Source: Actinotalea sp. Marseille-Q4924
GTDB lineage: Bacteria > Actinomycetota > Actinomycetes > Actinomycetales > Cellulomonadaceae
DNA: 64,000 bases
Direction of reading: 5' to 3'
NCBI RefSeq assembly: GCF_916618755.1
Contig: NZ_CAKAKB010000003.1
Location: 930,001-994,000 of the forward strand
The translations under genes were made by a program, and so were the position numbers. Positions 1-64,000 of this stretch are shown piece after piece; position 1 is the first letter of the stretch, and each line of letters begins with the position of its first letter. The notes under the pieces were generated by a model. That model worked only from the letters and a program-made list of their open reading frames with translations, searched no databases and had not been told where the DNA came from.

Positions 1-43
1 CCTCCTGTCGGTCGCGGCCTCGTCGCCGCGTGAGAGCAGTATG
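1..43 (-). promoter_or_regulatory. Probable promoter and Shine-Dalgarno for a gene beyond the left edge
   Basis: On the minus strand a CATACT -10-like hexamer lies at 43-38. A perfect AGGAGG Shine-Dalgarno occupies 6-1, so a start codon should fall just outside the window. The leader would be about 30 bases. The gene served cannot be identified. No -35 box is evident. Confidence 0.4.
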
Positions 44-100
44 GGAGGCGCGGGGCACCGGTCACCAGCGCCGGTCGCGGTCCGGGGCGCCGCCCGCGGC

Positions 101-1339
101 TCAGGACCGGCGCAGGAGGGCCACGGCCTCCACGTGGTGCGTCATGGGGAACAGGTCGAAGGCGCGCAGCCGCTCCAGGGCGTAGCCGGCACCCGCGAGG
201 AGCGCGACGTCCCGCGCCAGGGACGCCGGGTCGCAGGCGACGAGGACGACGCGCTCGGCCCCGAGGGAGACCAACCCGTCGACGACGGCGCGCCCGGCGC
301 CCACGCGCGGCGGGTCCAGCACGACGACGTCGGCCGGCCCCGTCGCGCCGCTGCTGAGCACCTCGGCGACGTCACCCCGGTGGAGGCGCACCTGCGGCAG
401 GTCGTGGACGTTCCGGCGCAGGTCGCGCGCGGCCCGCGCGTCCCCCTCGACGGCCACGACCGAGCCCCGCTCCCCCACCGCACGGGCCAGCGGCACGGTG
501 AGGAGACCGGCACCGGCGTACAGGTCCACGACCCGGGCGCCGGCGAGACCGTCCTCGGCGAGCGCGTCCGCGACCGCACCGACGAGCACGCCCGGCGCCT
601 CGCGGTGCACCTGCCAGAAGCCGCTCCCGGCGACGCGCCAGGTCAGGTCGCGACCGCCGACGGCGAGCGCCTCACGGACCGACGACCGCGCCGTCGGACG
701 ATGGTCGGGCCGGCCGTTCACCAGCGGGACCCCGTCGGCGAGCAGCAGCGGGCGGTCGCCGGCCGCAGGCGCGACGATCGTGAGGCGTGCGCCGGGCGAC
801 CAGCGCCGCCCGAGGACGGCGGGCACGTCGACCGCCTCCGTCGCCAGGGGCATGTCGTGGATCGCGACGACGTCGTGGGAGCGGTGGCGGTGCATCCCCG
901 CCCGGCCGTCGGCGTCCGCGACGAGCTCGACGCGCGTGCGCCAGCGCAGGCCGCCCCGGTCGTCGTCGCCCGGTGCCGCCTCGACGACGACGCCCCGCTC
1001 GTCGTGGGCGCGGCGCAGCTGCTCCTCGACGACCGCCGCCTTCCACGCCCGCTGGGCGGGCAGGGCGACGTGCGCCAGCTCGCCTCCCCCGACGCCGCCG
1101 GGCCCCGCCTCGGGCCACGCCGAGGGCACGCGGTCCGGCGACGCGTCGACGACCTCGACCGCGTCCGCACGCCAGAAGCGCGCGTCCGGCGCCGCATCGG
1201 TGAGCCGGGCCAGCACCCGCTCGCCCGGCAGCGCGTGGCGCACGAAGACCACCCGGCCCTCGTGCCGCGCGACGCAGTGGCCTCCGTGCGCGACGGGGCC
1301 TACCTCCAGGGCCACGGGCGGGGCGTCCTCCGTGCTCAC
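101..1339 (-). CDS. TrmA/RlmD-family class I SAM-dependent RNA m5U methyltransferase-like protein
   Basis: 412 residues, predicted to methylate C5 of a uridine in tRNA or rRNA. A TRAM-like RNA-binding domain fills about residues 1-60. The Rossmann SAM motif DLYAGAG is at 272-278, LDPPR near 341-345, and ACDPASLARD carries the catalytic Cys369. The C-terminal DLFPMTHHVEAV block is typical of the family. The [4Fe-4S] cysteine cluster that RlmD carries after the TRAM domain is absent: that segment reads WPEAGPGGVGGGELAH. I chose the GTG at 1339 because it overlaps the stop of the upstream transporter gene (GTGA) and starts directly at the TRAM domain; the open frame further upstream only shadows that gene. 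M. tuberculosis Rv2689c occupies the same position. The exact substrate base is unknown. Confidence 0.9.
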   Translation of the reverse strand: MSTEDAPPVALEVGPVAHGGHCVARHEGRVVFVRHALPGERVLARLTDAAPDARFWRADAVEVVDASPDRVPSAWPEAGPGGVGGGELAHVALPAQRAWKAAVVEEQLRRAHDERGVVVEAAPGDDDRGGLRWRTRVELVADADGRAGMHRHRSHDVVAIHDMPLATEAVDVPAVLGRRWSPGARLTIVAPAAGDRPLLLADGVPLVNGRPDHRPTARSSVREALAVGGRDLTWRVAGSGFWQVHREAPGVLVGAVADALAEDGLAGARVVDLYAGAGLLTVPLARAVGERGSVVAVEGDARAARDLRRNVHDLPQVRLHRGDVAEVLSSGATGPADVVVLDPPRVGAGRAVVDGLVSLGAERVVLVACDPASLARDVALLAGAGYALERLRAFDLFPMTHHVEAVALLRRS

Positions 1340-3459
1340 CGGTGCCCTCCGTCCTCGGCGACCCGGGAGCCGGGTGCGCCCGGTGTCGACGGCGCGGGCG
1401 GGGTGGTGTCGTCGAACGTCTCGACGGGGTCCACGCCAGCAGCGGCGCCCGGCGTGCGGGGTGCCTGGGCCACCGGGTCGGTCGCCGTCCCGAGCGGGCC
1501 GCCCACCAGCTCGGCGGAGCGCAGCTGCCACGGCACGGAGGCGATGACGACCCCGGGCGTCAGGAGCAGGCGGTTCTTCAGGCGCATGGCGCTCTGGTTG
1601 TGCAGGAGCTGCTCCCACCAGTGCCCGACGACGTACTCCGGGACGTAGACGACGACGAGGTCGCGGGGGCTGCGGCGGCGGATCGACCGCACGTACCCCA
1701 CCACGGGGCGGGTCAGGTCGCGGTACGGGGAGTCGAGGACCCGCAGCGGCACCGGCAGGTCGAGGGCGTCCCACTGCCGGTGCAGCTCGGCGGTCTCGTC
1801 CGCGTCGACCGAGACGGTGAGCGCCTCGAGCGACGACGGCCGGGTCGCCCGGGCGTACGCCAGCGCGCGCATGGTGGGCTTGTGCAGCCGGGAGATGAGC
1901 ACGATCGCGTGCACGCGGCTGGGCAGCGCCCGCGCGGCTGCCGGGTCATCGCCCAGGGCGAGCTCCACCCGCACGGCCTCGTAGTGCCGGCGCACACCCC
2001 GCATGAGGGCGAAGAAGATCCCCATCGCCAGCAGCGCGATCCACGCGCCGCGGGAGAACTTCGTCACGAGGACCACCCCGAGCACCGTGCTCGTGAGCGC
2101 GAGCCCGGTCGAGTTGATCGTGCGGGACCGGAGCATCGAGCGCCGGCGGGTCGGCTCGGGTTCGGTGCGCAGCTCCCGGTTCCAGTGCCGGACCATGCCG
2201 AGCTGGCTGAGGGTGAAGGAGACGAAGACGCCGACGATGTACAGGTGGATGAGGCGGGTGACCTGCGCGTCGAAGGCGGCGACGAGGACGCCCGCGCCGA
2301 GCGCCAGGAAGATGATGCCGTTGGAGAACACCAGCCGGTCGCCCCGGGTGTGCAGCTGGCGCGGCAGGAAGCCGTCCCGCGCCAGGATCGACCCCAGGAC
2401 CGGGAAGCCGTTGAACGCGGTGTTGGCGGCCAGCACGAGGATGAGCCCCGTGGCCACGGCGACGACGTAGAAGGCGACCGGGACGCCGTCGAACACCGCC
2501 TGCGCGAGCTGTCCGAGCACCGGGTCCTGGACGTAGTCCTCGCCGACGGGGACGCCGTCGCGCAGGAGCTGCCGGGCCGGGTCCTCGACGTAGTGCACCC
2601 CGGTGGCGCGGGCGAGCAGCAGGATGGACATGATGAAGGTGATGGAGAGGGTGCCGAGCAGCAGGAGCGTCGTGGCGGCGTTGCGGCTCTTCGGCGGCCG
2701 GAACGCCGGGACGCCGTTGCTGATCGCCTCGACACCGGTGAGCGCCGCGGCGCCCGAGGCGAACGCGCGCATGACGAGGAAGGCCCCGGCCAGCCCCAGG
2801 AGCCCCTGCTCGTAGCCGGGCAGCGGCTGGATCTCCAGCGCGGCGCTCTCGGCCTGCGGGAGCGTCCCGGTGGCCCACCGCAGGGCCCCGACGACCGCCG
2901 TGAGGCCGACCGCGGCCATGAACAGGTACGTCGGTACGGCGAAGAACCGTCCCGACTCCTTCACGCCGCGCAGGTTGAGCACCATGAGGAGCGTCACCAG
3001 GGCCAGGGCGACCTGGACCTCGTACCCCCGCACCGCCGGGACGGCGGACGCCAGGTACTGGGCGCCGGCGCTGATCGACACCGCCACCGTCAGGACGTAG
3101 TCGACGAGCAGCGCGCTCGCGACGCCCAGACCGGCTCGCGGGCCCAGGTTGACCGTCGCGATCTCGTAGTCGCCCCCGCCGGACGGGTAGGCGCGGACGT
3201 TCTGCCGGTACGAGGCGATGACGACCGCCATGACGACGCCGACGGCCACGCCCACCCACGGCGAGACGGCCGTCGCGGCGAGCCCCGCGAACGCGAGCGT
3301 GAGCAGGACCTCGTCCGGGGCGTAGGCCACCGACGACAAGGCGTCCGAGGCGAACACCGGCAGGGCGATGCGCTTCGGCAGGAGCGTGTGCCTCAGGCGC
3401 TCGCTGTGGACCGGCCGGCCCAGCAGCAGACGCTTCGCGGCATCAGCGACGTCTGACAC
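1336..3459 (-). CDS. kimA: KimA-family K+:H+ symporter (APC superfamily)
   Basis: 707 residues: about twelve membrane segments, then a cytosolic C-terminal USP-like domain from about residue 510. Automatic annotation would call it an amino acid permease. It matches Bacillus subtilis KimA (YdaO), as I recall that sequence, block by block: DALSSVAY, SYRQ, YPSGGGDY, LLVDYVLTVAVSISAG, ALTGVEAISN, ILVLAANTAFNGFP, RGDRLVFSNGIIFL, VGVFVSFTLSQ and LHNQSA. The K+-site residues described for KimA (Asp36, Tyr43, Asp117, Thr121, Ser125) have counterparts Asp39, Tyr46, Asp120, Thr124 and Ser128. In KimA the C-terminal domain binds the inhibitor c-di-AMP. The gene is divergent from two trkA genes, which supports a potassium role. 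The GTG at 3459 is preceded by a TAGAGT -10 with an 8-base gap; about 70 residues of C-terminal tail look disordered. Confidence 0.88.
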   Translation of the reverse strand: MSDVADAAKRLLLGRPVHSERLRHTLLPKRIALPVFASDALSSVAYAPDEVLLTLAFAGLAATAVSPWVGVAVGVVMAVVIASYRQNVRAYPSGGGDYEIATVNLGPRAGLGVASALLVDYVLTVAVSISAGAQYLASAVPAVRGYEVQVALALVTLLMVLNLRGVKESGRFFAVPTYLFMAAVGLTAVVGALRWATGTLPQAESAALEIQPLPGYEQGLLGLAGAFLVMRAFASGAAALTGVEAISNGVPAFRPPKSRNAATTLLLLGTLSITFIMSILLLARATGVHYVEDPARQLLRDGVPVGEDYVQDPVLGQLAQAVFDGVPVAFYVVAVATGLILVLAANTAFNGFPVLGSILARDGFLPRQLHTRGDRLVFSNGIIFLALGAGVLVAAFDAQVTRLIHLYIVGVFVSFTLSQLGMVRHWNRELRTEPEPTRRRSMLRSRTINSTGLALTSTVLGVVLVTKFSRGAWIALLAMGIFFALMRGVRRHYEAVRVELALGDDPAAARALPSRVHAIVLISRLHKPTMRALAYARATRPSSLEALTVSVDADETAELHRQWDALDLPVPLRVLDSPYRDLTRPVVGYVRSIRRRSPRDLVVVYVPEYVVGHWWEQLLHNQSAMRLKNRLLLTPGVVIASVPWQLRSAELVGGPLGTATDPVAQAPRTPGAAAGVDPVETFDDTTPPAPSTPGAPGSRVAEDGGHR

Positions 3460-3467
3460 GGTGACCC

Positions 3468-3473
3468 ACTCTA
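3468..3473 (-). promoter_or_regulatory. Leaderless-type -10 box for the kimA gene
   Basis: TAGAGT on the minus strand ends 8 bases before the GTG start at 3459, so transcription should begin at or next to the start codon. No Shine-Dalgarno is present. Confidence 0.55.
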
Positions 3474-3572
3474 GGCCTGGGGTCGCGCCACGGCGGGACC
3501 ACCGTCCCGGCCGCTCCCGCGGCGCGTCGACCGGCCCGGGGCCGTGCGGCGGGCGCAGGCCCCGCAGCGGAG

Positions 3573-3578
3573 TAGCGT
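3573..3578 (+). promoter_or_regulatory. Leaderless-type -10 box for the first trkA gene
   Basis: TAGCGT lies 8 bases before the GTG at 3587, with no Shine-Dalgarno. It is about 100 bp from the opposing kimA -10, so the two potassium units share one divergent control region. Confidence 0.55.
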
Positions 3579-3586
3579 GACGCATC

Positions 3587-4255
3587 GTGCACTTCGTCAT
3601 CATGGGCTGCGGGCGCGTCGGCGCCACCCTCGCGCAGTCGCTGGAGTCCCGCGGCCACTCCGTCGCAGTGATCGACCAGAACCCCGACGCCTTCCGTCGG
3701 CTCGACGCCGGCTTCGGCGGCAACCGGGTGACCGGCCTGGGGTTCGACCGGGAGACGCTCCTGCAGGCGGGGGTGGAGGACGCCTTCGCCTTCGCCGCGG
3801 TCTCCGACGGCGACAACTCCAACATCCTCGCCGCTCGCGTCGCCCGGGAGACGTTCGGCGTCGACAACGTGGTGGCGCGGATCTACGACCCGCACCGGGC
3901 CGAGATCTACCAGCGCCTCGGCATCCCGACCGTCGCGACGGTCCGGTGGACGGCCGACCAGGTGCTGCGGCGGATGCTCCCGATGGGGGCCACGCACGAG
4001 TACCGGGACGCGTCCGGGCGGGTGGTCATCGCCCAGATCGACGTGCACCCGGCCTGGATCGGCACCCCGATCCCCCGCATCGAGGACCTCGTCGGTGCCC
4101 GCGTCGCCTTCCTGACCCGCTTCGGCGACGGGATGCTGCCGTCGGCGGAGACGGTCCTGCAGGAGCACGACCTCGTGCACGTCCTCGCGGCCGTCGAGGA
4201 CGTGCCGCGCATCGAGCGGCTGCTCACCCACGCCCCCCGGCACAAGGAGGACTGA
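3587..4255 (+). CDS. TrkA-family potassium uptake regulatory protein (CeoB-like)
   Basis: 222 residues with an N-terminal RCK/TrkA-N Rossmann domain (about 1-125) and a C-terminal RCK-C domain (about 140-215). The nucleotide-binding motif GCGRVGATL begins at residue 7 and an acidic residue follows the second strand (VIDQNP). Such proteins are cytosolic ligand-sensing subunits that gate K+ transporters in response to NAD(H) or ATP/ADP. The start is the leaderless GTG after TAGCGT. The stop overlaps the ATG of the next trkA gene (TGATG), so the pair is translationally coupled. It corresponds to ceoB (Rv2691) by position. No TrkH/TrkG pore subunit is in the window; the opposed KimA-like symporter is the only K+ carrier visible. 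Confidence 0.93.
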   Translation: MHFVIMGCGRVGATLAQSLESRGHSVAVIDQNPDAFRRLDAGFGGNRVTGLGFDRETLLQAGVEDAFAFAAVSDGDNSNILAARVARETFGVDNVVARIYDPHRAEIYQRLGIPTVATVRWTADQVLRRMLPMGATHEYRDASGRVVIAQIDVHPAWIGTPIPRIEDLVGARVAFLTRFGDGMLPSAETVLQEHDLVHVLAAVEDVPRIERLLTHAPRHKED

Positions 4256-4929
4256 TGCGCGTCGTCATCGCAGGCGCCGGGTCGGTCGGCCGATCCATCG
4301 CGCGGGAGCTCCTCGCCGCCGACCACGACGTGACGCTGGTGGACAAGCAGCCCTCGGCGATGCGCGTCGCCTCCGTCGCGGACGCGGAGTGGCTGCTCGC
4401 CGACGCGTGCGAGCTGTCGGCGCTGACGCAGGCACGGGTGGACGAGTGCGACGTCATCGTCGCCGCGACAGGGGACGACAAGGTGAACCTCGTCGTGTCC
4501 CTGCTCGCCAAGACGGAGTACGGCGTGCCGCGGACGGTCGCGCGGGTCAACAACCCCAAGAACGAGTGGATGTTCGACGAGGCCTGGGGCGTGGACGTCG
4601 CGGTGTCGACGCCGCGGATCATGACGGCGATGGTGGAGGAGGCCGTCGCCATCGGCGACCTGGTCAAGATCTTCACCTTCCACCAGTCCGGCGCCGACAT
4701 CCTCGAGCTCACGCTGCCCGCGGAGTCGCCGCTCGAGGGCACCCGGGTGGGTCAGGTGGCGTGGCCCGCGGACACGGTCCTCGCCGCGCTGGTGCGCGAC
4801 GGGCGGCCCCTCGCGCCGAGCGTGGACGACACGCTGGAAGCGGGCGACGAGCTGCTCATCGTGGCGGGGTCGGAGGCGGACCGGGACGCGCTGCAGCGCC
4901 TGCTCGTGGTCCGACCAGCAACCACGTGA
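4255..4929 (+). CDS. TrkA-family potassium uptake regulatory protein (CeoC-like)
   Basis: 224 residues with the same RCK-N plus RCK-C layout as its upstream partner: GAGSVGRSIA at residues 7-16, then TLVDKQPS. The motif VARVNNPKNEWMF near residue 95-107 is typical of TrkA proteins. Two tandem TrkA genes suggest a hetero-oligomeric gating ring, as proposed for CeoB/CeoC. The ATG shares a base with the preceding stop. The last 74 bases overlap the 3' end of the convergent DUF3159 gene, so read-through of either transcript would be antisense to the other. Confidence 0.93.
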   Translation: MRVVIAGAGSVGRSIARELLAADHDVTLVDKQPSAMRVASVADAEWLLADACELSALTQARVDECDVIVAATGDDKVNLVVSLLAKTEYGVPRTVARVNNPKNEWMFDEAWGVDVAVSTPRIMTAMVEEAVAIGDLVKIFTFHQSGADILELTLPAESPLEGTRVGQVAWPADTVLAALVRDGRPLAPSVDDTLEAGDELLIVAGSEADRDALQRLLVVRPATT

Positions 4930-5593
4930 CCCACAGCACGAGCGCGAACAGCGGGACGCCCATGGCGAGCCGCGCCGTGCCCAGCCACCCGACGGCGTCC
5001 TCGCCCTGCAGGTAGAGCGGCAGCTGGACCGCGAGCCGGGCGGCGAACATGCCCGCCCAGAGCCACGTCGCGCCCAGGTACCGACGTCGGAGCACGGCTC
5101 GGCGGGGGTCCGTCCGCCAGGACATGTCCTCGCCGCGCAGCAGGCTGACCACGACGCCGACGACGGGCCAGCCGACCAGCGCCGAGACGGCCGTGCCGGT
5201 CAGCCAGGCGCCGTTGACCCACAGCCCCCAGGCGAAGAAGTCCTGGGCCTCGCCCGTGCGCGAGGCCCACAGCATGCCCACCACCACGCCGACGACGCCC
5301 GAGAACGCCTGGGTCGCCGGCGTGCGCTGCAGCAGCCGGACGACGACGGCCACGGCGGCGACCGCACCGGAGGCGACGAGCGAGGGCACGAGCTCCCGCG
5401 TGGCGAGGTACACGACGACGAAGACGAGCCCCGGCAGCACGGACTCCACCAGCCCGCGCACGCCGCCGATCGCCTCGACGAGGGAGAACTGCTCGCCCGC
5501 GAGCACCCGCACGCCCCGTCCGGCGCCCGGGACGGCGTCCGCCGGGGACGCGGGCTCGCCGCCGGGCACCTCGGGACGGTCGTCGGCTGCCAC
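4856..5593 (-). CDS. DUF3159 integral membrane protein
   Basis: 245 residues of unknown function. After a polar N-terminus of about 30 residues come five or six hydrophobic helices and an Ala/Pro-rich tail. DUF3159 proteins are conserved in Actinobacteria and follow the trkA genes in M. tuberculosis (Rv2693c). The GTG start at 5593 is supported by a GAGGAG Shine-Dalgarno 6 bases upstream. The tail overlaps the end of the second trkA gene by 74 bases. A functional link to K+ homeostasis is suggested only by conserved neighbourhood. Confidence 0.85.
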   Translation of the reverse strand: MAADDRPEVPGGEPASPADAVPGAGRGVRVLAGEQFSLVEAIGGVRGLVESVLPGLVFVVVYLATRELVPSLVASGAVAAVAVVVRLLQRTPATQAFSGVVGVVVGMLWASRTGEAQDFFAWGLWVNGAWLTGTAVSALVGWPVVGVVVSLLRGEDMSWRTDPRRAVLRRRYLGATWLWAGMFAARLAVQLPLYLQGEDAVGWLGTARLAMGVPLFALVLWVTWLLVGPRAGAAARPGPPPTPPR

Positions 5594-5654
5594 GGGACTC
5601 CTCGGTTCGTCGGGTGGGCGGTGCGGTCCGGGTCGTCCGACGCCGGGTGGGGCG

Positions 5655-6026
5655 TCACTGCTCGGCGTCGGCGACCAGCTCGTACCGCGGGTTGTACACC
5701 GTGGGCGAGCCGCCCTCCTCGCAGACCGTCCCCGTGACCCGCAGACGACGACCGGGACGCACGCCGGGGATCTCCCGCCGACCGAGCCACACGACGCGCA
5801 GGGACCCCGTCCCGTCGTAGAGCTCGGCCTCCAGGGCGGGCACCGTCTCCCGTGACCGGAGGGTCACGCTGCGCAGGACCCCCGCGACCGTCGTCCGGCG
5901 GCGGTCCTCGACCTGGGCGACCGGGCAGCACCCGGCGCGCTGGGCCCGGCGCCGCTCCTGCGACGCCTCGAACTCCGCGCGTGTGGCGGTCAGGCCCCGC
6001 AGCGCGCCCTGCACCCGACCCGGCAT
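5655..6026 (-). CDS. OB-fold nucleic-acid-binding domain protein (Rv2694c-like)
   Basis: 123 residues. The segment from about residue 45 to 115 (TVAGVLRSVTLR through LRVTGTV) reads as a small OB-fold with the pattern of single-strand nucleic-acid-binding modules such as those of RecG or DNA polymerase III alpha. The ATG at 6026 shares a base with the stop of DUF3710 (TGATG), which fixes the start and indicates a two-gene operon. Length and position match Rv2694c. No catalytic residues are visible; the partner is unknown. Confidence 0.82.
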   Translation of the reverse strand: MPGRVQGALRGLTATRAEFEASQERRRAQRAGCCPVAQVEDRRRTTVAGVLRSVTLRSRETVPALEAELYDGTGSLRVVWLGRREIPGVRPGRRLRVTGTVCEEGGSPTVYNPRYELVADAEQ

Positions 6027-6745
6027 CAGCGTGTCTCCGTGATCTCCGGACCGCGGGTCAGGACGTCGGACCCGGCCTCCGGCACCTCGGGGACCTCGGC
6101 CGTGGAGCGGCCCGGCAGGACCAGCGGCAGCAGGTCCCGCGGCGCCCTCGCCTCGGACCCCCGCACGACGACGACATCCGCGAACACGCCCTCGAGCTCG
6201 GCTGCCGCCTCCTCGTCGGCCGCCGCGCGCCCGGTCAGGACACCGCGCAGGAACCATCGCGGGCCGTCGACGCCGATGAACCGGGCGGGCCGGTGCCCCG
6301 TCCGCCCTTCCTGGGTGCGGACGGGCACGCGGGCCAGGAGCTCCCGGCCGAACGGCCCGACGATGTCCTCGGCGGACCCGCCCTGCTTCGTCACGGACTC
6401 GGCGATCTCGCTGCGGATGTCGTCCCAGATGCCCTCGGTGCGGGGCGCGGCGAACACCTGCAGCTGCAGCGCGGAGCCGTGCAGGGAGATGGCGGCGGCG
6501 GTGACGAGCCGGGACGTCTTCTCGACCTCCATGCGCAGCTCCATGCCCTCGCGCCCCGGCAGCCAGAGCGGACCCAGGTCGACCCGCTTGCCGCGCTCCG
6601 GGACCTGGTCCACGTCCCAGGGGCCCCGTCCCTGGGACGCGCCGTCGTCGGGCTGCTCGTCCTGCAGGTCCGACGGCTCGCCGACGGCTGCCGCGCCCTC
6701 GTCCGGGACGGCATCCGTCTGCTTGTCTCGACGGAACAACCCCAC
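6026..6745 (-). CDS. DUF3710 domain-containing protein
   Basis: 239 residues, soluble, function unknown. An acidic low-complexity N-terminus (about residues 8-50) precedes the conserved DUF3710 core, with GPWDVDQVPE, GLWLPGREGMEL-like and DGPRWFLRGVLTG blocks. It is restricted to Actinobacteria and lies next to dut, as in M. tuberculosis Rv2696c. The start is the GTG at 6745 with MGLFRRDK, a common beginning in this family. A TAGGGT -10 about 50 bases upstream should drive it and the overlapping OB-fold gene. Confidence 0.85.
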   Translation of the reverse strand: MGLFRRDKQTDAVPDEGAAAVGEPSDLQDEQPDDGASQGRGPWDVDQVPERGKRVDLGPLWLPGREGMELRMEVEKTSRLVTAAAISLHGSALQLQVFAAPRTEGIWDDIRSEIAESVTKQGGSAEDIVGPFGRELLARVPVRTQEGRTGHRPARFIGVDGPRWFLRGVLTGRAAADEEAAAELEGVFADVVVVRGSEARAPRDLLPLVLPGRSTAEVPEVPEAGSDVLTRGPEITETR

Positions 6746-6793
6746 GCGTCCAGCCTCTCGCCTCAGGGGACCACCTCGTGCGGCCCGTTCCCG

Positions 6794-6799
6794 ACCCTA
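6794..6799 (-). promoter_or_regulatory. -10 box of the DUF3710/OB-fold operon
   Basis: TAGGGT on the minus strand, about 50 bases before the GTG at 6745. Unlike many promoters in this window it would produce a leader, with a GAGAGG-type ribosome-binding stretch shortly before the start. Confidence 0.45.
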
Positions 6800-6840
6800 G
6801 ACGCCCCGCGGGCGGGAGTCCCACCCGGCGGCGCACCACC

Positions 6841-7311
6841 TCACCCGGTCGGCGTGGCCCAGCCCCCGCTCGAGCCGTGGCCGTCCTCCCCCCGGTGGGA
6901 CCCGGGGAGCCGTTCCGCCACGACGAAGCGCGCGCGTGCCACGGGCTGCACGACGAGCTGCGCCACACGGTCGCCGCGCCGCAGGCGGACGGGGGCGGAC
7001 CGGTCCGTGTTGAGCAGCGTGACCATGATCTCCCCCCGGTAGCCCGCGTCCACCGTGCCCGGGGCGTTGAGCACGGTGACGCCGTGCCGAGCGGCGAGCC
7101 CGGAACGTGGGTGCACGAACGCCGCGTACCCGTCCGGCAGGGCGATCCGGACGCCGGTCGGCACGGTCCGACGCTCACCGGCCGCCAGCTCCACGTCCAC
7201 CCGGGTGACCAGGTCGGCGCCGGCGTCGCCCGGGTGCGCGTACGCGGGGACCGGCAGGTCGTCCTCGACGAGGGTCAGGAGCACGTCGACGGGACGCGGG
7301 TCGTGCGGCAC
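6841..7311 (-). CDS. dut: dUTP diphosphatase (trimeric dUTPase)
   Basis: 156 residues. It hydrolyses dUTP to dUMP and PPi, supplying the dTMP precursor and keeping uracil out of DNA. All five motifs are visible: PGDAGADL (I), TGVRIALPDGY (II), PRSGLAARHGVTVLNAPG followed by TVDAGYRGEI (III), LRRGDRVAQL (IV) and RGEDGHGSSGG (V). Motif V has His where most bacteria have Phe in GFGSTG; M. tuberculosis dUTPase has the same His, which stacks on the uracil. The GTG at 7311 is preceded 6 bases upstream by TAGAGT, pointing to a leaderless transcript. Confidence 0.96.
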   Translation of the reverse strand: MPHDPRPVDVLLTLVEDDLPVPAYAHPGDAGADLVTRVDVELAAGERRTVPTGVRIALPDGYAAFVHPRSGLAARHGVTVLNAPGTVDAGYRGEIMVTLLNTDRSAPVRLRRGDRVAQLVVQPVARARFVVAERLPGSHRGEDGHGSSGGWATPTG

Positions 7312-7317
7312 GCGACG

Positions 7318-7323
7318 ACTCTA
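7318..7323 (-). promoter_or_regulatory. Leaderless-type -10 box of dut
   Basis: TAGAGT on the minus strand ends 6 bases before the GTG start of dut at 7311. A GACACT hexamer at 7337-7342 on the plus strand similarly precedes the divergent DUF3093 ATG by 6 bases. Confidence 0.55.
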
Positions 7324-7348
7324 GTGCGCCCGGTGCGACACTGGTCCC

Positions 7349-7861
7349 ATGACGACCGAGCACCCCCGCGCCGACGTCTCCTCCGGTCGCACCGTGTACG
7401 CCGAGCGGCTGCTGCCGGGCCCCCTCGGCTGGTCGTTCGTCCTCGGCTTCGCGGTGTTCGTCCTCGTCGCGCTCGTGCCGGTCGACCTCGTCGTCGCCCT
7501 CGTCGTGGCGTCCGCGACGCTCGTCGTCGGGATCGTCGTCGTGGCGGCCACCAGCCCCGTCGTCGCGGTGCGCGACGGCCGGCTGCACGCCGGGCGCGCC
7601 CGGATCCCGGTGAGCCTGCTCGGGCCCGGTCGGACGCTGGACCGCGACGAGGCGCGGGCGGCGCTCGGACCCGGTTCCGACGCGCGCCTCTTCGCCTGCT
7701 ACCGGTCGTGGCTGCCCGGCGCCGTCCTGCTGCCCGTCGAGGACCCGCAGGACCCGACCCCGGCCTGGCTCGTCAGCTCCAGGTCAGCGCGCCGGCTGCT
7801 CGCGGCGATCGACGCCGCGCGCGGCAGCACTCAGGCGGCGCACTCGGAGCAGATCGGCTGA
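7349..7861 (+). CDS. DUF3093 membrane protein
   Basis: 170 residues. Two closely spaced hydrophobic helices at about residues 30-72 form a hairpin, followed by a cytosolic C-terminal domain with an RDGRLHAGRARIPV strand-rich segment. Its function is unknown. It is divergent from dut, as Rv2698 is in M. tuberculosis. The ATG at 7349 follows a GACACT -10-like hexamer by 6 bases. The last 31 bases overlap the convergent DUF4193 gene. Confidence 0.85.
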   Translation: MTTEHPRADVSSGRTVYAERLLPGPLGWSFVLGFAVFVLVALVPVDLVVALVVASATLVVGIVVVAATSPVVAVRDGRLHAGRARIPVSLLGPGRTLDRDEARAALGPGSDARLFACYRSWLPGAVLLPVEDPQDPTPAWLVSSRSARRLLAAIDAARGSTQAAHSEQIG

Positions 7862-8130
7862 CCGTTCCGCTCCCCGGCGAGCTGGCTGCGGTGGTGCACC
7901 AGGAAGCAGCTGGAGCACGTGAACTCGTCGGCCTGACGCGGCAGCACCCGGACCGACAGCTCCTCGCCGGACAGGTCGGCGCCCGGAAGCTCGAAGCCCT
8001 CGGCCGCCTCGGTCTCGTCCTCGTCGACGACCCCCGAGTTCTTGTCGGACCGGCGCGCCTGCAGCTCCTGGAGCGAGTCCTCGCTGAGGTCCTCGTCGGT
8101 CTTGCGCGGTGCGTCGTAGTCGGTTGCCAT
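7831..8130 (-). CDS. DUF4193 zinc-ribbon-like small protein
   Basis: 99 residues. The acidic N-terminal two thirds end in two CxxC knuckles (CSSC and CSEC) separated by about 19 residues with intervening His residues, so a structural zinc site is likely. Its function is unknown; orthologues such as Rv2699c begin MATDYDAPR, so I chose the ATG at 8130. A GTG at 8142 would add four residues and has a GGAG stretch just upstream, so it remains possible. The 3' end overlaps DUF3093 by 31 bases. Confidence 0.88.
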   Translation of the reverse strand: MATDYDAPRKTDEDLSEDSLQELQARRSDKNSGVVDEDETEAAEGFELPGADLSGEELSVRVLPRQADEFTCSSCFLVHHRSQLAGERNGQPICSECAA

Positions 8131-8305
8131 CAGGAGCTTCACTCTCCGGGGGTCGTGGGGCGTCGACGCGGGCGCCGACGTCGGTACATGCTCAATGCAC
8201 GACGTCCGCCTCTTGTTCCCGCGTCCCTCGGCGTGGGGATTGTGCCCTATCCGTCCCGTGAGCGCACGCGCCGTGTCACCACGACGGCGCAGGGCGACGG
8301 GGCGG

Positions 8306-9211
8306 TCAGCCGTCGGAGTCCGCCTCGAGCTGCTCGAGCAGCTCGACGAGCACCTGTGCCGTCCCGGCCGGTCCCGCGACCGTCATCGCGGTGCCGGCCG
8401 GCTGTCCGCGCAGGCCCGTGACGAGGGCACCGGCCTCCTCGGCGACGACCTGGGCGGCGGCCAGGTCCCAGGGGTTCAGGCCGCGCTCGAAGTACACGTC
8501 CAGCTCGCCGGAGGCCACGAGGCACAGGTCCATCGCCGCGGACCCGATGCGGCGGATGTCACGCACCCGCGGGAGGACCTCGACCAGCACCCGGGCCTGG
8601 GCCGCCCGGCGGTCCGCGCGGTACCCGAACCCGGTGCCGCACAGGCTCTCGGCGAGCGGTCGCGCGTCGTTGACGCGAGCCGGACGGCCGTCGAGGTGCG
8701 CGCCGTGCCCGCGCGCCGCCGTCCAGGTGCGCCCGTCCGCCACCGCGTGCACGCAGCCGGCCAGCAGCGTCCACGCACCGGGCTCGGGGGTTCCCGCGAC
8801 CGCCGCGACGGAGACCGCGTAGGCGGGGATCCCGTACAGGTAGTTGACGGTGCCGTCGATGGGGTCGAGCACCCAGGTGATGCCGCTCGTCCCCGCCTCC
8901 AGGCCGCCCTCCTCACCCAGGACGCCGTCGTCCGGCCGGGCCTCGGCGAGGAGGCGTCGCAGCTCGCGCTCCGCCGCGAGGTCCATCTGCGTCACGACGT
9001 CCACCGCGCTCGACTTCGTCGACTCCACCTGCACCGTCTCCGGACGGCCGTCGCGGATCAGCGCGCCGACGGCGCGCGCGGCCCGCTCGGCGAGGTCGCG
9101 CAGCGCCGCCGGGTCCACCGTGCCGCCTGCGCCGCCTGCGCCGCCGGGGGGCCCGCTCGGGTCGCTGGCGGGGACCGGCGAGGACGGGACGTCGGGGCGC
9201 TGGGGGTCCAT
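8306..9211 (-). CDS. suhB: Inositol monophosphatase family protein (SuhB-like)
   Basis: 301 residues. A Mg2+-dependent phosphatase that should release inositol (or a related polyol) from its monophosphate; in actinobacteria this supports phosphatidylinositol and mycothiol synthesis. The metal motifs are present: GEEGG near residue 100, WVLDPIDGTVNY near 114-125, and LNPWDLAAAQVVAEEAGA near 245-262. A Gly/Pro-rich extension of about 30 residues precedes the fold. The ATG at 9211 is preceded by a CAGGAT hexamer with a 6-base gap. It lies beside sepH and upstream of sigA, as Rv2701c does. Confidence 0.92.
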   Translation of the reverse strand: MDPQRPDVPSSPVPASDPSGPPGGAGGAGGTVDPAALRDLAERAARAVGALIRDGRPETVQVESTKSSAVDVVTQMDLAAERELRRLLAEARPDDGVLGEEGGLEAGTSGITWVLDPIDGTVNYLYGIPAYAVSVAAVAGTPEPGAWTLLAGCVHAVADGRTWTAARGHGAHLDGRPARVNDARPLAESLCGTGFGYRADRRAAQARVLVEVLPRVRDIRRIGSAAMDLCLVASGELDVYFERGLNPWDLAAAQVVAEEAGALVTGLRGQPAGTAMTVAGPAGTAQVLVELLEQLEADSDG

Positions 9212-9301
9212 CGGGCCATCCTGCCCGACCGCGGCACACCGGGCCGCCTCCCGGCGCCCCGCTGTCGGCAGTGGCAGGCTCTACCCGTGGGAGGAGGTGC
9301 C

Positions 9302-10483
9302 ATGGGAGAGCTCACGCTCGTCGGGCTGCACGAGGACGGGGAGCACGTGCTCCTCGAGTCCCCGGACGGCCGACGCTTCCGACTGCCCATCGACGACGCC
9401 CTGCGCGCCGCGGTGCGGCGGGACCGGGCCCAGCTCGAGCAGGCCCGTGCCGAGCTGTCGGGGTCGCTGCCCCCGCGCGAGATCCAGGCGCGCATCCGCG
9501 CCGGGGCACGCGCGGAGGACGTGGCCGCCGACGCGGGCATGCCGGTCGAGCTCGTGCGCCGCTACGAGGGTCCGGTCCTCGCGGAGCGCGAGTTCGTCGT
9601 GGGCCAGGCACGAGCGACCCGGATCGGCCACGACCCCGGCGCGCCGGTGCTCGGCGACCTCGTCACCGACCGTCTGGCGACCCGCGGCGTCGGTGCGGCC
9701 GACCTCGCGTGGGACGCGTTCCGCCCGAGCAACGGCCGCTGGACGGTGGAGGTGTCGTTCTCCGTGGGCGGCTCGCCGCGCTCGGCGTGCTGGACCTTCG
9801 ACGGGTCGGCGCGGACCGTGCGTGCCGAGGACGACGAGGCGCGGTGGCTGTCCGAGACGGACCTCGGCGACGCGCCGATCCCGCGGCGACACCTGGCGGC
9901 GGTCCGGGCCTCCGGCGAGGTCGACGTCGACGCGGCGCTGCGCCCGCTGCTCGCCTCGGTCGACCTCTCGCCGGCAGCCCCGGAGCCCGAGCCGGAGGAC
10001 CCGATGCACGCCACCGCGGCCCTGCTGGACGACCTCACGGACCGCCGCGGGGTGCGGCAGCAGGTGGAGGTCACCGACGACGAGGACGACGACGAGGCCT
10101 TCGAGGGCTTCGGGCCCCAGCACGCCTTCGACTTCGACAACCCGGACCTCACCGTGCCCGCCGCGCACCCGCCCCACTCACGACCGGACCTGGCCGTGGA
10201 CGCCCGTGTCCTCCCCATGCCCACCGGCTCCCGACCCGCCGGTGACGGCCCCGGCGGGTCGACGGGGGAAGACGCCACGGACGAGCCGGCGACGCCCGAC
10301 GCGGAGGAGACCTCGGACGTCCCGCCCGGTCGGGGGGACCGGGCCACCGCGACGTCCAGCGAGGCGGGCGGGGACCGCGGCCCGGCGCCGCGCGCGCCCG
10401 GCGCCGCTCGGCCGCGGTCCAAGCGCGGACGGGCCAGCGTGCCGAGCTGGGACGAGATCGTCTTCGGAGCCAAGTCGGACTGA
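9302..10483 (+). CDS. sepH: Septation protein SepH (DUF3071)
   Basis: 393 residues. The N-terminal DUF3071 region (about 1-200) includes a helix-turn-helix-like stretch at about residues 60-85 (REIQARIRAG to VELVRRYEGPV). A long acidic, Pro-rich disordered linker follows, then a basic patch near 370-380. SepH binds FtsZ and promotes its assembly in Streptomyces and mycobacteria. The ATG at 9302 has a GGGAGGAGG ribosome-binding stretch immediately upstream. The neighbourhood (suhB, sigA) is the usual actinobacterial one. Confidence 0.9.
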   Translation: MGELTLVGLHEDGEHVLLESPDGRRFRLPIDDALRAAVRRDRAQLEQARAELSGSLPPREIQARIRAGARAEDVAADAGMPVELVRRYEGPVLAEREFVVGQARATRIGHDPGAPVLGDLVTDRLATRGVGAADLAWDAFRPSNGRWTVEVSFSVGGSPRSACWTFDGSARTVRAEDDEARWLSETDLGDAPIPRRHLAAVRASGEVDVDAALRPLLASVDLSPAAPEPEPEDPMHATAALLDDLTDRRGVRQQVEVTDDEDDDEAFEGFGPQHAFDFDNPDLTVPAAHPPHSRPDLAVDARVLPMPTGSRPAGDGPGGSTGEDATDEPATPDAEETSDVPPGRGDRATATSSEAGGDRGPAPRAPGAARPRSKRGRASVPSWDEIVFGAKSD

Positions 10484-10509
10484 CCGCGGTGGCCGGCGAG
10501 GCCGGCGCA

Positions 10510-11172
10510 TCAGCCCGGCCGTGCGCCGTCCAGGGTGAAGGGCAGCGTCTCCGGCGCGGTGCTCGTCGCCCGGGCCGAGGCGACGGTCATCCGTCGCATG
10601 TGGTGGCGGCGGCACAGCACCTCGTAGCCGATCTCCGTCTGCGCGTCGGTGTCGCCGACGACGACCTGCTCGCCCTCCACCACCATGACACCGCGCACCG
10701 TGCGCGCGTTGTGCGTCGCGCGCGCGCCGCACCAGCACAGCGACATGACCTGGAGCACCTCGACGCGGTCCGCGAGCTCGATGAGCCGGGCCGAGCCGGG
10801 GAACAGCCGGGTGCGGAAGTCGGCCGTGATGCCGAAGGCGAAGACGTCGACGCCGAGCTCGTCGACGAGCGCGGCCAGCTGCTCCACCTGCTTCGGGGTG
10901 TAGAACTGCGCCTCGTCGCAGACGAGGTAGTCGACGCGCTCGCCGCGGCCGCGTCGGGAGACCACCTCGTCCCAGAAGTCCGTGGCGTCCGTGACCTCGA
11001 CCGCGGGGTGCCGCAGGCCCAGGCGCGAGGACAGCATGTCCGCACCGGCACGGTCGTTGCGCGTGAAGATCACCCCACCGCGTCCGCGCGCGGCGTGGTT
11101 GTGGTCCAGCTGCAGGGCCAGCGTGGACTTGCCGCAGTCCATCGTCCCGCTGAAGAACACCAGCTCCGCCAC
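10510..11172 (-). CDS. tdk: Thymidine kinase (type II)
   Basis: 220 residues. It phosphorylates thymidine to dTMP with ATP in the pyrimidine salvage pathway. The P-loop SGTMDCGKST is at residues 8-17, the Walker B/lasso region reads VCDEAQFYT, and the zinc-binding pairs are CWCGARATHNAR and, near the C-terminus, CRRHH. The GTG at 11172 has GGGAGG 6-7 bases upstream. It is the last gene of an operon with DUF5998 and a phosphodiesterase, 13 bases after the preceding stop. Confidence 0.95.
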   Translation of the reverse strand: MAELVFFSGTMDCGKSTLALQLDHNHAARGRGGVIFTRNDRAGADMLSSRLGLRHPAVEVTDATDFWDEVVSRRGRGERVDYLVCDEAQFYTPKQVEQLAALVDELGVDVFAFGITADFRTRLFPGSARLIELADRVEVLQVMSLCWCGARATHNARTVRGVMVVEGEQVVVGDTDAQTEIGYEVLCRRHHMRRMTVASARATSTAPETLPFTLDGARPG

Positions 11173-11185
11173 CTGTCCGCCTCCC

Positions 11186-12358
11186 TCACGCCACCACGAG
11201 CAGGGGGATCTCCATCTCCCCCGCCGTCAACGACCCGTGCATCCCCCGCAGCAGCAGCGAGTGCGGCGTCTGCGTGCGCGAGTCGGCGATGCCACCGGTG
11301 CCGGTCGCGGCCACGACCACGTCCCCGAGCACGGGCTCCACGTGCGCGTCGACCTCGCCGAACAGACCCGCCGCGACCGCCTCCGACCGCTCCAGGACCA
11401 CCGCGGCGTCCCCGAGCCGCTCGCGCCAGCGGTCCGCGACCGCGCCGGCCGCGCCGGGCACGGTGTGCACGTGCACCGCACGCGGCTCGCCGGCGACGAC
11501 CTCGACGTCCCTGCGGAGCGCGGGCTCCGCGGCGACGTCGAGGAGACGAGCCGGGTCGACGTCGACCATGCCGTGGTCGGCGGTGATCATCAGGACGGTC
11601 CCGCCCGGCACCGAGCGGGCCAGCCGGCCCAGCTCCGCGTCCGCGGCAGCCAGCTCGTCGCCCCACTGGGCCGAGCGCCACCCCTGCTGGTGACCGACCT
11701 TGTCGACCTGGCCCCAGTAGAGGTAGACGAGCCCCGGCCCGGTGCGCAGCACGCGCAGCGTGGCGTCGACGCGCGCCTCCAGCGACTCGGCACCCAGGTA
11801 CCGCGCGCCGTGCAGGGCGGCCTCGGTGAGGCCTGACCCGGCGAACGCAGCAGGACCGACGGAGTGCACCACGACGCCCTGCTCGGCGGCGTGGGCGAGC
11901 AGCGACGGACGGCGCTGCCAGCTGCGCGGCTCCCCGGCGCCCTGCCACGCGACGAGGTTCGCCAGCGCGCCGTCGACCGGGTTCCGCACGGTGTACCCCG
12001 CCAGACCCGTGCGGCCGGTGCCGTGGCCGGTGCCGAACAGCCCCATGGACGACGCCGTCGTCGAGGGGAAGCCGCACGTGAGGACACGCGCGTGCGGCAG
12101 GAGGCGCCGCAGGAACGGCGCGTGGCCCGCCCGCTCGGCGAGCATCCGGTGGCCCAGGCCGTCGACGAGCACGACGACGACCCGGTCCGCCGTCGGCACC
12201 CCCAGTCGCCGTCGTGCCTCCTCGGCGTCGCCGACCTCGGCGGGCGTCGGGGCGCCGAGGGCGCCCAGGGCGGCCGGGAGCACGCGGTCCAGGCACAGGC
12301 CCCCGTAGTCCGGCAGGACGAGGCCCGCCGCGTCCAGGACGTCGGCGGGCGCCCTCAC
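11186..12358 (-). CDS. Alkaline phosphatase superfamily nucleotide pyrophosphatase/phosphodiesterase-like protein
   Basis: 390 residues. The core has the layout of type I phosphodiesterase/nucleotide pyrophosphatase enzymes: RVVVVLVDGLGHRM near residues 58-72 with the first metal Asp, FPSTTASSMG near 98-107 with the nucleophilic Thr or Ser, WGQVDKVGHQQGW near 203-215, and TADHGMVDVDP near 250-260. No signal peptide is visible, so it is probably cytosolic. The GTG at 12358 overlaps the upstream DUF5998 stop (GTGA), which fixes the start. The substrate is unknown. Confidence 0.87.
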   Translation of the reverse strand: MRAPADVLDAAGLVLPDYGGLCLDRVLPAALGALGAPTPAEVGDAEEARRRLGVPTADRVVVVLVDGLGHRMLAERAGHAPFLRRLLPHARVLTCGFPSTTASSMGLFGTGHGTGRTGLAGYTVRNPVDGALANLVAWQGAGEPRSWQRRPSLLAHAAEQGVVVHSVGPAAFAGSGLTEAALHGARYLGAESLEARVDATLRVLRTGPGLVYLYWGQVDKVGHQQGWRSAQWGDELAAADAELGRLARSVPGGTVLMITADHGMVDVDPARLLDVAAEPALRRDVEVVAGEPRAVHVHTVPGAAGAVADRWRERLGDAAVVLERSEAVAAGLFGEVDAHVEPVLGDVVVAATGTGGIADSRTQTPHSLLLRGMHGSLTAGEMEIPLLVVA

Positions 12359-12936
12359 GGGCGCCCCCGCACCGCCGCGGTCGCGGTCGAGAGCGCCCGG
12401 GCGAAGGCGACCGCCGCCCGCACGGCGTCCTTGCCCTCCGCGCGCGCCGAGATGCGGACGACGACGTCGTCCGGGGTGCTCGAGCCCGACAGCCCGTGGT
12501 CGGCGTCGCAGTCCGGGTCCCCGCAGGTGGCGGGCTCCAGGTCGATGCGCCGGACGCCGCCCCAGCCCAGCGCGAGGGTGAGCTCCGCCGGCGTCGCCCC
12601 GGCCCGGTGACGCTCGGGGACCGGCACCACATGGGTGAGGCCGACGGTCTGGACCTGCTCGAGCGGCACGGACTCGGTGGTCGCGGACGCGGACGCCGAC
12701 GGGTGCACCGAGTCCGCCGGGTGGTCGTCGACGTGCGCGAGCACGAGCCGCGTCGGGGTCAGGACCAGGACGGTGACGTGCCGGCGGACCTCGGCGGCGT
12801 CGAACGTCGTCTCGGGGTGGACGAGGTGCGCGACGACGTCCTCCCCGCCGAGCGCGACGTCGAGCACGTCGGCGACCAGCTCCGGGTAGTAGCCGGCGAT
12901 GTCCAGGGCGCTGCGGAGATCCTTCGTCGTGGGCAC
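12355..12936 (-). CDS. DUF5998 family protein
   Basis: 193 residues, soluble, no recognisable catalytic motif. The N-terminal [19 protein letters not shown] block and a central [19 protein letters not shown] block typify this actinobacterial family. A Cys pair in [13 protein letters not shown] near residue 150 could bind metal. The GTG at 12936 is preferred because GGAGG lies 8 bases upstream; the GTG two codons earlier would be too close to it. It heads the operon with the phosphodiesterase and tdk. Confidence 0.83.
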
Positions 12937-13037
12937 CGGCACATCCTCCCACCACGACGCGACCCCGCGGCCCGCGCGGCGACGTGTGTGGACGAGGGGC
13001 GGTCGGCGGCTGCCGCGCGACGTCCGGCCCCCGGCGC

Positions 13038-15770
13038 TCAGGTCGGCAGGACCCGGCGCCCGCTGTCCACGCGGTCCGTGCCGGCCAGCTGGACCTGCGC
13101 GCCCAGGACCGCGGCCCCCCGCTCCCCCACGACGACGGGATGCAGCTCCAGCTGGTGCACCTCGGGAAGGTCGTCCGCCAGCACGCTCACCCGCGCGAGG
13201 ACGTCCTCCAGCGCCGCGACGTCGACCGGCGGCAGGCCGCGGTACCCGAACAGCCGCGGGCCGGCCCGCACGGCACGGATCATCTCCCGCACGTCGACGT
13301 CGGTGAGCGGGGCGATCCCGTGGCTCATGTCGCCCAGGAGGTCCACGGCGTCGCCGGCGAGCCCGAAGGACACGACGGGCCCGAAGCGCGGGTCCTCTCC
13401 CGAGCGGATCACGCACGCGGCGCCGGGGGCCGACATCCGCTGGACCTCGAAGGGACGGTCCGCCTCGCCGAACCCGCGCAGGTGCGTGCGCATCTGGTCC
13501 GTCGCCGCGACGAGCGACGCGGGGTCGGTGAGGTCCAGCCGCACGCCACCGAGGTCGATGCGGTGCCGCAGGTGACCGGCGGTGCTCTTGAGCGCCACCG
13601 GCCATCCCAGGCGGTCGGCCGCGGCGACCGCCTCGTCCGCGTCGCGCACGACGACCGTGGGCCACAGCTCGATCCCGTAGCAGCGCAGCAGCGCCGCGGC
13701 CTCCGGCTGCTCGAGCGTGAGGACACCGGGACCGGCGTCGCGCATGCGCTCCGCCACGAGGCGGCGCGCTCCGGCCGTGTCCACGCCCTCCAGCCGCAGC
13801 GGCCGACCGCGGTCCGCCGAGCGCCAGGCGCTGTAGCGGACGGCGGCGGCCAGCGCCAGGACGGCGTCCTCCGGTGCGGCGTACGCGGGGACGGTCCGCG
13901 GCACGCCGTCGGCGTCCTGCGCGGTGAGCTCCGGCGTGATGCCCCGCAGCCCGAGGATGCAGGCGACGGTCGCCGTGCCCGACGCCGCTGCCGCACGCGC
14001 GACCGCACGCGGGACGGCCGGGTCGGTCGCACCCACGGTGGGCACGTGCACGACGACGACGGCGTCGTGCGCGTCGTGGTCCGTGGCCAGCGCGGTGAGC
14101 TGTGCCTCGACCGCGGCGGGGTCGTCGCCGGGGACTGTCCAGCGGCCGCTGACCGTCAGACCGGCGGATGCGGCCGCCTCGGCCGCCAGCGCGGCGAGCG
14201 GTTCGGAGTCGGCGACGACGGCGACGCGGCGGCCCGCGGGCAGGGGCTGGTGCACGAGGAGCTGGGCGACGTCGAGGAGCTGGTGTTGGCTGTCCACCCG
14301 GATGACGCCGGACTGCCGCAGGAGCTCCTCCAGCGCCTGCCGGGGCACGCGTGTGAGCCGCACGGCGTGCCCGGCCGGGAGGACGTGGCCGGAGCGTCCG
14401 GCCGTCAGCACGACGACCGGCTTGGTCGCGGCCAGGCGCCGCGCCACCCGGGAGAACTTGCGCGGGTTGCCGATCGACTCGAGGTACAGGCCCACGACGT
14501 CCGTGGCGGGGTCGTCCGTCCAGAACTGCATGGCGTCGTTCCCGGAGACGTCCGCGCGGTTGCCCGAGGACAGGAACGTCGACACCCCGATGCGTCGCCG
14601 CCGTGCGGACTCCAGCAGCCCGACGGCGAGCGGCGCCGACTGGCACAGCAGCGCGAGACGCCCCGGCTCCGGCAGGTCCTGCGCGAGGGAGGCGTTGACC
14701 GTCCGGAAGGACCCGTCCTCGCCCGTGCCCTGCCGCACGAAGCCGAAGCTGGCCGGTCCGACCACGCGCATCCCGGCCGCGTGGGCGCTGCGCAGGAGGT
14801 CCCGCTGGAGGGCCAGGCCGTGCGGCCCGACCTCCGCGAACCCTCCGGACAGGACGACGACGCCGCGGGGCCGCAGCCTCGCGCAGCGCCGCACGACGTC
14901 CGCCGACGTGGCCGCGGGGACGGCGAGGACGAGGAGGTCGACCGCCGACGGCACCTCCTCCACCGTGGCGTACCTGTGGAGGTCGCCGGTGGCGTCCGCG
15001 ATGTCGTCGTCCGGGACCGCCGGGTCGACCACGTGCACGACGGGACGTCGCCCGGGAGACCCGGAACCGACCAGGTGCCGGACGACCGCCGAGGCCAGTC
15101 GGCGCTCCCGGTCGCTGTCGTCCTCCCCCGCCACGACGACCAGGACGGAGGCGGGGTCCAGCAGCCCCCGCATGCTGCGGGCCTCGGCGCGGTGCTCGCG
15201 GTCCGCCATGACCTCGCGGGACCGCTCGGTGGGGTCGAGGTCGAAGGAGACGGTGAGGATGCCGTCGTCGAGGCGCTGGCTGACGGCGTAGCCCGCCTCG
15301 CGGAAGACCGCGATCATCTGCGCGTTCTGCGGCAGCACCTCGGCGGTGAACCGCGCGAGGCCGCGCTCACGCGCCGCCACGGCGAGGTGCTCGAGCAGCA
15401 CCGAGCCGAGGCCGCGGCCGTGGTGGTCGTCCGCCACGTTGAACGCGACCTCGGCGCTGCGCGTGTCCACGCGGTCGTACCGGGCGACGGCGATGATGCG
15501 CTCCGCGTCCGCCTCGCCGGCGATCGCCACGAGCGCGACCCGGTCGCGGTGGTCGACCTGCGTGAACCGCCGCAGGTCGGACTCAGGGAGGCGCTCCAGC
15601 GGCGCGAAGAACCGGAAGTACGTGGACCGCTCCGACTGCCGGACGTGGAACTGCTGGAGCGCCGCGGCGTCGGACGGCACGATCGGGCGCACGTGGGCGG
15701 TCCCGCCGTCGCGCAGGACGACGTCCGCCTCCCAGTGCTGCGGGTAGGCCACCACCCCGTCGACCGTCAC
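13038..15770 (-). CDS. GNAT/acyl-CoA synthetase (NDP-forming)-like fusion, Pat-type protein acetyltransferase
   Basis: 910 residues. An N-terminal GNAT domain (about 15-185) has the acetyl-CoA loop [16 protein letters not shown]. The rest resembles ADP-forming acyl-CoA synthetase: CoA-binding Rossmann region (about 205-330), succinyl-CoA-ligase-like part (about 340-500) and ATP-grasp half (about 690-905, with [20 protein letters not shown]). Proteins of this build include Pat lysine acetyltransferases, which acetylate acetyl-CoA synthetase and other enzymes. The region of the phosphohistidine reads AGHAVRLTR; the usual SHTGA is not preserved, which argues for a regulatory rather than catalytic synthetase half. 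The GTG at 15770 follows TAGCCT by 6 bases. Confidence 0.85.
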
Positions 15771-15776
15771 CCGACC

Positions 15777-15782
15777 AGGCTA
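15777..15782 (-). promoter_or_regulatory. Leaderless-type -10 box of the Pat-like gene
   Basis: TAGCCT on the minus strand ends 6 bases before the GTG start at 15770. The 180-bp intergenic region is divergent from the parC-like gene, which has a GACAAT hexamer about 50 bases before its ATG and a GAGGAG ribosome-binding stretch. Confidence 0.5.
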
Positions 15783-15950
15783 GATGTTCCGCCCGGTGCC
15801 CCGGTCGCCGACGGGCACCGCGTGCGGACGTCCGCCACGGGCACGGCACGGCCGTCGGTCGCAGCGCGCCTGCACGGCGCGCGACGCCGGAGCGGCGACA
15901 ATGGGGGCGCACGCCGCGAGACCCGTCCCACCCGAGGAGCACCCGCACCG

Positions 15951-18422
15951 ATGGCCCGCCGCACGACCGGCCCGACGCAGCCCGTCGAACCCGTCGAGGA
16001 GCGCATCGTCGACATCGACGTCGCCGCCGAGATGGAGGGCTCGTTCCTCGAGTACGCCTACTCGGTCATCTACTCGCGCGCCCTCCCGGACGCCCGGGAC
16101 GGCCTCAAGCCGGTGCAGCGGCGGATCCTCTTCCAGATGGCCGACATGGGCCTGCGCCCTGACCGCGGCCACGTGAAGTCGGCGCGCGTCGTCGGCGAGG
16201 TCATGGGCAAGCTCCACCCGCACGGTGACGCCGCGATCTACGACGCGCTCGTGCGCATGGCGCAGCCGTTCTCGCTCCGGCTGCCGCTCGTCGACGGCCA
16301 CGGCAACTTCGGCTCCCTCGACGACGGCCCGGCCGCGGCCCGCTACACCGAGGCCCGTCTGGCGCCCGCCGCCATGGCCATGGTCACGGACCTCGACGAG
16401 GACACCGTCGACTTCGTCCCCAACTACGACAACAAGCTCACCCAGCCCGCCGTCCTCCCCGCCTCGATCCCGAACCTCCTGGTGAACGGCGCGTCCGGGA
16501 TCGCCGTCGGCATGGCGACGAACATGCCGCCGCACAACCTCGTCGAGGTCGTCGCGGCGGCGCGGCACCTCGTCGACCACCCCGACGCGACGGTGGACGA
16601 CCTCATGCGGTTCGTGCCGGGGCCGGACCTGCCCAGCGGCGGGAAGATCGTCGGGCTGGACGGCGTCCGTGACGCGTACCGCACGGGCCGCGGGTCCTTC
16701 CGCACGCGCGCGACCGCGCGGTTCGAGAACGTCACCGCTCGCCGCAAGGGGATCGTCGTCACCGAGCTGCCGTACACGGTCGGCCCGGAGAAGGTCATCG
16801 AGAAGATCAAGGAGGGCGTCCAGGCCAAGAAGCTCTCCGGGATCTCCGACGTCATCGACCTCACGGACCGCGAGAACGGCCTCCGCCTCGTCATCGAGGT
16901 CAAGACGGGTTTCAACCCCGACGCGGTGCTCGAGCAGCTCTACCGCTACACGCCGATGGAGGACTCCTTCGGCATCAACAACGTCGCGCTCGTCGACGGT
17001 CAGCCGCGCACCCTCGGCCTGCGGGAGCTGCTCGTCGTGTGGGTGGACCACCGGCTGGAGGTCGTGCGGCGCCGCTCGGCCCACCGCCTCCGCCGGCGGC
17101 AGGAGCGACTGCACCTCGTCGAGGGCCTCCTGGTGGCGATCGTCGACATCGACGAGGTCATCCAGGTCATCCGCACGTCGGACACGGCCGAGGTCGCCCG
17201 CGGCCGGCTCATGGGCGTGTTCGACCTGTCGGAGCCGCAGGCCGAGTACATCCTCGAGCTGCGCCTCCGCCGCCTGACGAAGTTCTCCCGCCTCGAGCTG
17301 GAGAAGGAGGCCGACGAGCTGCGCGCGGAGATCGCGGCGCTGGAGGAGATCCTCGGTGACGACCGCCGGCTCCGAGGCGTCGTGAGCGCCGAGATGGCCG
17401 CCGTCGCGCAGACGTTCGGCACCCCGCGCCGGACGATCCTCCTGGAGTCGGCCGGCGGGACGGCGACGACGTCCTCCGCCGCGGCCCCGCTGGAGGTGCT
17501 CGACGAGCCGTGCTGGGCGCTGCTGTCCGGGACCGGCCTGCTGGCGCGCACCTCCGGGGAGGGCACGCCGGCGCGGACCGGCCGCCGGTCGCAGCACGAC
17601 GTCGTCGTCTCGCGCGTGCGCACCACCGCCCGGGCCGACGTCGGGGCGGTCACCAGCCGCGGGCGCGTGGTCCGGATGAGCATGCTCGACCTGCCCGCCG
17701 TGCCCCCGACCGACGGCCCGCCGTCGCTGTCCGGCGGGGTCCCCGTCTCGGAGGTCGTGGACCTGCCGTCCGGCGAGCGCGTGCTCGCCCTCGTGGCCCT
17801 CGACGCCGACGCCCCGACGCTCGCACTCGGCACGGCCGCGGGCACCGTCAAGCGGGTCGCTGCCGAGGCGGCACCCGGCAGGGACGCCTGGGACGTCATC
17901 GGGCTGCGCGACGGGGACGAGGTCGTCGGTGCGTGCACGGTCGACGACGACGACGAGCTCGTGCTCATGACGACCGACGCGCAGCTCCTGCACTTCCCCG
18001 CCTCGGCGGTCCGACCGCAGGGCCGTCCCGCGGGCGGCATGGCCGGGGTCAAGGTGGCGCCCGGGCAGCGGGTCGTCTTCTTCGGCGCGGTGCCCACAGC
18101 CGACGGCGCCGACCCCGCCGATGGCCTCGACCCCGCGGTGGTGGTCACCGTCGCCGGTGCGTCGGACGCCCTGCCCGGCACGCAGGCGGGGACTGCGAAG
18201 GTGACGCCGTTCGCCCTCTACCCCGCCAAGGGCCGCGCGACCGGCGGCGTCCGGGCGCACCGGTTCCTGCGCGGTGAGGACGCGCTCCTGCACGCCTGGG
18301 TCGGACCCGGCCCCGCGCGCGCCACGGGCTCGGCAGGGCAGGCGGTGGACCTGCCGGCGCCGGTCGACCGCCGCGACGGCTCGGGCACACCGCTGGCCGC
18401 GCCGGTCCACGCCCTCGGCTGA
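15951..18422 (+). CDS. parC: Type IIA topoisomerase subunit A (topoisomerase IV-like ParC)
   Basis: 823 residues. This is the DNA cleavage/religation subunit: the winged-helix CAP region carries [13 protein letters not shown] with the catalytic Tyr near residue 128, after [17 protein letters not shown]. The tower and coiled-coil regions follow (about 230-490), then C-terminal beta-pinwheel repeats (about 515-800). I find no QRRGG-type GyrA box in the C-terminal domain, which favours topoisomerase IV-like decatenation over supercoiling. The ATG at 15951 fits the MARRTT start and a GAGGAG upstream. Its likely partner, parE, is on the opposite strand at 19667-21793. Streptomyces likewise has parE and parC near hrdB. 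Confidence 0.92.
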
Positions 18423-18435
18423 GGACCGTCGCGGC

Positions 18436-19524
18436 TCAGATCTCGACGCTGTAGAGCACCTCGCCGGACACGCGCTCGTAGCCGAGCCGCTCGTAGAGCG
18501 TGTGGGCGCCGCTGGGGTTCGCCGTGTCGACGCTCAGCGCCGCGTACTGCATCCCGTCCTCGCGGTACGCGCGCATGGCGGCGGCGAGGAGGGTGACGGC
18601 GATGCCGCGACCCCGGTAGGCGGGCCGGACGCCGAGGAGGTCCGTGTAGCCGCAGCTGTACCCGAGCACGGGCCAGTCCTGCTCGTACCGGCCGGACAGG
18701 AGGTAGGCCGCGACCGTGGGCGGGGTCGACGACGACGCGTCGTCGCCGCCGGACGGGTCGAGGACGACGAAGCTCCACGACGGCACGAAGCCGCTCTGGT
18801 GGTTCCGCCAGGTCTCCGGCGTCTGCGGCTCCGTGCCCCAGTGGTCGAGGAACGCCTCGTTGTGCGCCAGCCGGACCGCGTCGTCCAGCTCCTCCGTCCA
18901 CGGCACGACCTGCAGGCCGGCGGGTGCCGGAGCGGGCGGGACCGGGTCAGCGAGGTCACGCCGCATCTGCGTGTACCAGCGGATGGGGCTGAAGCCGGCG
19001 GCCGCGTACAGGCGCCGCTGGTCCCGCTGGTGCTCGTCGACGTAGACAGCCAGCCGCCCCGGGACGTCCTTGCCGCTCGCGGCGAGCATCTGCCGACCGC
19101 GGCCCTCCATCCAGGCGAGGATCGCCGGGCCGACGCCCCGGCTGCGCCACGCAGGGTGCACGCCGCCGCGCAGGAACGCGCGCACGGTGCGCTCGTCGCC
19201 GGGACGCACCTCGACCATCGCGTACGCGCGCAGTGCGCCGTCGGCGTCGACGCCCGCGAGGGTGTCCGTCGAGAGGTCCTTCCATGCGCCCTCGAGCATC
19301 TCCCGGGCACCGGCGGCCGAGGTGCGCGAGATGTTGTCGTCGGCGTCCTCGATGGTCGCCAGCAGGACGTGCAGCGCGTCGGCGTCGGCGAGCGTCAGGG
19401 GGCGCCACACCAGCTCCAGGTGACCGGGCGGGAGCTCCACGACGGCGGGGGCGTCCGCGCGGACGGCCAGCCCGCCGGGCCCGGGACGGGCTCCGCCGGC
19501 CTCTGCGGGGTACGGGTCGTTCAC
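18436..19524 (-). CDS. Tandem GNAT-fold acetyltransferase
   Basis: 362 residues containing two GNAT domains. The first (about 30-190) has HPAWRSRGVGPAILAWM. The second (about 200-360) has RPAYRGRGIAVTLLAAAM, then LSVDTANPSGAHTLYERLGY. It should acetylate an unknown small molecule or protein with acetyl-CoA. The double-GNAT build and ANPSGAHTLYERLGY resemble mycothiol synthase MshD, but that identity is not established. The GTG at 19524 follows TACGGT by 6 bases, and the frame upstream has no family-like sequence. It lies between the convergent parC and parE genes. Confidence 0.85.
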   Translation of the reverse strand: MNDPYPAEAGGARPGPGGLAVRADAPAVVELPPGHLELVWRPLTLADADALHVLLATIEDADDNISRTSAAGAREMLEGAWKDLSTDTLAGVDADGALRAYAMVEVRPGDERTVRAFLRGGVHPAWRSRGVGPAILAWMEGRGRQMLAASGKDVPGRLAVYVDEHQRDQRRLYAAAGFSPIRWYTQMRRDLADPVPPAPAPAGLQVVPWTEELDDAVRLAHNEAFLDHWGTEPQTPETWRNHQSGFVPSWSFVVLDPSGGDDASSSTPPTVAAYLLSGRYEQDWPVLGYSCGYTDLLGVRPAYRGRGIAVTLLAAAMRAYREDGMQYAALSVDTANPSGAHTLYERLGYERVSGEVLYSVEI

Positions 19525-19530
19525 GGCACC

Positions 19531-19536
19531 ACCGTA
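19531..19536 (-). promoter_or_regulatory. Leaderless-type -10 box of the tandem GNAT gene
   Basis: TACGGT on the minus strand ends 6 bases before the GTG at 19524. The 142 bases between the parE stop and this start contain no other recognisable signal. Confidence 0.5.
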
Positions 19537-19666
19537 GAGGTCCGGGGGCACGCGGCCGACCCGGAGGCCGTGCGAGCGGCGCGGCCGGGCACGGTGGGGA
19601 GACCTTGCGGCGCGCGGACGGCGGACCTGGCCCCGGCCGACGCCGGGCTCGGCGGGCGACGAGCCG

Positions 19667-21793
19667 TCAGGCGTCGATCCGCGCTCGGTCGAGCTGGGCG
19701 GCACCCGCCACGATGAAGTCGCGTCGCGGTGCGACCTCCGACCCCATGAGCAGCTCGAAGACGCGCTCGGCCGACGCGGCGTCCTGTGCCGTGACCCGCC
19801 GCAGCGTGCGGTGGCGCGGGTCCATGGTCGTCTCCGCGAGCTGGTCGGCGTCCATCTCGCCGAGGCCCTTGTAGCGCTGGATGTCGTCCTTGTAGCGCCG
19901 ACCGGCCTTCTGCAGCCGCTTGAGCGTGGTGGCCAGCTCCGCCTCGGAGTACGTGTACACGTACTCGTTCTTGCGTGCGCCGGCGCCGACCACCTCGACC
20001 CGGTGCAGCGGCGGCACCGCGGCGTAGACGCGGCCGGCGTCCACCAACGGGCGCATGTACCGGAAGAAGAGCGTGAGCAGCAGCGTGCGGATGTGCGCGC
20101 CGTCGACGTCCGCGTCGGTCATCAGCACGATCTTCCCGTAGCGCGCGGCGTCGAGGTCGAAGCTGCGCCCCGACCCGGCGCCGATCACCTGGATGATGGC
20201 GGCGCACTCCGCGTTGCGGAGCATGTCGCTGATCGAGGCCTTCTGGACGTTGAGGATCTTGCCGCGGATCGGCAGGAGCGCCTGGAAGTCGGAGTTGCGG
20301 GCCAGCTTCGCCGTCCCGAGCGCGCTGTCGCCCTCGACGATGAACAGCTCGCTGCGATCGACGTCGTCGCTGCGGCAGTCCGCGAGCTTGGCCGGCAGGG
20401 CCGACGTCTCCAGCGCGTTCTTGCGCCGGGAGATCTCCTTCTGCTTGCGGGCCGACAGCCGGGCGCGCATCTCGGCGACGATCTTGTCGAGCAGGAGCGA
20501 GGACTGCGCCTTGTGGTCGCGCTTGCTCGAGGTGAGCAGCGCCGTGAGCTCCTTCTCGACCACCTTCGCGACGATGCCGCGCACCGGTCCCGTGCCGAGC
20601 ACCTCCTTGGTCTGGCCCTCGAACTGCGGCTCGGACAGGCGCACGGTGAGGACGGCGGTGAGCCCCGCCATGACGTCGTCCTTCTCCAGGCGTTCGCTCG
20701 AGTCCTTCGAGGAGACCTTGAGGCGGCGGGAGTTCAGCTCGACGGCCTTGCGGAGGGTCTTGAGCAGGCTCTGCTCGAAGCCGGCGAGGTGGGTGCCGCC
20801 CTTGGGGGTGGAGATGATGTTGACGAACGTGCGCAGCTCGGTCTCGTACCCGGTCCCCCAGCGCAGCGCGACGTCGACCTCGCACTCGCGCTCGACCTCC
20901 TGGGACATGAGGTGGCCACGGTCGTCGAGCACGGGCACGGTCTCGACGAAGGTGCCGGAACCCGTCAGCCGCCACGTGTCGGTCACCGCCGGGTCGGGCG
21001 CCAGGAAGTCGACGAAGTCCACGGCACCGCCGTGGTGCACGAACGTCTCCTCGTGCGGCCCGTCGGCGCCGGGCGTGCCGGGCAGACCTCGCTCGTCGCG
21101 GACCGTGACGGTGAGCCCGGGCACGAGGAACGTCGTCTGCCGGGCACGCGAGACGAGCTCGTCGTAGGAGAAGACCGCCGACTTCGGGAAGACCTGACGG
21201 TCCGCCCAGTAGCGCACCCGCGTGCCCGTGCGGGCTCGGGGCACCTTGCCGGTCACGGTCAGCTCGGAGGCGTCGACGAAAGGAGTGAAGGCAGCGTCGG
21301 GATCCGGGCGCCCGCGGTCGGCGTACAGGCCGGGCTCGCCGCGGTGGAACGTCATGCGGTGCGTCCGGCCGTTGCGGTCCACCTCGACGTCCAGCCGCGC
21401 GCTCAGCGCGTTGACGACGCTCGCGCCCACCCCGTGCAGACCGCCGGACGCGGCGTACGAGCCGCCGCCGAACTTGCCCCCGGCGTGGAGCTTGGTGAAC
21501 ACGACCTCGACGCCGGAGAGCCCCGTCTTCGGCTCCACGTCCACGGGGATGCCGCGGCCGTCGTCACGGACCTCGACCGAGCTGTCGGCGTGCAGCACGA
21601 CGTCGATCCGGTCGCAGTGCCCGCCCAGGGCCTCGTCGACGGAGTTGTCGATGATCTCCCACAGGCAGTGCATGAGCCCGCGCGAGTCGGTCGTCCCGAT
21701 GTACATGCCCGGGCGCTTGCGCACCGCCTCCAGGCCCTCGAGGACCGACAGGTGGCGTGCGGTGTAGCTCGACTCCGACAGCGTGCTCGTCAC
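19667..21793 (-). CDS. parE: Type IIA topoisomerase subunit B (topoisomerase IV-like ParE)
   Basis: 708 residues. The GHKL ATPase subunit has EIIDNSVDEAL near residue 42-52, DDGRGIPVD near 72, and ASGGLHGVGASVVNALS with the ATP-lid glycines. The TOPRIM region has ELFIVEGDSALGTAK and LMTDADVDGAHIRTLLL, and the C-terminal YKGLGEMDADQL block is present. EGDSALGTAK instead of the gyrase EGDSAGGSA fits a second ParE-like paralogue. It should act with the ParC-like subunit at 15951-18422. The GTG at 21793 follows TACCCT by 7 bases and begins directly before the family-typical SYTARHLSVLEGLEAVRKRP. Confidence 0.92.
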   Translation of the reverse strand: MTSTLSESSYTARHLSVLEGLEAVRKRPGMYIGTTDSRGLMHCLWEIIDNSVDEALGGHCDRIDVVLHADSSVEVRDDGRGIPVDVEPKTGLSGVEVVFTKLHAGGKFGGGSYAASGGLHGVGASVVNALSARLDVEVDRNGRTHRMTFHRGEPGLYADRGRPDPDAAFTPFVDASELTVTGKVPRARTGTRVRYWADRQVFPKSAVFSYDELVSRARQTTFLVPGLTVTVRDERGLPGTPGADGPHEETFVHHGGAVDFVDFLAPDPAVTDTWRLTGSGTFVETVPVLDDRGHLMSQEVERECEVDVALRWGTGYETELRTFVNIISTPKGGTHLAGFEQSLLKTLRKAVELNSRRLKVSSKDSSERLEKDDVMAGLTAVLTVRLSEPQFEGQTKEVLGTGPVRGIVAKVVEKELTALLTSSKRDHKAQSSLLLDKIVAEMRARLSARKQKEISRRKNALETSALPAKLADCRSDDVDRSELFIVEGDSALGTAKLARNSDFQALLPIRGKILNVQKASISDMLRNAECAAIIQVIGAGSGRSFDLDAARYGKIVLMTDADVDGAHIRTLLLTLFFRYMRPLVDAGRVYAAVPPLHRVEVVGAGARKNEYVYTYSEAELATTLKRLQKAGRRYKDDIQRYKGLGEMDADQLAETTMDPRHRTLRRVTAQDAASAERVFELLMGSEVAPRRDFIVAGAAQLDRARIDA

Positions 21794-21800
21794 GTCCCCG

Positions 21801-21806
21801 AGGGTA
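21801..21806 (-). promoter_or_regulatory. Leaderless-type -10 box of the parE-like gene
   Basis: TACCCT on the minus strand ends 7 bases before the GTG at 21793. The remaining roughly 185 bases to the divergent DUF7455 gene show no clear promoter for the latter. Confidence 0.5.
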
Positions 21807-21991
21807 GACGGTCCCTCCGACACCGCCGCCGCGACGTGCCGCCCGTCCGACGAGCGGCTGCGCGCTCCCGCCGGGACGGCCACCCGGACGCCCCTCTCCG
21901 GCTGCTGAGCGAGGGAGCCGCGGGCTACGCGGTCAGCGAACCCCGCCCTCCCCGTGAGGCCGGGGGGCGCAACGGATGCTTTCATGTTCAC

Positions 21992-22204
21992 GTGACGACG
22001 ACGACGAGATCCCCGCTGACAGCGGCCGACCGCTGCGACCGCTGCGGTGCGCAGGCCTACGTCCGTGTGGTGCTGCCCACGGGCGAGCTGCTCTTCTGCG
22101 CCCACCACGCGCGCCGGCACGCCTCGGCCTTCGCCGAGGTTGCCGTCGACATCCAGGACGAGACCGACCGCCTCCTCGAGGAGCACGGCGCTCCGGCTCG
22201 CTGA
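21992..22204 (+). CDS. DUF7455 small zinc-finger-like protein
   Basis: 70 residues. CDRCGAQAYV near residues 15-24 and FCAHHARRH near 35-43 form a CxxC...CxxH arrangement, so a zinc-bound treble-clef-like fold is likely. This family is found in Actinobacteria near the principal sigma factor; its function is unknown. The GTG at 21992 gives MTTTTRSPLTAADRCDRCG, a typical family start; it lies inside a TCACGTGA palindrome and has no strong Shine-Dalgarno. A strong terminator follows 15 bases after the stop. Confidence 0.8.
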   Translation: MTTTTRSPLTAADRCDRCGAQAYVRVVLPTGELLFCAHHARRHASAFAEVAVDIQDETDRLLEEHGAPAR

Positions 22205-22219
22205 GCCACCACGATCCCC

Positions 22220-22255
22220 GCAGGGCCCGACCGGCACCGTCCGGTCGGGCCCTGC
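22220..22255 (+). terminator. Intrinsic terminator after DUF7455
   Basis: A perfect 15-bp inverted repeat (GCAGGGCCCGACCGG and its complement) encloses a CACCGT loop. There is no U-tract, as is common in high-G+C actinobacteria. Confidence 0.85.
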
Positions 22256-22295
22256 GCCGTGTCCGGTGAGGCCGCCCAGCACGAGGAGGCGCGAC

Positions 22296-22352
22296 GTGCA
22301 AGAGTTCGTCAGCCCACCGCAACCGCGGCGCCCGCGACCGAGAGCTCGCTGA
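22296..22352 (+). CDS. 18-codon proline/arginine-rich small ORF, possible leader peptide of DUF456
   Basis: GTG start, TGA stop, predicted product MQEFVSPPQPRRPRPRAR. A GAGGAGG Shine-Dalgarno at 22283-22289 sits 6 bases before the start, better than the signal of most genes here. It ends 21 bases before the ATG of the DUF456 membrane protein and begins 40 bases after the DUF7455 terminator. A run of Pro and Arg codons just before a downstream gene suits ribosome-stalling attenuation or translational coupling. It could also be a chance ORF. Confidence 0.5.
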   Translation: MQEFVSPPQPRRPRPRAR

Positions 22353-22373
22353 CGCCTGGACCGAGGAGTGCCC

Positions 22374-22862
22374 ATGGATCTCGTCGAGGGGCTCGTCGCG
22401 CTCGGCGTGCTGGTCGGGCTCGTCGGGATCGTCGTCCCCGTCCTGCCGGGATCCATCATCATCGCGGTGTCCGTGCTGCTGTGGGCCCTCGACCGTGGCA
22501 CCCCGGGCGCCTGGGGCGTGCTGGCCGCCGTCGTCGTGCTGCTGGCGGCGGGCAACCTGGCGACCTACGTCATCACCGGTCGGCGGGTCGCCGCGTCGGG
22601 CGTGCCCCGACGGACGCTCGTCCTCGCCGGCCTGGCCGGCATCGTCGGGTTCTTCGTCATCCCGGTGATCGGGCTGTTCCTCTTCTTCGCCGGCGGACTG
22701 TTCCTCGCCGAGTACGCACGCCTGCGCGACGCGGAGGCGGCTCGCAGCTCCGCGTTCCTGGCGCTGCGCGCGACGGCGCTCGGCCTGCTCGTCGAGCTGG
22801 CGCTGGCGCTGACCGCAGCCGCCACGTGGCTCGTGGCGGTGCTCGCCGGGGTCGGCGGCTGA
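22374..22862 (+). CDS. DUF456 membrane protein
   Basis: 162 residues with about five hydrophobic segments. The first pair carries LVGIVVPVLPGSIIIAVSVLLWAL, the conserved glycine-rich hairpin of DUF456; a second copy of the pattern is near GIVGFFVIPVIGLFLFFAGG. No function is established. The ATG at 22374 is preferred to the GTG at 22368 because the GAGGA box at 22363-22367 gives it a 6-base spacing. A proline/arginine-rich small ORF precedes it. Confidence 0.85.
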   Translation: MDLVEGLVALGVLVGLVGIVVPVLPGSIIIAVSVLLWALDRGTPGAWGVLAAVVVLLAAGNLATYVITGRRVAASGVPRRTLVLAGLAGIVGFFVIPVIGLFLFFAGGLFLAEYARLRDAEAARSSAFLALRATALGLLVELALALTAAATWLVAVLAGVGG

Positions 22863-22902
22863 TCCGACGGTCCGCAGGAGGGCGCGCCGGGACGGCGGGC
22901 CC

Positions 22903-22924
22903 TGCGTCAGCCGTGCGTCAGCCG
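22903..22924. repeat. Perfect tandem 11-bp repeat
   Basis: TGCGTCAGCCG occurs twice back to back. The repeat covers the last codons and stop of the small membrane protein on the minus strand, in the gap after DUF456. Replication slippage is a sufficient explanation. Confidence 0.8.
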
Positions 22925-23175
22925 TCGAGCCGACCGCGGGGACCGGCCCATCGGTCCGACCGGCGACCGCCGGACGCGCCGCCGAGCTCCGCCGCCCGTC
23001 GTGCGAGGGCACGCCGGTCTAGCACCACCGTCGTCACGCCACCCGCGACACCGAGCACGGTGAGGGCCACGAGCCAGCCGTCTACGCCGCCGTCGCGGAC
23101 GCCGAGGGCGGCCACCAGCGCGGCGCCCGCGAGGGCCAGACCGAGCAGGGTCCAGCCGGTGGAGCGACGGGACAC
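22918..23175 (-). CDS. Small two-helix membrane protein downstream of sigA
   Basis: 85 residues. Two hydrophobic segments (about 8-25 and 33-52) are followed by a basic tail (LDRRALARRAAELGG). I do not recognise a family. The GTG start lies 5 bases after the sigA stop, so it is probably co-transcribed with sigA and translated by coupling; no separate Shine-Dalgarno is clear. Codon usage matches the neighbours, which supports a real gene. Confidence 0.62.
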   Translation of the reverse strand: MSRRSTGWTLLGLALAGAALVAALGVRDGGVDGWLVALTVLGVAGGVTTVVLDRRALARRAAELGGASGGRRSDRWAGPRGRLDG

Positions 23176-23180
23176 GACGC

Positions 23181-24770
<1,590 letters not shown>

Positions 24771-24825
24771 GAGAGAACCTTTCGGCGCACCAGGGCTCGG
24801 AGGGAAGGTCCGGGGTCGAGGAACC

Positions 24826-24831
24826 ATTGTA
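24826..24831 (-). promoter_or_regulatory. -10 box of sigA
   Basis: TACAAT on the minus strand, one of the closest matches to the consensus in the window. Transcription would begin near 24819, giving a leader of about 50 bases with a GAAAGG Shine-Dalgarno before the TTG start at 24770. Confidence 0.55.
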
Positions 24832-24907
24832 ACGTCCGGGTCCCTCACGGGCGTGCGTGCGACGAGCCGTACCAGGGCGGGCGTGGCCGGTTCACCCGCG
24901 CCGCGGG

Positions 24908-25306
24908 TCAGGGGGTGCTCGGCTTGACGGCGAGCACCGGGCACGGGGCGTCGAGCAGGATGCGCTGCGCGTTGGAGCCCAGGATGAGCTTGCCGACGGG
25001 GCTGCGCCGGCGCAGCCCGATGACGATGAGCTCGGCCGACTGGTCGACGGCGGCACCGATGATGTCGTCGGCCACGTCGCGGCCCCGCGCCGTCTGGCGC
25101 ACGTCGAACGGCACCCCCGAACGGGTGAGGCGTTCGCGGACCTCCTCGACGTGCTGCTCGAGGTCCGTGGGCTCGGAGCCGAAGCGCTGCCCGCGCTCGC
25201 TCAGGACGACCACGAGGTCGACCCCCCGGCGCTGGGCCTCCGTCAGTGCCGCCTCGAGGGCGGCGTTGCCCTCCGGCGTGGCGACGTAACCGACCACGAC
25301 GCTCAT
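24908..25306 (-). CDS. Universal stress protein (UspA family)
   Basis: 132 residues, a single Usp domain. [19 protein letters not shown] forms the first strand and helix. The C-terminal [20 protein letters not shown] matches the ATP-binding G-x2-G-x9-G(S/T) pattern in spirit, ending in [11 protein letters not shown]. It probably binds nucleotide and responds to stress or growth arrest. The ATG at 25306 has a GAGGAGG box 4-5 bases upstream. It lies just upstream of the sigA promoter on the same strand. Confidence 0.88.
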
Positions 25307-25390
25307 CGGTCCTCCTCGTACGGCGGCTGCAGCGACGTGGCGACGCTACCGGATCGCTCAGCCCCCCGGTCCACCGATGGTCCTGCTCGT

Positions 25391-26530
25391 TCAGTGCCGG
25401 GGTGCGGCCAGCCACCCCGGCGGCATCCCGTGGCCGAGCGCCTCCTCGACGAGCAGGGCCAGGCGGTACGACGGGTCGTCCTGGAGGGCCCGCTCGAGCA
25501 GGACCCCGGCGCGGGCGCCGTCCCCCTTCCACCACGCGAGGACCGCCAGGAGGGTCGGCGCCCCCGGATGGCCGGGCCGGTGCGCCCGTACGGCCCGCAG
25601 GAGCCGCTCCGCCGCACCGACGGTCGCCTCCTGCGGGGGCACGCCGCAGGACGGGTCGACGACGCGCTGCAGCGCCGCGCCGACCTCCTCGCCGGCGTCC
25701 CCGGCCACGAGCCGGTCGGGCAGGCGCCCGGTGCCGGGGACGAGGAGGAGGAGGACGGCGTCCCGCACCAGGACGTCCTCCAGCCCTGCCGCGAGCCGCC
25801 CGAGCACCGGCGGCGCCGGCAGGGCCACGCCGTCGTCCCGCCCGTCCGGGTCCTGCCCGCCGTCGTCGGCGGACAGCTCCTCCAGCACGGCGCGCCACAG
25901 GTCCAACGACGCCTGGCGCCAGCGGTGCAGCGCGTCGGGCTCCGTGCAGGCGGACCGCCGGTCGGTCCACCGGACCGCCGCCCGCCGGGCGGAGCGCCGG
26001 TCCCGGCTCACGGCGGCGCCGACCTCACCGAGGTCATCCCGACGCTGCGCGACCGACGCCCCGCGCAGCACCATCTCCGCGCTGACGGCAGCCGCCTCGA
26101 GCTCCTCGAGGGAGCGCCCACCGGGCGGGCAGCACGCCTGGTCCTCGCAGCCCAGGCCGTACCAGCCCTGCGGACCGACCACCCACACCGACGGCTCGCC
26201 GAGGAGGTGCTCCGACGCCTCCGTGAGGTGGGCGCGCGCGGCTCTGCCGATCGCCGCGTCCGCGCCCCGGAGGTCCAGCCCGCTGTAGACGACCAGCACG
26301 ACGCCTGCCGCGCCGTCGCCCACCAGGTGGCGCACGAGGGAGCGCGCCAGGACGGGCCCGTGCTCGGGCTGGGTGAGCGCGTCCAGGTCGACGCGGGCCA
26401 CGAGCCCCACGCGCGACCGGTGGGCGCGGATGCTCACGACGACGGCGCTCTCGCGCGGGTGGAAGCCCAGCCGGAACGGGATGAGTGCGAGGAGCTCACG
26501 CGGTTCACGGGTGCGGATCGTGGTGGTCAT
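25391..26530 (-). CDS. DUF4192 domain-containing protein
   Basis: 379 residues, soluble, function unknown. The N-terminal [29 protein letters not shown]-type block (shown here in part: [20 protein letters not shown]) is the DUF4192 signature of actinobacteria. [12 protein letters not shown] motif near residue 130 could bind metal. The C-terminal third (about 290-370) is helical and resembles TPR-like repeats ([20 protein letters not shown]). The ATG at 26530 begins [10 protein letters not shown]. Confidence 0.85.
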
Positions 26531-26720
26531 GACCCGATACGACTACGGCGCTCCCCCGCGCGGCCGGGCCGCCCCAGCAGCCTGTGGACGCGCGTCGCGC
26601 CCCCGCGCTGTGGACGGGGCGGCACGACACCCCCCTCGTCGACGCGCGCCCGGCGCGACGTGCGGTTTCACCCGGGTGACGCCCTCGGACCGGGGCCTCC
26701 CCCACCGCTACCGTGGACGC

Positions 26721-27356
26721 ATGGCCGGCACGGGTCGCGGCGACGCGCAGCAGCGGTGGCACGCTACGTGCCCGGCTCGCGGGCGGGCACGGTCGGCGTT
26801 GGCCGTCGTCCTGCTCGCCTCCGTCGTGACCGGTTGCGGCACGGCGGGGACCGGCACCTCCGTCGAGGGACGCCCGGCAGAGACGACGGGTGCCGGCGCC
26901 GACGCCGGGGACGTCCTCAGCGCGCCGGACGGCGCCGGCGCGCGGTCGGGCGCCGGGTCCGCCGGCGCCGCGGCGGACGCCGTGGAGCCCGGCATCGGGC
27001 CCTCCCGCGTCGGCGAGCTCGTCGAGGACTTCCCCGTGGACCTCCTGCCCGTCCCCGACGACGCCGTCCTGCTCGTCACCTCCGCGGTCCCCGTCGGCGG
27101 CTCCGCCGCGCGAGAGGTGTCGCTCAACCTGCGCACCCAGATGTCCGTCGGCGCGGTGGTGCGCCTCTACCGCGGCGCGCTGACGGACGCGGGCTTCGTC
27201 GAGGTGACACCGCCGACGGACGCCTCCGGCCCGACCGCCGACGCCACCTTCACGCGGTCCGGCGGCGACGAGGTGGTGACGATCGGGGTGCTCGACGTCG
27301 ACGGCGCACGCACGCTCACGCTCGGTGGCCGCGTGCGCGCGGGCGGGGACGGCTGA
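26721..27356 (+). CDS. Putative lipoprotein
   Basis: 211 residues. A basic N-terminus and hydrophobic core end in a lipobox, VVTGC, with Cys39 as the likely lipidated residue. An Ala/Gly-rich linker follows (about 40-90), then a compact domain of about 110 residues with VPVGGSAAREVSLNLRTQM and FTRSGGDEVVTIGVL. I recognise no family. The protein should be anchored to the outer face of the membrane. The ATG at 26721 is chosen by signal-peptide length; an upstream in-frame extension would bury the signal. Confidence 0.78.
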   Translation: MAGTGRGDAQQRWHATCPARGRARSALAVVLLASVVTGCGTAGTGTSVEGRPAETTGAGADAGDVLSAPDGAGARSGAGSAGAAADAVEPGIGPSRVGELVEDFPVDLLPVPDDAVLLVTSAVPVGGSAAREVSLNLRTQMSVGAVVRLYRGALTDAGFVEVTPPTDASGPTADATFTRSGGDEVVTIGVLDVDGARTLTLGGRVRAGGDG

Positions 27357-27408
27357 GACCCCCGCACCGTCGCCCCCGGACGACGGTCGGCTGAGGGAGG
27401 CGGCGTCC

Positions 27409-27414
27409 TAGGGT
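27409..27414 (+). promoter_or_regulatory. Leaderless-type -10 box of the polyprenyl synthase gene
   Basis: TAGGGT ends 7 bases before the GTG at 27422. This spacing favours that GTG over the one at 27413, which overlaps the hexamer itself. Confidence 0.5.
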
Positions 27415-27421
27415 GGAGGAC

Positions 27422-28543
27422 GTGACCGCCGCCTCCTCCGCACCGACCGATCTCGAGGACGTCCGCTCGGACGTGGCCGCTGCCCTCGCCGAGCACCTCG
27501 ACGACCTCGCCGCGGAGCTGGAGTCGTACGGCACGGCCGCTGCGGACCTGGTGGCAGCGATGGGGGCGATGCTCGAGGGCGGGAAGCGTCTGCGCCCGGC
27601 CTTCTGCTACTGGTCGTGGCGAGCCCACGGCGGCGCGGACGCGGCGGCGCGCGGGACCGGGGCCGACCGTCGTGCGGTGCTCCGGGTGGGAGCCGCGCTG
27701 GAGCTGTTCCAGGCCGCGGCGCTGTTCCACGACGACGTCATGGACGGCTCGGACACGCGCCGGGGGCGGCCCTCCGCGCACCGGCACTTCGAGACCGCCC
27801 ACCGGGACGCCGGCTGGTCCGGCCCCGCCGCTGCCTTCGGGGAGGCCGCCGCGATCCTGCTGGGCGACCTCGCTCTCGTGGCGAGCGAACGGGAGCTGGC
27901 GGCTGCCCTCGCCGCCACCCCGGCCGGCGTCGCCGGGACGGCACGTGCCGTCTTCGACCGGATGCGCACCGAGGTCACCGTCGGGCAGTACCTCGACGTG
28001 CTGGGCCAGGCGCTGCCGTGGGGCGACGGCCACGAGGAGGAGGCGCGTGCGCGGGCCGTGGCCCGGGCGAAGAGCGCCCGCTACAGCGTCGAGCACCCGC
28101 TGGTCCTGGGCGCCGTGCTGGCGGGCGCAGCCCATGACGCGGTCGAGCGCTGCCGTCGCGTGGGGCTGGCGCTGGGCGAGGCCTTCCAGCTCCGCGACGA
28201 CGTGCTGGGCGTCTTCGGGGACCCCGCGGCGACCGGCAAGCCGGCCGGCGACGACCTGCGGGAGGGCAAGCGGACGGTCCTGGTCGCCCGCGCCGTGCAG
28301 CTCGCCGCGGCGGAGGACCGCGCGCTGCTGACCGCGCACCTCGGCCGCCGCGACCTCACCCCGGACGACGTCGAGCGGCTGCGGGACGTCCTGCGCCGCA
28401 GCGGTGGGCTGGACGCCGTCGAGGCGATGATCGACGGCCTGGCGGGGCCGGCCCTGCAGTCGCTCGCGGACGCGCCACTCGAGGAACCCGGCCGGGCGAT
28501 GCTCGTCCGCCTGGGCGAGGCGGCGGTGGACCGGCGCGCCTGA
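27422..28543 (+). CDS. Polyprenyl diphosphate synthase (IdsA-like, geranylgeranyl-type)
   Basis: 373 residues. It condenses isopentenyl diphosphate onto allylic diphosphates for quinone, carotenoid or lipid-carrier synthesis. The first Asp-rich motif HDDVMDGSDTRRGRPS starts near residue 103, GGKRLRPAF near 51-59, and the second motif QLRDDVLGVFGD near 258-269. The residues at positions -4 and -5 before the first Asp motif are Ala, a feature of enzymes that make C20 or longer chains. The position next to the Rv2175c-like gene recalls idsA2 (Rv2173). The start is the GTG after TAGGGT. Confidence 0.9.
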   Translation: MTAASSAPTDLEDVRSDVAAALAEHLDDLAAELESYGTAAADLVAAMGAMLEGGKRLRPAFCYWSWRAHGGADAAARGTGADRRAVLRVGAALELFQAAALFHDDVMDGSDTRRGRPSAHRHFETAHRDAGWSGPAAAFGEAAAILLGDLALVASERELAAALAATPAGVAGTARAVFDRMRTEVTVGQYLDVLGQALPWGDGHEEEARARAVARAKSARYSVEHPLVLGAVLAGAAHDAVERCRRVGLALGEAFQLRDDVLGVFGDPAATGKPAGDDLREGKRTVLVARAVQLAAAEDRALLTAHLGRRDLTPDDVERLRDVLRRSGGLDAVEAMIDGLAGPALQSLADAPLEEPGRAMLVRLGEAAVDRRA

Positions 28544-28575
28544 CCGGCGACCCGCCTCTGCGGCGGAGGCCGGTC
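28542..28575. terminator. Bidirectional terminator between convergent genes
   Basis: GACCGGC and GCCGGTC form a 7-bp outer stem, with an inner CCGCC/GGCGG pairing. It lies between the ends of the polyprenyl synthase gene and the Rv2175c-like gene. Confidence 0.55.
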
Positions 28576-28577
28576 CG

Positions 28578-28973
28578 TCAGAGAGCCTCGGCCTGCGCCC
28601 GACGCCGCACCTCGGTCTTGTGGCCGGCGGCGAGCGCCTCGACCGGCGTCGACGGGCGTACCGGACCCGTGCCCAGCCCCCGGAGGGACTCGTCCGGCGT
28701 GAAGAGCCACCGGATGGCCGCCTCGTCGGAGAACCCCGCGTCGGCGAGGAGCGTCAGCGTGCCGGGCAGGGCAGGCACGACGTGCCAGCCGGCGTCCGGC
28801 GACGGCGCCAGGAAACCGGCGGGGACGCTGACCACGCCGCGCTCGCCCCGGCGCAGCGCGAGGAGGGAACGGTCCTCCACCAGCCGGCGCACGGCGCCCA
28901 CGTCACGGCCGATCCTCTCGGCGACGTCGGGAAGGGTCAGCCACTCGCCCACCAGGGCGTCCAGGTCGCTCAC
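28578..28973 (-). CDS. Rv2175c-like DNA-binding protein
   Basis: 131 residues. An N-terminal winged-helix/HTH (about 8-50: EWLTLPDVAERIGRDVGAVR) is followed by the Rv2175c C-terminal domain with GFSDEAAIRWLFTPDESL and ending in HKTEVRRRAQAEAL. In M. tuberculosis Rv2175c binds DNA and is phosphorylated by the adjacent kinase PknL; here a PASTA kinase lies 1.6 kb away. The GTG at 28973 follows TACGCT by 6 bases, indicating a leaderless mRNA. Target sites are unknown. Confidence 0.87.
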   Translation of the reverse strand: MSDLDALVGEWLTLPDVAERIGRDVGAVRRLVEDRSLLALRRGERGVVSVPAGFLAPSPDAGWHVVPALPGTLTLLADAGFSDEAAIRWLFTPDESLRGLGTGPVRPSTPVEALAAGHKTEVRRRAQAEAL

Positions 28974-28979
28974 GCTGTC

Positions 28980-28985
28980 AGCGTA
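28980..28985 (-). promoter_or_regulatory. Leaderless-type -10 box of the Rv2175c-like gene
   Basis: TACGCT on the minus strand ends 6 bases before the GTG at 28973. Confidence 0.5.
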
Positions 28986-29141
28986 CGCACGCCCGGCACC
29001 GAACGCGGACCGCGGGGCATCGCCCGAGGGCACGCCCGCCGGGACCTCGGCGACGGGGACGACGAGGCACAGCAGGCGCACGCGGGTGAAGGACGCCGCA
29101 TGCCCTTTCCCACGCTCGTGGTGTCGGCTACGGTCCTCTAC

Positions 29142-29157
29142 TGTCACATCAGTCACA
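29142..29157 (+). promoter_or_regulatory. CRP/GlxR-like operator upstream of the LysM transglycosylase
   Basis: TGTCACATCAGTCACA matches the cAMP-receptor consensus TGTGA-N6-TCACA with one mismatch. It lies 37 bases before the ATG and overlaps the end of a TACTGT -10-like hexamer (29139-29144); a second hexamer, TACGGT, is at 29129-29134. The placement would suit repression from the proximal promoter or a downstream effect. Genes for cell-wall lytic Rpf proteins are CRP/GlxR targets in relatives. Confidence 0.45.
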
Positions 29158-29175
29158 CGAGCACCATCAGTCACA
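29148..29175 (+). repeat. Direct repeat in the leader of the LysM transglycosylase
   Basis: ATCAGTCACA occurs at 29148-29157 and 29166-29175, 18 bases apart start to start. The first copy is the right half of the CRP/GlxR-like palindrome; the second lacks the left half-site. Confidence 0.75.
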
Positions 29176-29194
29176 GCTCTTACAGGACGGACCC

Positions 29195-30553
29195 ATGCGA
29201 CCCACCGCCACGCGCGTCACCAGCCCGACCGTCCGACGCCGTACCGCCGGGACCGGGGGTCTGGGCCTCGCGCTCGCCGTGGCCAGCGTCGCGCAGGGCG
29301 CCTCGCCGGCCGCCGCCGAGGAGTACACCGTCCGTCCCGGTGACACGGTGAGCCACATCGCGCTGCGTACGAGCACGACGGTGCGCGACATCGTCGCCGC
29401 CAACGGACTGGACGCCCGGGCCGCCGTGCGCGCCGGTCAGCGCCTCGTCATCCCCTCCACCGCGCCGACGGCGCCCGCCCCGTCAGCCACGCCCGCAGCG
29501 ACAGGCGGTACGCACCGCGTCGCCACCGGCGAGACGGTCTCGGGGATCGCCGCGCGGTACGGCACCAGCGTGGCCGCGATCGTCTCCGCGAACGCGCTGG
29601 ACTCCCGGGCCTTCATCCGCGCCGGCCAGACCCTCACCATCCCCGGCGCCGCCGGCGCGCCTGCCCCCGCCGCCGTACCTGCTTCGGTGGTCGCGACGAC
29701 GGCGTCGCACCGCGTCGCCTCGGGAGAGACCGTGTCCGGCATCGCCGCGCGCTACGGCACGACCGTGGCCGCGATCGCGTCCGCCAACGGCCTCGACGCG
29801 CGCGCCTTCATCCGCGCCGGTCAGACCCTGACCATCCCCGGCGCCGCCGGACCCGCACCCGTCGCGGCGCCCGCCGCGGCACCCGCGCCCGCAGTCACGG
29901 CGTCGCACCGTGTCGCCTCCGGCGAGACCGTCTCGGGGATCGCCGTCCGGTACGGCACCACCGTCGCCGCCCTCGTCGCGGCGAACGGGCTGGACGCCCG
30001 CGCGACGATCCGCGCAGGGCAGACGCTCGCCGTCCCGTCGTCGGTCGCGCCCGCCGCCCCGGCGACGCTCGTGGGCAACACCTTCGCCGGACGCACGTAC
30101 CCCGAGGCCACGGTCGCGTCCGCGAACCAGAACAAGGCGTCGCTGCTCGCCGCCGGCGTCCCGAGCAAGGCCGAGATGCAGTCCCTCGTCGTCGCGACGG
30201 CACGCCAGATGGGAGTCGACCCGGCGCTGGCGCAGGCGATCGCCTACCAGGAGTCCGGCTTCAACCAGTCGGCGGTCTCGCCGGCCAACGCCATCGGCAC
30301 CATGCAGGTCATCCCGTCCTCCGGCGAGTGGGCCTCGCAGATGGTGGGACGCCCGCTGAACCTCCTGCACCCCCAGGACAACGTCGTCGCAGGCGTGGCG
30401 ATCCTGCGCCAGCTCGTCCGGACGGCACCGGACCTGCCCACCGCCATCGCCGGCTACTACCAGGGCCTGGCCGGCGTGCAGCGGAACGGCATGTACCCGG
30501 ACACCCGCCGGTACGTGGCGAGCATCCAGACGCTCATGACACGGTTCGGCTGA
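29195..30553 (+). CDS. Secreted LysM peptidoglycan hydrolase (lytic transglycosylase, SLT/GH23 family)
   Basis: 452 residues. A signal peptide (about 1-41, cleavage after SPAAA) precedes four LysM modules: about 43-88, 106-152, 171-217 and 237-283. A transglycosylase domain (about 325-452) follows, with AIAYQESGFNQSAVSP placing the catalytic Glu near 353, AIGTMQVIPSSGEW, and AIAGYYQGLAGVQRNGM. It should bind and cleave peptidoglycan in the cell wall. The last three LysM units are near-identical, indicating recent internal duplication. The ATG at 29195 has an AGGACGG stretch upstream, after a leader with a CRP/GlxR-like site. Confidence 0.93.
   Translation: MRPTATRVTSPTVRRRTAGTGGLGLALAVASVAQGASPAAAEEYTVRPGDTVSHIALRTSTTVRDIVAANGLDARAAVRAGQRLVIPSTAPTAPAPSATPAATGGTHRVATGETVSGIAARYGTSVAAIVSANALDSRAFIRAGQTLTIPGAAGAPAPAAVPASVVATTASHRVASGETVSGIAARYGTTVAAIASANGLDARAFIRAGQTLTIPGAAGPAPVAAPAAAPAPAVTASHRVASGETVSGIAVRYGTTVAALVAANGLDARATIRAGQTLAVPSSVAPAAPATLVGNTFAGRTYPEATVASANQNKASLLAAGVPSKAEMQSLVVATARQMGVDPALAQAIAYQESGFNQSAVSPANAIGTMQVIPSSGEWASQMVGRPLNLLHPQDNVVAGVAILRQLVRTAPDLPTAIAGYYQGLAGVQRNGMYPDTRRYVASIQTLMTRFG
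29513..30050 (+). repeat. Three near-identical in-frame LysM repeat units
   Basis: Units begin at 29513, 29708 and 29906 (each opening His-Arg-Val-Ala), giving periods of 195 and 198 bases including Ala/Pro linkers. Each encodes GETVSGIAxRYGT and a RAGQTL block. The first LysM of the protein (from about 29323) is more diverged. Confidence 0.85.
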
Positions 30554-30588
30554 GCGCCCGCCTCCCCGGGGCGGCCGGGGCGCGCACG

Positions 30589-30594
30589 TACACT
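30589..30594 (+). promoter_or_regulatory. Leaderless-type -10 box of the PASTA kinase gene
   Basis: TACACT ends 6 bases before the GTG at 30601. It lies in the 47-base gap after the LysM gene, so the kinase has its own promoter. Confidence 0.55.
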
Positions 30595-30600
30595 GCGGCC

Positions 30601-32619
30601 GTGGCAGCGACTCTCACGGACCCGCTCATCGGCCAGGTGGTCGACGGGCGCTACGAGGTGCTGTCACGCGTCGCGCGAGGTGGCATGGCCACCGTCTACC
30701 GGGCGCTGGACCGGCGGCTGGAGCGCGAGGTCGCGCTCAAGATCATGCACCCGCACCTCGCCGACGGGGCGTCGGGCTCGGACTTCGTGGCCCGCTTCCG
30801 TCGCGAGGCCCGCGCGGCGGCACGGCTCACGCATCCCGGCGTCGTGGGGGTCTACGACCAGGGCGTGGACGGCGAGACGAGCTACCTGACCATGGAGTTC
30901 GTCGACGGCACCAGTCTGCGCCGGCGGCTGACCGAGACAGGGCCGCTCGGCGTCGGCGAGGCGCTCGCGACCGCGGAGGCCGTCCTCGACGCCCTCGCCG
31001 TGGCACACCGCTCCGGCGTCGTCCACCGTGACGTGAAGCCGGAGAACGTGCTGCTCGCCACGGACGGACGTGTCAAGGTCGTGGACTTCGGGCTCGCCCG
31101 GGCCCTCACCGACGCGAGCCACACCAGCACCGGCACCGTGCTCGGAACCGTCGCGTACCTGGCCCCGGAGCTGGTGACGCAGGGCACCAGCGACGCCCGC
31201 ACGGACGTCTACGCGATGGGCATCCTCCTCTTCGAGATGCTCACCGGCCGCCAGCCGTTCACCGGCACCACCCCCATCCAGGTGGCCTACCAGCACGTCA
31301 ACAGCGACGTGCCGCCACCCTCGGACCTCGTGGACTGGCTGCCGGCAGAGGTCGACGAGCTCGTGCAGTGCCTCGCGGCGCGGCCGGCCGACGAACGCCC
31401 CGCGGAGGCCGGCGCCGCCCTCGCACTCGTCCGCCGCTGCCGGGCGGCGCTGGACGAGGGCACCCTCGCCCGCCGCGCCGATGCCCCCGCCGGCGTCGTC
31501 GTCCGGGCCGACCGCACCGACGGCGGCGACCGTGCGGACGTCACGGACGGGGACCCCGACGAGACCACGGTGCTCCGCGCAGACCCGCGAGGTCGTGCCT
31601 CGCAGGGGCAGGGAGGCACCGTCGCCCTACCCGTGGCGGCGGTGCGCGCCGCGGCCCTCCCCCAGCAGGCCGGTGCACCGGACGACGCCTCGAGCCGTTC
31701 CGACGACCCCGCGCTGCGCCGGTGGCGGCACCGGGTCGCCGCCGTCCTCGCTCTCATCGCCGTCGGTGCGGTCCTCGGTCTGGCGGGGATCTGGTACGCC
31801 ACAGCAGGGCCGGGCGCCTACACGTCCGTGCCCGGCGGGCTCGTGGGGGCCGACCGGACGGCCGCCGAGGAGGTGCTCTCCGCAGCAGGCCTCGGCGTGT
31901 CCGAGGTGACCGAGGTGTTCGACCCGCAGGCGCCCGCGCAGAGCGTGGTCGCCGTGGAGCCTGGCGAGGGGGCACGGATCCCCAAGGCCGGCGACGTGGC
32001 GCTGACCGTCTCCAAGGGACCGGACCTGCGGGTCGTGCCCGAGGGCCTCGTCGGGGCGTCCGTCGAGGACGCCGTCGCGGCGCTCGAGGGCGTGGGCCTG
32101 GTCGGCGTGGAGACCGAGCGTGCGTACGACGACGCGGCGCCGGTCGGGACCGTGCTGACCGCCGCCGCCGAGCCCGGCGCCACCCTGGCGGTCGGGTCGG
32201 AGGTCGGCCTCCTGGTCTCGGACGGGCCGGAGCCGGTGACGATCCTCTCCGTGGTCGGCGTCGAGGCCGGCGCCGCCCGTCAGCAGCTCGAGGCGGACGG
32301 CCTCGTCGTCGCGGAGAGCACCGGGTTCAGCGAGCAGCACGCCGCAGGCGTCGTCATGGCTCAGGACCCCGCTCCCGGGACGGCCGCGGTCCGGACCGAC
32401 ACGGTGACCATCACGGTGTCCCAGGGTCCGCCGCTCGTGGAGGTGCCGGATCTCGTGGGCCAGCAGTTCGCCGACGCCCGGGCGGCGCTCGAGCGCCTCG
32501 GCTTCGCGGTCGTCCGCGAGGACGTGCTCGGCGGCTTCTTCGGCACCGTCCGCAGCCAGGACGCCGCTCCCGGCTCCACGTTGCCCAAGGGCTCGACGAT
32601 CACCCTCGCCGTCGTCTGA
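30601..32619 (+). CDS. Transmembrane Ser/Thr protein kinase with PASTA domains (PknL/PknB type)
   Basis: 672 residues. The Hanks-type kinase domain (about 14-275) has the Gly loop VARGGMATVY, catalytic Lys47, HRDVKPENVLL with Asp144, DFG at 162-164 and APE at 188-190. A Thr-rich activation loop (TSTGTVLGTVAY) fits autophosphorylation. A juxtamembrane linker leads to one membrane helix at about 375-400, then four extracellular PASTA units (about 405-672) that in relatives sense muropeptides or lipid II. The Rv2175c-like gene nearby is a probable substrate. M. tuberculosis PknL lacks PASTA units; this gene has them at the pknL position. Confidence 0.93.
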   Translation: MAATLTDPLIGQVVDGRYEVLSRVARGGMATVYRALDRRLEREVALKIMHPHLADGASGSDFVARFRREARAAARLTHPGVVGVYDQGVDGETSYLTMEFVDGTSLRRRLTETGPLGVGEALATAEAVLDALAVAHRSGVVHRDVKPENVLLATDGRVKVVDFGLARALTDASHTSTGTVLGTVAYLAPELVTQGTSDARTDVYAMGILLFEMLTGRQPFTGTTPIQVAYQHVNSDVPPPSDLVDWLPAEVDELVQCLAARPADERPAEAGAALALVRRCRAALDEGTLARRADAPAGVVVRADRTDGGDRADVTDGDPDETTVLRADPRGRASQGQGGTVALPVAAVRAAALPQQAGAPDDASSRSDDPALRRWRHRVAAVLALIAVGAVLGLAGIWYATAGPGAYTSVPGGLVGADRTAAEEVLSAAGLGVSEVTEVFDPQAPAQSVVAVEPGEGARIPKAGDVALTVSKGPDLRVVPEGLVGASVEDAVAALEGVGLVGVETERAYDDAAPVGTVLTAAAEPGATLAVGSEVGLLVSDGPEPVTILSVVGVEAGAARQQLEADGLVVAESTGFSEQHAAGVVMAQDPAPGTAAVRTDTVTITVSQGPPLVEVPDLVGQQFADARAALERLGFAVVREDVLGGFFGTVRSQDAAPGSTLPKGSTITLAVV

Positions 32620-32631
32620 CCCTCGTCCGGG

Positions 32632-32668
32632 GCCGGCGGCGAGGTGGGTCACCCACCCCGCCGCCGGC
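32632..32668. terminator. Bidirectional terminator between the kinase gene and aroG
   Basis: A strong hairpin: GCCGGCGGCG pairs with CGCCGCCGGC, then a one-base mismatch, then GGTGGG pairs with CCCACC around a TCA loop. It separates two convergent genes. Confidence 0.85.
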
Positions 32669-32673
32669 GTGCC

Positions 32674-34026
32674 TCAGGAGCCGCGGATCATCTCGGCGAC
32701 GAGGAAGGCCATCTCGAGCGACTGCTGGTGGTTCAGGCGCGGGTCGACGAGCGTCTCGTAGCGCCGGGCGAGCCCGTCGTCGTCGATCGCCTCGCTGCCG
32801 CCCAGCACCTCGGTGACGTCGTCACCGGTGAGCTCGACGTGCAGGCCGCCGGGCACGGAGCCGACCGACCGGTGCGCCTCGAAGAAGCCACGGACCTCGT
32901 CGAGGACGTCGTCGAAGCGGCGGGTCTTGAAACCGCTCGCGGACGTGATCGTGTTGCCGTGCATGGGGTCGCTCACCCAGGTGACCGGGCGCCCGGACGC
33001 GGTGACCTTCTCCAGGAGGGGCGGCAGCGTGTCGCGGATCCGGCTCGCCCCCATGCGGGTGATGAAGGTGAGCCGGCCCGGGACGTCGTTCGGGTTGAGC
33101 CGGTCCATGAGGGCCAGTGCGTCGTCCGCGGTCGTCGTCGGGCCCAGCTTCACCCCGACCGGGTTGCGCACCCGCGACAGGAAGTCGACGTGGGCGCCGT
33201 CGATCTGGCGCGTCCGCTCGCCGATCCACAGGAAGTGGGCCGAGCAGTCGTACGGCGTCCCCGTCCGTGAGTCGATCCGGGTGAGGGGGCGCTCGTAGTC
33301 CAGGAGCAGCGCCTCGTGACTGGCGAAGAACTCGACCGTGCGCAGGGCGTCGAAGTCGGCCCCGCAGGCCGCCATGAAGCGCATCGCGCGGTCGATGTCC
33401 CCCGCGACCTCCTCGTAGCGGGCGTACGCCGGGTTGGCCGTGAACCCGCGGTTCCACTCGTGCACCCTGCGCAGGTCCGCGAAGCCACCCGTGGTGAACG
33501 CGCGGATGAGGTTCAACGTGGCCGCCGAGCGGTGGTACGCCTCGACGAGCCGACGGGGGTCCGGCACCCGCTCCGCGGGCGTGAAGGCGTACGCGTTGAC
33601 GGCGTCGCCCCGGTAGGCGGGCAGCGTGACCCCGTCACGTGTCTCGTCGTCGCTGCTGCGCGGCTTGGCGTACTGCCCCGCCATCCGGCCCATCTTGATG
33701 ACCGGCAGGCTGCCGCCGTACGTGAGCACGACCGCCATCTGCAGGATCGTCTTGATCTTGTTGCGGATGTTGTCCGCCGTCGCCTCGGCGAAGGTCTCGG
33801 CGCAGTCCCCGCCCTGGAGGAGGAACGCCTCGCCTCGACCCGCTGCACCGAGGTGGGCCGTGAGGACGTCGGCCTCTCCGGCGAACACCAGGGGCGGCAG
33901 GGAGGCCAGCTCGCCGGACACGCGCCCGACGGCGTCCGCGTCCGGCCAGGTGGGCTGGTGCCGCCGCGGCAGCTCCCGCCAGGCGTCCAGCCCGGCCACG
34001 ACGGCGGCGTCGGCGACCGCGCTCAC
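32674..34026 (-). CDS. aroG: Class II 3-deoxy-7-phosphoheptulonate (DAHP) synthase
   Basis: 450 residues. It joins phosphoenolpyruvate and erythrose 4-phosphate in the first step of aromatic amino acid synthesis. Class II motifs include LLQGGDCAETF, KMGRMAGQYAKPRS, SHEALLLDYERPLTR, PVGVKLGPTTT and SDPMHGNTI. Such enzymes are metal-dependent and allosterically regulated by aromatic amino acids. The GTG at 34026 overlaps the stop of the upstream phosphofructokinase gene (GTGA), so the two are coupled. In M. tuberculosis aroG (Rv2178c) also sits beside the pknL region. Confidence 0.95.
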   Translation of the reverse strand: MSAVADAAVVAGLDAWRELPRRHQPTWPDADAVGRVSGELASLPPLVFAGEADVLTAHLGAAGRGEAFLLQGGDCAETFAEATADNIRNKIKTILQMAVVLTYGGSLPVIKMGRMAGQYAKPRSSDDETRDGVTLPAYRGDAVNAYAFTPAERVPDPRRLVEAYHRSAATLNLIRAFTTGGFADLRRVHEWNRGFTANPAYARYEEVAGDIDRAMRFMAACGADFDALRTVEFFASHEALLLDYERPLTRIDSRTGTPYDCSAHFLWIGERTRQIDGAHVDFLSRVRNPVGVKLGPTTTADDALALMDRLNPNDVPGRLTFITRMGASRIRDTLPPLLEKVTASGRPVTWVSDPMHGNTITSASGFKTRRFDDVLDEVRGFFEAHRSVGSVPGGLHVELTGDDVTEVLGGSEAIDDDGLARRYETLVDPRLNHQQSLEMAFLVAEMIRGS

Positions 34027-35243
34027 GGCGTGCCCGCCGGCACGAGCGGCTGGCCCAGACCCTCCAGCAGCGCGACGAACCACGGCTGGCTGACGTCGAA
34101 CGCCTTGCCGCCGGCGATGCGGGGGAAGGCGATCGCCTTGAGCCGGTCGTCGTCCTCCTCGTCGTGGCCGATGACCCCGGACTCGGCCCGCAGCGCGCAC
34201 TCGACGGCGAGGTCCGTCATGGTCTTGATGAGGCGGAGGTCCTCGGCGTTCGGCGCCGCGGCGCGCGAGTAGTACCCCGACTTCTGGACCATGACCTTCT
34301 CCGCGCCCAGCTTGTCCGCGAACTGCTGCGCGAACCACTGCCCGGGGTTGATGGTGTCCAGCTTGACGTGGCCGAACGGGTCGCGCTCGACGGTCTCGCC
34401 CGCGGCCTCGAGCTGCGCCACGATCTCGTGCATGCCCGCGCCCTCGGAGAGGAAGATGTTGACGTTGCCCTGCTCATCCATGATCGTGCGCAGGCGGGCG
34501 GCCTCCGCGTCGATGTCGAGCGCCAGCTCGGGCACGAAGACGGCGTGCACGTCCCAGCGCTCGCGCGTCAGCCCGATCGAGGGCACCCACTCCTGACGGT
34601 CGAGCCACTTCCGGTACTCCGCGGCCGCAGCGGCCGTGAGCCAGCCGCAGTGCCGACCCATGACCTCGTGGACGATGAGCATCCGCGGCCCGGAACGGTG
34701 CTCGCCGATGACGTTCACCGCGAAGCCCGCGGCCTCCTCGGCGGCGGTCCAGGCACCCAGCGACTGCTTGATCGGCACCACGTCGTTGTCGATCGTCTTG
34801 GGCAGCCCGACGACCGTCAGCTCGTAGCCGTTCTCGTGGAGGTAGGCCGCGAGGTCCGCCGCGGTGGTGTTCGTGTCGTCACCACCGATGGTGTGGAGCA
34901 CGTCCACGCCGTCCGCCTTGAGCTGCTCCGCGGCGACGTGGAGCGGGTCCTGGCCCTCCTGGACCAGGCCGCGCTTGACGCAGTCCTTGGCGTTGGTGAG
35001 CTTGACCCGGGAGTTGCCGATCGGGCTGCCGCCGAAGCGGTGCAGGACGCCGGCCTTCGCACGCGCCTCGTCGTCCACGACGACCTTGTCGCCGCGCAGG
35101 AGCCCGTGGTACCCGTGCTGATAGGCGATGATCTCAATCTCGGGCGCGATCTCCGTGTACCGCTCGATCAGGCCACCCACGGCGGACGACAGGCAGGGGG
35201 CGAAGCCTCCGGCGGTCAGCAGGGCGACACGACGAACCGACAT
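34023..35243 (-). CDS. pfp: Pyrophosphate-dependent 6-phosphofructokinase
   Basis: 406 residues. It interconverts fructose 6-phosphate and fructose 1,6-bisphosphate. The motif GGDDTNTTA carries Asp where ATP-dependent enzymes have GGDGS, and PKTIDNDV follows; both mark PPi dependence. The substrate-binding VMGRHCGWLTA is present. The reaction is reversible, so it can serve glycolysis and gluconeogenesis. The ATG at 35243 has GGAAGG 8 bases upstream. A TAGGAT -10-like box at 35440-35435 would give a leader of about 185 bases. It overlaps aroG downstream by four bases. Confidence 0.93.
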   Translation of the reverse strand: MSVRRVALLTAGGFAPCLSSAVGGLIERYTEIAPEIEIIAYQHGYHGLLRGDKVVVDDEARAKAGVLHRFGGSPIGNSRVKLTNAKDCVKRGLVQEGQDPLHVAAEQLKADGVDVLHTIGGDDTNTTAADLAAYLHENGYELTVVGLPKTIDNDVVPIKQSLGAWTAAEEAAGFAVNVIGEHRSGPRMLIVHEVMGRHCGWLTAAAAAEYRKWLDRQEWVPSIGLTRERWDVHAVFVPELALDIDAEAARLRTIMDEQGNVNIFLSEGAGMHEIVAQLEAAGETVERDPFGHVKLDTINPGQWFAQQFADKLGAEKVMVQKSGYYSRAAAPNAEDLRLIKTMTDLAVECALRAESGVIGHDEEDDDRLKAIAFPRIAGGKAFDVSQPWFVALLEGLGQPLVPAGTP

Positions 35244-35432
35244 GGGGAAGCACCTTCCGTTGATGCTGCTGATCAGCACACCGAGGCCGGACGAGGCCGG
35301 GACGCCGGGACCAGGACGGTCGGTCCAGGCCGGCTGCGGCACGGGCGGCGCACGCCCACCCGAGACGCTCGACCGGCACGGCCGCCCGCACGCCGTCGTC
35401 CGATGTGGCAGGTCACCTGGCGGTGACGCTCG

Positions 35433-36233
35433 TCATCCTACTGACGGTGCATCGGGACCCGGCGGGGGGCCCGGAACCTGGACGTCGGGCGCGCGGCGCC
35501 CGCCCGGGGCGGAGGGACCGCCCGAGCCCGGCCCGACCTCGTCGGGACGGTGCCCCGCCGCGATCCGGGCCTTGGCGGTCGCTGCGTACATGTCGACGTA
35601 CTCCTGCCCGGACAGGCTCATGAGCGCGTACATGATCTCGTCCGTGACCGACCGCAGGATGAACCGGTCGTTCTCCATGCCCTTGTACCGGCTGAAGTCC
35701 AGCGGCTCCCCGATGACGACGCCGATCTGCATCGGGCTCGGGATGACCTGGCCGATCGGCTGCGCGACGTCGGTGCCGATCATGGCGACGGGGATCACGG
35801 GGACGCCCGCCTCGAGGGCGAGGCGGGCGACGCCGGTCTTGCCGCGGTACAGGCGGCCGTCCGGGCTGCGCGTGCCCTCGGGGTAGATGCCGAAGAGGTT
35901 GCCCGACCGCAGGACCTCCAGCCCCGTACGCAGCGCCGCCTCGCTCGCCTTGCCGCCGCCCCGGTCGACCGGGATCGTCCCGACGCCGCGGAAGAAGCCG
36001 GCCTTGAGGCGGCCCTTGACCCCCGTGCCGGTGAAGTACTCGGACTTGCCGATGAACCGGATCTTGCGGGAGAGGACGAGCGGGAGCACGAAGGAGTCGA
36101 TGACCGCGAGGTGGTTGCTCGCCAGGATCGCCCCGCCCTCGGCGGGGACGTTCGACGCCCCGCGCACCCAGGGACGGAACATCCCGCGCAGCAGCGGGCC
36201 GGCGAGGACCCGCTTCATCACCCAGTAGAACAA
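35433..36233 (-). CDS. 1-acyl-sn-glycerol-3-phosphate acyltransferase (PlsC family)
   Basis: 266 residues, membrane-associated. It should acylate lysophosphatidate to phosphatidate in phospholipid synthesis. The acyltransferase motif NHLAVID (HX4D) is near residue 40, and YPEGTRSPDG near 118-127. The C-terminal tail is Pro/Gly-rich. I chose the TTG at 36233 (reading as FYWVMKRV after it) because GGAGGGG lies 8 bases upstream and relatives begin this way; the GTG and ATG four and five codons later are alternatives. Position matches Rv2182c. Confidence 0.88.
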   Translation of the reverse strand: MFYWVMKRVLAGPLLRGMFRPWVRGASNVPAEGGAILASNHLAVIDSFVLPLVLSRKIRFIGKSEYFTGTGVKGRLKAGFFRGVGTIPVDRGGGKASEAALRTGLEVLRSGNLFGIYPEGTRSPDGRLYRGKTGVARLALEAGVPVIPVAMIGTDVAQPIGQVIPSPMQIGVVIGEPLDFSRYKGMENDRFILRSVTDEIMYALMSLSGQEYVDMYAATAKARIAAGHRPDEVGPGSGGPSAPGGRRAPDVQVPGPPPGPDAPSVG

Positions 36234-36288
36234 CGCGCCGTCCCCTCCGCTGCGTCGATGCGGTCGAGGTCCGCCCGACGTCGTGTCG

Positions 36289-36298
36289 ACTCTAGAGT
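36289..36298. promoter_or_regulatory. Shared palindromic -10 element ACTCTAGAGT
   Basis: The 10-bp palindrome reads TAGAGT on both strands. On the plus strand it ends 7 bases before the ATG at 36306 (leaderless). On the minus strand it lies about 56 bases before the TTG of the plsC-like gene, giving a leader with a Shine-Dalgarno. Both promoters would therefore compete for one site. Confidence 0.5.
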
Positions 36299-36305
36299 GC
36301 TGTGC

Positions 36306-36920
36306 ATGGCCGTTCGTCCGCACGACCCCGACGGCGAGCCCGACGACGGCGCGCACGACGAGGAGCAGGGTACGGCCCGGGACGCCGACGTGGACCGTGA
36401 GTGGCTCGAGATCGTGGCCCGCCTGCGGAGCGACGCGGACACACCCCCGTCGGCGCCCCGCGCGGCCGCACCGGACCGGGCCGCCGGGCCGGAGGACGAG
36501 GGCCCGGCGACGTCCGGGCCCGGGTCCCCCGGGCAGGTGTCGCCGCGACCCCCTGCCGCCGGCGGGTCGGCGACCCCGCCGCCTCCCGCCGCGGGCGGGT
36601 CGGCGGTCAGGCCCCCCGGCGCGGCGTCGCCCACGGACCCGCGCGCGTGGTCCCTCGACCCGGAGGTCGAGGAGCGGGAGACCCATTTCCAGCCCCCGGA
36701 CCCGGGCCCTGTGCTCGGGGGCGACCCGCTCCTGACGATGGCGTGGGGCGCCGTCGTCGGCGCGCCGCTGCTCTTCCTGCTGTCGGTGACCTTCTGGCGG
36801 TCGGCGCCGACCGTGCTTCTCCAGGTGGCCGCGGTGCTGTTCGTGGCCGGGCTCGGCGTGCTGCTGTGGCGCATGCCGCACCGTCGCGACGACGACGACG
36901 GCCCCGGGGCCGTCGTCTGA
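36306..36920 (+). CDS. Proline-rich protein with two C-terminal membrane helices
   Basis: 204 residues. A short acidic N-terminus contains DREWLEIVARLRSD near residue 30, then a Pro/Ala/Gly-rich stretch with a repeated PPAAGGSA unit (about 78-100). Two hydrophobic helices (about 142-162 and 168-185) are followed by a short charged tail. It has the look of conserved actinobacterial membrane proteins of unknown function; I do not recognise a named family. The ATG at 36306 follows TAGAGT by 7 bases. Confidence 0.75.
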   Translation: MAVRPHDPDGEPDDGAHDEEQGTARDADVDREWLEIVARLRSDADTPPSAPRAAAPDRAAGPEDEGPATSGPGSPGQVSPRPPAAGGSATPPPPAAGGSAVRPPGAASPTDPRAWSLDPEVEERETHFQPPDPGPVLGGDPLLTMAWGAVVGAPLLFLLSVTFWRSAPTVLLQVAAVLFVAGLGVLLWRMPHRRDDDDGPGAVV

Positions 36921-36926
36921 GGCGCA

Positions 36927-36945
36927 CGTCCCCAGACCGGGGACG
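36927..36945. terminator. Small bidirectional terminator-like hairpin
   Basis: CGTCCCC and GGGGACG form a 7-bp stem with an AGACC loop, between the ends of the proline-rich membrane protein gene and the glucokinase gene. Confidence 0.5.
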
Positions 36946-36965
36946 CTGACTCCGGGAGGACGACG

Positions 36966-37913
36966 TCAGAGGCGCGCGAGGTCCGCGGCTCCCACGATCC
37001 CCGCCTCGTTCCCCATCGACGCGAGCTCGATCCGCGCCTCCGGGTGGTAGCCCCGGGCGGACAGGTGCGTCGCGAAGGCGTCCCGCGCCGGGGCGACGAG
37101 GAGGTCCCCCGCCTCCCCCACGCCGCCGCCGATGACGACGAGCGCGGGGTCCAGGAGGGCGGCGACGCTCGCCGACCCGGCACCGATCCATCTGCCGAGG
37201 TCCGCGAGCAGCGCGATCGCCAGGGGGTCGCCCTCCTGGGCGGCGAGCGTCACGGACGGCCCGCTCACCCGCGCCGGGTCGCCACCGGCGAGCTGGAGGA
37301 GGCGGGCGGCGCGCTCCGGCTGCGTCGCCGCGACCGCCCTGGCCTCGCGCACGAGGGCGGAGCCGGACGCGTACTGCTCCCAGCAGCCGCGTTGACCGCA
37401 GCCGCACAGGTGGCCCTCCGGCACCACGCGCACGTGGCCGACCTCGGCGGCCACGCCCCACGCCCCTCGGACGAGCCGGCCGTCGACGACCACGGCGCCG
37501 CCGAGGCCCGTGCCGACGGTCAGCATGAGCATGTCATCCACGTCCCGGCCCACCCCGAACCGGAACTCGGCCCAGCCGGCCGCGTTGGCGTCGTTCTCCA
37601 CCACGATCTTCAGCTCGGGGCGGTCGAGGATGGCCGCGACCCGCTCGCGCAGGGGGTACGCGCGCCAGGCGACGTTGGGCCCGAACAGCGCCGTGCGGCG
37701 GTCCGAGCTCATGAAGCCGGCGGCCGCGATGCCGAGGGCGCCCACCGGGTGCTGCCCGGACAGCTCCAGGAACAGGTCCGCGACCGCGCGGTCGATCTCC
37801 GCCGGATCCCCGGCCACGGTGTCGCGCTTGGCCTGCGCGAGGATCACGCCGTCCTCGTCGACCACGCCCGCGGCGATCTTCGTCCCGCCGATGTCCACAC
37901 CGATCGTGTCCAT
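36966..37913 (-). CDS. ROK-family glucokinase
   Basis: 315 residues. It phosphorylates glucose (probably with ATP) to glucose 6-phosphate. The phosphate-binding motif GVDIGGTKIAAG is at residues 5-16, VENDANAAGWAEF near 105-117 holds the catalytic Asp, and the ROK zinc motif GHLCGCGQRGCWEQYASG is near 165-182. No polyphosphate-glucokinase sequence features are evident. The ATG at 37913 has GAGGA about 7 bases upstream. A ROK repressor is excluded by the absence of an N-terminal HTH. Confidence 0.92.
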   Translation of the reverse strand: MDTIGVDIGGTKIAAGVVDEDGVILAQAKRDTVAGDPAEIDRAVADLFLELSGQHPVGALGIAAAGFMSSDRRTALFGPNVAWRAYPLRERVAAILDRPELKIVVENDANAAGWAEFRFGVGRDVDDMLMLTVGTGLGGAVVVDGRLVRGAWGVAAEVGHVRVVPEGHLCGCGQRGCWEQYASGSALVREARAVAATQPERAARLLQLAGGDPARVSGPSVTLAAQEGDPLAIALLADLGRWIGAGSASVAALLDPALVVIGGGVGEAGDLLVAPARDAFATHLSARGYHPEARIELASMGNEAGIVGAADLARL

Positions 37914-38117
37914 GCCCGTCCTCGTACCCGGTCTCCTGGCGAGTGCTTCGCCGCACGAGGAGGCTACCGACCGGCGGGGGCGCGCACGCAGGACGACCGG
38001 TGCGTGGCGCCCGACCGGACGCCCCGCGCACGACGGGCGCCCCCGAGCGGCTCTGACGTGGGAAGGTGTCCTCAGAGCGAGCCCCGGGCCCTCCTGCGTC
38101 CCGACCTCGCCAGTCGG

Positions 38118-38123
38118 TAGGGT
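38118..38123 (+). promoter_or_regulatory. -10 box of the fadD-like gene
   Basis: TAGGGT lies 33 bases before the ATG at 38157, giving a leader of about 25 bases with a GGAG stretch at about 38147. Confidence 0.45.
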
Positions 38124-38156
38124 TCGCCCCACCATCCACCTGCCACTGGAGTCAGC

Positions 38157-39977
38157 ATGGACGAGTTCCGTACACCCCTCCTCGTCGAGGTCGACCCCGC
38201 CGAGAACCTCAACACCCTCCTCGCCGCGCGCGTCGCCGGCCAGGGCGACGGGCCGATGATGGAACGCAAGGGCGGTCTGGGCGCGGTGTGGACACCCGTC
38301 AGCGCACGGGAGTTCGACCGCGAGGTCGTCGCCGTGGCGAAGGGCCTCGTGGCCAAGGGCATCGAGCCCGGGCAGTCCGTCGGCATCATGAGCCGGACCC
38401 GGTACGAGTGGACCCTCCTGGACTTCGCGATCTGGGCGGCCGGCGGCGTCACGGTCCCGATCTACGAGACCTCCTCAGCCGAGCAGGTCCAGTGGATCGT
38501 CACCGACGCGAGCGTCCGTCTGCTCGTCGTCGAGTCGGCCGCGCACGCCGCGGTCGTCGACGACGCTCGGCCCAGCGCACCGGACCTCGGGGAGGTCCTC
38601 GTCCTCGACCACGACGGCGTCCAGCAGCTGGTGGAGGCAGGGCGCGCGGTCCCGGACGAGGAGATCGCGCGCCGACGCGCCCTGGCGAACCTCGACGACC
38701 TCGCCACGATCATCTACACCTCCGGGACGACGGGTCGGCCGAAGGGCGTGGAGCTCACCCACGGCAACTTCGTCATCCTCACGAAGAACGCGGTGGCCAA
38801 GCTCGGCAAGGAGGTCTGCCCGCCCGGCTCCCGCACGCTGCTGTTCATGCCGCTCGCGCACGTCTTCGCGCGGTTCATCGAGGTGCTCGTCGTCGCGGCC
38901 GGCGCCACGCTGGGGCACAGCCCCGACACCAAGACCCTCGTGGCGGACCTCGGCGAGTTCCGACCGACCTTCATCCTCTCGGTGCCGCGCGTCTTCGAGA
39001 AGGTCTACAACTCCTCCGAGCAGAAGGCTGCGGCCGGCGGCAAGCGGGCCATCTTCCAGCGTGCCGCGAAGACGGCGATCGTCTATTCGCGGGCCCTGGA
39101 CGAGCCGAAGGGCCCCAGCCCGTGGCTGCGGCTGCAGCACAAGGTCGCGGACGTGCTGGTGCTGTCGAAGATCCGCAAGGCGCTCGGCGGAGAGGCCGAG
39201 TGGGCGATCTCCGGAGGAGCCCCGCTCGGCGAGCGTCTCGGCCACTTCTACCGCGGCGTCGGCCTCAAGGTCCTCGAGGGCTACGGCCTCACCGAGACGA
39301 CGGCGCCCACCACGGTGAACCTGCCCGACGCGACCAAGATCGGGTCGGTCGGTCCCCCGCTCCCCGGTGCGGCGGTACGCGTGGCGGACGACGGCGAGAT
39401 CCTCATGACCGGTCCGCACGTCTTCGGGCGCTACCACAACAACGCCGACGCGACGGTGGAGGCCTTCGACGGTGAGTGGTTCCGCAGCGGCGACCTCGGG
39501 TCGCTCGACACGGACGGCTTCCTGCGGATCACGGGCCGCAAGAAGGAGATCATCGTCACCGCGGCGGGCAAGAACGTCGCGCCCGCCGTGCTCGAGGACC
39601 GGCTCCGCGGTCACCCGCTCGTGAGCCAGGTCGTCGTCGTCGGGGACCAGAAGCCGTTCATCGGCGCGCTGATCACGCTGGACGCCGAGGCCCTGCCCGG
39701 GTGGCTGTCGACGCACGACCTGCCCGAGATGGACGTCGTTGCAGCGGGACGGCACCCCCAGGTCCGCGCCGCGCTGGACCGTGCCGTGGAGCGCACCAAC
39801 CAGGCGGTGTCGCGTGCGGAGTCGATCCGCAAGTACGCGGTGCTCGACACCGACTTCACGATCGAGAACGACTACCTCACGCCGTCGATGAAGGTGAAGC
39901 GCTCGCTCGTCCTCAAGGACTTCGCGGGCGAGGTGGAGGCGCTGTACACGGGCAACGGGTCGGAGTCCCGCGACTGA
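38157..39977 (+). CDS. Long-chain fatty-acyl-CoA ligase (FadD15-like AMP-forming enzyme)
   Basis: 606 residues. It activates a fatty acid to acyl-AMP, then acyl-CoA. Motifs of the ANL superfamily are clear: IIYTSGTTGRPKGVELTH near 182-200, GYGLTETTAPTTVN near 375-388, GEWFRSGDLG near 437-446, and ITGRKKEIIVTAAGKNVAP near 456-475 with the hinge and catalytic Lys region. It is probably peripheral to the membrane. The ATG at 38157 gives MDEFRTPLLVEV, typical of actinobacterial relatives. Position matches fadD15 (Rv2187). A strong terminator follows. Confidence 0.93.
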   Translation: MDEFRTPLLVEVDPAENLNTLLAARVAGQGDGPMMERKGGLGAVWTPVSAREFDREVVAVAKGLVAKGIEPGQSVGIMSRTRYEWTLLDFAIWAAGGVTVPIYETSSAEQVQWIVTDASVRLLVVESAAHAAVVDDARPSAPDLGEVLVLDHDGVQQLVEAGRAVPDEEIARRRALANLDDLATIIYTSGTTGRPKGVELTHGNFVILTKNAVAKLGKEVCPPGSRTLLFMPLAHVFARFIEVLVVAAGATLGHSPDTKTLVADLGEFRPTFILSVPRVFEKVYNSSEQKAAAGGKRAIFQRAAKTAIVYSRALDEPKGPSPWLRLQHKVADVLVLSKIRKALGGEAEWAISGGAPLGERLGHFYRGVGLKVLEGYGLTETTAPTTVNLPDATKIGSVGPPLPGAAVRVADDGEILMTGPHVFGRYHNNADATVEAFDGEWFRSGDLGSLDTDGFLRITGRKKEIIVTAAGKNVAPAVLEDRLRGHPLVSQVVVVGDQKPFIGALITLDAEALPGWLSTHDLPEMDVVAAGRHPQVRAALDRAVERTNQAVSRAESIRKYAVLDTDFTIENDYLTPSMKVKRSLVLKDFAGEVEALYTGNGSESRD

Positions 39978-39987
39978 GCACGTCCGG

Positions 39988-40020
39988 CGCGCGCGGCCCC
40001 GACCGATGGGGCCGCGCGCG
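39988..40020 (+). terminator. Intrinsic terminator after the fadD-like gene
   Basis: A perfect 13-bp stem (CGCGCGCGGCCCC and complement) with a GACCGAT loop starts 11 bases after the stop. It also lies beyond the stop of the convergent small Cys-rich gene. Confidence 0.88.
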
Positions 40021-40052
40021 TCGCGCTGTGCCCGGAGCAGGGGCGCCGAGCC

Positions 40053-40238
40053 TCACAGACCGGTCGCGAGCCGCAGCGGGGGGACGAGCCCCGAGCCGGC
40101 CAGCACGGCGATCGCGCCCTGCTCCGCCAGGTCGAGCTCGACGGCCACGCTGGGGCGGACGGGGATCGTCAGGAAGGTGACGACGCAGTCGCTGCAGGCG
40201 TCACCGCGGGCAGTGCAGGAGTCACAGTCGATCATCAT
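40053..40238 (-). CDS. Small cysteine-rich protein, conserved actinobacterial type
   Basis: 61 residues. The N-terminus MMIDCDSCTARGDACSDC carries two CxxC pairs, which should bind Zn or Fe. A hydrophobic segment follows, and the C-terminus LAGSGLVPPLRL resembles small actinobacterial proteins I recall from the same location; no function is known. The ATG at 40238 follows TAGCGT by 7 bases. It is divergent from the exonuclease/GIY-YIG gene. It is too short for confident family assignment, but the Cys pattern and clear promoter support it. Confidence 0.75.
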   Translation of the reverse strand: MMIDCDSCTARGDACSDCVVTFLTIPVRPSVAVELDLAEQGAIAVLAGSGLVPPLRLATGL

Positions 40239-40245
40239 GACCCGC

Positions 40246-40251
40246 ACGCTA
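40246..40251 (-). promoter_or_regulatory. Leaderless-type -10 box of the small Cys-rich gene
   Basis: TAGCGT on the minus strand ends 7 bases before the ATG at 40238. The divergent promoter TACCGT (40304-40309) lies about 55 bases away. Confidence 0.5.
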
Positions 40252-40303
40252 GGTCCGACCACCGACACGAGCGTGTCCGCCGTCCGGTGTCGGTGGCGCG
40301 TCC

Positions 40304-40309
40304 TACCGT
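40304..40309 (+). promoter_or_regulatory. Leaderless-type -10 box of the exonuclease/GIY-YIG gene
   Basis: TACCGT ends 7 bases before the ATG at 40317, with no Shine-Dalgarno. Confidence 0.5.
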
Positions 40310-40316
40310 CTGCGCC

Positions 40317-42086
40317 ATGGCGACAGCAGCACCGGTGCAGCCGACCTTCGACACCTTCGACGCAGGGGTCACCCCGCTGCGTGAGGTGACCTTCGTCGTC
40401 GTCGACCTGGAGACGACCGGGGGCAGCCCGCAGACGTGCGGCATCACGGAGATCGGCGCCGTGCGCGTCCGAGGTGGCGAGGTGCTCGGCGAGCTGCAGA
40501 CGCTCGTGGACCCCGGCACGCCGGTGCCCGCCACCATCGCCGCGCTCACCGGCATCACGACGTCCATGGTCCGCGGGGCACCGACGATCGCGGAGGTCCT
40601 GCCGTCGTTCCTCGAGTTCGCCCGCGGCGCGGTGCTCGTCGCGCACAACGCGCCGTTCGACATGGGGTTCCTGCGCGCCGCGGCCGCTGCGCACGGGCAC
40701 GCGTGGCCCGACGCCCGGGTCGTCGACACGGTGGCCCTCGCCCGCCGGGCGCTCACCCGCGACGAGGTCCCCAACAACAAGCTGTCGACGCTCGCCGCGT
40801 ACTTCCGCGCCGCCGTCACGCCCGTCCACCGCGCGCTGGACGACGCGCGCGCCACGGTGGACGTCCTGCACGGGCTCCTGGACCGGCTCGGGGCGCTCGG
40901 CGTCACCACGCTCGAGGACCTGGCCACCGCAGCGGACCCGGTGCCGGCCGCTCGTCGGCAGCGGCGGCACCTGGCCGACGGGCTGCCCGACGCGCCCGGC
41001 GTCTACCAGTTCGTCGACGGACGGGGCGAGGTGCTCTACGTCGGGACCTCGACCAGCATCCGCACCCGCGTCCGGTCGTACTTCACGGCAGCGGAGTCGC
41101 GTCGCCGCATGACCGAGATGGTCATGCTGGCGGAGCGGGTCGACCCCGTGGTGTGCGGCACGGTCCTGGAGGCGCGCGTGCGGGAGCTGCGGCTCATCGC
41201 CGAGCACAGCCCGAGGTACAACCGACGCTCCCGCTTCCCGGAACGGCAGCCGTGGGTGCGCCTGACCGTCGAGCCGTTCCCCCGCCTGTCGGTGGTCCGG
41301 GACCTCGGCGGCCCGGACCGCACCGAGGGTGCCACGCACATCGGCCCCTTCGGCTCCCGCGCCGTGGCGCAGCTCGCGGTGGACGCGCTGCACGCCGCGT
41401 TCGCCTTGCGTCAGTGCACCGGCAGGCTGCCTGCCACGCCGTCGCCGCGAGCCTCCGCGTGCGCGCTGGCGGGCATGGGGCGCTGCGGCGCGCCGTGCAC
41501 CGGCGCGCAGGGCACAGCCGGCTACGCCCTCGTCGCCGACAGCGTCCGGACGGCCATGGTCGCGGACCCGGAGCAGGTGGTCGACGCCCACGCCCGCCGG
41601 ATCGCCGTCCTTGCCCTGGAGGAGCGGTTCGAGGAGGCCGCGGCGGTCCGGGACCGCCTGGAGGCGTTCCTGCGCGGCGCCGCGCGTGCGCAGCGCTCGC
41701 GTCGCCTCGCCGCGGTCCCCCAGCTGGTGGCGGCACGCCGGACCGACGCCGGGGGCTGGGAGGTCGTCGTCGTGCGGCACGGTCGCCTGTGCGCGACGGC
41801 GACGACGCCGCCACGCACGGACCCGCGCGCGACCATCGACGCGCTCGTCGCGACGGCCGAGGAGGTGGAGCCGCCGGTCCTGCCGGCAGGCCGCGGCCAC
41901 CCGGAGGAGGTGGACCTCGTGCTCGCCTGGCTCGAGCAGGACGGTGTCCGGCTCGTCGAGGTCGGTGAGGGCTGGGCGTGCCCTGTCCGCGGGGCGGAGG
42001 CCTACCGCGTCCCGGGCACCTCGCCGGCCGTCGTGGCGGTCACCGTGGGGAGGTCGTCGGACGCCGCGGTGCCCGTCACGGCATGA
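40317..42086 (+). CDS. DEDDh 3'-5' exonuclease fused to UvrC-like GIY-YIG nuclease domain
   Basis: 589 residues. The N-terminal DnaQ-type exonuclease (about 22-190) has VVDLETTGG, AHNAPFDMGFL and HRALDDARATVDVL, supplying the D-E-D-H-D residues. A GIY-YIG domain (about 225-310) has GVYQFVDGRGEVLYVGTSTSIRTR-type sequence (GVYQF...LYVGTS), and EARVRELRLI carries the metal Glu. A UVR-like motif (EERFEEAAAVRDRLEAF) near 445 could contact UvrB. The RNase H-like and HhH parts of true UvrC are missing. It corresponds to Rv2191. A role in DNA repair or processing is inferred. Confidence 0.9.
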   Translation: MATAAPVQPTFDTFDAGVTPLREVTFVVVDLETTGGSPQTCGITEIGAVRVRGGEVLGELQTLVDPGTPVPATIAALTGITTSMVRGAPTIAEVLPSFLEFARGAVLVAHNAPFDMGFLRAAAAAHGHAWPDARVVDTVALARRALTRDEVPNNKLSTLAAYFRAAVTPVHRALDDARATVDVLHGLLDRLGALGVTTLEDLATAADPVPAARRQRRHLADGLPDAPGVYQFVDGRGEVLYVGTSTSIRTRVRSYFTAAESRRRMTEMVMLAERVDPVVCGTVLEARVRELRLIAEHSPRYNRRSRFPERQPWVRLTVEPFPRLSVVRDLGGPDRTEGATHIGPFGSRAVAQLAVDALHAAFALRQCTGRLPATPSPRASACALAGMGRCGAPCTGAQGTAGYALVADSVRTAMVADPEQVVDAHARRIAVLALEERFEEAAAVRDRLEAFLRGAARAQRSRRLAAVPQLVAARRTDAGGWEVVVVRHGRLCATATTPPRTDPRATIDALVATAEEVEPPVLPAGRGHPEEVDLVLAWLEQDGVRLVEVGEGWACPVRGAEAYRVPGTSPAVVAVTVGRSSDAAVPVTA

Positions 42087-42115
42087 TGAGTGCCACGACC
42101 ACCAGGAGGAACGTC

Positions 42116-42397
42116 ATGATCACCGCCATCGTCCTCATCGACACCGACCCGGCGCGCATCCCCGAGATCGCCGCCCAGGTCGCCGAGATCGCGGGCGTCA
42201 GCGAGGTCTACTCCGTGACGGGCGAGGTGGACCTCGTCGCCATGGTGCGCGTCCGCGAGCACGAGAAGCTCGCCGACGTCATCGCGGACAGCATCAGCAA
42301 GGTCGACGGCGTCCTGCGCACCCAGACGTACATCGCGTTCCGTGCCTACTCCGAGCACGACCTGGAGGAGGCGTTCGACCTGGGTCTGGGCGACTGA
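42116..42397 (+). CDS. Lrp/AsnC-type ligand-binding (RAM) domain protein without HTH
   Basis: 93 residues. The whole protein is a single RAM/SAM ligand-binding domain: AIVLIDTDPARIPEIAA, then GVSEVYSVTGEVDLVAMVRV and TQTYIAFRAYSEHDL. The DNA-binding half of Lrp regulators is missing, so it may sense amino acids and act on a partner. The ATG at 42116 has an AGGAGGA box 5 bases upstream. It follows the exonuclease gene by 29 bases and is convergent with trpD. Confidence 0.88.
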   Translation: MITAIVLIDTDPARIPEIAAQVAEIAGVSEVYSVTGEVDLVAMVRVREHEKLADVIADSISKVDGVLRTQTYIAFRAYSEHDLEEAFDLGLGD

Positions 42398-42427
42398 GGG
42401 GACACCCGGCCCAGGGCAGGGCGCGGC

Positions 42428-43480
42428 TCAGGCGTTCGAGGCCGAGACCCACCGCTCCAGCACCGCTGCCGCTCCCCCGTCGTCGACGGCGGCCGCGGCC
42501 GTGGCCAGGCCCGCCCGGAGGCGCTCGACGAGGCCGCCCTCGCCGGCTCCCGGCGTCGAGCCCTCCGCGACGAGCGCCGCGGCGGCGTTGAGGAGCACCG
42601 TCTCGCGCACCGGCCCCGGCTCCCCCTCGAGGAGCCGCCGGACCACGTCCGCGTTGTGCTCCGGGGACCCTCCGCGCAGGTCCTCCACCGCGATGGCCGT
42701 GAGACCGAGGTCGGCGGCCGGGTCGAGCACGTGCTCCTCGACCTGCCCGTCACGGACCCACCACACGTGCGCGGGTCCCGTGGCGGCGAGCTCGTCGAGC
42801 CCGCCGTGCCCCCGGAAGACCAGCGCCGAGGTGCCGCGCTCCGCCAGCACGCCGGCCATGAGCACCGCCATCCGGGCGTCCGGCACGCCCAGCGCCGCCG
42901 CAGCCGGCTGAGCGGGGTTCGTCAGGGGGCCGAGGATGTTGAACGCCGTCGGGACGCCGAGCTCGCGTCGCGTCGGCGCGGCGTGGCGCATCGCCGGGTG
43001 GAAGACCTGGGCGAAGCAGAAGGTGATGCCCACCTCGCTCGCCAGCTCCGCGACGCGCTGCGGCGGGTGGTCGAGCCGCAGACCCAGCGCCTCGAGGACG
43101 TCGGCCGTGCCGCTCGACGACGAGGCCGCGCGACCTCCGTGCTTGACGACACGCACGCCGGCCCCCGCGACGACCAGGGCGGCCATCGTGGAGATGTTGA
43201 CCGTGTGGTGCATGTCGCCGCCCGTGCCGACGATGTCGACCGCCCGGCCCGGCACCTCGATGCGGTGCGCGTGCGCCAGCATCTCGTCGACGAGGCCGCT
43301 GACCTCGTCCACCGTCTCCCCCTTGGCCCGGAGCGCCACCAGGAACGCGGCGAGCTGCACCGGCGACGCCTCGCCGGCCATCACCTGCCCCATGGCCCAC
43401 GCGGCGTCCTCGGCAGCGAGGTCCTCACGGGCGAGGAGCCGCGCGAGCAGGCCGCTCCACGACCGGTCCGCGCCGGACAT
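42428..43480 (-). CDS. trpD: Anthranilate phosphoribosyltransferase
   Basis: 350 residues. It transfers the phosphoribosyl group of PRPP to anthranilate in tryptophan synthesis. The PRPP loop [21 protein letters not shown], given here in part as [14 protein letters not shown], is near residues 83-96; [16 protein letters not shown] and [10 protein letters not shown] follow. The ATG at 43480 shares a base with the stop of the upstream receiver-like gene (TGATG). The other trp genes are not in the window, as in M. tuberculosis where trpD (Rv2192c) also lies beside ctaE. Confidence 0.95.
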
Positions 43481-43923
43481 CACACCGCGTGCGAGCCGCG
43501 CAGGACCCCTGCGACCGCGTCCTGCACGACGATCGGGTCCAGCGGCCGCGAGACGACCGCGTCCGCGCCCGTCCACGAGGCGAGCCAGGCGTCCTGCGGG
43601 CGGCCGATGAGCAGCAGCACGGGCGGGCAGCGGAAGATCTCGTCCTTGAGCTGGCGGCACAGGCCCATGCCGCCGTTCTTCGCGGCCTCCCCGTCGAGAA
43701 TCAGCAGGTCCAGGCCGCCGGCGTCGACCGTGGAGATGGCGACCTCGGCCGTCGCCACCTCGACCCACTCGATCGGCGGCAGGTCACGGGCGACCCGGCG
43801 ACCGACGGCCAGGCGGACGGCCTCCCGGGTGCCGGCGTGGGAGCTGTAGAGCAGCACACGCAGGGCCGCCGGAGCCGTGCCGGCGTCCTGGTCCCACTCG
43901 TCGTGCACGTCCGTCGTGGCCAT
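43480..43923 (-). CDS. Stand-alone response-regulator receiver-like protein
   Basis: 147 residues. A CheY-like fold spans about residues 20-140: [19 protein letters not shown], then [18 protein letters not shown] with a candidate phospho-Asp, and [12 protein letters not shown]. The conserved Lys after beta-5 appears as Arg (SRPLDP), and the acidic pair near the N-terminus is missing, so phosphorylation is doubtful. No output domain is attached. It is translationally coupled to trpD. The ATG at 43923 begins [10 protein letters not shown]. Confidence 0.8.
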
Positions 43924-44189
43924 CCTCGCCTCACTCGTTCTCGACCGATGCGGTGGGCCGCCCCACCAGCGCCTCATCTTGGCACGGACGGGGACCGCAG
44001 GACCGCAGGGGGCGACCGCCCCGGGGCAGGCGGCGGCGCCCGTCCGCGAACCGCTCCGGCGCCGTGCGACCTGCGGTCCGGACGCCGGCAGCCGCGACGT
44101 GGCGGGGCGCGCCGGGAGGCCCTGAGCCGGTACTGAGACCGCCGGGACGCGCGGTCGGGCCCTTGGTCCCACTCGGCACGCTCGTCCGC

Positions 44190-44195
44190 CATAAT
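44190..44195 (+). promoter_or_regulatory. Leaderless-type -10 box of ctaE
   Basis: CATAAT ends 6 bases before the GTG at 44202. The rest of the 278-bp divergent region shows no strong inverted repeat or known operator. Confidence 0.5.
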
Positions 44196-44201
44196 GACGG
44201 G

Positions 44202-44840
44202 GTGTCAACTACGACGGCTGCGATCTCCGCCCCACCGCACCTGAGCGTCAACCGGCCCAACCCGGTGTCGGTCGGCACCATCGTGTGGCTCGCGAGCGAG
44301 CTGATGTTCTTCGCGGGCCTGTTCGCGATGTACTTCACGCTCCGCTCGACGGTGCCCGAGGTGTGGGCCGCCGAGACCCCCGAGCTCAACCTGACGTTCG
44401 CCGCGATCAACACCACCGTCCTGGTGCTGAGCTCGATCACGTGCCAGATGGGCGTGTGGGCCGCGGAGCGCTTCCAGCCGTACCGGACCGGGAAGGTGCT
44501 CGAGGTCAACCGCTGGGGCATGACCGAGTGGATGACCCTGACCTTCATCATGGGGTCGGTCTTCATCGCGGGTCAGGTCTTCGAGTACGCCGAGCTCGTC
44601 GAGCACGGGCTGACCATCTCCTCGAGCCCGTACGGCTCCGTCTTCTACCTGACGACCGGCTTCCACGGCCTCCACGTCGTCGGTGGGCTGATCGCCTTCC
44701 TCTTCGTGCTCGGCCGGGCGTTCTCCGCCCGTCGGTTCGGGCACCACGAGGCGACGACGGCCATCGTCACGTCGTACTACTGGCACTTCGTCGACGTGGT
44801 GTGGATCGCGCTCTTCTTCGCGATCTACATCATCCGCTGA
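44202..44840 (+). CDS. ctaE: Cytochrome c oxidase subunit III (aa3-type)
   Basis: 212 residues with five membrane helices. The family motifs [28 protein letters not shown] and [14 protein letters not shown] are present. It is a structural subunit of the terminal oxidase; the catalytic subunits ctaC and ctaD are encoded 7 kb away on the opposite strand. The GTG at 44202 is leaderless after CATAAT. It heads a run with qcrCAB, as in other actinobacteria, where bc1 and aa3 form one supercomplex. Confidence 0.96.
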
Positions 44841-44865
44841 CGCGATCATGATCGTGCGTCAGCGG
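44834..44865 (+). terminator. Hairpin between ctaE and qcrC
   Basis: CCGCTGACGC and GCGTCAGCGG form a perfect 10-bp stem that includes the ctaE stop codon. The 12-base loop contains GATCATGATC, itself a palindrome. It may attenuate transcription into qcrCAB or stabilise the ctaE 3' end. Confidence 0.6.
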
Positions 44866-44963
44866 GAAGGCACCGTCGCACCAGACCGCCGCGGTGGGCA
44901 CCCGCCGCGCAGGACCGACCGTCCCGGCAGGCAGGACGGCAGGAACGAGATGAGGACCGCTTC

Positions 44964-45743
44964 GTGAAGGCCATCGCCGCCCGCAGGCACCACCGGTTCG
45001 CCCCGGCCGTGCTCCTCGCGCTGGCGCTCGTCCTGACCGGAGGGCTGTACGCGGCCCTCGCTCCGAGCGCAGAGGGCGCCGCGGCGCCGACCACCGACGA
45101 CGTCGAGGCGGGTCGCGCGCTGTTCGTCGCCAACTGCGCCACGTGCCACGGGGTCAACGCCGAGGGGCGCGACGGCAACCCGACGCTCATCGGTGTCGGA
45201 GCCGCCTCCGTCGACTTCCAGGTCAGCACGGGTCGGATGCCGATGCAGGTCGAGGGACCCCAGGCGGCTGCCAAGCCGCCGCAGTTCGACCGGGAGGAGA
45301 TCAACCAGCTCGCCGCCTACGTGGCGAGCCTGGGTCCCGGCCCCGCCATCCCGAGCGCCGAGCAGGTCGACCCCGACCTCGGTGACGCGTCGAACGGCAT
45401 GGCGATCTTCCGGACCAACTGCGCGATGTGCCACGGCGCGATCGGCGCCGGTGGCGCGCTGTCCGAGGGCAAGTACGCCCCGGCGCTCGCCGGTTCGACC
45501 CCGACGGAGATCTACGAGGCCATGCTCACCGGGCCCCAGTCGATGCCCGTCTTCAACGACGCCAACATCACCCCGGAGGAGAAGCGCGACGTGATCGCCT
45601 TCCTCGAGGAGCAGAAGAACGGCTCCCCCGGCGGCACCACGCTCGGCTCGATCGGGCCGGTCGGTGAGGGCATCTGGATCTGGGTGGTCGGCATGGGCCT
45701 GCTGATCGCCTCCGCCGTGTGGATCGGAGCGAAGTCGTCATGA
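44964..45743 (+). CDS. qcrC: Diheme cytochrome c subunit of the bc1 complex
   Basis: 259 residues. An N-terminal membrane anchor (about 13-33), two CxxCH haem c sites (CATCH at 58-62, CAMCH at 153-157) with distal Met ligands (GRMPM, QSMPVF), and a C-terminal helix (about 235-255). It passes electrons from the Rieske centre directly to the oxidase CuA, replacing soluble cytochrome c. The GTG at 44964 has GAGGA about 7 bases upstream. The stop overlaps the qcrA ATG (ATGA). Confidence 0.96.
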   Translation: MKAIAARRHHRFAPAVLLALALVLTGGLYAALAPSAEGAAAPTTDDVEAGRALFVANCATCHGVNAEGRDGNPTLIGVGAASVDFQVSTGRMPMQVEGPQAAAKPPQFDREEINQLAAYVASLGPGPAIPSAEQVDPDLGDASNGMAIFRTNCAMCHGAIGAGGALSEGKYAPALAGSTPTEIYEAMLTGPQSMPVFNDANITPEEKRDVIAFLEEQKNGSPGGTTLGSIGPVGEGIWIWVVGMGLLIASAVWIGAKSS

Positions 45744-46789
45744 GCCACGAGCACACCCCGCAGATCGGCGGGGCCACCGCCGGCGGGCAGGACCTCGCCC
45801 GGCCCGACGGCGCCGTGCCCGCGCGGTTCGACGACCCCGGTCTGCCGGAGCACAGGCTGCGCCAGGCCGACATCGACCCCGCGGCCGACAAGCGCGCCGA
45901 GCGGCAGGTCGTCGCGATGTTCGCGCTGTCCGTCATCGGCACGATCGGCTTCCTCGTCGCGTACTTCGCGTTGCCGCCCGGCGAGACGGTCGCCAGCATG
46001 CGCGTGTCCAACATCGCGCTCGGACTCAGCCTGTTCCTCGCGATGTTCGGCATCGGCGCCGCCGCCGTCCACTGGGCGAAGACGCTGATGTCCGACCACG
46101 AGCGCCAGGAGGCGCGCCACCCGCAGCGCAGCGACGCCGCGGTGCGCGCGGGCGCGATCAGCGCGCTGCGCGACGGCACCGAGGAGTCCGGGATCGGCCG
46201 ACGGGGCGTGCTCAAGGGCGCCGTCGTGTCCGCCGTGGCGCTCGCACCGCTCACGGTCGCCGTCCCGCTCATCGGGGAGGTCGGCGGAGACTGGAACGTC
46301 AGCAAGTTCCGCCACACGCTCTGGGAGCGCGGCAAGCGCCTGGCTCGGGACCCGTCCGGGGAGCCGATCCGCGCCGCGGACGTCACGATCGGCTCGGTCT
46401 TCCACGTCATCCCGGAGAACCTCCGCGAGGCGGACCACTGGATCGAGGAGAAGGCCAAGGCCGTCGTCCTCATGGTGCGCATGGACCCGCGCGACCTCAC
46501 CGAGCCTCCGGAGCGCGAGGGCTGGTCCTACGACGGCATCGTCGCCTACTCCAAGATCTGCACGCACGTGGGCTGCCCCGTCGCCCTCTACGAGCAGCAG
46601 ACGCACCACCTCCTGTGCCCCTGCCACCAGTCGACCTTCGACATGTCGGACGGCGCAAGGGTCGTCTTCGGCCCCGCCAGCCGGCCGCTGCCGCAGCTGC
46701 CGATCACGGTCGACGACGAGGGCTACCTCATCGCGCAGGACGACTTCGACGAACCGATCGGTCCGAGCTACTGGGAGCGGCTGAGATGA
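45740..46789 (+). CDS. qcrA: Rieske iron-sulfur subunit of the bc1 complex
   Basis: 349 residues. Three membrane helices (about 55-75, 90-112 and 165-185) precede the Rieske domain, in which CTHVGCPVALY and LLCPCHQSTFD supply two Cys and two His ligands for the [2Fe-2S] cluster, plus the disulfide cysteines. It oxidises menaquinol and hands electrons to QcrC. Three helices are typical of actinobacterial QcrA, which is longer than the proteobacterial subunit. The stop overlaps the qcrB ATG (ATGA). Confidence 0.96.
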   Translation: MSHEHTPQIGGATAGGQDLARPDGAVPARFDDPGLPEHRLRQADIDPAADKRAERQVVAMFALSVIGTIGFLVAYFALPPGETVASMRVSNIALGLSLFLAMFGIGAAAVHWAKTLMSDHERQEARHPQRSDAAVRAGAISALRDGTEESGIGRRGVLKGAVVSAVALAPLTVAVPLIGEVGGDWNVSKFRHTLWERGKRLARDPSGEPIRAADVTIGSVFHVIPENLREADHWIEEKAKAVVLMVRMDPRDLTEPPEREGWSYDGIVAYSKICTHVGCPVALYEQQTHHLLCPCHQSTFDMSDGARVVFGPASRPLPQLPITVDDEGYLIAQDDFDEPIGPSYWERLR

Positions 46790-48516
46790 GCACTGTGAAC
46801 CGCGCCGCGGGCGGTACGGCTGACTACCTCGACCAGCGGACCGGCATCGGCCTGGCGGTCAAGAGCTTCGCCCGGAAGATCTTCCCCGACCACTGGTCCT
46901 TCCTCCTCGGCGAGATCGCCCTCTACTCCTTCGTCGTGCTGCTCATCAGCGGCGTGTTCCTCACGATGTTCTTCGTGCCGAGCATGGAGCTGGTCACCTA
47001 CGAAGGCCCGTTCGCCCCCATGAACGGCGTGGAGATGTCCGAGGCCTTCGCCTCGACGCTCGTGCTGTCGTTCGAGGTGACCGGCGGCCTGCTCATGCGG
47101 CAGATCCACCACTGGGCCGCGCTGCTCTTCATGGCGTCGATCGTCACGCACATGATGCGGGTGTTCTTCACCGGGGCCTTCCGCAAGCCGCGCGAGATCA
47201 ACTGGCTCGTCGGCTTCGTGCTCATGATTCTCGGCCTCGCCGCCGGCTTCAGCGGCTACTCCCTGCCCGACGACGTCCTGTCGGGCAACGGTCTCCGGAT
47301 CACCGACGGCGTCGTGAAGTCGATCCCTGTGATCGGCAGCTACATGTCGTACATGATCTTCGGTGGGGAGTTCCCCGGCGAGCACATCATCCCGCGGCTC
47401 TTCACCCTCCACATCCTCGTCATCCCGGGCCTGATCCTCGCCCTCATCGGGCTCCACCTGCTCATGGTCGTGCTGCACAAGCACACCCAGTACCCCGGGC
47501 CGGGACGCACCGACCGCAACGTCGTCGGCTACCCGCTCTTCCCGGTGTACGTCGCCAAGGCCGGCGGCTTCTTCTTCATCGTCTTCGGTGTCATCGCCCT
47601 CATGTCGGGCACGATGACGATCAACCCCGTCTGGAACTACGGCCCGTACGACCCGTCACCGGTCGGCGCCGGGGCCCAGCCCGACTGGTACATGCTCTTC
47701 CTCGAGGGAGCCCTGCGCATGATGCCCGGCGCGGGCACGGAGTGGGTGATCGCCGGGTACACCCTGTCGCTCAACGTCCTCATCCCCGCCGTGGTCGTCC
47801 CGGGTCTGCTGTTCACAGCGCTCGCGCTGTACCCGTTCATCGAGGCCTGGGCCTCGGGCGACAAGCGCGAGCACCACGTCCTGGACCGGCCGCGGAACGC
47901 CCCGGTGCGCACGGCGAGCGGCGTGGCGATCCTCACCGCCTTCTTCGTGCTGCTGGTGGCGGGCGCGAACGACCTCATCGCCACGCACTTCGCCCTGTCC
48001 CTCAACGACCTGACGCGAGTGTTCCGGGTCCTGATCTTCGTCGCCCCGGTGATCGCCTTCGTCGTGACGAAGCGGATCTGCCTGGGGCTGCAGCGCAAGG
48101 ACCGGGAGCTCGTCCTCCACGGCCACGAGACGGGTCGGATCGTCCGCTTCGCCAACGGCGAGTACGTCGAGGTGCACAAGCCGCTCGACCCGTACGAGCG
48201 CTGGCTCCGCGTCAACTACGACGCGCGCAGGCCGCTCGAGCTGCTGCCGGCGGAGGACGAGCGGGGCGTGCGCCGCAAGGGCTACCGCCGCGACGCGCTG
48301 CGGGCACGGGTCTCGCGCTTCTTCTACGAGGACCGGGTCGAGCCGGTCACGCCCGCGGAGCTCACTGCCGCGCAGTCCCATGGCGAGCACGACGCCCTGG
48401 GTGGTGCGGAGCACGGTGACTCGACGCTGCTCGAAGCCGCCGCGAACATCAAGCCGGAGCACGGCGGGGCGACCGCCGGTGAGGTCGTCGCGGGTTCCCG
48501 GACTCCGCGGCACTGA
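46786..48516 (+). CDS. qcrB: Cytochrome b subunit of the bc1 complex
   Basis: 576 residues. The N-terminal eight-helix cytochrome b region has the haem-ligating histidines in MRQIHHWAALLFM and LHILVIPGLIL, the Qo-site GFSGYSLPDDVLSG, and the PDWY motif (AQPDWYMLFLEG). A cytosolic C-terminal extension of about 150 residues, rich in charged residues, is typical of actinobacteria. It carries the menaquinol oxidation and reduction sites. It is the last gene of the qcrCAB cluster. Confidence 0.96.
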   Translation: MSTVNRAAGGTADYLDQRTGIGLAVKSFARKIFPDHWSFLLGEIALYSFVVLLISGVFLTMFFVPSMELVTYEGPFAPMNGVEMSEAFASTLVLSFEVTGGLLMRQIHHWAALLFMASIVTHMMRVFFTGAFRKPREINWLVGFVLMILGLAAGFSGYSLPDDVLSGNGLRITDGVVKSIPVIGSYMSYMIFGGEFPGEHIIPRLFTLHILVIPGLILALIGLHLLMVVLHKHTQYPGPGRTDRNVVGYPLFPVYVAKAGGFFFIVFGVIALMSGTMTINPVWNYGPYDPSPVGAGAQPDWYMLFLEGALRMMPGAGTEWVIAGYTLSLNVLIPAVVVPGLLFTALALYPFIEAWASGDKREHHVLDRPRNAPVRTASGVAILTAFFVLLVAGANDLIATHFALSLNDLTRVFRVLIFVAPVIAFVVTKRICLGLQRKDRELVLHGHETGRIVRFANGEYVEVHKPLDPYERWLRVNYDARRPLELLPAEDERGVRRKGYRRDALRARVSRFFYEDRVEPVTPAELTAAQSHGEHDALGGAEHGDSTLLEAAANIKPEHGGATAGEVVAGSRTPRH

Positions 48517-48545
48517 TCGTCTTTCCGTGCTGGAATAGCAGGCGG

Positions 48546-48593
48546 GGCCACCCCTGAGGTGGCCGGGGCCGGAGGGCGTCTCGCCCTCCGGCC
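48546..48593 (+). terminator. Tandem hairpins between qcrB and sodA
   Basis: A 7-bp stem (GGCCACC/GGTGGCC, loop CCTGA) at 48546-48564 is followed by an 11-bp perfect stem (GGCCGGAGGGC, loop GTCTC) at 48567-48593 and then CTTTCC. The second is a convincing terminator of the qcr operon. If a TGGAAT hexamer at about 48531 is the sodA promoter, the hairpins would lie in the sodA leader. Confidence 0.75.
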
Positions 48594-48646
48594 CTTTCCG
48601 CAGGACCGAGACGCCGCCCGCACGGGCACGACCGGAGGAGCACCAG

Positions 48647-49276
48647 ATGGCTGACTACACCCTTCCCGACCTTCCCTACGACTACGCGGCCCTTGAGCCC
48701 CACATCTCCGGGCGCATCATGGAGCTCCACCACGACAAGCATCACGCCGCCTACGTGGCGGGGGCGAACACGGCGCTGGAGAAGCTCGCCGAGGCGCGCG
48801 AGTCCGGCGCCTTCGACGCCATCAACCTCTACGAGAAGAACCTCGCGTTCAACCTCGGCGGCCACGTCAACCACAGCGCCTTCTGGGAGAACCTCTCCCC
48901 CGACGGCGGTGACGGCCCGACCGGCGAGCTCGCGGCGGCGATCGACGAGTTCTTCGGGTCGTTCGAGGGCTTCCAGAAGCACTTCGCAGCGACGGCGCTC
49001 GGGATCCAGGGCTCCGGGTGGGCGATCCTGGCCTGGGACTCGGTCGGTCAGAAGCTCGGCGTGTTCCAGCTCTACGACCAGCAGGGCAATTTCCCCCTGG
49101 GGATCGTCCCGGTCGTCCTCCTGGACATGTGGGAGCACGCCTTCTACCTCGACTACGTCAACGTCAAGGCGGACTACGTCAAGGCGTGGTGGAACATCGT
49201 CAACTGGGCCGACGCGGCGCAGCGCTTCGAGCGCGCGCGCACCCAGACCGCCGGGCTCATCGTACCCGGACGCTGA
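48647..49276 (+). CDS. sodA: Superoxide dismutase (Fe/Mn family)
   Basis: 209 residues. It dismutates superoxide to peroxide and oxygen. Metal ligands appear in order: His in [13 protein letters not shown], His in HVNHSAFW, and Asp and His in [15 protein letters not shown]. No signal peptide is visible, though actinobacterial SodA can be exported without one. Fe or Mn preference cannot be decided from sequence. The ATG at 48647 has GGAGGAG about 6 bases upstream. It sits between the bc1 genes and the oxidase operon. Confidence 0.96.
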
Positions 49277-49324
49277 GCGGCTGACCGCTGCCGGCTGCCG
49301 GCCGGACACGGATCCGCCGCACCA

Positions 49325-49362
49325 CCGACGGCGTCGCCCCCGCAGCGGGGCGGCGCCGTCGG
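49325..49362 (+). terminator. Terminator after sodA
   Basis: CCGACGGCG and CGCCGTCGG form a 9-bp outer stem, with inner GCCCC/GGGGC pairing. It begins about 50 bases after the sodA stop. Confidence 0.7.
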
Positions 49363-49462
49363 CGCGTCACGCCCTCGTCGCGGCTCGGCGTCGCGGCGTA
49401 GACGTGCGTGGGCGTCGCCGTCGCCGGTCTGGCCCACGGCGCGCTGCAGACGGGTACGACGA

Positions 49463-49490
49463 AGGGGCCGGGAAGTGCGCCCCGGCCCCT
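49463..49490 (-). terminator. Terminator of the ctaCDF operon
   Basis: AGGGGCCGGG and CCCGGCCCCT form a 10-bp stem with an 8-base loop, about 55 bases past the ctaF stop. Its symmetry allows it to act on both strands. Confidence 0.75.
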
Positions 49491-49545
49491 CTGTCGTGCT
49501 CTGCCCGCCGAGGCGGCCGCACCGGCGGCTCGCCCCTCCGGTGCG

Positions 49546-49944
49546 TCAGTGCGCGTGCTGCCCGCGGGAGAACTCGAAGACCCAGCCGATCAGGGCGATG
49601 ACGGCCACCGCGGCGCCGATGAAGAACAGCCACCAGCCGACAGCCAGGGCCGCGAAGCAGATGGCCGCCGAGAGCCCCACCACGAAGGGCCACCAGCTCC
49701 AGGGCGAGTAGACGCCCTGCTCCCCCGCTCCCTGCTCGACCTCGGCGTACGGGTCGTCCTCCGGCCGTGCGTCGATCCGCCGGGCGACGAGCGCGAGGTA
49801 GAAGCCGATCATCGCTGTGAGCCCGGCCGTGAGGAGCAGCGCGGCGGTGCCGACCGGCTCCCAGCCGCTCCAGAAGCCGTAGACGAGCCAGATGAAGACG
49901 AAGAACGGCGTCAGGATGACGAAGAGCCTCGTCTCGGTCCTCAT
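49546..49944 (-). CDS. ctaF: Actinobacterial cytochrome c oxidase subunit IV
   Basis: 132 residues with four hydrophobic helices: about 5-25, 32-52, 82-100 and 104-124. The motif [16 protein letters not shown] is typical of CtaF, an actinobacteria-specific oxidase subunit needed for assembly of the bc1-aa3 supercomplex. The ATG overlaps the ctaD stop (ATGA), giving the operon order ctaC-ctaD-ctaF. Confidence 0.92.
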
Positions 49945-51773
49945 CGCTGGCCCTCCTCGTCGTCACGTGCCGGACGGTCCTCCGGGCGAGGCCCGTCGTC
50001 GATGATGGTCGCCGACGACTGCTCGGGGTGGGCGTCGCCCGTCGCGAGCCGCTCCCGGCCCAGGGCGGTCTGACCGCGGCGGTCGGCCTCCCAGTCGAAC
50101 GGGCCGTCGGAGTCCGGCTCGACGTGGTCCATCGCCGCCACCTCCGGGTGGTGCAGGTCGAACGCGGGACGCTCAGAACGGATGCGCGGCAACGACGTGA
50201 AGTTGTGCCGCGGCGGCGGGCAGGACGTCGCCCACTCCAGGGAGTTCCCGTACCCCCACGGGTCGTCCACGACCACGCGGGGCGCGGTGCGCCACGTGAC
50301 GTAGACGTTCCACAGGAAGGGCAGGGTCGAGGCCGCGAGGATGAACGAGCCGACCGTGGAGAGCTGGTTCATCCAGGTGAAGCCGTCCTCGGGCATGTAG
50401 TCCGGGTAACGCCGCGGCATGCCCACGACGCCCAGCCAGTGCTGCACGAGGAACGTCGCGTGGAAGCCGAAGAACAGCAGCCAGAAGTGGATCTTGCCGA
50501 GGCGCTCGTCGAGCATCCGACCGGTGAACTTCGGCCACCAGAAGTAGAAGCCGGCGAACATCGCGAAGACGACGGTGCCGAAGACGACGTAGTGGAAGTG
50601 GGCCACGACGAAGTAGGTGTCGGTGACGTGGAAGTCGAGCGGCGGCGAGGCCAGGATGACGCCGGTCAGACCGCCGAAGAGGAACGTCACCAGGAAGCCG
50701 ATCGACCAGAGCATGGGCGTCTCGAACGTCAGCTTGCCGCGCCACATGGTCCCGATCCAGTTGAAGAACTTCACACCGGTGGGGACGGCGATGAGCATCG
50801 TCATGAGCGCGAAGAACGGCAGGAGGACCGCACCCGTCGCGTACATGTGGTGCGCCCATACCGTGACGGAGAGGGCGGCGATGGCGATCGTCGCGTAGAC
50901 GAGGCCCTTGTAGCCGAACAGCGGCTTGCGGCTGAAGACCGGGAAGACCTCGGAGACGATGCCGAAGAACGGGATGGCGATGATGTAGACCTCGGGGTGC
51001 CCGAAGAACCAGAACAGGTGCTGCCAGAGCATGGCGCCCCCGTTCTCGGGGTTGAACACCTGCGCGCCCAGCCGACGGTCCGCTCCGAGGGCGAACAGCG
51101 CCGCGGCCAGCGGGGGGAACGCCATGATCACGAGCAGGCTCGTGACGAGGATGTTCCAGGTGAAGATCGGCATCCGGAACATCGTCATGCCGGGGGCACG
51201 CATCGTGATGATCGTGGTGATGAAGTTGACGGCACCGAGGATCGTGCCGAAGCCACCGAGCGCCAGGCCGAAGACCCAGAGGTCACCACCCAGGCCCGGG
51301 GAGAACGTCGTGCTCGACAGCGGCGCGTAGGCGAACCACCCGAAGGACGCCGCGCCCTGCGGCGTGAAGAACCCCGAGACGGCGATGAGGCCGCCCCAGA
51401 AGTACATCCAGTAGGCGAGCATGTTGAGCCGCGGGAACGCGACGTCGGGGGCACCGATCTGCAGGGGCATGATGACGTTCGCGAAGCCCGCGAACAGCGG
51501 TGTCGCGAACAGCAGCAGCATGATCGTGCCGTGCATCGTGAAGAGCTGGTTGTACTGCTCCTTGCTCTGCAGCACCTGCATCCCCGGCACGAACAGCTCG
51601 GCGCGGATGATCAGCGCCATGAGACCGCCGACGGCGAAGAAGAAGAAGGAGGAGATGAGGTAGAGGTAGCCGATGGTCTTGTGGTCGGTGGAGGTGAGCC
51701 ACTTCACCACCGTCCGTCCCCTCGTCTGACGCCGGGGCGCCAGCCCGGGGACCCGTTCGATCTGCGCGACCAT
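49941..51773 (-). CDS. ctaD: Cytochrome c oxidase subunit I (aa3-type)
   Basis: 610 residues with twelve membrane helices. It holds haem a, the haem a3/CuB centre and the proton channels. Visible signatures: [11 protein letters not shown] (haem a His), [13 protein letters not shown] (CuB His and the cross-linked Tyr), AHHMYATG, and [13 protein letters not shown] (haem ligands). The K-channel Lys lies in [12 protein letters not shown] hydrophilic C-terminal tail of about 70 residues is usual in actinobacteria. The ATG shares a base with the ctaC stop. Confidence 0.97.
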
Positions 51774-52675
51774 CAGCCCTCAGTTCCTTCCACGGCGCCG
51801 CCCTCACCGGACGGGATCGCGTTGTCGTCGCCACCGTTCTGGTCACGGTCGAGCTCGGGCCCGAGACGGCCGGTCTGGCCCGCCTCGCGGAGCGACTCGA
51901 TGTGCTGCGCGTACTCCTCCTGGGAGACGACGGCGACGTTGAACAGCATGCCGGAGTGGTGCTCGCCGCAGAACTCGGCGCACTTGCCCGCGTAGACGCC
52001 CTCGGCCGTCGGGACCACCTGGAACACCCGGACGTCCTGCGGGAACATGTCCTTCTTGTACAGGAACGCCGGCACCCAGAACGAGTGGATGACGTCGCGT
52101 GATCGCAGGTGGAACTCCACCCGCTGGTCCACCGGCAGGTACAGCGTCGGCAGGGTCTCGGGGTTGCCCGGTGCACCGACGTCCGCGACATGGACCCCCG
52201 TGTCCCAGACCTCCTCGTCGAGGTAGTTGAAGTCCCAGCTCCACTGCTTGCCGTAGACCTCGACCGTGAGGTCCGGCTCCGCGCTGGTGTCCTCGAGGGC
52301 GCTCATGTCCCTGGCGGTGTACGCGAACAGCACGCCGATCATGAGGACGGGGATGACCGTGTACATGATCTCCAGCGGCACGTGGTACCGGAACTGGACC
52401 GGCAGGACGTCGTCGTCCTTGCGCTTCCGGTACACGGCGACGCACCAGAGGATGAGACCCCAGACGATGATGCCGACCGCGAGGGCAGCGATCCAGGAGC
52501 CGACCCAGAGGTTGGTCACCCGCTCCGTCTGGTTGGTCACCTGCGTGCCGTCGTCGGTGCCGGGCAGCCAGCCGCGCTGGGCCTCGGTGGAGCAGCCGGT
52601 CACCGCGATCGCCACGACGGCGGTCAGGACCGCGGTCCTGGTGGCGCCCCAGCGACGGCGTCGGGGGTGTTGCAC
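51773..52675 (-). CDS. ctaC: Cytochrome c oxidase subunit II (aa3-type), lipoprotein
   Basis: 300 residues. A lipobox AVTGC puts the lipidated Cys at about residue 28. Two membrane helices (about 55-78 and 100-122) precede a cupredoxin domain. The CuA site is [12 protein letters not shown], with a further His in [10 protein letters not shown], and the electron-entry region is [12 protein letters not shown] chose the GTG at 52675 because AGAGAGG lies 9 bases upstream; the GTG two codons earlier (52681) is almost as good. A TAGGCT -10-like box at 52811-52806 would give a leader of about 125 bases. Confidence 0.95.
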
Positions 52676-52805
52676 GTCCACACGCGCCTCTCTGTCACTC
52701 GTCCCCGGCACGGGCGCCCAGGGCCGCCGCAACGTCGCGCTGCGGCGGGCCGCCGGGCCACCGGTCGGCAGCGCCGCACCCGGGACCTTGGTCCTCGTCG
52801 AGCGC

Positions 52806-52811
52806 AGCCTA
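52806..52811 (-). promoter_or_regulatory. -10 box of the ctaCDF operon
   Basis: TAGGCT on the minus strand, about 130 bases before the ctaC start. The 268-bp divergent region also holds the leaderless promoter of the cysteine-desulfurase-like gene. Confidence 0.4.
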
Positions 52812-52931
52812 TCGCGGGACCACGGGCCCTCCCTCCCCCGGTCCGGACCTGGCGCGTCGCACCGGCTGACCCGTCTCAGGCGCACCACAGCACGGCCGGG
52901 TCGACGCGACGCCGGAGGCTCCGCGGGCACC

Positions 52932-52937
52932 TATCGT
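52932..52937 (+). promoter_or_regulatory. Leaderless-type -10 box of the cysteine-desulfurase-like gene
   Basis: TATCGT ends 6 bases before the GTG at 52944, and no Shine-Dalgarno is present. Confidence 0.55.
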
Positions 52938-52943
52938 GGCGGC

Positions 52944-54083
52944 GTGGAGCACGCTCGCGTCTACCTCGACGCCGCCGGTCGGGCGCCCCTGCACGCGGCG
53001 GCCGTGGAGGCCTGGCGGGCGGCCGAGGCGGAGGGGTGGGCCGACCCTCGCGGGCTGCACGCCGAGGGCCGCCGGGCACGGCTGCTCCTGGAGGGGGCCA
53101 GGGAGTCGCTCGCTGCGTCGCTCGGGTGCCGCACCGAGGAGGTCCACCTCCTCGCCTCCCACACCGCGGCACTGCACGGCGGGGTCCTCTCGGTGACACG
53201 CGCGCGGCGACGGACCGGGACGCGGGTCGTGGCCTCTGCGGTCGAGCGGGCCGCGGTCCACGCCGCCGCGCGCTTCCTCGACGCCGACGGGCCGGCGGCC
53301 GTGCCCGTGGACGCGACCGGCCGCGTCGACCTCGATGCCTGGCGCGATGCCGTCTCGGCACCGGGCGTCGCCCTGGCGGCGCTCCAGCACGCGAACGGCG
53401 AGGTCGGCACGGTACAGCCCCTCACGGAGGCGCTCGCCGCCACCCGGCAGCACGGCGTGCCCCTCCTGGTCGACGCCGGCGCGAGCGTCGGGCACCTGCC
53501 CGTGCCCCCCGAGTGGGACGTGATCACCGCTGACCCGGCCGCGTGGGGCGGCCCGGCCGGCGTGGGTGTGCTGGCCGTGCGGTCCAGGACCCGGACGGTC
53601 CCTGCCTGGCCCGAGGACGAGGACACGTGGTCACCGGGAGGCGTGAGCGTCCCGGCGGCGTTCGCGGCCGCCGTGTCGCTGGCGGCGGTCCTGCGCGACC
53701 GGGAGGAGGAGGAGCGCCGTCGGCGGGCCCTGGTCGACCGGCTGCGTGGACGGGTCTCGCGCGAGGTGCCCGACGTCGAGGTCGTGGGCGACCCGGCCGA
53801 GCGCCTGCCGCACGTCGTGACGTTCTCCTGCCTCTACGTCGACGGCGAGGCGCTGCTCGGCGAGCTGGACCGCCACGGGTTCGCGGTCGGGTCGGGATCG
53901 GCGTGCACCTCCTCGGCGCAGGAGCCGAGCCACGTGCTCGCCGCGATGGGCGCGCTCACCCACGGGAACGTCCGGATCGGGCTGCACCGGACGACGACCG
54001 CGGAGGACGTGGACAGGTTCTGCGACGTGCTGCCCGGCGCCGTCGCCCACGTCCGCGGCCTGACGGGGGCGACGGGTCTGTGA
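52944..54083 (+). CDS. Cysteine desulfurase-like class V PLP-fold protein lacking the PLP lysine
   Basis: 379 residues with the NifS/IscS layout: VYLDAAGRAPLH at the N-terminus, LQHANGEVGTVQP, VPLLVDAGASVGHLPV, and the mobile Cys loop GSGSACTSSAQEPSH with Cys321. At the PLP site, where desulfurases have SAHK, this protein reads ADPAAWGGPAGVG, so both the His and the Schiff-base Lys are replaced (Ala200 aligns with Lys). The usual Gln of DxQS is also missing. The translation contains no lysine at all. It therefore cannot use normal PLP chemistry; it may be a pseudoenzyme, scaffold or sulfur carrier. The GTG is leaderless, and the stop overlaps the TusA-like gene. Confidence 0.87.
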   Translation: MEHARVYLDAAGRAPLHAAAVEAWRAAEAEGWADPRGLHAEGRRARLLLEGARESLAASLGCRTEEVHLLASHTAALHGGVLSVTRARRRTGTRVVASAVERAAVHAAARFLDADGPAAVPVDATGRVDLDAWRDAVSAPGVALAALQHANGEVGTVQPLTEALAATRQHGVPLLVDAGASVGHLPVPPEWDVITADPAAWGGPAGVGVLAVRSRTRTVPAWPEDEDTWSPGGVSVPAAFAAAVSLAAVLRDREEEERRRRALVDRLRGRVSREVPDVEVVGDPAERLPHVVTFSCLYVDGEALLGELDRHGFAVGSGSACTSSAQEPSHVLAAMGALTHGNVRIGLHRTTTAEDVDRFCDVLPGAVAHVRGLTGATGL

Positions 54084-54364
54084 GCGTCGTCGTCGACGCC
54101 CGCGGCCTCCTGTGCCCGCTGCCGGTGATCCGCCTCGCCGCCGCCGCGCGGGACCTGCCCGACGGCACCCGCGTCACCGTCCTGTGGACGGACCGCGCCG
54201 CCGAGCACGACATCCCCGCGTGGGCCCGCCTGCGCGGCCACCGCGTCGTCACGGACACCGACGACGACGGCGACGGTCCTGCGACGCACGCGCCGGTCGG
54301 CCGCACGACGGTCCTGCTCGGGACGCACGACGGGCCGGCACCCGCAGGTACCGGCCCGTCGTGA
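54080..54364 (+). CDS. TusA-like sulfur carrier protein
   Basis: 94 residues. VDARGLLCPLPVIRLAAAARD carries the TusA signature CPxP with Cys12, the persulfide-bearing residue of sulfur relay proteins; the helix-strand core ends near HDIPAWARLRGHRV. The GTG overlaps the stop of the desulfurase-like gene (GTGA), so the two are translated together and may act as donor and acceptor. A Gly/Asp-rich tail is atypical. The target pathway (tRNA thiolation, Fe-S assembly or cofactor sulfuration) is unknown. Confidence 0.83.
   Translation: MSVVVDARGLLCPLPVIRLAAAARDLPDGTRVTVLWTDRAAEHDIPAWARLRGHRVVTDTDDDGDGPATHAPVGRTTVLLGTHDGPAPAGTGPS
54327..54362. terminator. Bidirectional terminator between tusA-like and erpA-like genes
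   Basis: ACGACGGGCCGG and CCGGCCCGTCGT form a perfect 12-bp stem with a 12-base loop. It overlaps the end of the TusA-like gene and lies 13 bases past the stop of the convergent ErpA-like gene. Confidence 0.8.
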
Positions 54365-54374
54365 TGCCCGTCGC

Positions 54375-54725
54375 TCAGGCGAAGGAGCCGCCGCACGCGC
54401 AGGACGAGCCTGCGTTGGGGTTGTCGATCGTGAAGCCCTGCTTCTCGATCGTGTCGGCGAAGTCGATCGTCGCGCCCTCGAGGTAGGGGACGCTCATCCG
54501 GTCGACGACGACCTCGACGCCGTCGTAGTCCTTGACGGCGTCGCCGTCGAGCACGCGCTCGTCGAAGTACAGCTGGTAGATCAGGCCGGAGCACCCGCCG
54601 GGCTGCACCGCCACGCGCAGGCGAAGGTCGTCGCGGCCCTCCTGCTCGAGCAGCGTGCGCACCTTCCCGGCGGCGACGTCGGTCAGGATCACGCCGTGGG
54701 TCGACGTCTGGGTGGTCTCGCTCAT
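54375..54725 (-). CDS. Iron-sulfur cluster insertion protein (ErpA/HesB family)
   Basis: 116 residues. An A-type Fe-S carrier: the three conserved cysteines occur in PGGCSGLIYQL and in the C-terminal SSCACGGSFA. It should receive clusters from the Suf system and insert them into targets such as quinolinate synthase or respiratory proteins encoded nearby. The ATG at 54725 begins MSETTQTSTHGVILTD. M. tuberculosis has an equivalent gene (Rv2204c) next to a glycerate kinase, as here. Confidence 0.93.
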   Translation of the reverse strand: MSETTQTSTHGVILTDVAAGKVRTLLEQEGRDDLRLRVAVQPGGCSGLIYQLYFDERVLDGDAVKDYDGVEVVVDRMSVPYLEGATIDFADTIEKQGFTIDNPNAGSSCACGGSFA

Positions 54726-54820
54726 CGTGTCTCCGCAGCATCTCGGGGGCTGTCGTCGGTGCCAACGCATCGCCGGCCCGCCCGTGTTCCCGTCCAGGGT
54801 ACGACCCCGGAGGTGGGACC

Positions 54821-56002
54821 TCAGCGCGACCAGGTGCGCGCCACCCGTTCGACCCGTGCCCGGAGAGCGCGCGCGACCTCGCCGCCGTCCCGGGACAGCA
54901 CCTCCCCGGGCCGTTCCGCCACCGCGTAGACCCCCGAGACGCCGGCCGCGCCCCACTCGCGACGACCGACGTGCACCTCGCCGGCCACCGCCACCACGGG
55001 GACCGCCCGCCGCAGGGCCGCGGCGGCCACGGTCGCGACCACGCCGTCGTGGAGCGAGTGGCCGTCGAGCGCGCGCTCGCCGGTCAGGACGAGGTCCGCG
55101 TCGTCGAGGCGCCCGTGCAGGCCTGCGGTCTCCGCACCGACGTGGGCACCCGGCCGCAGGACGCCGCCGAGCGCGGCCACGACGAACCCGAGCCCGCCAC
55201 CGGCACCGGCGCCGGGCAGCTGCGCGAGCCGCCGGGTGTGCTCGCGGCCGTCACCGGCCGGCACGAGCAGGTCGCGGCGGAACGCGTCCCCCGCGACGAC
55301 CTCGCCGACGAGGTGGGCGAGGGCGCTCAGGGCGCGCTCCAGGTCCTGGCCCTCGTCCTGCTTCACCCGCCGCGCCGACGCGAGCGCGGCACTGGTGCCG
55401 TGCAGGCCGAGGAGCTGGACGTCGGAGTCGACCGCCCCGACCAGGTGCACGGACGCCAGCTCGCGGCGCAGCTCCGCGAGGCCGTCGAGGTCGGCGGCCG
55501 ACAGGCCCGACAGCGCGGCCCCGCCGCGGCGCAGCGCCGGTGCGGCCAGGCCGAGCCCGGCGAGCACCCCCGCGCCGCCGTCGTGCGTGGCGACCCCGCC
55601 GACGGCCACGACGACGCGGCGGATCCCGTGGTCGAGCACGGCACGCAGCGCCTGCCCGAGACCGTACGAGCTCGTCACCGACGGGTCCTCGACGCCGGCG
55701 AGCAGGTGCGGCCCCAGGACGAGGGCCGCCTCGAGGTAGGCCGTGGGGCCGTCGGCGTCGTCGTGGACGAGCACGGGGACCGGCACGTCGGCACCGTCGG
55801 GACCGGCGACCGTGACGGGCAGGACCTCGCCGCCGCGGACGGCGCGCACGGCCTCGGTGAAGCCCGGCCCGCCGTCGGACAGGGGCAGCCGCACCAGCGC
55901 GTCGTCCGGCGCCGCGGCTGCCCAGCCGGCGGCCATGACCTCGGCCGCCTGGGCCGCGGAGAGGGCGTCGGCGAACCGGTCGGGGGCCACGAGGATGCGC
56001 AC
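54821..56002 (-). CDS. Glycerate kinase (GckI/GarK family)
   Basis: 393 residues. It should phosphorylate glycerate with ATP. Family blocks include APDRFADALSAAQAAEVMAAG near the N-terminus (shown in part), LSDGGPGFTEA, GVATHDGGAGVLAGLG, GAGAGGGLGFV and LVLTGERALDGHSLHDGV. Canonical APDSFKGSLSA becomes APDRFADALSA, so the usual Lys is lost; substrate or activity could differ. The GTG at 56002 follows a CACGAT hexamer by 6 bases, and the longer upstream frame lacks family sequence. Position agrees with Rv2205c. Confidence 0.88.
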   Translation of the reverse strand: MRILVAPDRFADALSAAQAAEVMAAGWAAAAPDDALVRLPLSDGGPGFTEAVRAVRGGEVLPVTVAGPDGADVPVPVLVHDDADGPTAYLEAALVLGPHLLAGVEDPSVTSSYGLGQALRAVLDHGIRRVVVAVGGVATHDGGAGVLAGLGLAAPALRRGGAALSGLSAADLDGLAELRRELASVHLVGAVDSDVQLLGLHGTSAALASARRVKQDEGQDLERALSALAHLVGEVVAGDAFRRDLLVPAGDGREHTRRLAQLPGAGAGGGLGFVVAALGGVLRPGAHVGAETAGLHGRLDDADLVLTGERALDGHSLHDGVVATVAAAALRRAVPVVAVAGEVHVGRREWGAAGVSGVYAVAERPGEVLSRDGGEVARALRARVERVARTWSR

Positions 56003-56063
56003 CGGGTCATCGTGCCCCACCACCCCCTTCGGTCCGCGACCGCCCTGTGGGAGACTGCCGCGC

Positions 56064-57284
56064 GTGAGCACCGCCACCAGCGACGCCGGCGCCGGGACGA
56101 CCGCCGGCTTCGTCGAGCCGACACCGTCCGCGCTCCTGCTGCTGGGCCAGGGCAGGGACCTGGCGTCCGAGCGTGGCGTCGAGTGCCCGGGGGCCCTGCC
56201 GTCCCCGAGCGACCCCGACCTCGTCGAGCGGGCGCGCGCGGCGCGTGCGGCCCTGGGCGACAGCCTCTTCGTCCTCGGTCACCACTACCAGCGCGACGAG
56301 GTCATCCAGTTCGCGGACGTCACCGGAGACTCGTTCCGGCTCGCCCGGGAGGCCGCCGCACGCCCCCAGGCCGAGCACATCGTCTTCTGCGGCGTGCACT
56401 TCATGGCCGAGTCCGCCGACATCCTGACGGCGCCGGACCAGAAGGTCCTCCTGCCCGACCTCGCCGCCGGCTGCTCCATGGCCGACATGGCAGCCATCGA
56501 GCAGGTCGAGGAGGCCTGGGAGGTCCTCGCCGACGCCGGTGTGGCCGACAGCACCGTCCCCGTCACCTACATGAACTCCTCCGCGGCGATCAAGGCCTTC
56601 ACCGGCCGGCACGGCGGGACCGTGTGCACGTCCTCCAACGCCCAGGTCGCCCTGCGGTGGGCCTTCGACCAGGTCGGCGGGGCGGAGGGGCAGGGGACGG
56701 TGCTCTTCATGCCGGACCAGCACCTGGGCCGCAACACCGCGGTGCTCCAGCTGGGCCTGCGCCCCGAGGACTGCGTGGTGTTCGACCCGCGCCGGCCCGG
56801 CGGTGGGCTCACCGCGCAGCAGCTCCGGGACGCCCGCATGGTCCTGTGGCGCGGGCACTGCTCGGTGCACGGCCGGTTCTCGGCGCGCAACGTCAGCGAG
56901 GTCCGGGAGCGCGTGCCCGGCGTGACGGTGCTGGTGCACCCGGAGTGCACCCACGAGGTCGTCACCGCCGCGGACATGGTGGGCTCGACCGAGTACATCG
57001 TCCGGGCGCTGGGCGCGGCGGAGCCGGGCTCGTCGTGGGCGATCGGCACCGAGCTGAACCTCGTGCGCCGTCTCGCCCGCCAGCACCCGGAGCTGGACGT
57101 GCACTACCTCGACTCGACGGTGTGCTTCTGCTCGACGATGAACCGCATCGACCTGCCGCACCTGGTCTGGACCCTGGAGTCGCTGGTCCAGGGCCGGACC
57201 GTGAACCGCGTCGTCGTGGACGCCGACGACGCGCACTGGGCACGCGTGGCGCTGGACCAGATGCTCGCTCTGCCCGGGCTGTAG
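56064..57284 (+). CDS. nadA: Quinolinate synthase
   Basis: 406 residues. It condenses iminoaspartate with dihydroxyacetone phosphate to quinolinate for NAD synthesis, using a [4Fe-4S] cluster. The three cluster cysteines are in IVFCGVHFMAES, LVHPECTHEVV and STVCFCSTMNRI. An N-terminal extension of about 50 residues before the fold is common in actinobacteria. The GTG at 56064 is preceded by GAGACT with a 7-base gap. nadB and nadC are not adjacent. The neighbouring ErpA-like gene could supply its cluster. Confidence 0.95.
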   Translation: MSTATSDAGAGTTAGFVEPTPSALLLLGQGRDLASERGVECPGALPSPSDPDLVERARAARAALGDSLFVLGHHYQRDEVIQFADVTGDSFRLAREAAARPQAEHIVFCGVHFMAESADILTAPDQKVLLPDLAAGCSMADMAAIEQVEEAWEVLADAGVADSTVPVTYMNSSAAIKAFTGRHGGTVCTSSNAQVALRWAFDQVGGAEGQGTVLFMPDQHLGRNTAVLQLGLRPEDCVVFDPRRPGGGLTAQQLRDARMVLWRGHCSVHGRFSARNVSEVRERVPGVTVLVHPECTHEVVTAADMVGSTEYIVRALGAAEPGSSWAIGTELNLVRRLARQHPELDVHYLDSTVCFCSTMNRIDLPHLVWTLESLVQGRTVNRVVVDADDAHWARVALDQMLALPGL

Positions 57285-57343
57285 GCCCTTGCGCCGGACC
57301 GGGACGCCGGCCGGCACGTCAGGAGGACGACGGAGGTGGTCGT

Positions 57344-57943
57344 GTGGCGACCGGAGACCCGCTGCGGGTCGGCATCCTGGTCTTCGACGGCGCCGAGGAG
57401 CTCGACGTGGCCGGGCCCTACGAGGTGCTCGCCACGTGGGCGGAGCACTCTGCGCTGCGCCCCTCGGTGGTGACCTTCTCCCCCGACGGGAACGGCGTGC
57501 GGTGCGCGAAGGGGTTGCGGCTCGTGCCCGACCACGGGGCCGAGGACGTGGGGCCGCTGCACGTGCTCGTCCATCCCGGCGGAGAGGGGACGCGGGCGCT
57601 GGCGACCGACCCCGAGCACCTCGCGTGGCTGCGCCGGACCCGCGCGACGACGCCGCTGGTCACCAGCGTCTGCACCGGGGCGCGCGTCCTCGCGGCCGCG
57701 GGGCTGCTGGCAGGGCGACCCGCGACGACGTCCTGGGACGCGTTCGACGACATCGCCAGGATCGACCCGAGCGTGCTGCTGGACACGGAGGCCCGCTTCG
57801 TCGACGACGGCGACGTCGTCACGGCTGCGGGCGTCAGCGCCGGGATCGACATGGCCCTCCACCTGGTGGCACGGCTGGAGTCGCCGGAGGTCGCGCGTCA
57901 GGTCCGGCGGGCGATCCAGTACGACCCGCGACCACCGGTCTGA
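57344..57943 (+). CDS. DJ-1/PfpI family protein
   Basis: 199 residues with a class I glutamine-amidotransferase-like fold. VGILVFDGAEELDVAGPYEVL opens the domain (in part: LVFDGAEELDVAGP), and TSVCTGARVLAAAGLL carries the nucleophile-elbow Cys near residue 106. TTSWDAFDD and AGVSAGIDMALHLV complete the family pattern seen in isonitrile hydratases and the sensor half of GATase-AraC regulators, but no HTH is attached. Function is unknown. The GTG at 57344 has GGAGG 7 bases upstream. Confidence 0.87.
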   Translation: MATGDPLRVGILVFDGAEELDVAGPYEVLATWAEHSALRPSVVTFSPDGNGVRCAKGLRLVPDHGAEDVGPLHVLVHPGGEGTRALATDPEHLAWLRRTRATTPLVTSVCTGARVLAAAGLLAGRPATTSWDAFDDIARIDPSVLLDTEARFVDDGDVVTAAGVSAGIDMALHLVARLESPEVARQVRRAIQYDPRPPV

Positions 57944-57952
57944 CGCGGACGG

Positions 57953-57958
57953 TAACGT
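57953..57958 (+). promoter_or_regulatory. Leaderless-type -10 box of the thioesterase gene
   Basis: TAACGT ends 7 bases before the GTG at 57966, directly after the DJ-1/PfpI stop. Confidence 0.5.
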
Positions 57959-57965
57959 CGCCGCG

Positions 57966-58517
57966 GTGAGCCGACAGATCCAGCTGACCCTCGCCTCCAC
58001 GTTCCCGCGGCGTGCCGTACCCGGCCGGACGATCCTCGACCCCTCGGTGACGCGGACCCGCGTGCGCCCGGGCGACCTGGACTTCTACCTGCACGTCAAC
58101 AACGGCGTCTACCTGCAGATGATGGACGTCGCACGCAGCAACCTCCTCGCCGACCTCGGTGCCTTCCCGCTGCTGCGACGGCACGGCTGGTACCCGGTCG
58201 TCGCCTCCTCCGCGATGACGTACCGGCGCTCGCTGCAGCTCGGGGACCCCGTGGAGATCACGACCCGCGTCGTGGGCTGGGACCCCCGCGTCGTGTACCT
58301 CGAGCAGGTCTTCCGCCGTCGTGGGGACCTGTGCGCGCGCGGGCTGGTGGCCGGACGGTTCCTGTCCCGCTCCGGCGCCCGCGTCCCCGCGCCCGACGTG
58401 GCGGTGCTGCTCGGCGCCGACCCGACGAGCCCCGGCCTGCCCGAGGACGTCGTCGCGTGGGCGACGGCGCTCGACGTCGCCCACCGCAGCGGGGCGGAGG
58501 GCGACGTCGTGCGGTAG
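57966..58517 (+). CDS. Hotdog-fold acyl-CoA thioesterase-like protein
   Basis: 183 residues. RVRPGDLDFYLHVNNGVYLQMMD matches the 4-hydroxybenzoyl-CoA thioesterase pattern (core: DLDFYLHVNNGVYL), with Asp and Asn near residues 40-47. The hotdog strands continue through YRRSLQLGDPVEITTRVVGWD. It probably hydrolyses a medium or long acyl-CoA; relatives include human THEM6-like proteins. The GTG is leaderless after TAACGT. It ends 3 bases before the stop of the convergent M20 peptidase. Confidence 0.87.
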   Translation: MSRQIQLTLASTFPRRAVPGRTILDPSVTRTRVRPGDLDFYLHVNNGVYLQMMDVARSNLLADLGAFPLLRRHGWYPVVASSAMTYRRSLQLGDPVEITTRVVGWDPRVVYLEQVFRRRGDLCARGLVAGRFLSRSGARVPAPDVAVLLGADPTSPGLPEDVVAWATALDVAHRSGAEGDVVR

Positions 58518-58520
58518 GCG

Positions 58521-59933
58521 TCAGTCCGCCGGACCTGCGGCACCCAGGCGGGACAGCAGCAGCGCCTCGGCGAGGACGACCTTCTCCAGCTCCCCCAGGT
58601 GCACGGACTCGTCGGCGCCGTGCGCCCGGCTGTCCGGGTCCTCCACGCCGGTCACGAGGATCGCAGCGTCGGGGAACACCTCGAGCAGGTCCGCGATGAA
58701 CGGGATGGAGCCACCGACACCGATGTCGACGGGCTCGGTGCCCCACGCGTCGGCGAAGGCCTGCCGCGCCGTCCGCATCGCCGCGGAGTCCACCGGCGAG
58801 CGGAACGCCTTGCCGAGCTCGCCGTCGACGACGGTGACGCGGGCGCCGAAGGGCGCGTGGCCCTCGAGGTGCGCGCGCAGCGCAGCCGCCGCCTCGACGG
58901 GGTCCTGGCCGGGCGGGATCCGCAGCGACAGCTTCGCGCGGGCACGCGGCGCGATCGTGTTGGACGCCTGTGCCACCGAGGTCGCGTCGATCCCGATGAC
59001 CGACAGCGCCGGCTTCGTCCACATGCGGCCGGTGAGCGTGCCGGACCCGGCCAGGCGGACGCCGTCCAGGACCGACGCATCGGTGCGGAACGCCTCCTCC
59101 GGCAGGTCCACCGCCGGCTCGTCGGCGCTCGTCAGGCCGGCCACGGCGACCGCGCCGTCGTCGTCGTGGAGCGTGGCGATGAGACGGGCCAGGAGGGTCG
59201 GCGCGTCGAGCACCGGCCCGCCGTACATCCCCGAGTGGACGGCGTGCTCGAGCACCGCGACCTCGACCTCGCAGTCGACGAGACCGCGCAGGCTGGTCGT
59301 GAGGGCCGGGACGCCGACCTTCCAGTTGGTGGAGTCGGCGACGACGATGACGTCGGCCTGGAGCAGGTCGCGGTGCTGGGTGAGGAAGTCGACGAAGGTC
59401 GGGGACCCGATCTCCTCCTCGCCCTCGACGAAGACGGTCACGCCGACCGGCAGGTCCTCCCCGAGCACCCGCAGCGCACCGAGGTGCGCGACGACCCCCG
59501 CCTTGTCGTCGGCGGCGCCGCGGCCGTAGAGGCGGCCGTCGCGCTCGGTCGGCTCGAAGGGTGCCGACCGCCAGTCCTCGTCGCGGCCGGGCGGCTGGAC
59601 GTCGTGGTGCGCGTAGAGCAGGACGGTCGGGGCCCCGGCCGGCGCGGGGCGACGGGCGACGACCGCCGGGCGGCTGACGACGCCGTCGGCCCGGGTCGCC
59701 GTGAGCAGCCGGACGTCCGGCATCCCGGCGGCGCCGAGCAGGTCGGCGACGGCGGCGGCACTGGCTGCGACGTGCGCCTGGTCGAACGCGGGCGCGGAGA
59801 CGCTCGGGATGCGCACGAGCGCCTCGAGGTCGGCACGCAGGGCGGGGAAGGCGGCGGACACCCGGTCACGGAGGTCGTCCGTGGCGGTGGCGCGCGACGT
59901 CGGGTCGAGGTTCTCGAGGCTCTCGTGGGTCAC
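58521..59933 (-). CDS. M20-family metallopeptidase (dipeptidase)
   Basis: 470 residues. A di-zinc peptidase: LLYAHHDVQPPG near residues 105-116 holds the first His-x-Asp, GRGAADDKAG near 135-144 the bridging Asp, and EGEEEIGSPTF near 168-178 the catalytic and metal Glu residues. A lid domain occupies about 210-340. It has no signal peptide and should cleave dipeptides in the cytosol. The GTG at 59933 follows TAGCGT by 7 bases; the start MTHESLENLD is hydrophilic, as in relatives. Confidence 0.92.
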   Translation of the reverse strand: MTHESLENLDPTSRATATDDLRDRVSAAFPALRADLEALVRIPSVSAPAFDQAHVAASAAAVADLLGAAGMPDVRLLTATRADGVVSRPAVVARRPAPAGAPTVLLYAHHDVQPPGRDEDWRSAPFEPTERDGRLYGRGAADDKAGVVAHLGALRVLGEDLPVGVTVFVEGEEEIGSPTFVDFLTQHRDLLQADVIVVADSTNWKVGVPALTTSLRGLVDCEVEVAVLEHAVHSGMYGGPVLDAPTLLARLIATLHDDDGAVAVAGLTSADEPAVDLPEEAFRTDASVLDGVRLAGSGTLTGRMWTKPALSVIGIDATSVAQASNTIAPRARAKLSLRIPPGQDPVEAAAALRAHLEGHAPFGARVTVVDGELGKAFRSPVDSAAMRTARQAFADAWGTEPVDIGVGGSIPFIADLLEVFPDAAILVTGVEDPDSRAHGADESVHLGELEKVVLAEALLLSRLGAAGPAD

Positions 59934-59940
59934 CCGCCGA

Positions 59941-59946
59941 ACGCTA
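59941..59946 (-). promoter_or_regulatory. Leaderless-type -10 box of the M20 peptidase gene
   Basis: TAGCGT on the minus strand ends 7 bases before the GTG at 59933. The opposing TACCCT of the DUF3043 gene begins 14 bases away, so the two promoters nearly touch. Confidence 0.5.
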
Positions 59947-59960
59947 CCCGTGCGCTCGAC

Positions 59961-59966
59961 TACCCT
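59961..59966 (+). promoter_or_regulatory. Leaderless-type -10 box of the DUF3043 gene
   Basis: TACCCT ends 6 bases before the GTG at 59973. The whole divergent region between the two starts is only 39 bases. Confidence 0.5.
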
Positions 59967-59972
59967 CAGCCT

Positions 59973-60572
59973 GTGCCTTTCCGTGACCGCAAGAAGGACT
60001 CCCCCGTCGACGCCGTGACGGCCGCCCCCGCCGACCCGTCGGCCGCGCCGCCGCTCGGAGGGAAGGGTCGCCCCACGCCCCGGCGCCGCGAGGCCGAGGC
60101 TGCCCGCCGGCGACCCCTGGTGCCCGAGGACCGCAAGGCCGCGGCCAAGAGCCAGCGCGCCGCCCTGCGCCAGCAGCGCGACCGCGAGTACCAGGCCATG
60201 CTCAGCGGCGACGAGGCGAACCTGCCCGCGCGGGACCGTGGCAAGGTGCGCCGCTACGTGCGCGACTACGTCGACGCGCGCTGGAACCTCGGCGAGTTCT
60301 TCCTGCCGTTCTCGCTGGTGATGGTGTTCGCGATCCTCGTCACGGGCAACGACCCGGCGGCCGGCCTCATCACGCTCGCGGTGCTGTACCTCGTCGTCCT
60401 CATCACCGTCGTCGACGGGTTCATCCTGTCGCGCATCCTCAAGCGGCGCATCGCTGCGAGGTTCGGCGAGGTGCCCCGCGGCACGATGATGTACGGCGTG
60501 GTCCGCGCCTTCCAGATCCGGCGCAGCCGCCTCCCCCGGCCCCAGGTCAAGCGGGGGCAGTACCCGGCCTGA
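59973..60572 (+). CDS. DUF3043 membrane protein
   Basis: 199 residues. A long basic N-terminal half (KGRPTPRRREAEAARRRPL, then RKAAAKSQRAALRQQRD) is followed by two membrane helices at about 107-150 and a basic tail (FQIRRSRLPRPQVKRGQ). DUF3043 proteins are conserved in actinobacteria; function is unknown. The very basic N-terminus could contact nucleic acid or ribosomes. The GTG is leaderless. The last 26 bases overlap the convergent YczE-like gene. Confidence 0.87.
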   Translation: MPFRDRKKDSPVDAVTAAPADPSAAPPLGGKGRPTPRRREAEAARRRPLVPEDRKAAAKSQRAALRQQRDREYQAMLSGDEANLPARDRGKVRRYVRDYVDARWNLGEFFLPFSLVMVFAILVTGNDPAAGLITLAVLYLVVLITVVDGFILSRILKRRIAARFGEVPRGTMMYGVVRAFQIRRSRLPRPQVKRGQYPA

Positions 60573-61206
60573 CGACCTCGTCCGGCTCCACCGCCGAGAC
60601 GGGGCCGGTGGGCACGGTGAACCGGGGAAGCAGCACGTGGACGAGCGGACCGATGCCCAGCGCGTAGGCCGCGGTCGCCACGCCCAGGGTGCCGCCGAGG
60701 GCCCAGCCGGTCACGACGACCGTGACCTCGATGGTGGAGCGGACGAGGCCGACCGACCGGCCGGTGCGCGTCACCAGGCCGGTCATGAGCCCGTCGCGAG
60801 GGCCCGGCCCGAGGCGCGCCCCGATGTAGCAGGCGGTCGCGACGCCGTTGAGCAGGATCCCGCCTGCGCTGAGCCCGACGGCGGCGGGCAGCGGCAACGG
60901 GTCCGGGAGCCGCTCGAGGACCGCGAGGAACGGGTCGACGAGGAGCCCGATGACGAGCACGTTCGCCACGGTGCCGACGCCGGGCCGCTGCCGCAGCGGC
61001 ACCCAGCACAGGAGCACCACGACGCTCAGCGCGAGGGTCGCGGTGCCGAGGGAGATCCCGAGCCGCAGGCTGACGCCCTGACCCAGCACGTCCCACGGCA
61101 TGTTCCCCAGGCCGGCCCGCACCAGTGCCGCGATCGAGGCGGCGTACAGCACGAGCCCGACGGCGAGCTGCAGCCCTCGTCGGGTCGTGGTGAGGCGGGC
61201 GGGCAC
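60547..61206 (-). CDS. YczE/YitT-like integral membrane protein
   Basis: 219 residues with five or six hydrophobic helices. Family features: GLGNMPWDVLGQGVSLRLGI, ARLGPGPRDGLMTGL and GWALGGTLGVATAAYALGIGP. YczE-like proteins have no proven transport substrate. The GTG at 61206 places the first helix at about residue 12. The C-terminus overlaps the end of the DUF3043 gene by 26 bases on the opposite strand. It follows the pyrD gene group, 8 bases after a small gene, and is probably co-transcribed with it. Confidence 0.82.
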   Translation of the reverse strand: MPARLTTTRRGLQLAVGLVLYAASIAALVRAGLGNMPWDVLGQGVSLRLGISLGTATLALSVVVLLCWVPLRQRPGVGTVANVLVIGLLVDPFLAVLERLPDPLPLPAAVGLSAGGILLNGVATACYIGARLGPGPRDGLMTGLVTRTGRSVGLVRSTIEVTVVVTGWALGGTLGVATAAYALGIGPLVHVLLPRFTVPTGPVSAVEPDEVVRPGTAPA

Positions 61207-61214
61207 GACGGCGT

Positions 61215-61424
61215 TCAGCCCTTGCGCAGCGGGACGGCGGGCGCCACGACGGCGCCCTGGTGCAGCAGGCGCGCCGACGCGACACCCTCGCCCGCGAGGG
61301 ACCGCCACTGCTCCCCCAGCCATGCCTCCGCGTCGAACCGGCTCGTGAAGGCCGGGCTCACGGGCCGGTCGACCGCCTGCTCGTCGACGGCGAGGAACTG
61401 CCAGGTCCACTGCGGCCCGCTCAT
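61215..61424 (-). CDS. Small conserved protein coupled to pyrD
   Basis: 69 residues, soluble. It reads as a short alpha/beta unit with WTWQFLAVDEQAVDRPVSPA and RFDAEAWLGEQWRSLA, similar in outline to small actinobacterial proteins of unknown function. The ATG at 61424 overlaps the pyrD stop (ATGA), which fixes the start and shows translational coupling. No catalytic motif is present. Confidence 0.77.
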   Translation of the reverse strand: MSGPQWTWQFLAVDEQAVDRPVSPAFTSRFDAEAWLGEQWRSLAGEGVASARLLHQGAVVAPAVPLRKG

Positions 61425-62464
61425 CGCCCCTCCTGCCGGGCCAGCGCCCGGTTGATCCGTGCGGCCCACGTCGGGCCCTCGTAGATGAAGCCCGTGTACC
61501 CCTGCACCAGGTCGGCCCCGGCCTCACGGTACGCCCGGGCGTCGTCGGCCGTCGTGACACCGCCCACGCCGACGACGACGACGTCCGGGCCGAGGCGGTC
61601 CCGCAGGCGGCGGACCACCTCCAGGCCGCGGGGCAGGACCGGGGGCCCGGACAGCCCGCCCTCGCCGAGGTCGTGGGCGATGGTGGTGTTGACCGCGACG
61701 ACACCCTCGAGGCCGAGCTCGAGGACGAGGTCGGCGACGGCGTCGACGTCCTCGTCCGCCAGGTCGGGCGCGATCTTGACCAGGACCGGGACCCGGTGGC
61801 GCGGACCGGTGGCGTCGTCGGCGGCGGCGCGCACCGCCTCCAGGATCGGCCGGAGGCTCTCGACGGACTGCAGCGCCCGCAGCCCGGGCGTGTTCGGGGA
61901 CGACACGTTGACGACGAGGTAGTCGGCGAAGGGCGCCAGCCGGTGGGCGCTCGCGGCGTAGTCGTCCGGCGCGTCGGCCTCGGGGGTCGCCTTCGTCTTG
62001 CCGATGTTCACGCCGACGACGGCGGCGCGGCCCCAGGGCGTGTCCCGCACCCGGCGCAGGCGCTGCGCGACGGCGTCGGCACCCTCGTTGTTGAAGCCCA
62101 TGCGGTTGCGCACCGCCCGGCGGTCGAGGACGCGCCACAGCCGCGGCCGCTCGTTCCCGGGCTGCCCGAGCGCCGTGACGGTGCCCACCTCGACGAACGC
62201 GAAGCCCAGCATGCCGAGCCCGCGCACCCCGACGGCGTCCTTGTCGAACCCTGCCGCGAGGCCGAAGCGCCCGGGCAGGTCCCGCCCGAGCACGTGGACC
62301 GGCGCAGCGCCGGGGGCCGCGGGTCGCAGCGCCCGGGCCACGGCCGCGCGCAGCGGCGGGACGGCGGCGACGGCGCGGACCAGCCCGAAGCCGAGCTCGT
62401 GGGCCCGCTCGGGGTCCAGCCGGCGCAGCACGTGGTGGAAGAGGAAGGCGTACGGCGAGGACAC
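61421..62464 (-). CDS. pyrD: Dihydroorotate dehydrogenase, quinone-dependent (class 2)
   Basis: 347 residues. It oxidises dihydroorotate to orotate with a quinone in pyrimidine synthesis, bound to the membrane by an N-terminal amphipathic helix (SSPYAFLFHHVLRRLDPERA). FMN and substrate motifs: AAGFDKDAVGV, RNRMGFNNEGAD, VVNVSSPNTPGLR with the catalytic Ser, and GVGGVTTADDA. The N-terminal extension and Ser base mark class 2. The GTG at 62464 follows TAGGTT by 8 bases. Confidence 0.96.
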   Translation of the reverse strand: MSSPYAFLFHHVLRRLDPERAHELGFGLVRAVAAVPPLRAAVARALRPAAPGAAPVHVLGRDLPGRFGLAAGFDKDAVGVRGLGMLGFAFVEVGTVTALGQPGNERPRLWRVLDRRAVRNRMGFNNEGADAVAQRLRRVRDTPWGRAAVVGVNIGKTKATPEADAPDDYAASAHRLAPFADYLVVNVSSPNTPGLRALQSVESLRPILEAVRAAADDATGPRHRVPVLVKIAPDLADEDVDAVADLVLELGLEGVVAVNTTIAHDLGEGGLSGPPVLPRGLEVVRRLRDRLGPDVVVVGVGGVTTADDARAYREAGADLVQGYTGFIYEGPTWAARINRALARQEGR

Positions 62465-62472
62465 AGACGCCG

Positions 62473-62478
62473 AACCTA
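62473..62478 (-). promoter_or_regulatory. Leaderless-type -10 box of pyrD
   Basis: TAGGTT on the minus strand ends 8 bases before the GTG at 62464. It overlaps the stop codon of the upstream membrane protein gene (62476-62478). Confidence 0.5.
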
Positions 62479-62949
62479 CCGGGCGGGCCGGTCCTGCGGT
62501 GCGGGACGGCGATCCGTGGTCCTGCTCAGCCACCACAGGCCGAGGGCCGGCAGCACGAGCGGGACGAAGCCGTACCCCGCGCCGAAGGCGGACCACACGG
62601 TCGCGTCCGGGAAGAGCTCCGGCCGCACGAGCGAGAGGGTCCCCACGGTGAGCACCCCGACCGCCTCGATGGTCACGGCGGCCCAGGCCACCCGGCGCGC
62701 GACCGGACCACCGCGGGCCAGGGCGATCGTCGCCACGACGTACACGACGGCTGCGAAGGCCGACAGGGCGTACGCGACCGGTGCGGCGTCGAAGTCACGC
62801 AGGACCTGCACGCCGGACCGGAAGGTCGCCGCGACCGCGAGGACGCCGTAGACGGCGACGAGCGCGCGCCCGGGCCCGGAGGCCGTGCTCGCAGACCCGC
62901 GGGCGGCGGAGGAGGCCGCCGGCACCCGCCCACCGTCGGGGCCGCTCAC
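62476..62949 (-). CDS. Four-helix membrane protein
   Basis: 157 residues. A short Ala/Ser-rich start is followed by four hydrophobic helices at about 28-48, 60-80, 85-110 and 118-140. The segment SAFGAGYGFVPLVLPALGLWWL ends the membrane part. I recognise no family. The GTG at 62949 overlaps the stop of the preceding membrane gene (GTGA), so the two form a coupled pair that could assemble together. It ends 11 bases before pyrD. Confidence 0.75.
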   Translation of the reverse strand: MSGPDGGRVPAASSAARGSASTASGPGRALVAVYGVLAVAATFRSGVQVLRDFDAAPVAYALSAFAAVVYVVATIALARGGPVARRVAWAAVTIEAVGVLTVGTLSLVRPELFPDATVWSAFGAGYGFVPLVLPALGLWWLSRTTDRRPAPQDRPAR

Positions 62950-63305
62950 GCGCCGGTCCAGACCTGGACGACGCGGTACTGCAGGAACACCACGGTCAGC
63001 GCGGCGACGAGCAGCACCACGGAGCTCCAGCGGGTCCGCTCGGCGAACGCCCAGGCGGCGGCTACCGGCAGGACGAACAACGTCGTGACGAGGTAGCCCC
63101 AGAAGGTCGCCCCGTCGGCCGGGCCGCTGCCCCGCGCGACGGCGACCACGGCGACGACGACCTGCACGAGCAGAAGGGCCTCGACGACGCCGGACGCGAC
63201 GAGCTGCCGCAGGACCACAGGCCGGTCGCGCACCGTGCGCCAGGCGGCCCAGGCCGACACGAGACCGGCGCCGAGGGCCGTGACCAGCACCAGGGGTGTC
63301 CACAC
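62946..63305 (-). CDS. Four-helix membrane protein
   Basis: 119 residues with four hydrophobic helices and short loops; the best marked is VVEALLLVQVVVAVVAVARG. No family recognised. The GTG at 63305 is chosen because TATCCT lies 7 bases upstream, giving a leaderless start; a GTG two codons earlier at 63311 is too close to that hexamer. It is coupled to the next membrane gene by a GTGA overlap. Confidence 0.73.
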   Translation of the reverse strand: MWTPLVLVTALGAGLVSAWAAWRTVRDRPVVLRQLVASGVVEALLLVQVVVAVVAVARGSGPADGATFWGYLVTTLFVLPVAAAWAFAERTRWSSVVLLVAALTVVFLQYRVVQVWTGA

Positions 63306-63312
63306 GGGCACG

Positions 63313-63318
63313 AGGATA
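63313..63318 (-). promoter_or_regulatory. Leaderless-type -10 box of the membrane-protein pair
   Basis: TATCCT on the minus strand ends 7 bases before the GTG at 63305. Confidence 0.45.
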
Positions 63319-63391
63319 CGGCGGGCGGGGACGCCGTCCGCCGCTGCGCTCAGCCTCCTCGCGGGCTCGCGAGCCGGCCGCCGGGCGCGGC

Positions 63392-63397
63392 TACGAT
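63392..63397 (+). promoter_or_regulatory. Leaderless-type -10 box of the aminopeptidase gene
   Basis: TACGAT ends 7 bases before the GTG at 63405, with no Shine-Dalgarno. Confidence 0.5.
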
Positions 63398-63404
63398 CGG
63401 GCGC

Positions 63405-64000
63405 GTGCCTGCACTGACGCTCACCGCCACGGACCTTGCCCGCCTCGACACCGACGTCCTCGTCGTCGGTGCCGCACCGGACGCCGACGGCGGCGTGCGC
63501 CTCGTCGGTGCCGCGGGTCTGCCCGACGCCCTGCGGGGCGAGCTGACCGGGTCGGCGCGCGCGCTCGGCATCACCGGCGAGGCCGACAGCCTGCACCGGC
63601 TGCCCGCGGGGGCCGACCTCGCGGCGAGCGTGCTGGCCGTCGTCGGCCTCGGGACGCTCCCCGCCGACGGTGTCCCGACGCACGAGGCGCTGCGGCGTGC
63701 CGCCGGCGCCGCCACGCGACAGCTCACCGGCGTGCGCTCGGTCACCCTGGCCCTGCCCGCGGAGGACCTGGCGCAGCTCGCCGCCGTCGCGGAGGGCGCG
63801 CTGCTGGGCGCCTACGCGTTCGACCGGTACCGCAAGGACGCGCCGGCTCCCGCGGAGCAGGTCACCGTCGTGACGCCGCGGGCGAAGGACGCAGCGGCCA
63901 AGAAGGTGACGGCCCGCGCGGCCGCCGTTGCCGCCGCCGTCCACGGGACGAGGGACCTGGTCAACGCCGCGCCGGTCGACCTGTTCCCCGCGGCGTTCGC
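63405..64000 (+). CDS. pepA: Leucyl aminopeptidase (M17 family), 5' part
   Basis: The first 198 codons are present; the gene continues past the right edge. The N-terminal macro-like domain occupies about residues 1-150, with GALLGAYAFDRYRKD near 128-142, a conserved M17 block. TRDLVNAAPVDLFPAAF at the edge corresponds to the start of the catalytic domain (the NxPxxxLxPxxFA pattern). The metal and active-site residues lie outside the window. It should release N-terminal residues from peptides in the cytosol. The GTG is leaderless. Confidence 0.9.
   Translation, partial: MPALTLTATDLARLDTDVLVVGAAPDADGGVRLVGAAGLPDALRGELTGSARALGITGEADSLHRLPAGADLAASVLAVVGLGTLPADGVPTHEALRRAAGAATRQLTGVRSVTLALPAEDLAQLAAVAEGALLGAYAFDRYRKDAPAPAEQVTVVTPRAKDAAAKKVTARAAAVAAAVHGTRDLVNAAPVDLFPAAF

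Follow-up and report, generated by a model that had tools for sequence, protein, structure and literature searches.

How can a protein with the body of a cysteine desulfurase serve a TusA-like sulfur carrier if it has no lysine with which to hold PLP? This question is raised by two overlapping genes of Actinotalea sp. Marseille-Q4924, whose genome of about 3.6 Mb is assembled in 6 contigs and of which we analysed one stretch of 64,000 nucleotides (the window). The features discussed are collected in Table 1.

Make-up of the locus

A first-pass annotation, made from the sequence alone, had described a 379-residue class V protein lacking lysine altogether, with a QHANGEVG region and a reactive cysteine loop. 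Translation of 52944-54083 and the Pfam match confirm this description. There is no lysine among the residues (0/379), the Aminotran_5 profile (PF00266) matches over the full length at E 1e-33, above its cut-off, which places the protein in the class V fold, and QHANGEVG and GSGSACTSS are both present. The NCBIfam equivalog cut-offs are not reached by this protein, either for NifS (205.1 vs 530.75 bits) or for IscS (122.9 vs 643.2).

The GTGA overlap with a CPxP TusA-like gene, also reported earlier, lies at 54080-54083. The TusA-like ORF begins there inside the stop codon of the desulfurase-like ORF, and the two genes are probably translationally coupled through it. The TusA-like protein matches PF01206 with 63.7 bits (cut-off 28.6) and has the CPxP cysteine and the two conserved aspartates of the TusA family; its score with the TusA equivalog profile of NCBIfam, NF001423, is 34.4 bits, below the cut-off of 78. 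Upstream of the pair lie ctaC and ctaD, divergently, and downstream the convergent erpA, followed by genes for a glycerate kinase and nadA, the last identified by its sequence and not by a family search. The ErpA/HesB gene noted on the other side of the pair is indeed an erpA (NCBIfam ErpA 118.8 bits, cut-off 117). As a neighbour it gives little support, because it is convergent and forms a separate transcription unit. Scans of the window for tRNA genes and Rfam families found nothing.

Table 1. Coordinates in the window of the gene pair, its key residues and its neighbours; residue counts are on distinct sequences
Feature	Position	Strand	Remarks
ctaC (cytochrome oxidase subunit II)	51773..52675	-	divergent neighbour; context, outside the pair
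Class V (IscS/NifS-type) cysteine-desulfurase-like protein, lysine-less	52944..54083	+	379 aa, GTG start
Arg102, equivalent of IscS His104	53247..53249	+	His in 10/116 lysine-less and 47/47 lysine-bearing; Arg in 101/116
Ala200, equivalent of IscS Schiff-base Lys206	53541..53543	+	Lys in 0/116 lysine-less and 47/47 lysine-bearing (site that defines the groups)
Cys321, equivalent of IscS Cys328 (persulfide-forming)	53904..53906	+	Cys in 116/116 lysine-less and 47/47 lysine-bearing
Arg344, equivalent of IscS Arg354	53973..53975	+	Arg in 116/116 lysine-less and 47/47 lysine-bearing
TusA-like sulfur carrier	54080..54364	+	94 aa, CPLP motif
Cys12 of the TusA-like protein (CPxP), equivalent of TusA Cys19	54113..54115	+	Cys in 103/103 partners
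erpA (A-type Fe-S carrier)	54375..54725	-	convergent neighbour; context

Most named loci whose flanks are long enough show the order ctaD-ctaC-pair-erpA-nadA (49941-57284 in the window). In Myceligenerans salitolerans (L092, 10001-12490) the pair is inverted relative to its neighbours: ctaC comes after it and shares its strand rather than lying divergently upstream, and erpA and nadA are on the opposite side.

Loss of the lysine across the family

Homologues were collected from 59 relatives, from a class-wide set of 394 genomes, from 30 chosen genomes and from a phylum-wide set of 396 genomes, with up to 30 loci per search taken in the last three. Of 210 profile matches, 12 were left out, namely two copies of the window (L004 and L009, the window being counted as L127) and ten partial rows (L037, L046, L169, L170 twice, L176, L178 twice and L179 twice). 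The remaining 198 rows comprise 131 lysine-less proteins (116 distinct at 98.5% identity), 47 lysine-bearing orthologues, 16 proteins from outside the class and 4 canonical paralogues; since the search profile was built from lysine-less proteins, the numbers of lysine-less and lysine-bearing proteins are not population frequencies.

Close homologues share the loss of the lysine, and in most cases they have a TusA partner too. The lysine is missing in all 35 same-order orthologues that cover the site (L010-L045), which are 39-81% identical to the window protein (22 of the 35 aligned). When one genome per species was scanned, at least 526 relatives turned up among at least 590 stretches; in the best 80 of these, mostly from Cellulomonas, Actinotalea, Isoptericola, Promicromonospora, Oerskovia, Cellulosimicrobium and Sanguibacter, the lysine is missing in 77 of the 80 named loci. 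A sequencing or frame error, which the first-pass annotation had named as one way in which its claim might fall, was looked for and is rejected, as the relatives share the loss. Chance absence through high GC was also considered; it explains why the other lysines are missing, but not the catalytic one. The window has a GC content of about 75% and the catalytic lysine is the sole lysine in 9 of the 47 lysine-bearing orthologues, so that a protein with no lysine at all is less odd than it looks.

Two lysine-less copies come from records titled Sphaerisporangium cinnabarinum (L062) and Proteobacteria bacterium (L066). The motif of L062 is that of the Cellulosimicrobium copies L082 and L107, and both records may be mislabelled or contaminated.

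Homologues with an intact lysine, another way in which the claim might have failed, are absent among the 35 extracted same-order orthologues that cover the site and present in other families of the class, where Kribbella, Catellatospora (two) and many other genomes carry SA(H/R)KWGGP intact. As ctaC lies divergently upstream in 129 of the 131 lysine-less and 45 of the 47 lysine-bearing rows (174/178 in total), both kinds of gene occupy the same locus and form one family. Intact lysines elsewhere in the class thus do not refute the lysine-less state of the protein; they mean that it descends from a desulfurase that probably worked.

How often was the lysine lost? It is present in all 16 phylum-level relatives and in all 4 canonical paralogues, and for this reason the family ancestor probably had it. 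In a careful gene tree of 82 representatives, made with the trait columns removed and the long or odd rows L180, L045, L166, L181 and L174 left out, the lysine state needs 6 changes, 4 of which are forced by well-supported branches, and one change suffices in 0% of 200 bootstrap trees; a quick gene tree forces 2 changes. A tree of the neighbours (CtaC and part of CtaD, with a usable ctaC in 66 of the 87 representatives) also needs 6 changes, at least 5 of them forced, and rejects a single lysine-less clade (p-AU 0.0002), whereas the AU test on the gene's own tree does not reject one (p 0.179). The best reading is that the lysine was lost about five or six times at one conserved locus, provided that the gene and its neighbours are inherited together. 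The counts of changes may also be compatible with regain.

What the active site lost and kept

Residues were mapped by alignment to E. coli IscS, in which Lys206 is the Schiff-base lysine and Gln183, Ser203 and His205 are PLP contacts; His104 stacks on PLP, Asp180 pairs with its pyridine nitrogen and Arg354 binds the substrate carboxylate. The two groups counted (116 lysine-less and 47 lysine-bearing distinct sequences) are defined by the residue at the Lys206 equivalent itself.

The SAHK motif had been read as DPAAW in the window protein. The motif is changed, but SAHK-W of the lysine-bearing orthologues aligns with DPAA-W, which puts the lysine site at Ala200, makes Trp201 the ancestral residue that follows it, and rules out tryptophan as the replacement. 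The losses of Lys, His and Gln listed by the first-pass annotation all hold in the IscS alignment (Lys206 to Ala200, His104 to Arg102 and Gln183 to Ala180) and extend to Ser203 (Asp197) and His205 (Ala199), so the set of PLP contacts is not retained. Across the family the equivalents of Gln183 (2/116 lysine-less vs 39/47 lysine-bearing), Ser203 (5/116 vs 47/47) and His205 (1/116 vs 43/47) are lost in the same way. Asparagine 155 of IscS was considered as a kept substrate contact and dropped, because it aligns with Gly152 and not with Asn151. The replacement at the lysine site is aspartate in 89 of the 116 lysine-less sequences and alanine in this window, and 90 of the 116 have no other lysine anywhere. 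Arginine occupies the histidine site in 96 of the 98 rows with aspartate here; the histidine itself is still present in 11 rows that have serine or alanine. This pattern suggests that the lysine may have been lost before the histidine.

The lysine-bearing orthologues, unlike the lysine-less ones, retain the lysine and the histidine throughout and mostly the glutamine; to judge from these residues they should be working desulfurases. For the window protein the same residues bear out the view that it would not be a normal PLP desulfurase, the lysine and most PLP contacts being gone. Could PLP or PMP still be used without a covalent lysine, with weak or changed activity? PMP enzymes in which histidine replaces the lysine exist, and the equivalents of Asp180 (115/116 vs 47/47 lysine-bearing), Arg354 (116/116) and Thr76 (81/116 vs 45/47) are kept or largely kept. 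We nevertheless regard this as most unlikely, since the equivalents of His104, Gln183, Ser203 and His205 have mostly gone along with the lysine and most sequences offer no other lysine in its place.

Gly318 is invariant, as are Cys321 and Arg344. The loop 320-327 around Cys321 is predicted with pLDDT below 50, as expected of a persulfide cysteine on a mobile loop. The gene is under purifying selection: its dN/dS is 0.18-0.21 against the two nearest relatives and 0.32-0.41 against five more distant ones. The value for the nearest relatives, the invariant Cys, Arg344 and Gly318 and the retention of one locus in 129 of the 131 lysine-less rows make a functionless relic in slow decay very unlikely. 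Such a relic would fit the repeated losses of the lysine and the lack of TusA in some lineages, as well as a rate of evolution higher than that of CtaD in 7 of 7 comparisons and of ErpA in 5 of 6 (dN/dS). It would also fit the single in-frame stops in three lysine-less matches (L045, L173 and L174), though the lysine-bearing matches G236, G133 and G200 have one each too. The active-loop cysteine is present also in the fast-evolving lysine-less copies L173, L174, L045, L180 and L181, most of which come from small genomes.

The TusA partner and possible roles

A joint function with TusA had been proposed from the gene overlap. The association itself stands: a TusA is adjacent to 101 and fused to 2 of the 116 lysine-less proteins (103/116), as it is adjacent to 32 and fused as one ORF to 14 of the 47 lysine-bearing orthologues (46/47; none found for 1/47). 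Two observations speak against an obligate pair: no TusA was found beside 13 of the 116 lysine-less proteins, and in G120 and G263, both of which encode a lysine-less protein, the whole genome gave no TusA match at E 0.01. The 103 partners of lysine-less proteins all have the equivalents of Cys19, Asp45 and Asp51 intact; a cysteine in the match was required in choosing the partner, and this filter excluded none and left the counts unchanged. The 13 proteins without an adjacent TusA still keep Cys321.

Lysine-less proteins with no TusA match downstream include L054, L056, L088, L099, L104, L111 and L124, and in L088, L099, L104 and L124 the near-invariant Trp201 is valine; proteins of this kind may represent a third state within the family. 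Elsewhere in G001, G006, G016, G022, G034, G044 and G047, TusA domains occur in ORFs of about 820-910 codons, perhaps multidomain rhodanese/TusA oxidoreductases.

In the source genome the TusA of the pair is the single one above the Pfam cut-off. A TusA match was found in 19 of 27 chosen genomes. None was found at E 0.01 in G009, G019, G021, G026 and G035, which belong to the same family and in which no copy of the pair was found, and none in G061, which has a lysine-bearing protein. Other sulfur genes of the source genome are a SufS-type gene with an adjacent IscU/SufU-type protein, a canonical desulfurase that adjoins mnmA, and 10 rhodanese matches. This canonical paralogue is about 40% identical to the lysine-less protein and has no TusA beside it (L002). 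In the 21 genomes examined (L002 and 20 others) it kept the lysine in 21/21 by alignment count, with MnmA found at 18 of the 21 loci.

In E. coli, TusA receives sulfur from IscS, the distance between IscS Cys328 and Cys19 of TusA being about 4 A (PMC2854127). The same two protein families are paired there (PDB 3lvj and 3lvk) as here, with the Cys328-type loop and TusA Cys19, Asp45 and Asp51 in common. E. coli IscS differs from the lysine-less protein in being a PLP enzyme with Lys206 and several acceptors, and its operon contains no tusA. The IscS residues that touch TusA are partly kept (Trp45 is Arg, Glu49 is not kept and Asp52 is mostly Asp or Glu). As evidence for docking they are not discriminating, for canonical paralogues show much the same pattern, so that docking of TusA by the lysine-less protein is not specifically supported by these positions.

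Of the two halves of a desulfurase system, the one that makes sulfur has gone, and the one that passes it on, made up of the cysteine loop and in most cases TusA with its reactive residues, has stayed. The simplest reading, to which we give a probability of about 0.45, is that the protein may be a PLP-independent persulfide relay that feeds TusA and descends from a desulfurase. On this reading the pair goes back to a cysteine desulfurase that probably worked and had a TusA acceptor of its own. Here and in several other actinobacterial lineages the desulfurase lost the Schiff-base lysine, probably followed by most PLP contacts, and kept its body and the mobile cysteine loop. Presumably no longer binding PLP, it would receive sulfane sulfur on Cys321 from elsewhere (candidates are a small persulfide, a rhodanese and a working desulfurase such as SufS or the one linked to MnmA) and pass it on to Cys12 of TusA as the receiver.

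In favour of a relay we count the invariance of Cys321 despite the loss of the lysine, the retention of TusA, the repeated loss at one locus and the low dN/dS with the nearest relatives. We also count the TusA joined to lysine-bearing orthologues, the E. coli transfer, the single TusA of the genome, its absence from the five same-family genomes in which the pair is missing, and the other sulfur sources at hand. Against it we count the 13 proteins that keep Cys321 without an adjacent TusA, the two genomes with no TusA at all, the evolution faster than that of CtaD and ErpA, and the in-frame stops of the three lysine-less matches. Folding, or contact with a different partner, could also explain why Cys321 and Arg344 were retained.

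A non-catalytic chaperone, scaffold or regulator, which would carry no sulfur but bind TusA and might also form mixed dimers with another desulfurase, is a credible alternative though an unlikely one. A cysteine found in 116 of 116 proteins is unexpected if it has no role, and there is no support for dimerisation with the paralogue linked to MnmA. We consider it improbable that a PLP enzyme has here given rise, several times over, to a cofactor-free transpersulfidase whose emptied PLP pocket binds a carboxylate-bearing persulfide such as cysteine persulfide. The invariant Arg344 would hold the carboxylate, a new pair of Arg102 and Asp200 (aspartate in most relatives, alanine here) would fill the place of PLP, and Cys321 would take the outer sulfur and pass it to TusA.

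A desulfurase without the lysine is already known in kind. In Archaeoglobus fulgidus IscS, the best PDB match by profile (4eb5), the available text of PMC7585200 reports aspartate in place of the Schiff-base lysine, no desulfurase activity, and a cysteine that ligates the [2Fe-2S] cluster of IscU; it reports that Methanosarcina acetivorans IscS1 also lacks the lysine. The archaeal protein (PDB 4eb5, 4eb7 and 4hvk) is like our family in having the lysine replaced, often by the same residue, and the active-loop cysteine kept. It differs in working with IscU, no TusA partner being described in that text, whereas the actinobacterial family is coupled to TusA, has lost the lysine repeatedly and has lost most PLP contacts as well. 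By analogy Cys321 might coordinate a metal or an Fe-S cluster carried by a partner protein, and the frequent aspartate at the lysine site and the adjoining erpA would agree with this. The one match in the genome to the IscU/NifU-type family (PF01592) lies beside the SufS-type gene, with none at the locus of the pair, and is likely SufU; erpA belongs to another transcription unit. We know of no TusA that holds an Fe-S cluster, and we find such a ligand role quite improbable.

In the literature covered, mostly papers outside subscription, no account of a TusA-coupled lysine-less family in actinobacteria was found. As far as that literature shows, this family, the repeated loss of its lysine and the pattern of kept and lost residues are new. 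Annotation by fold only would label the lysine-less proteins cysteine desulfurases, and to our knowledge there is no route by which these members, a large part of the family, could carry out desulfurase chemistry. The lysine has apparently been lost several times while the cysteine and usually TusA stayed, which makes the family a natural experiment that sets the sulfur-making role of a desulfurase apart from its sulfur-passing role. The question thereby made testable is whether TusA can be loaded through the body of a desulfurase that makes no sulfur.
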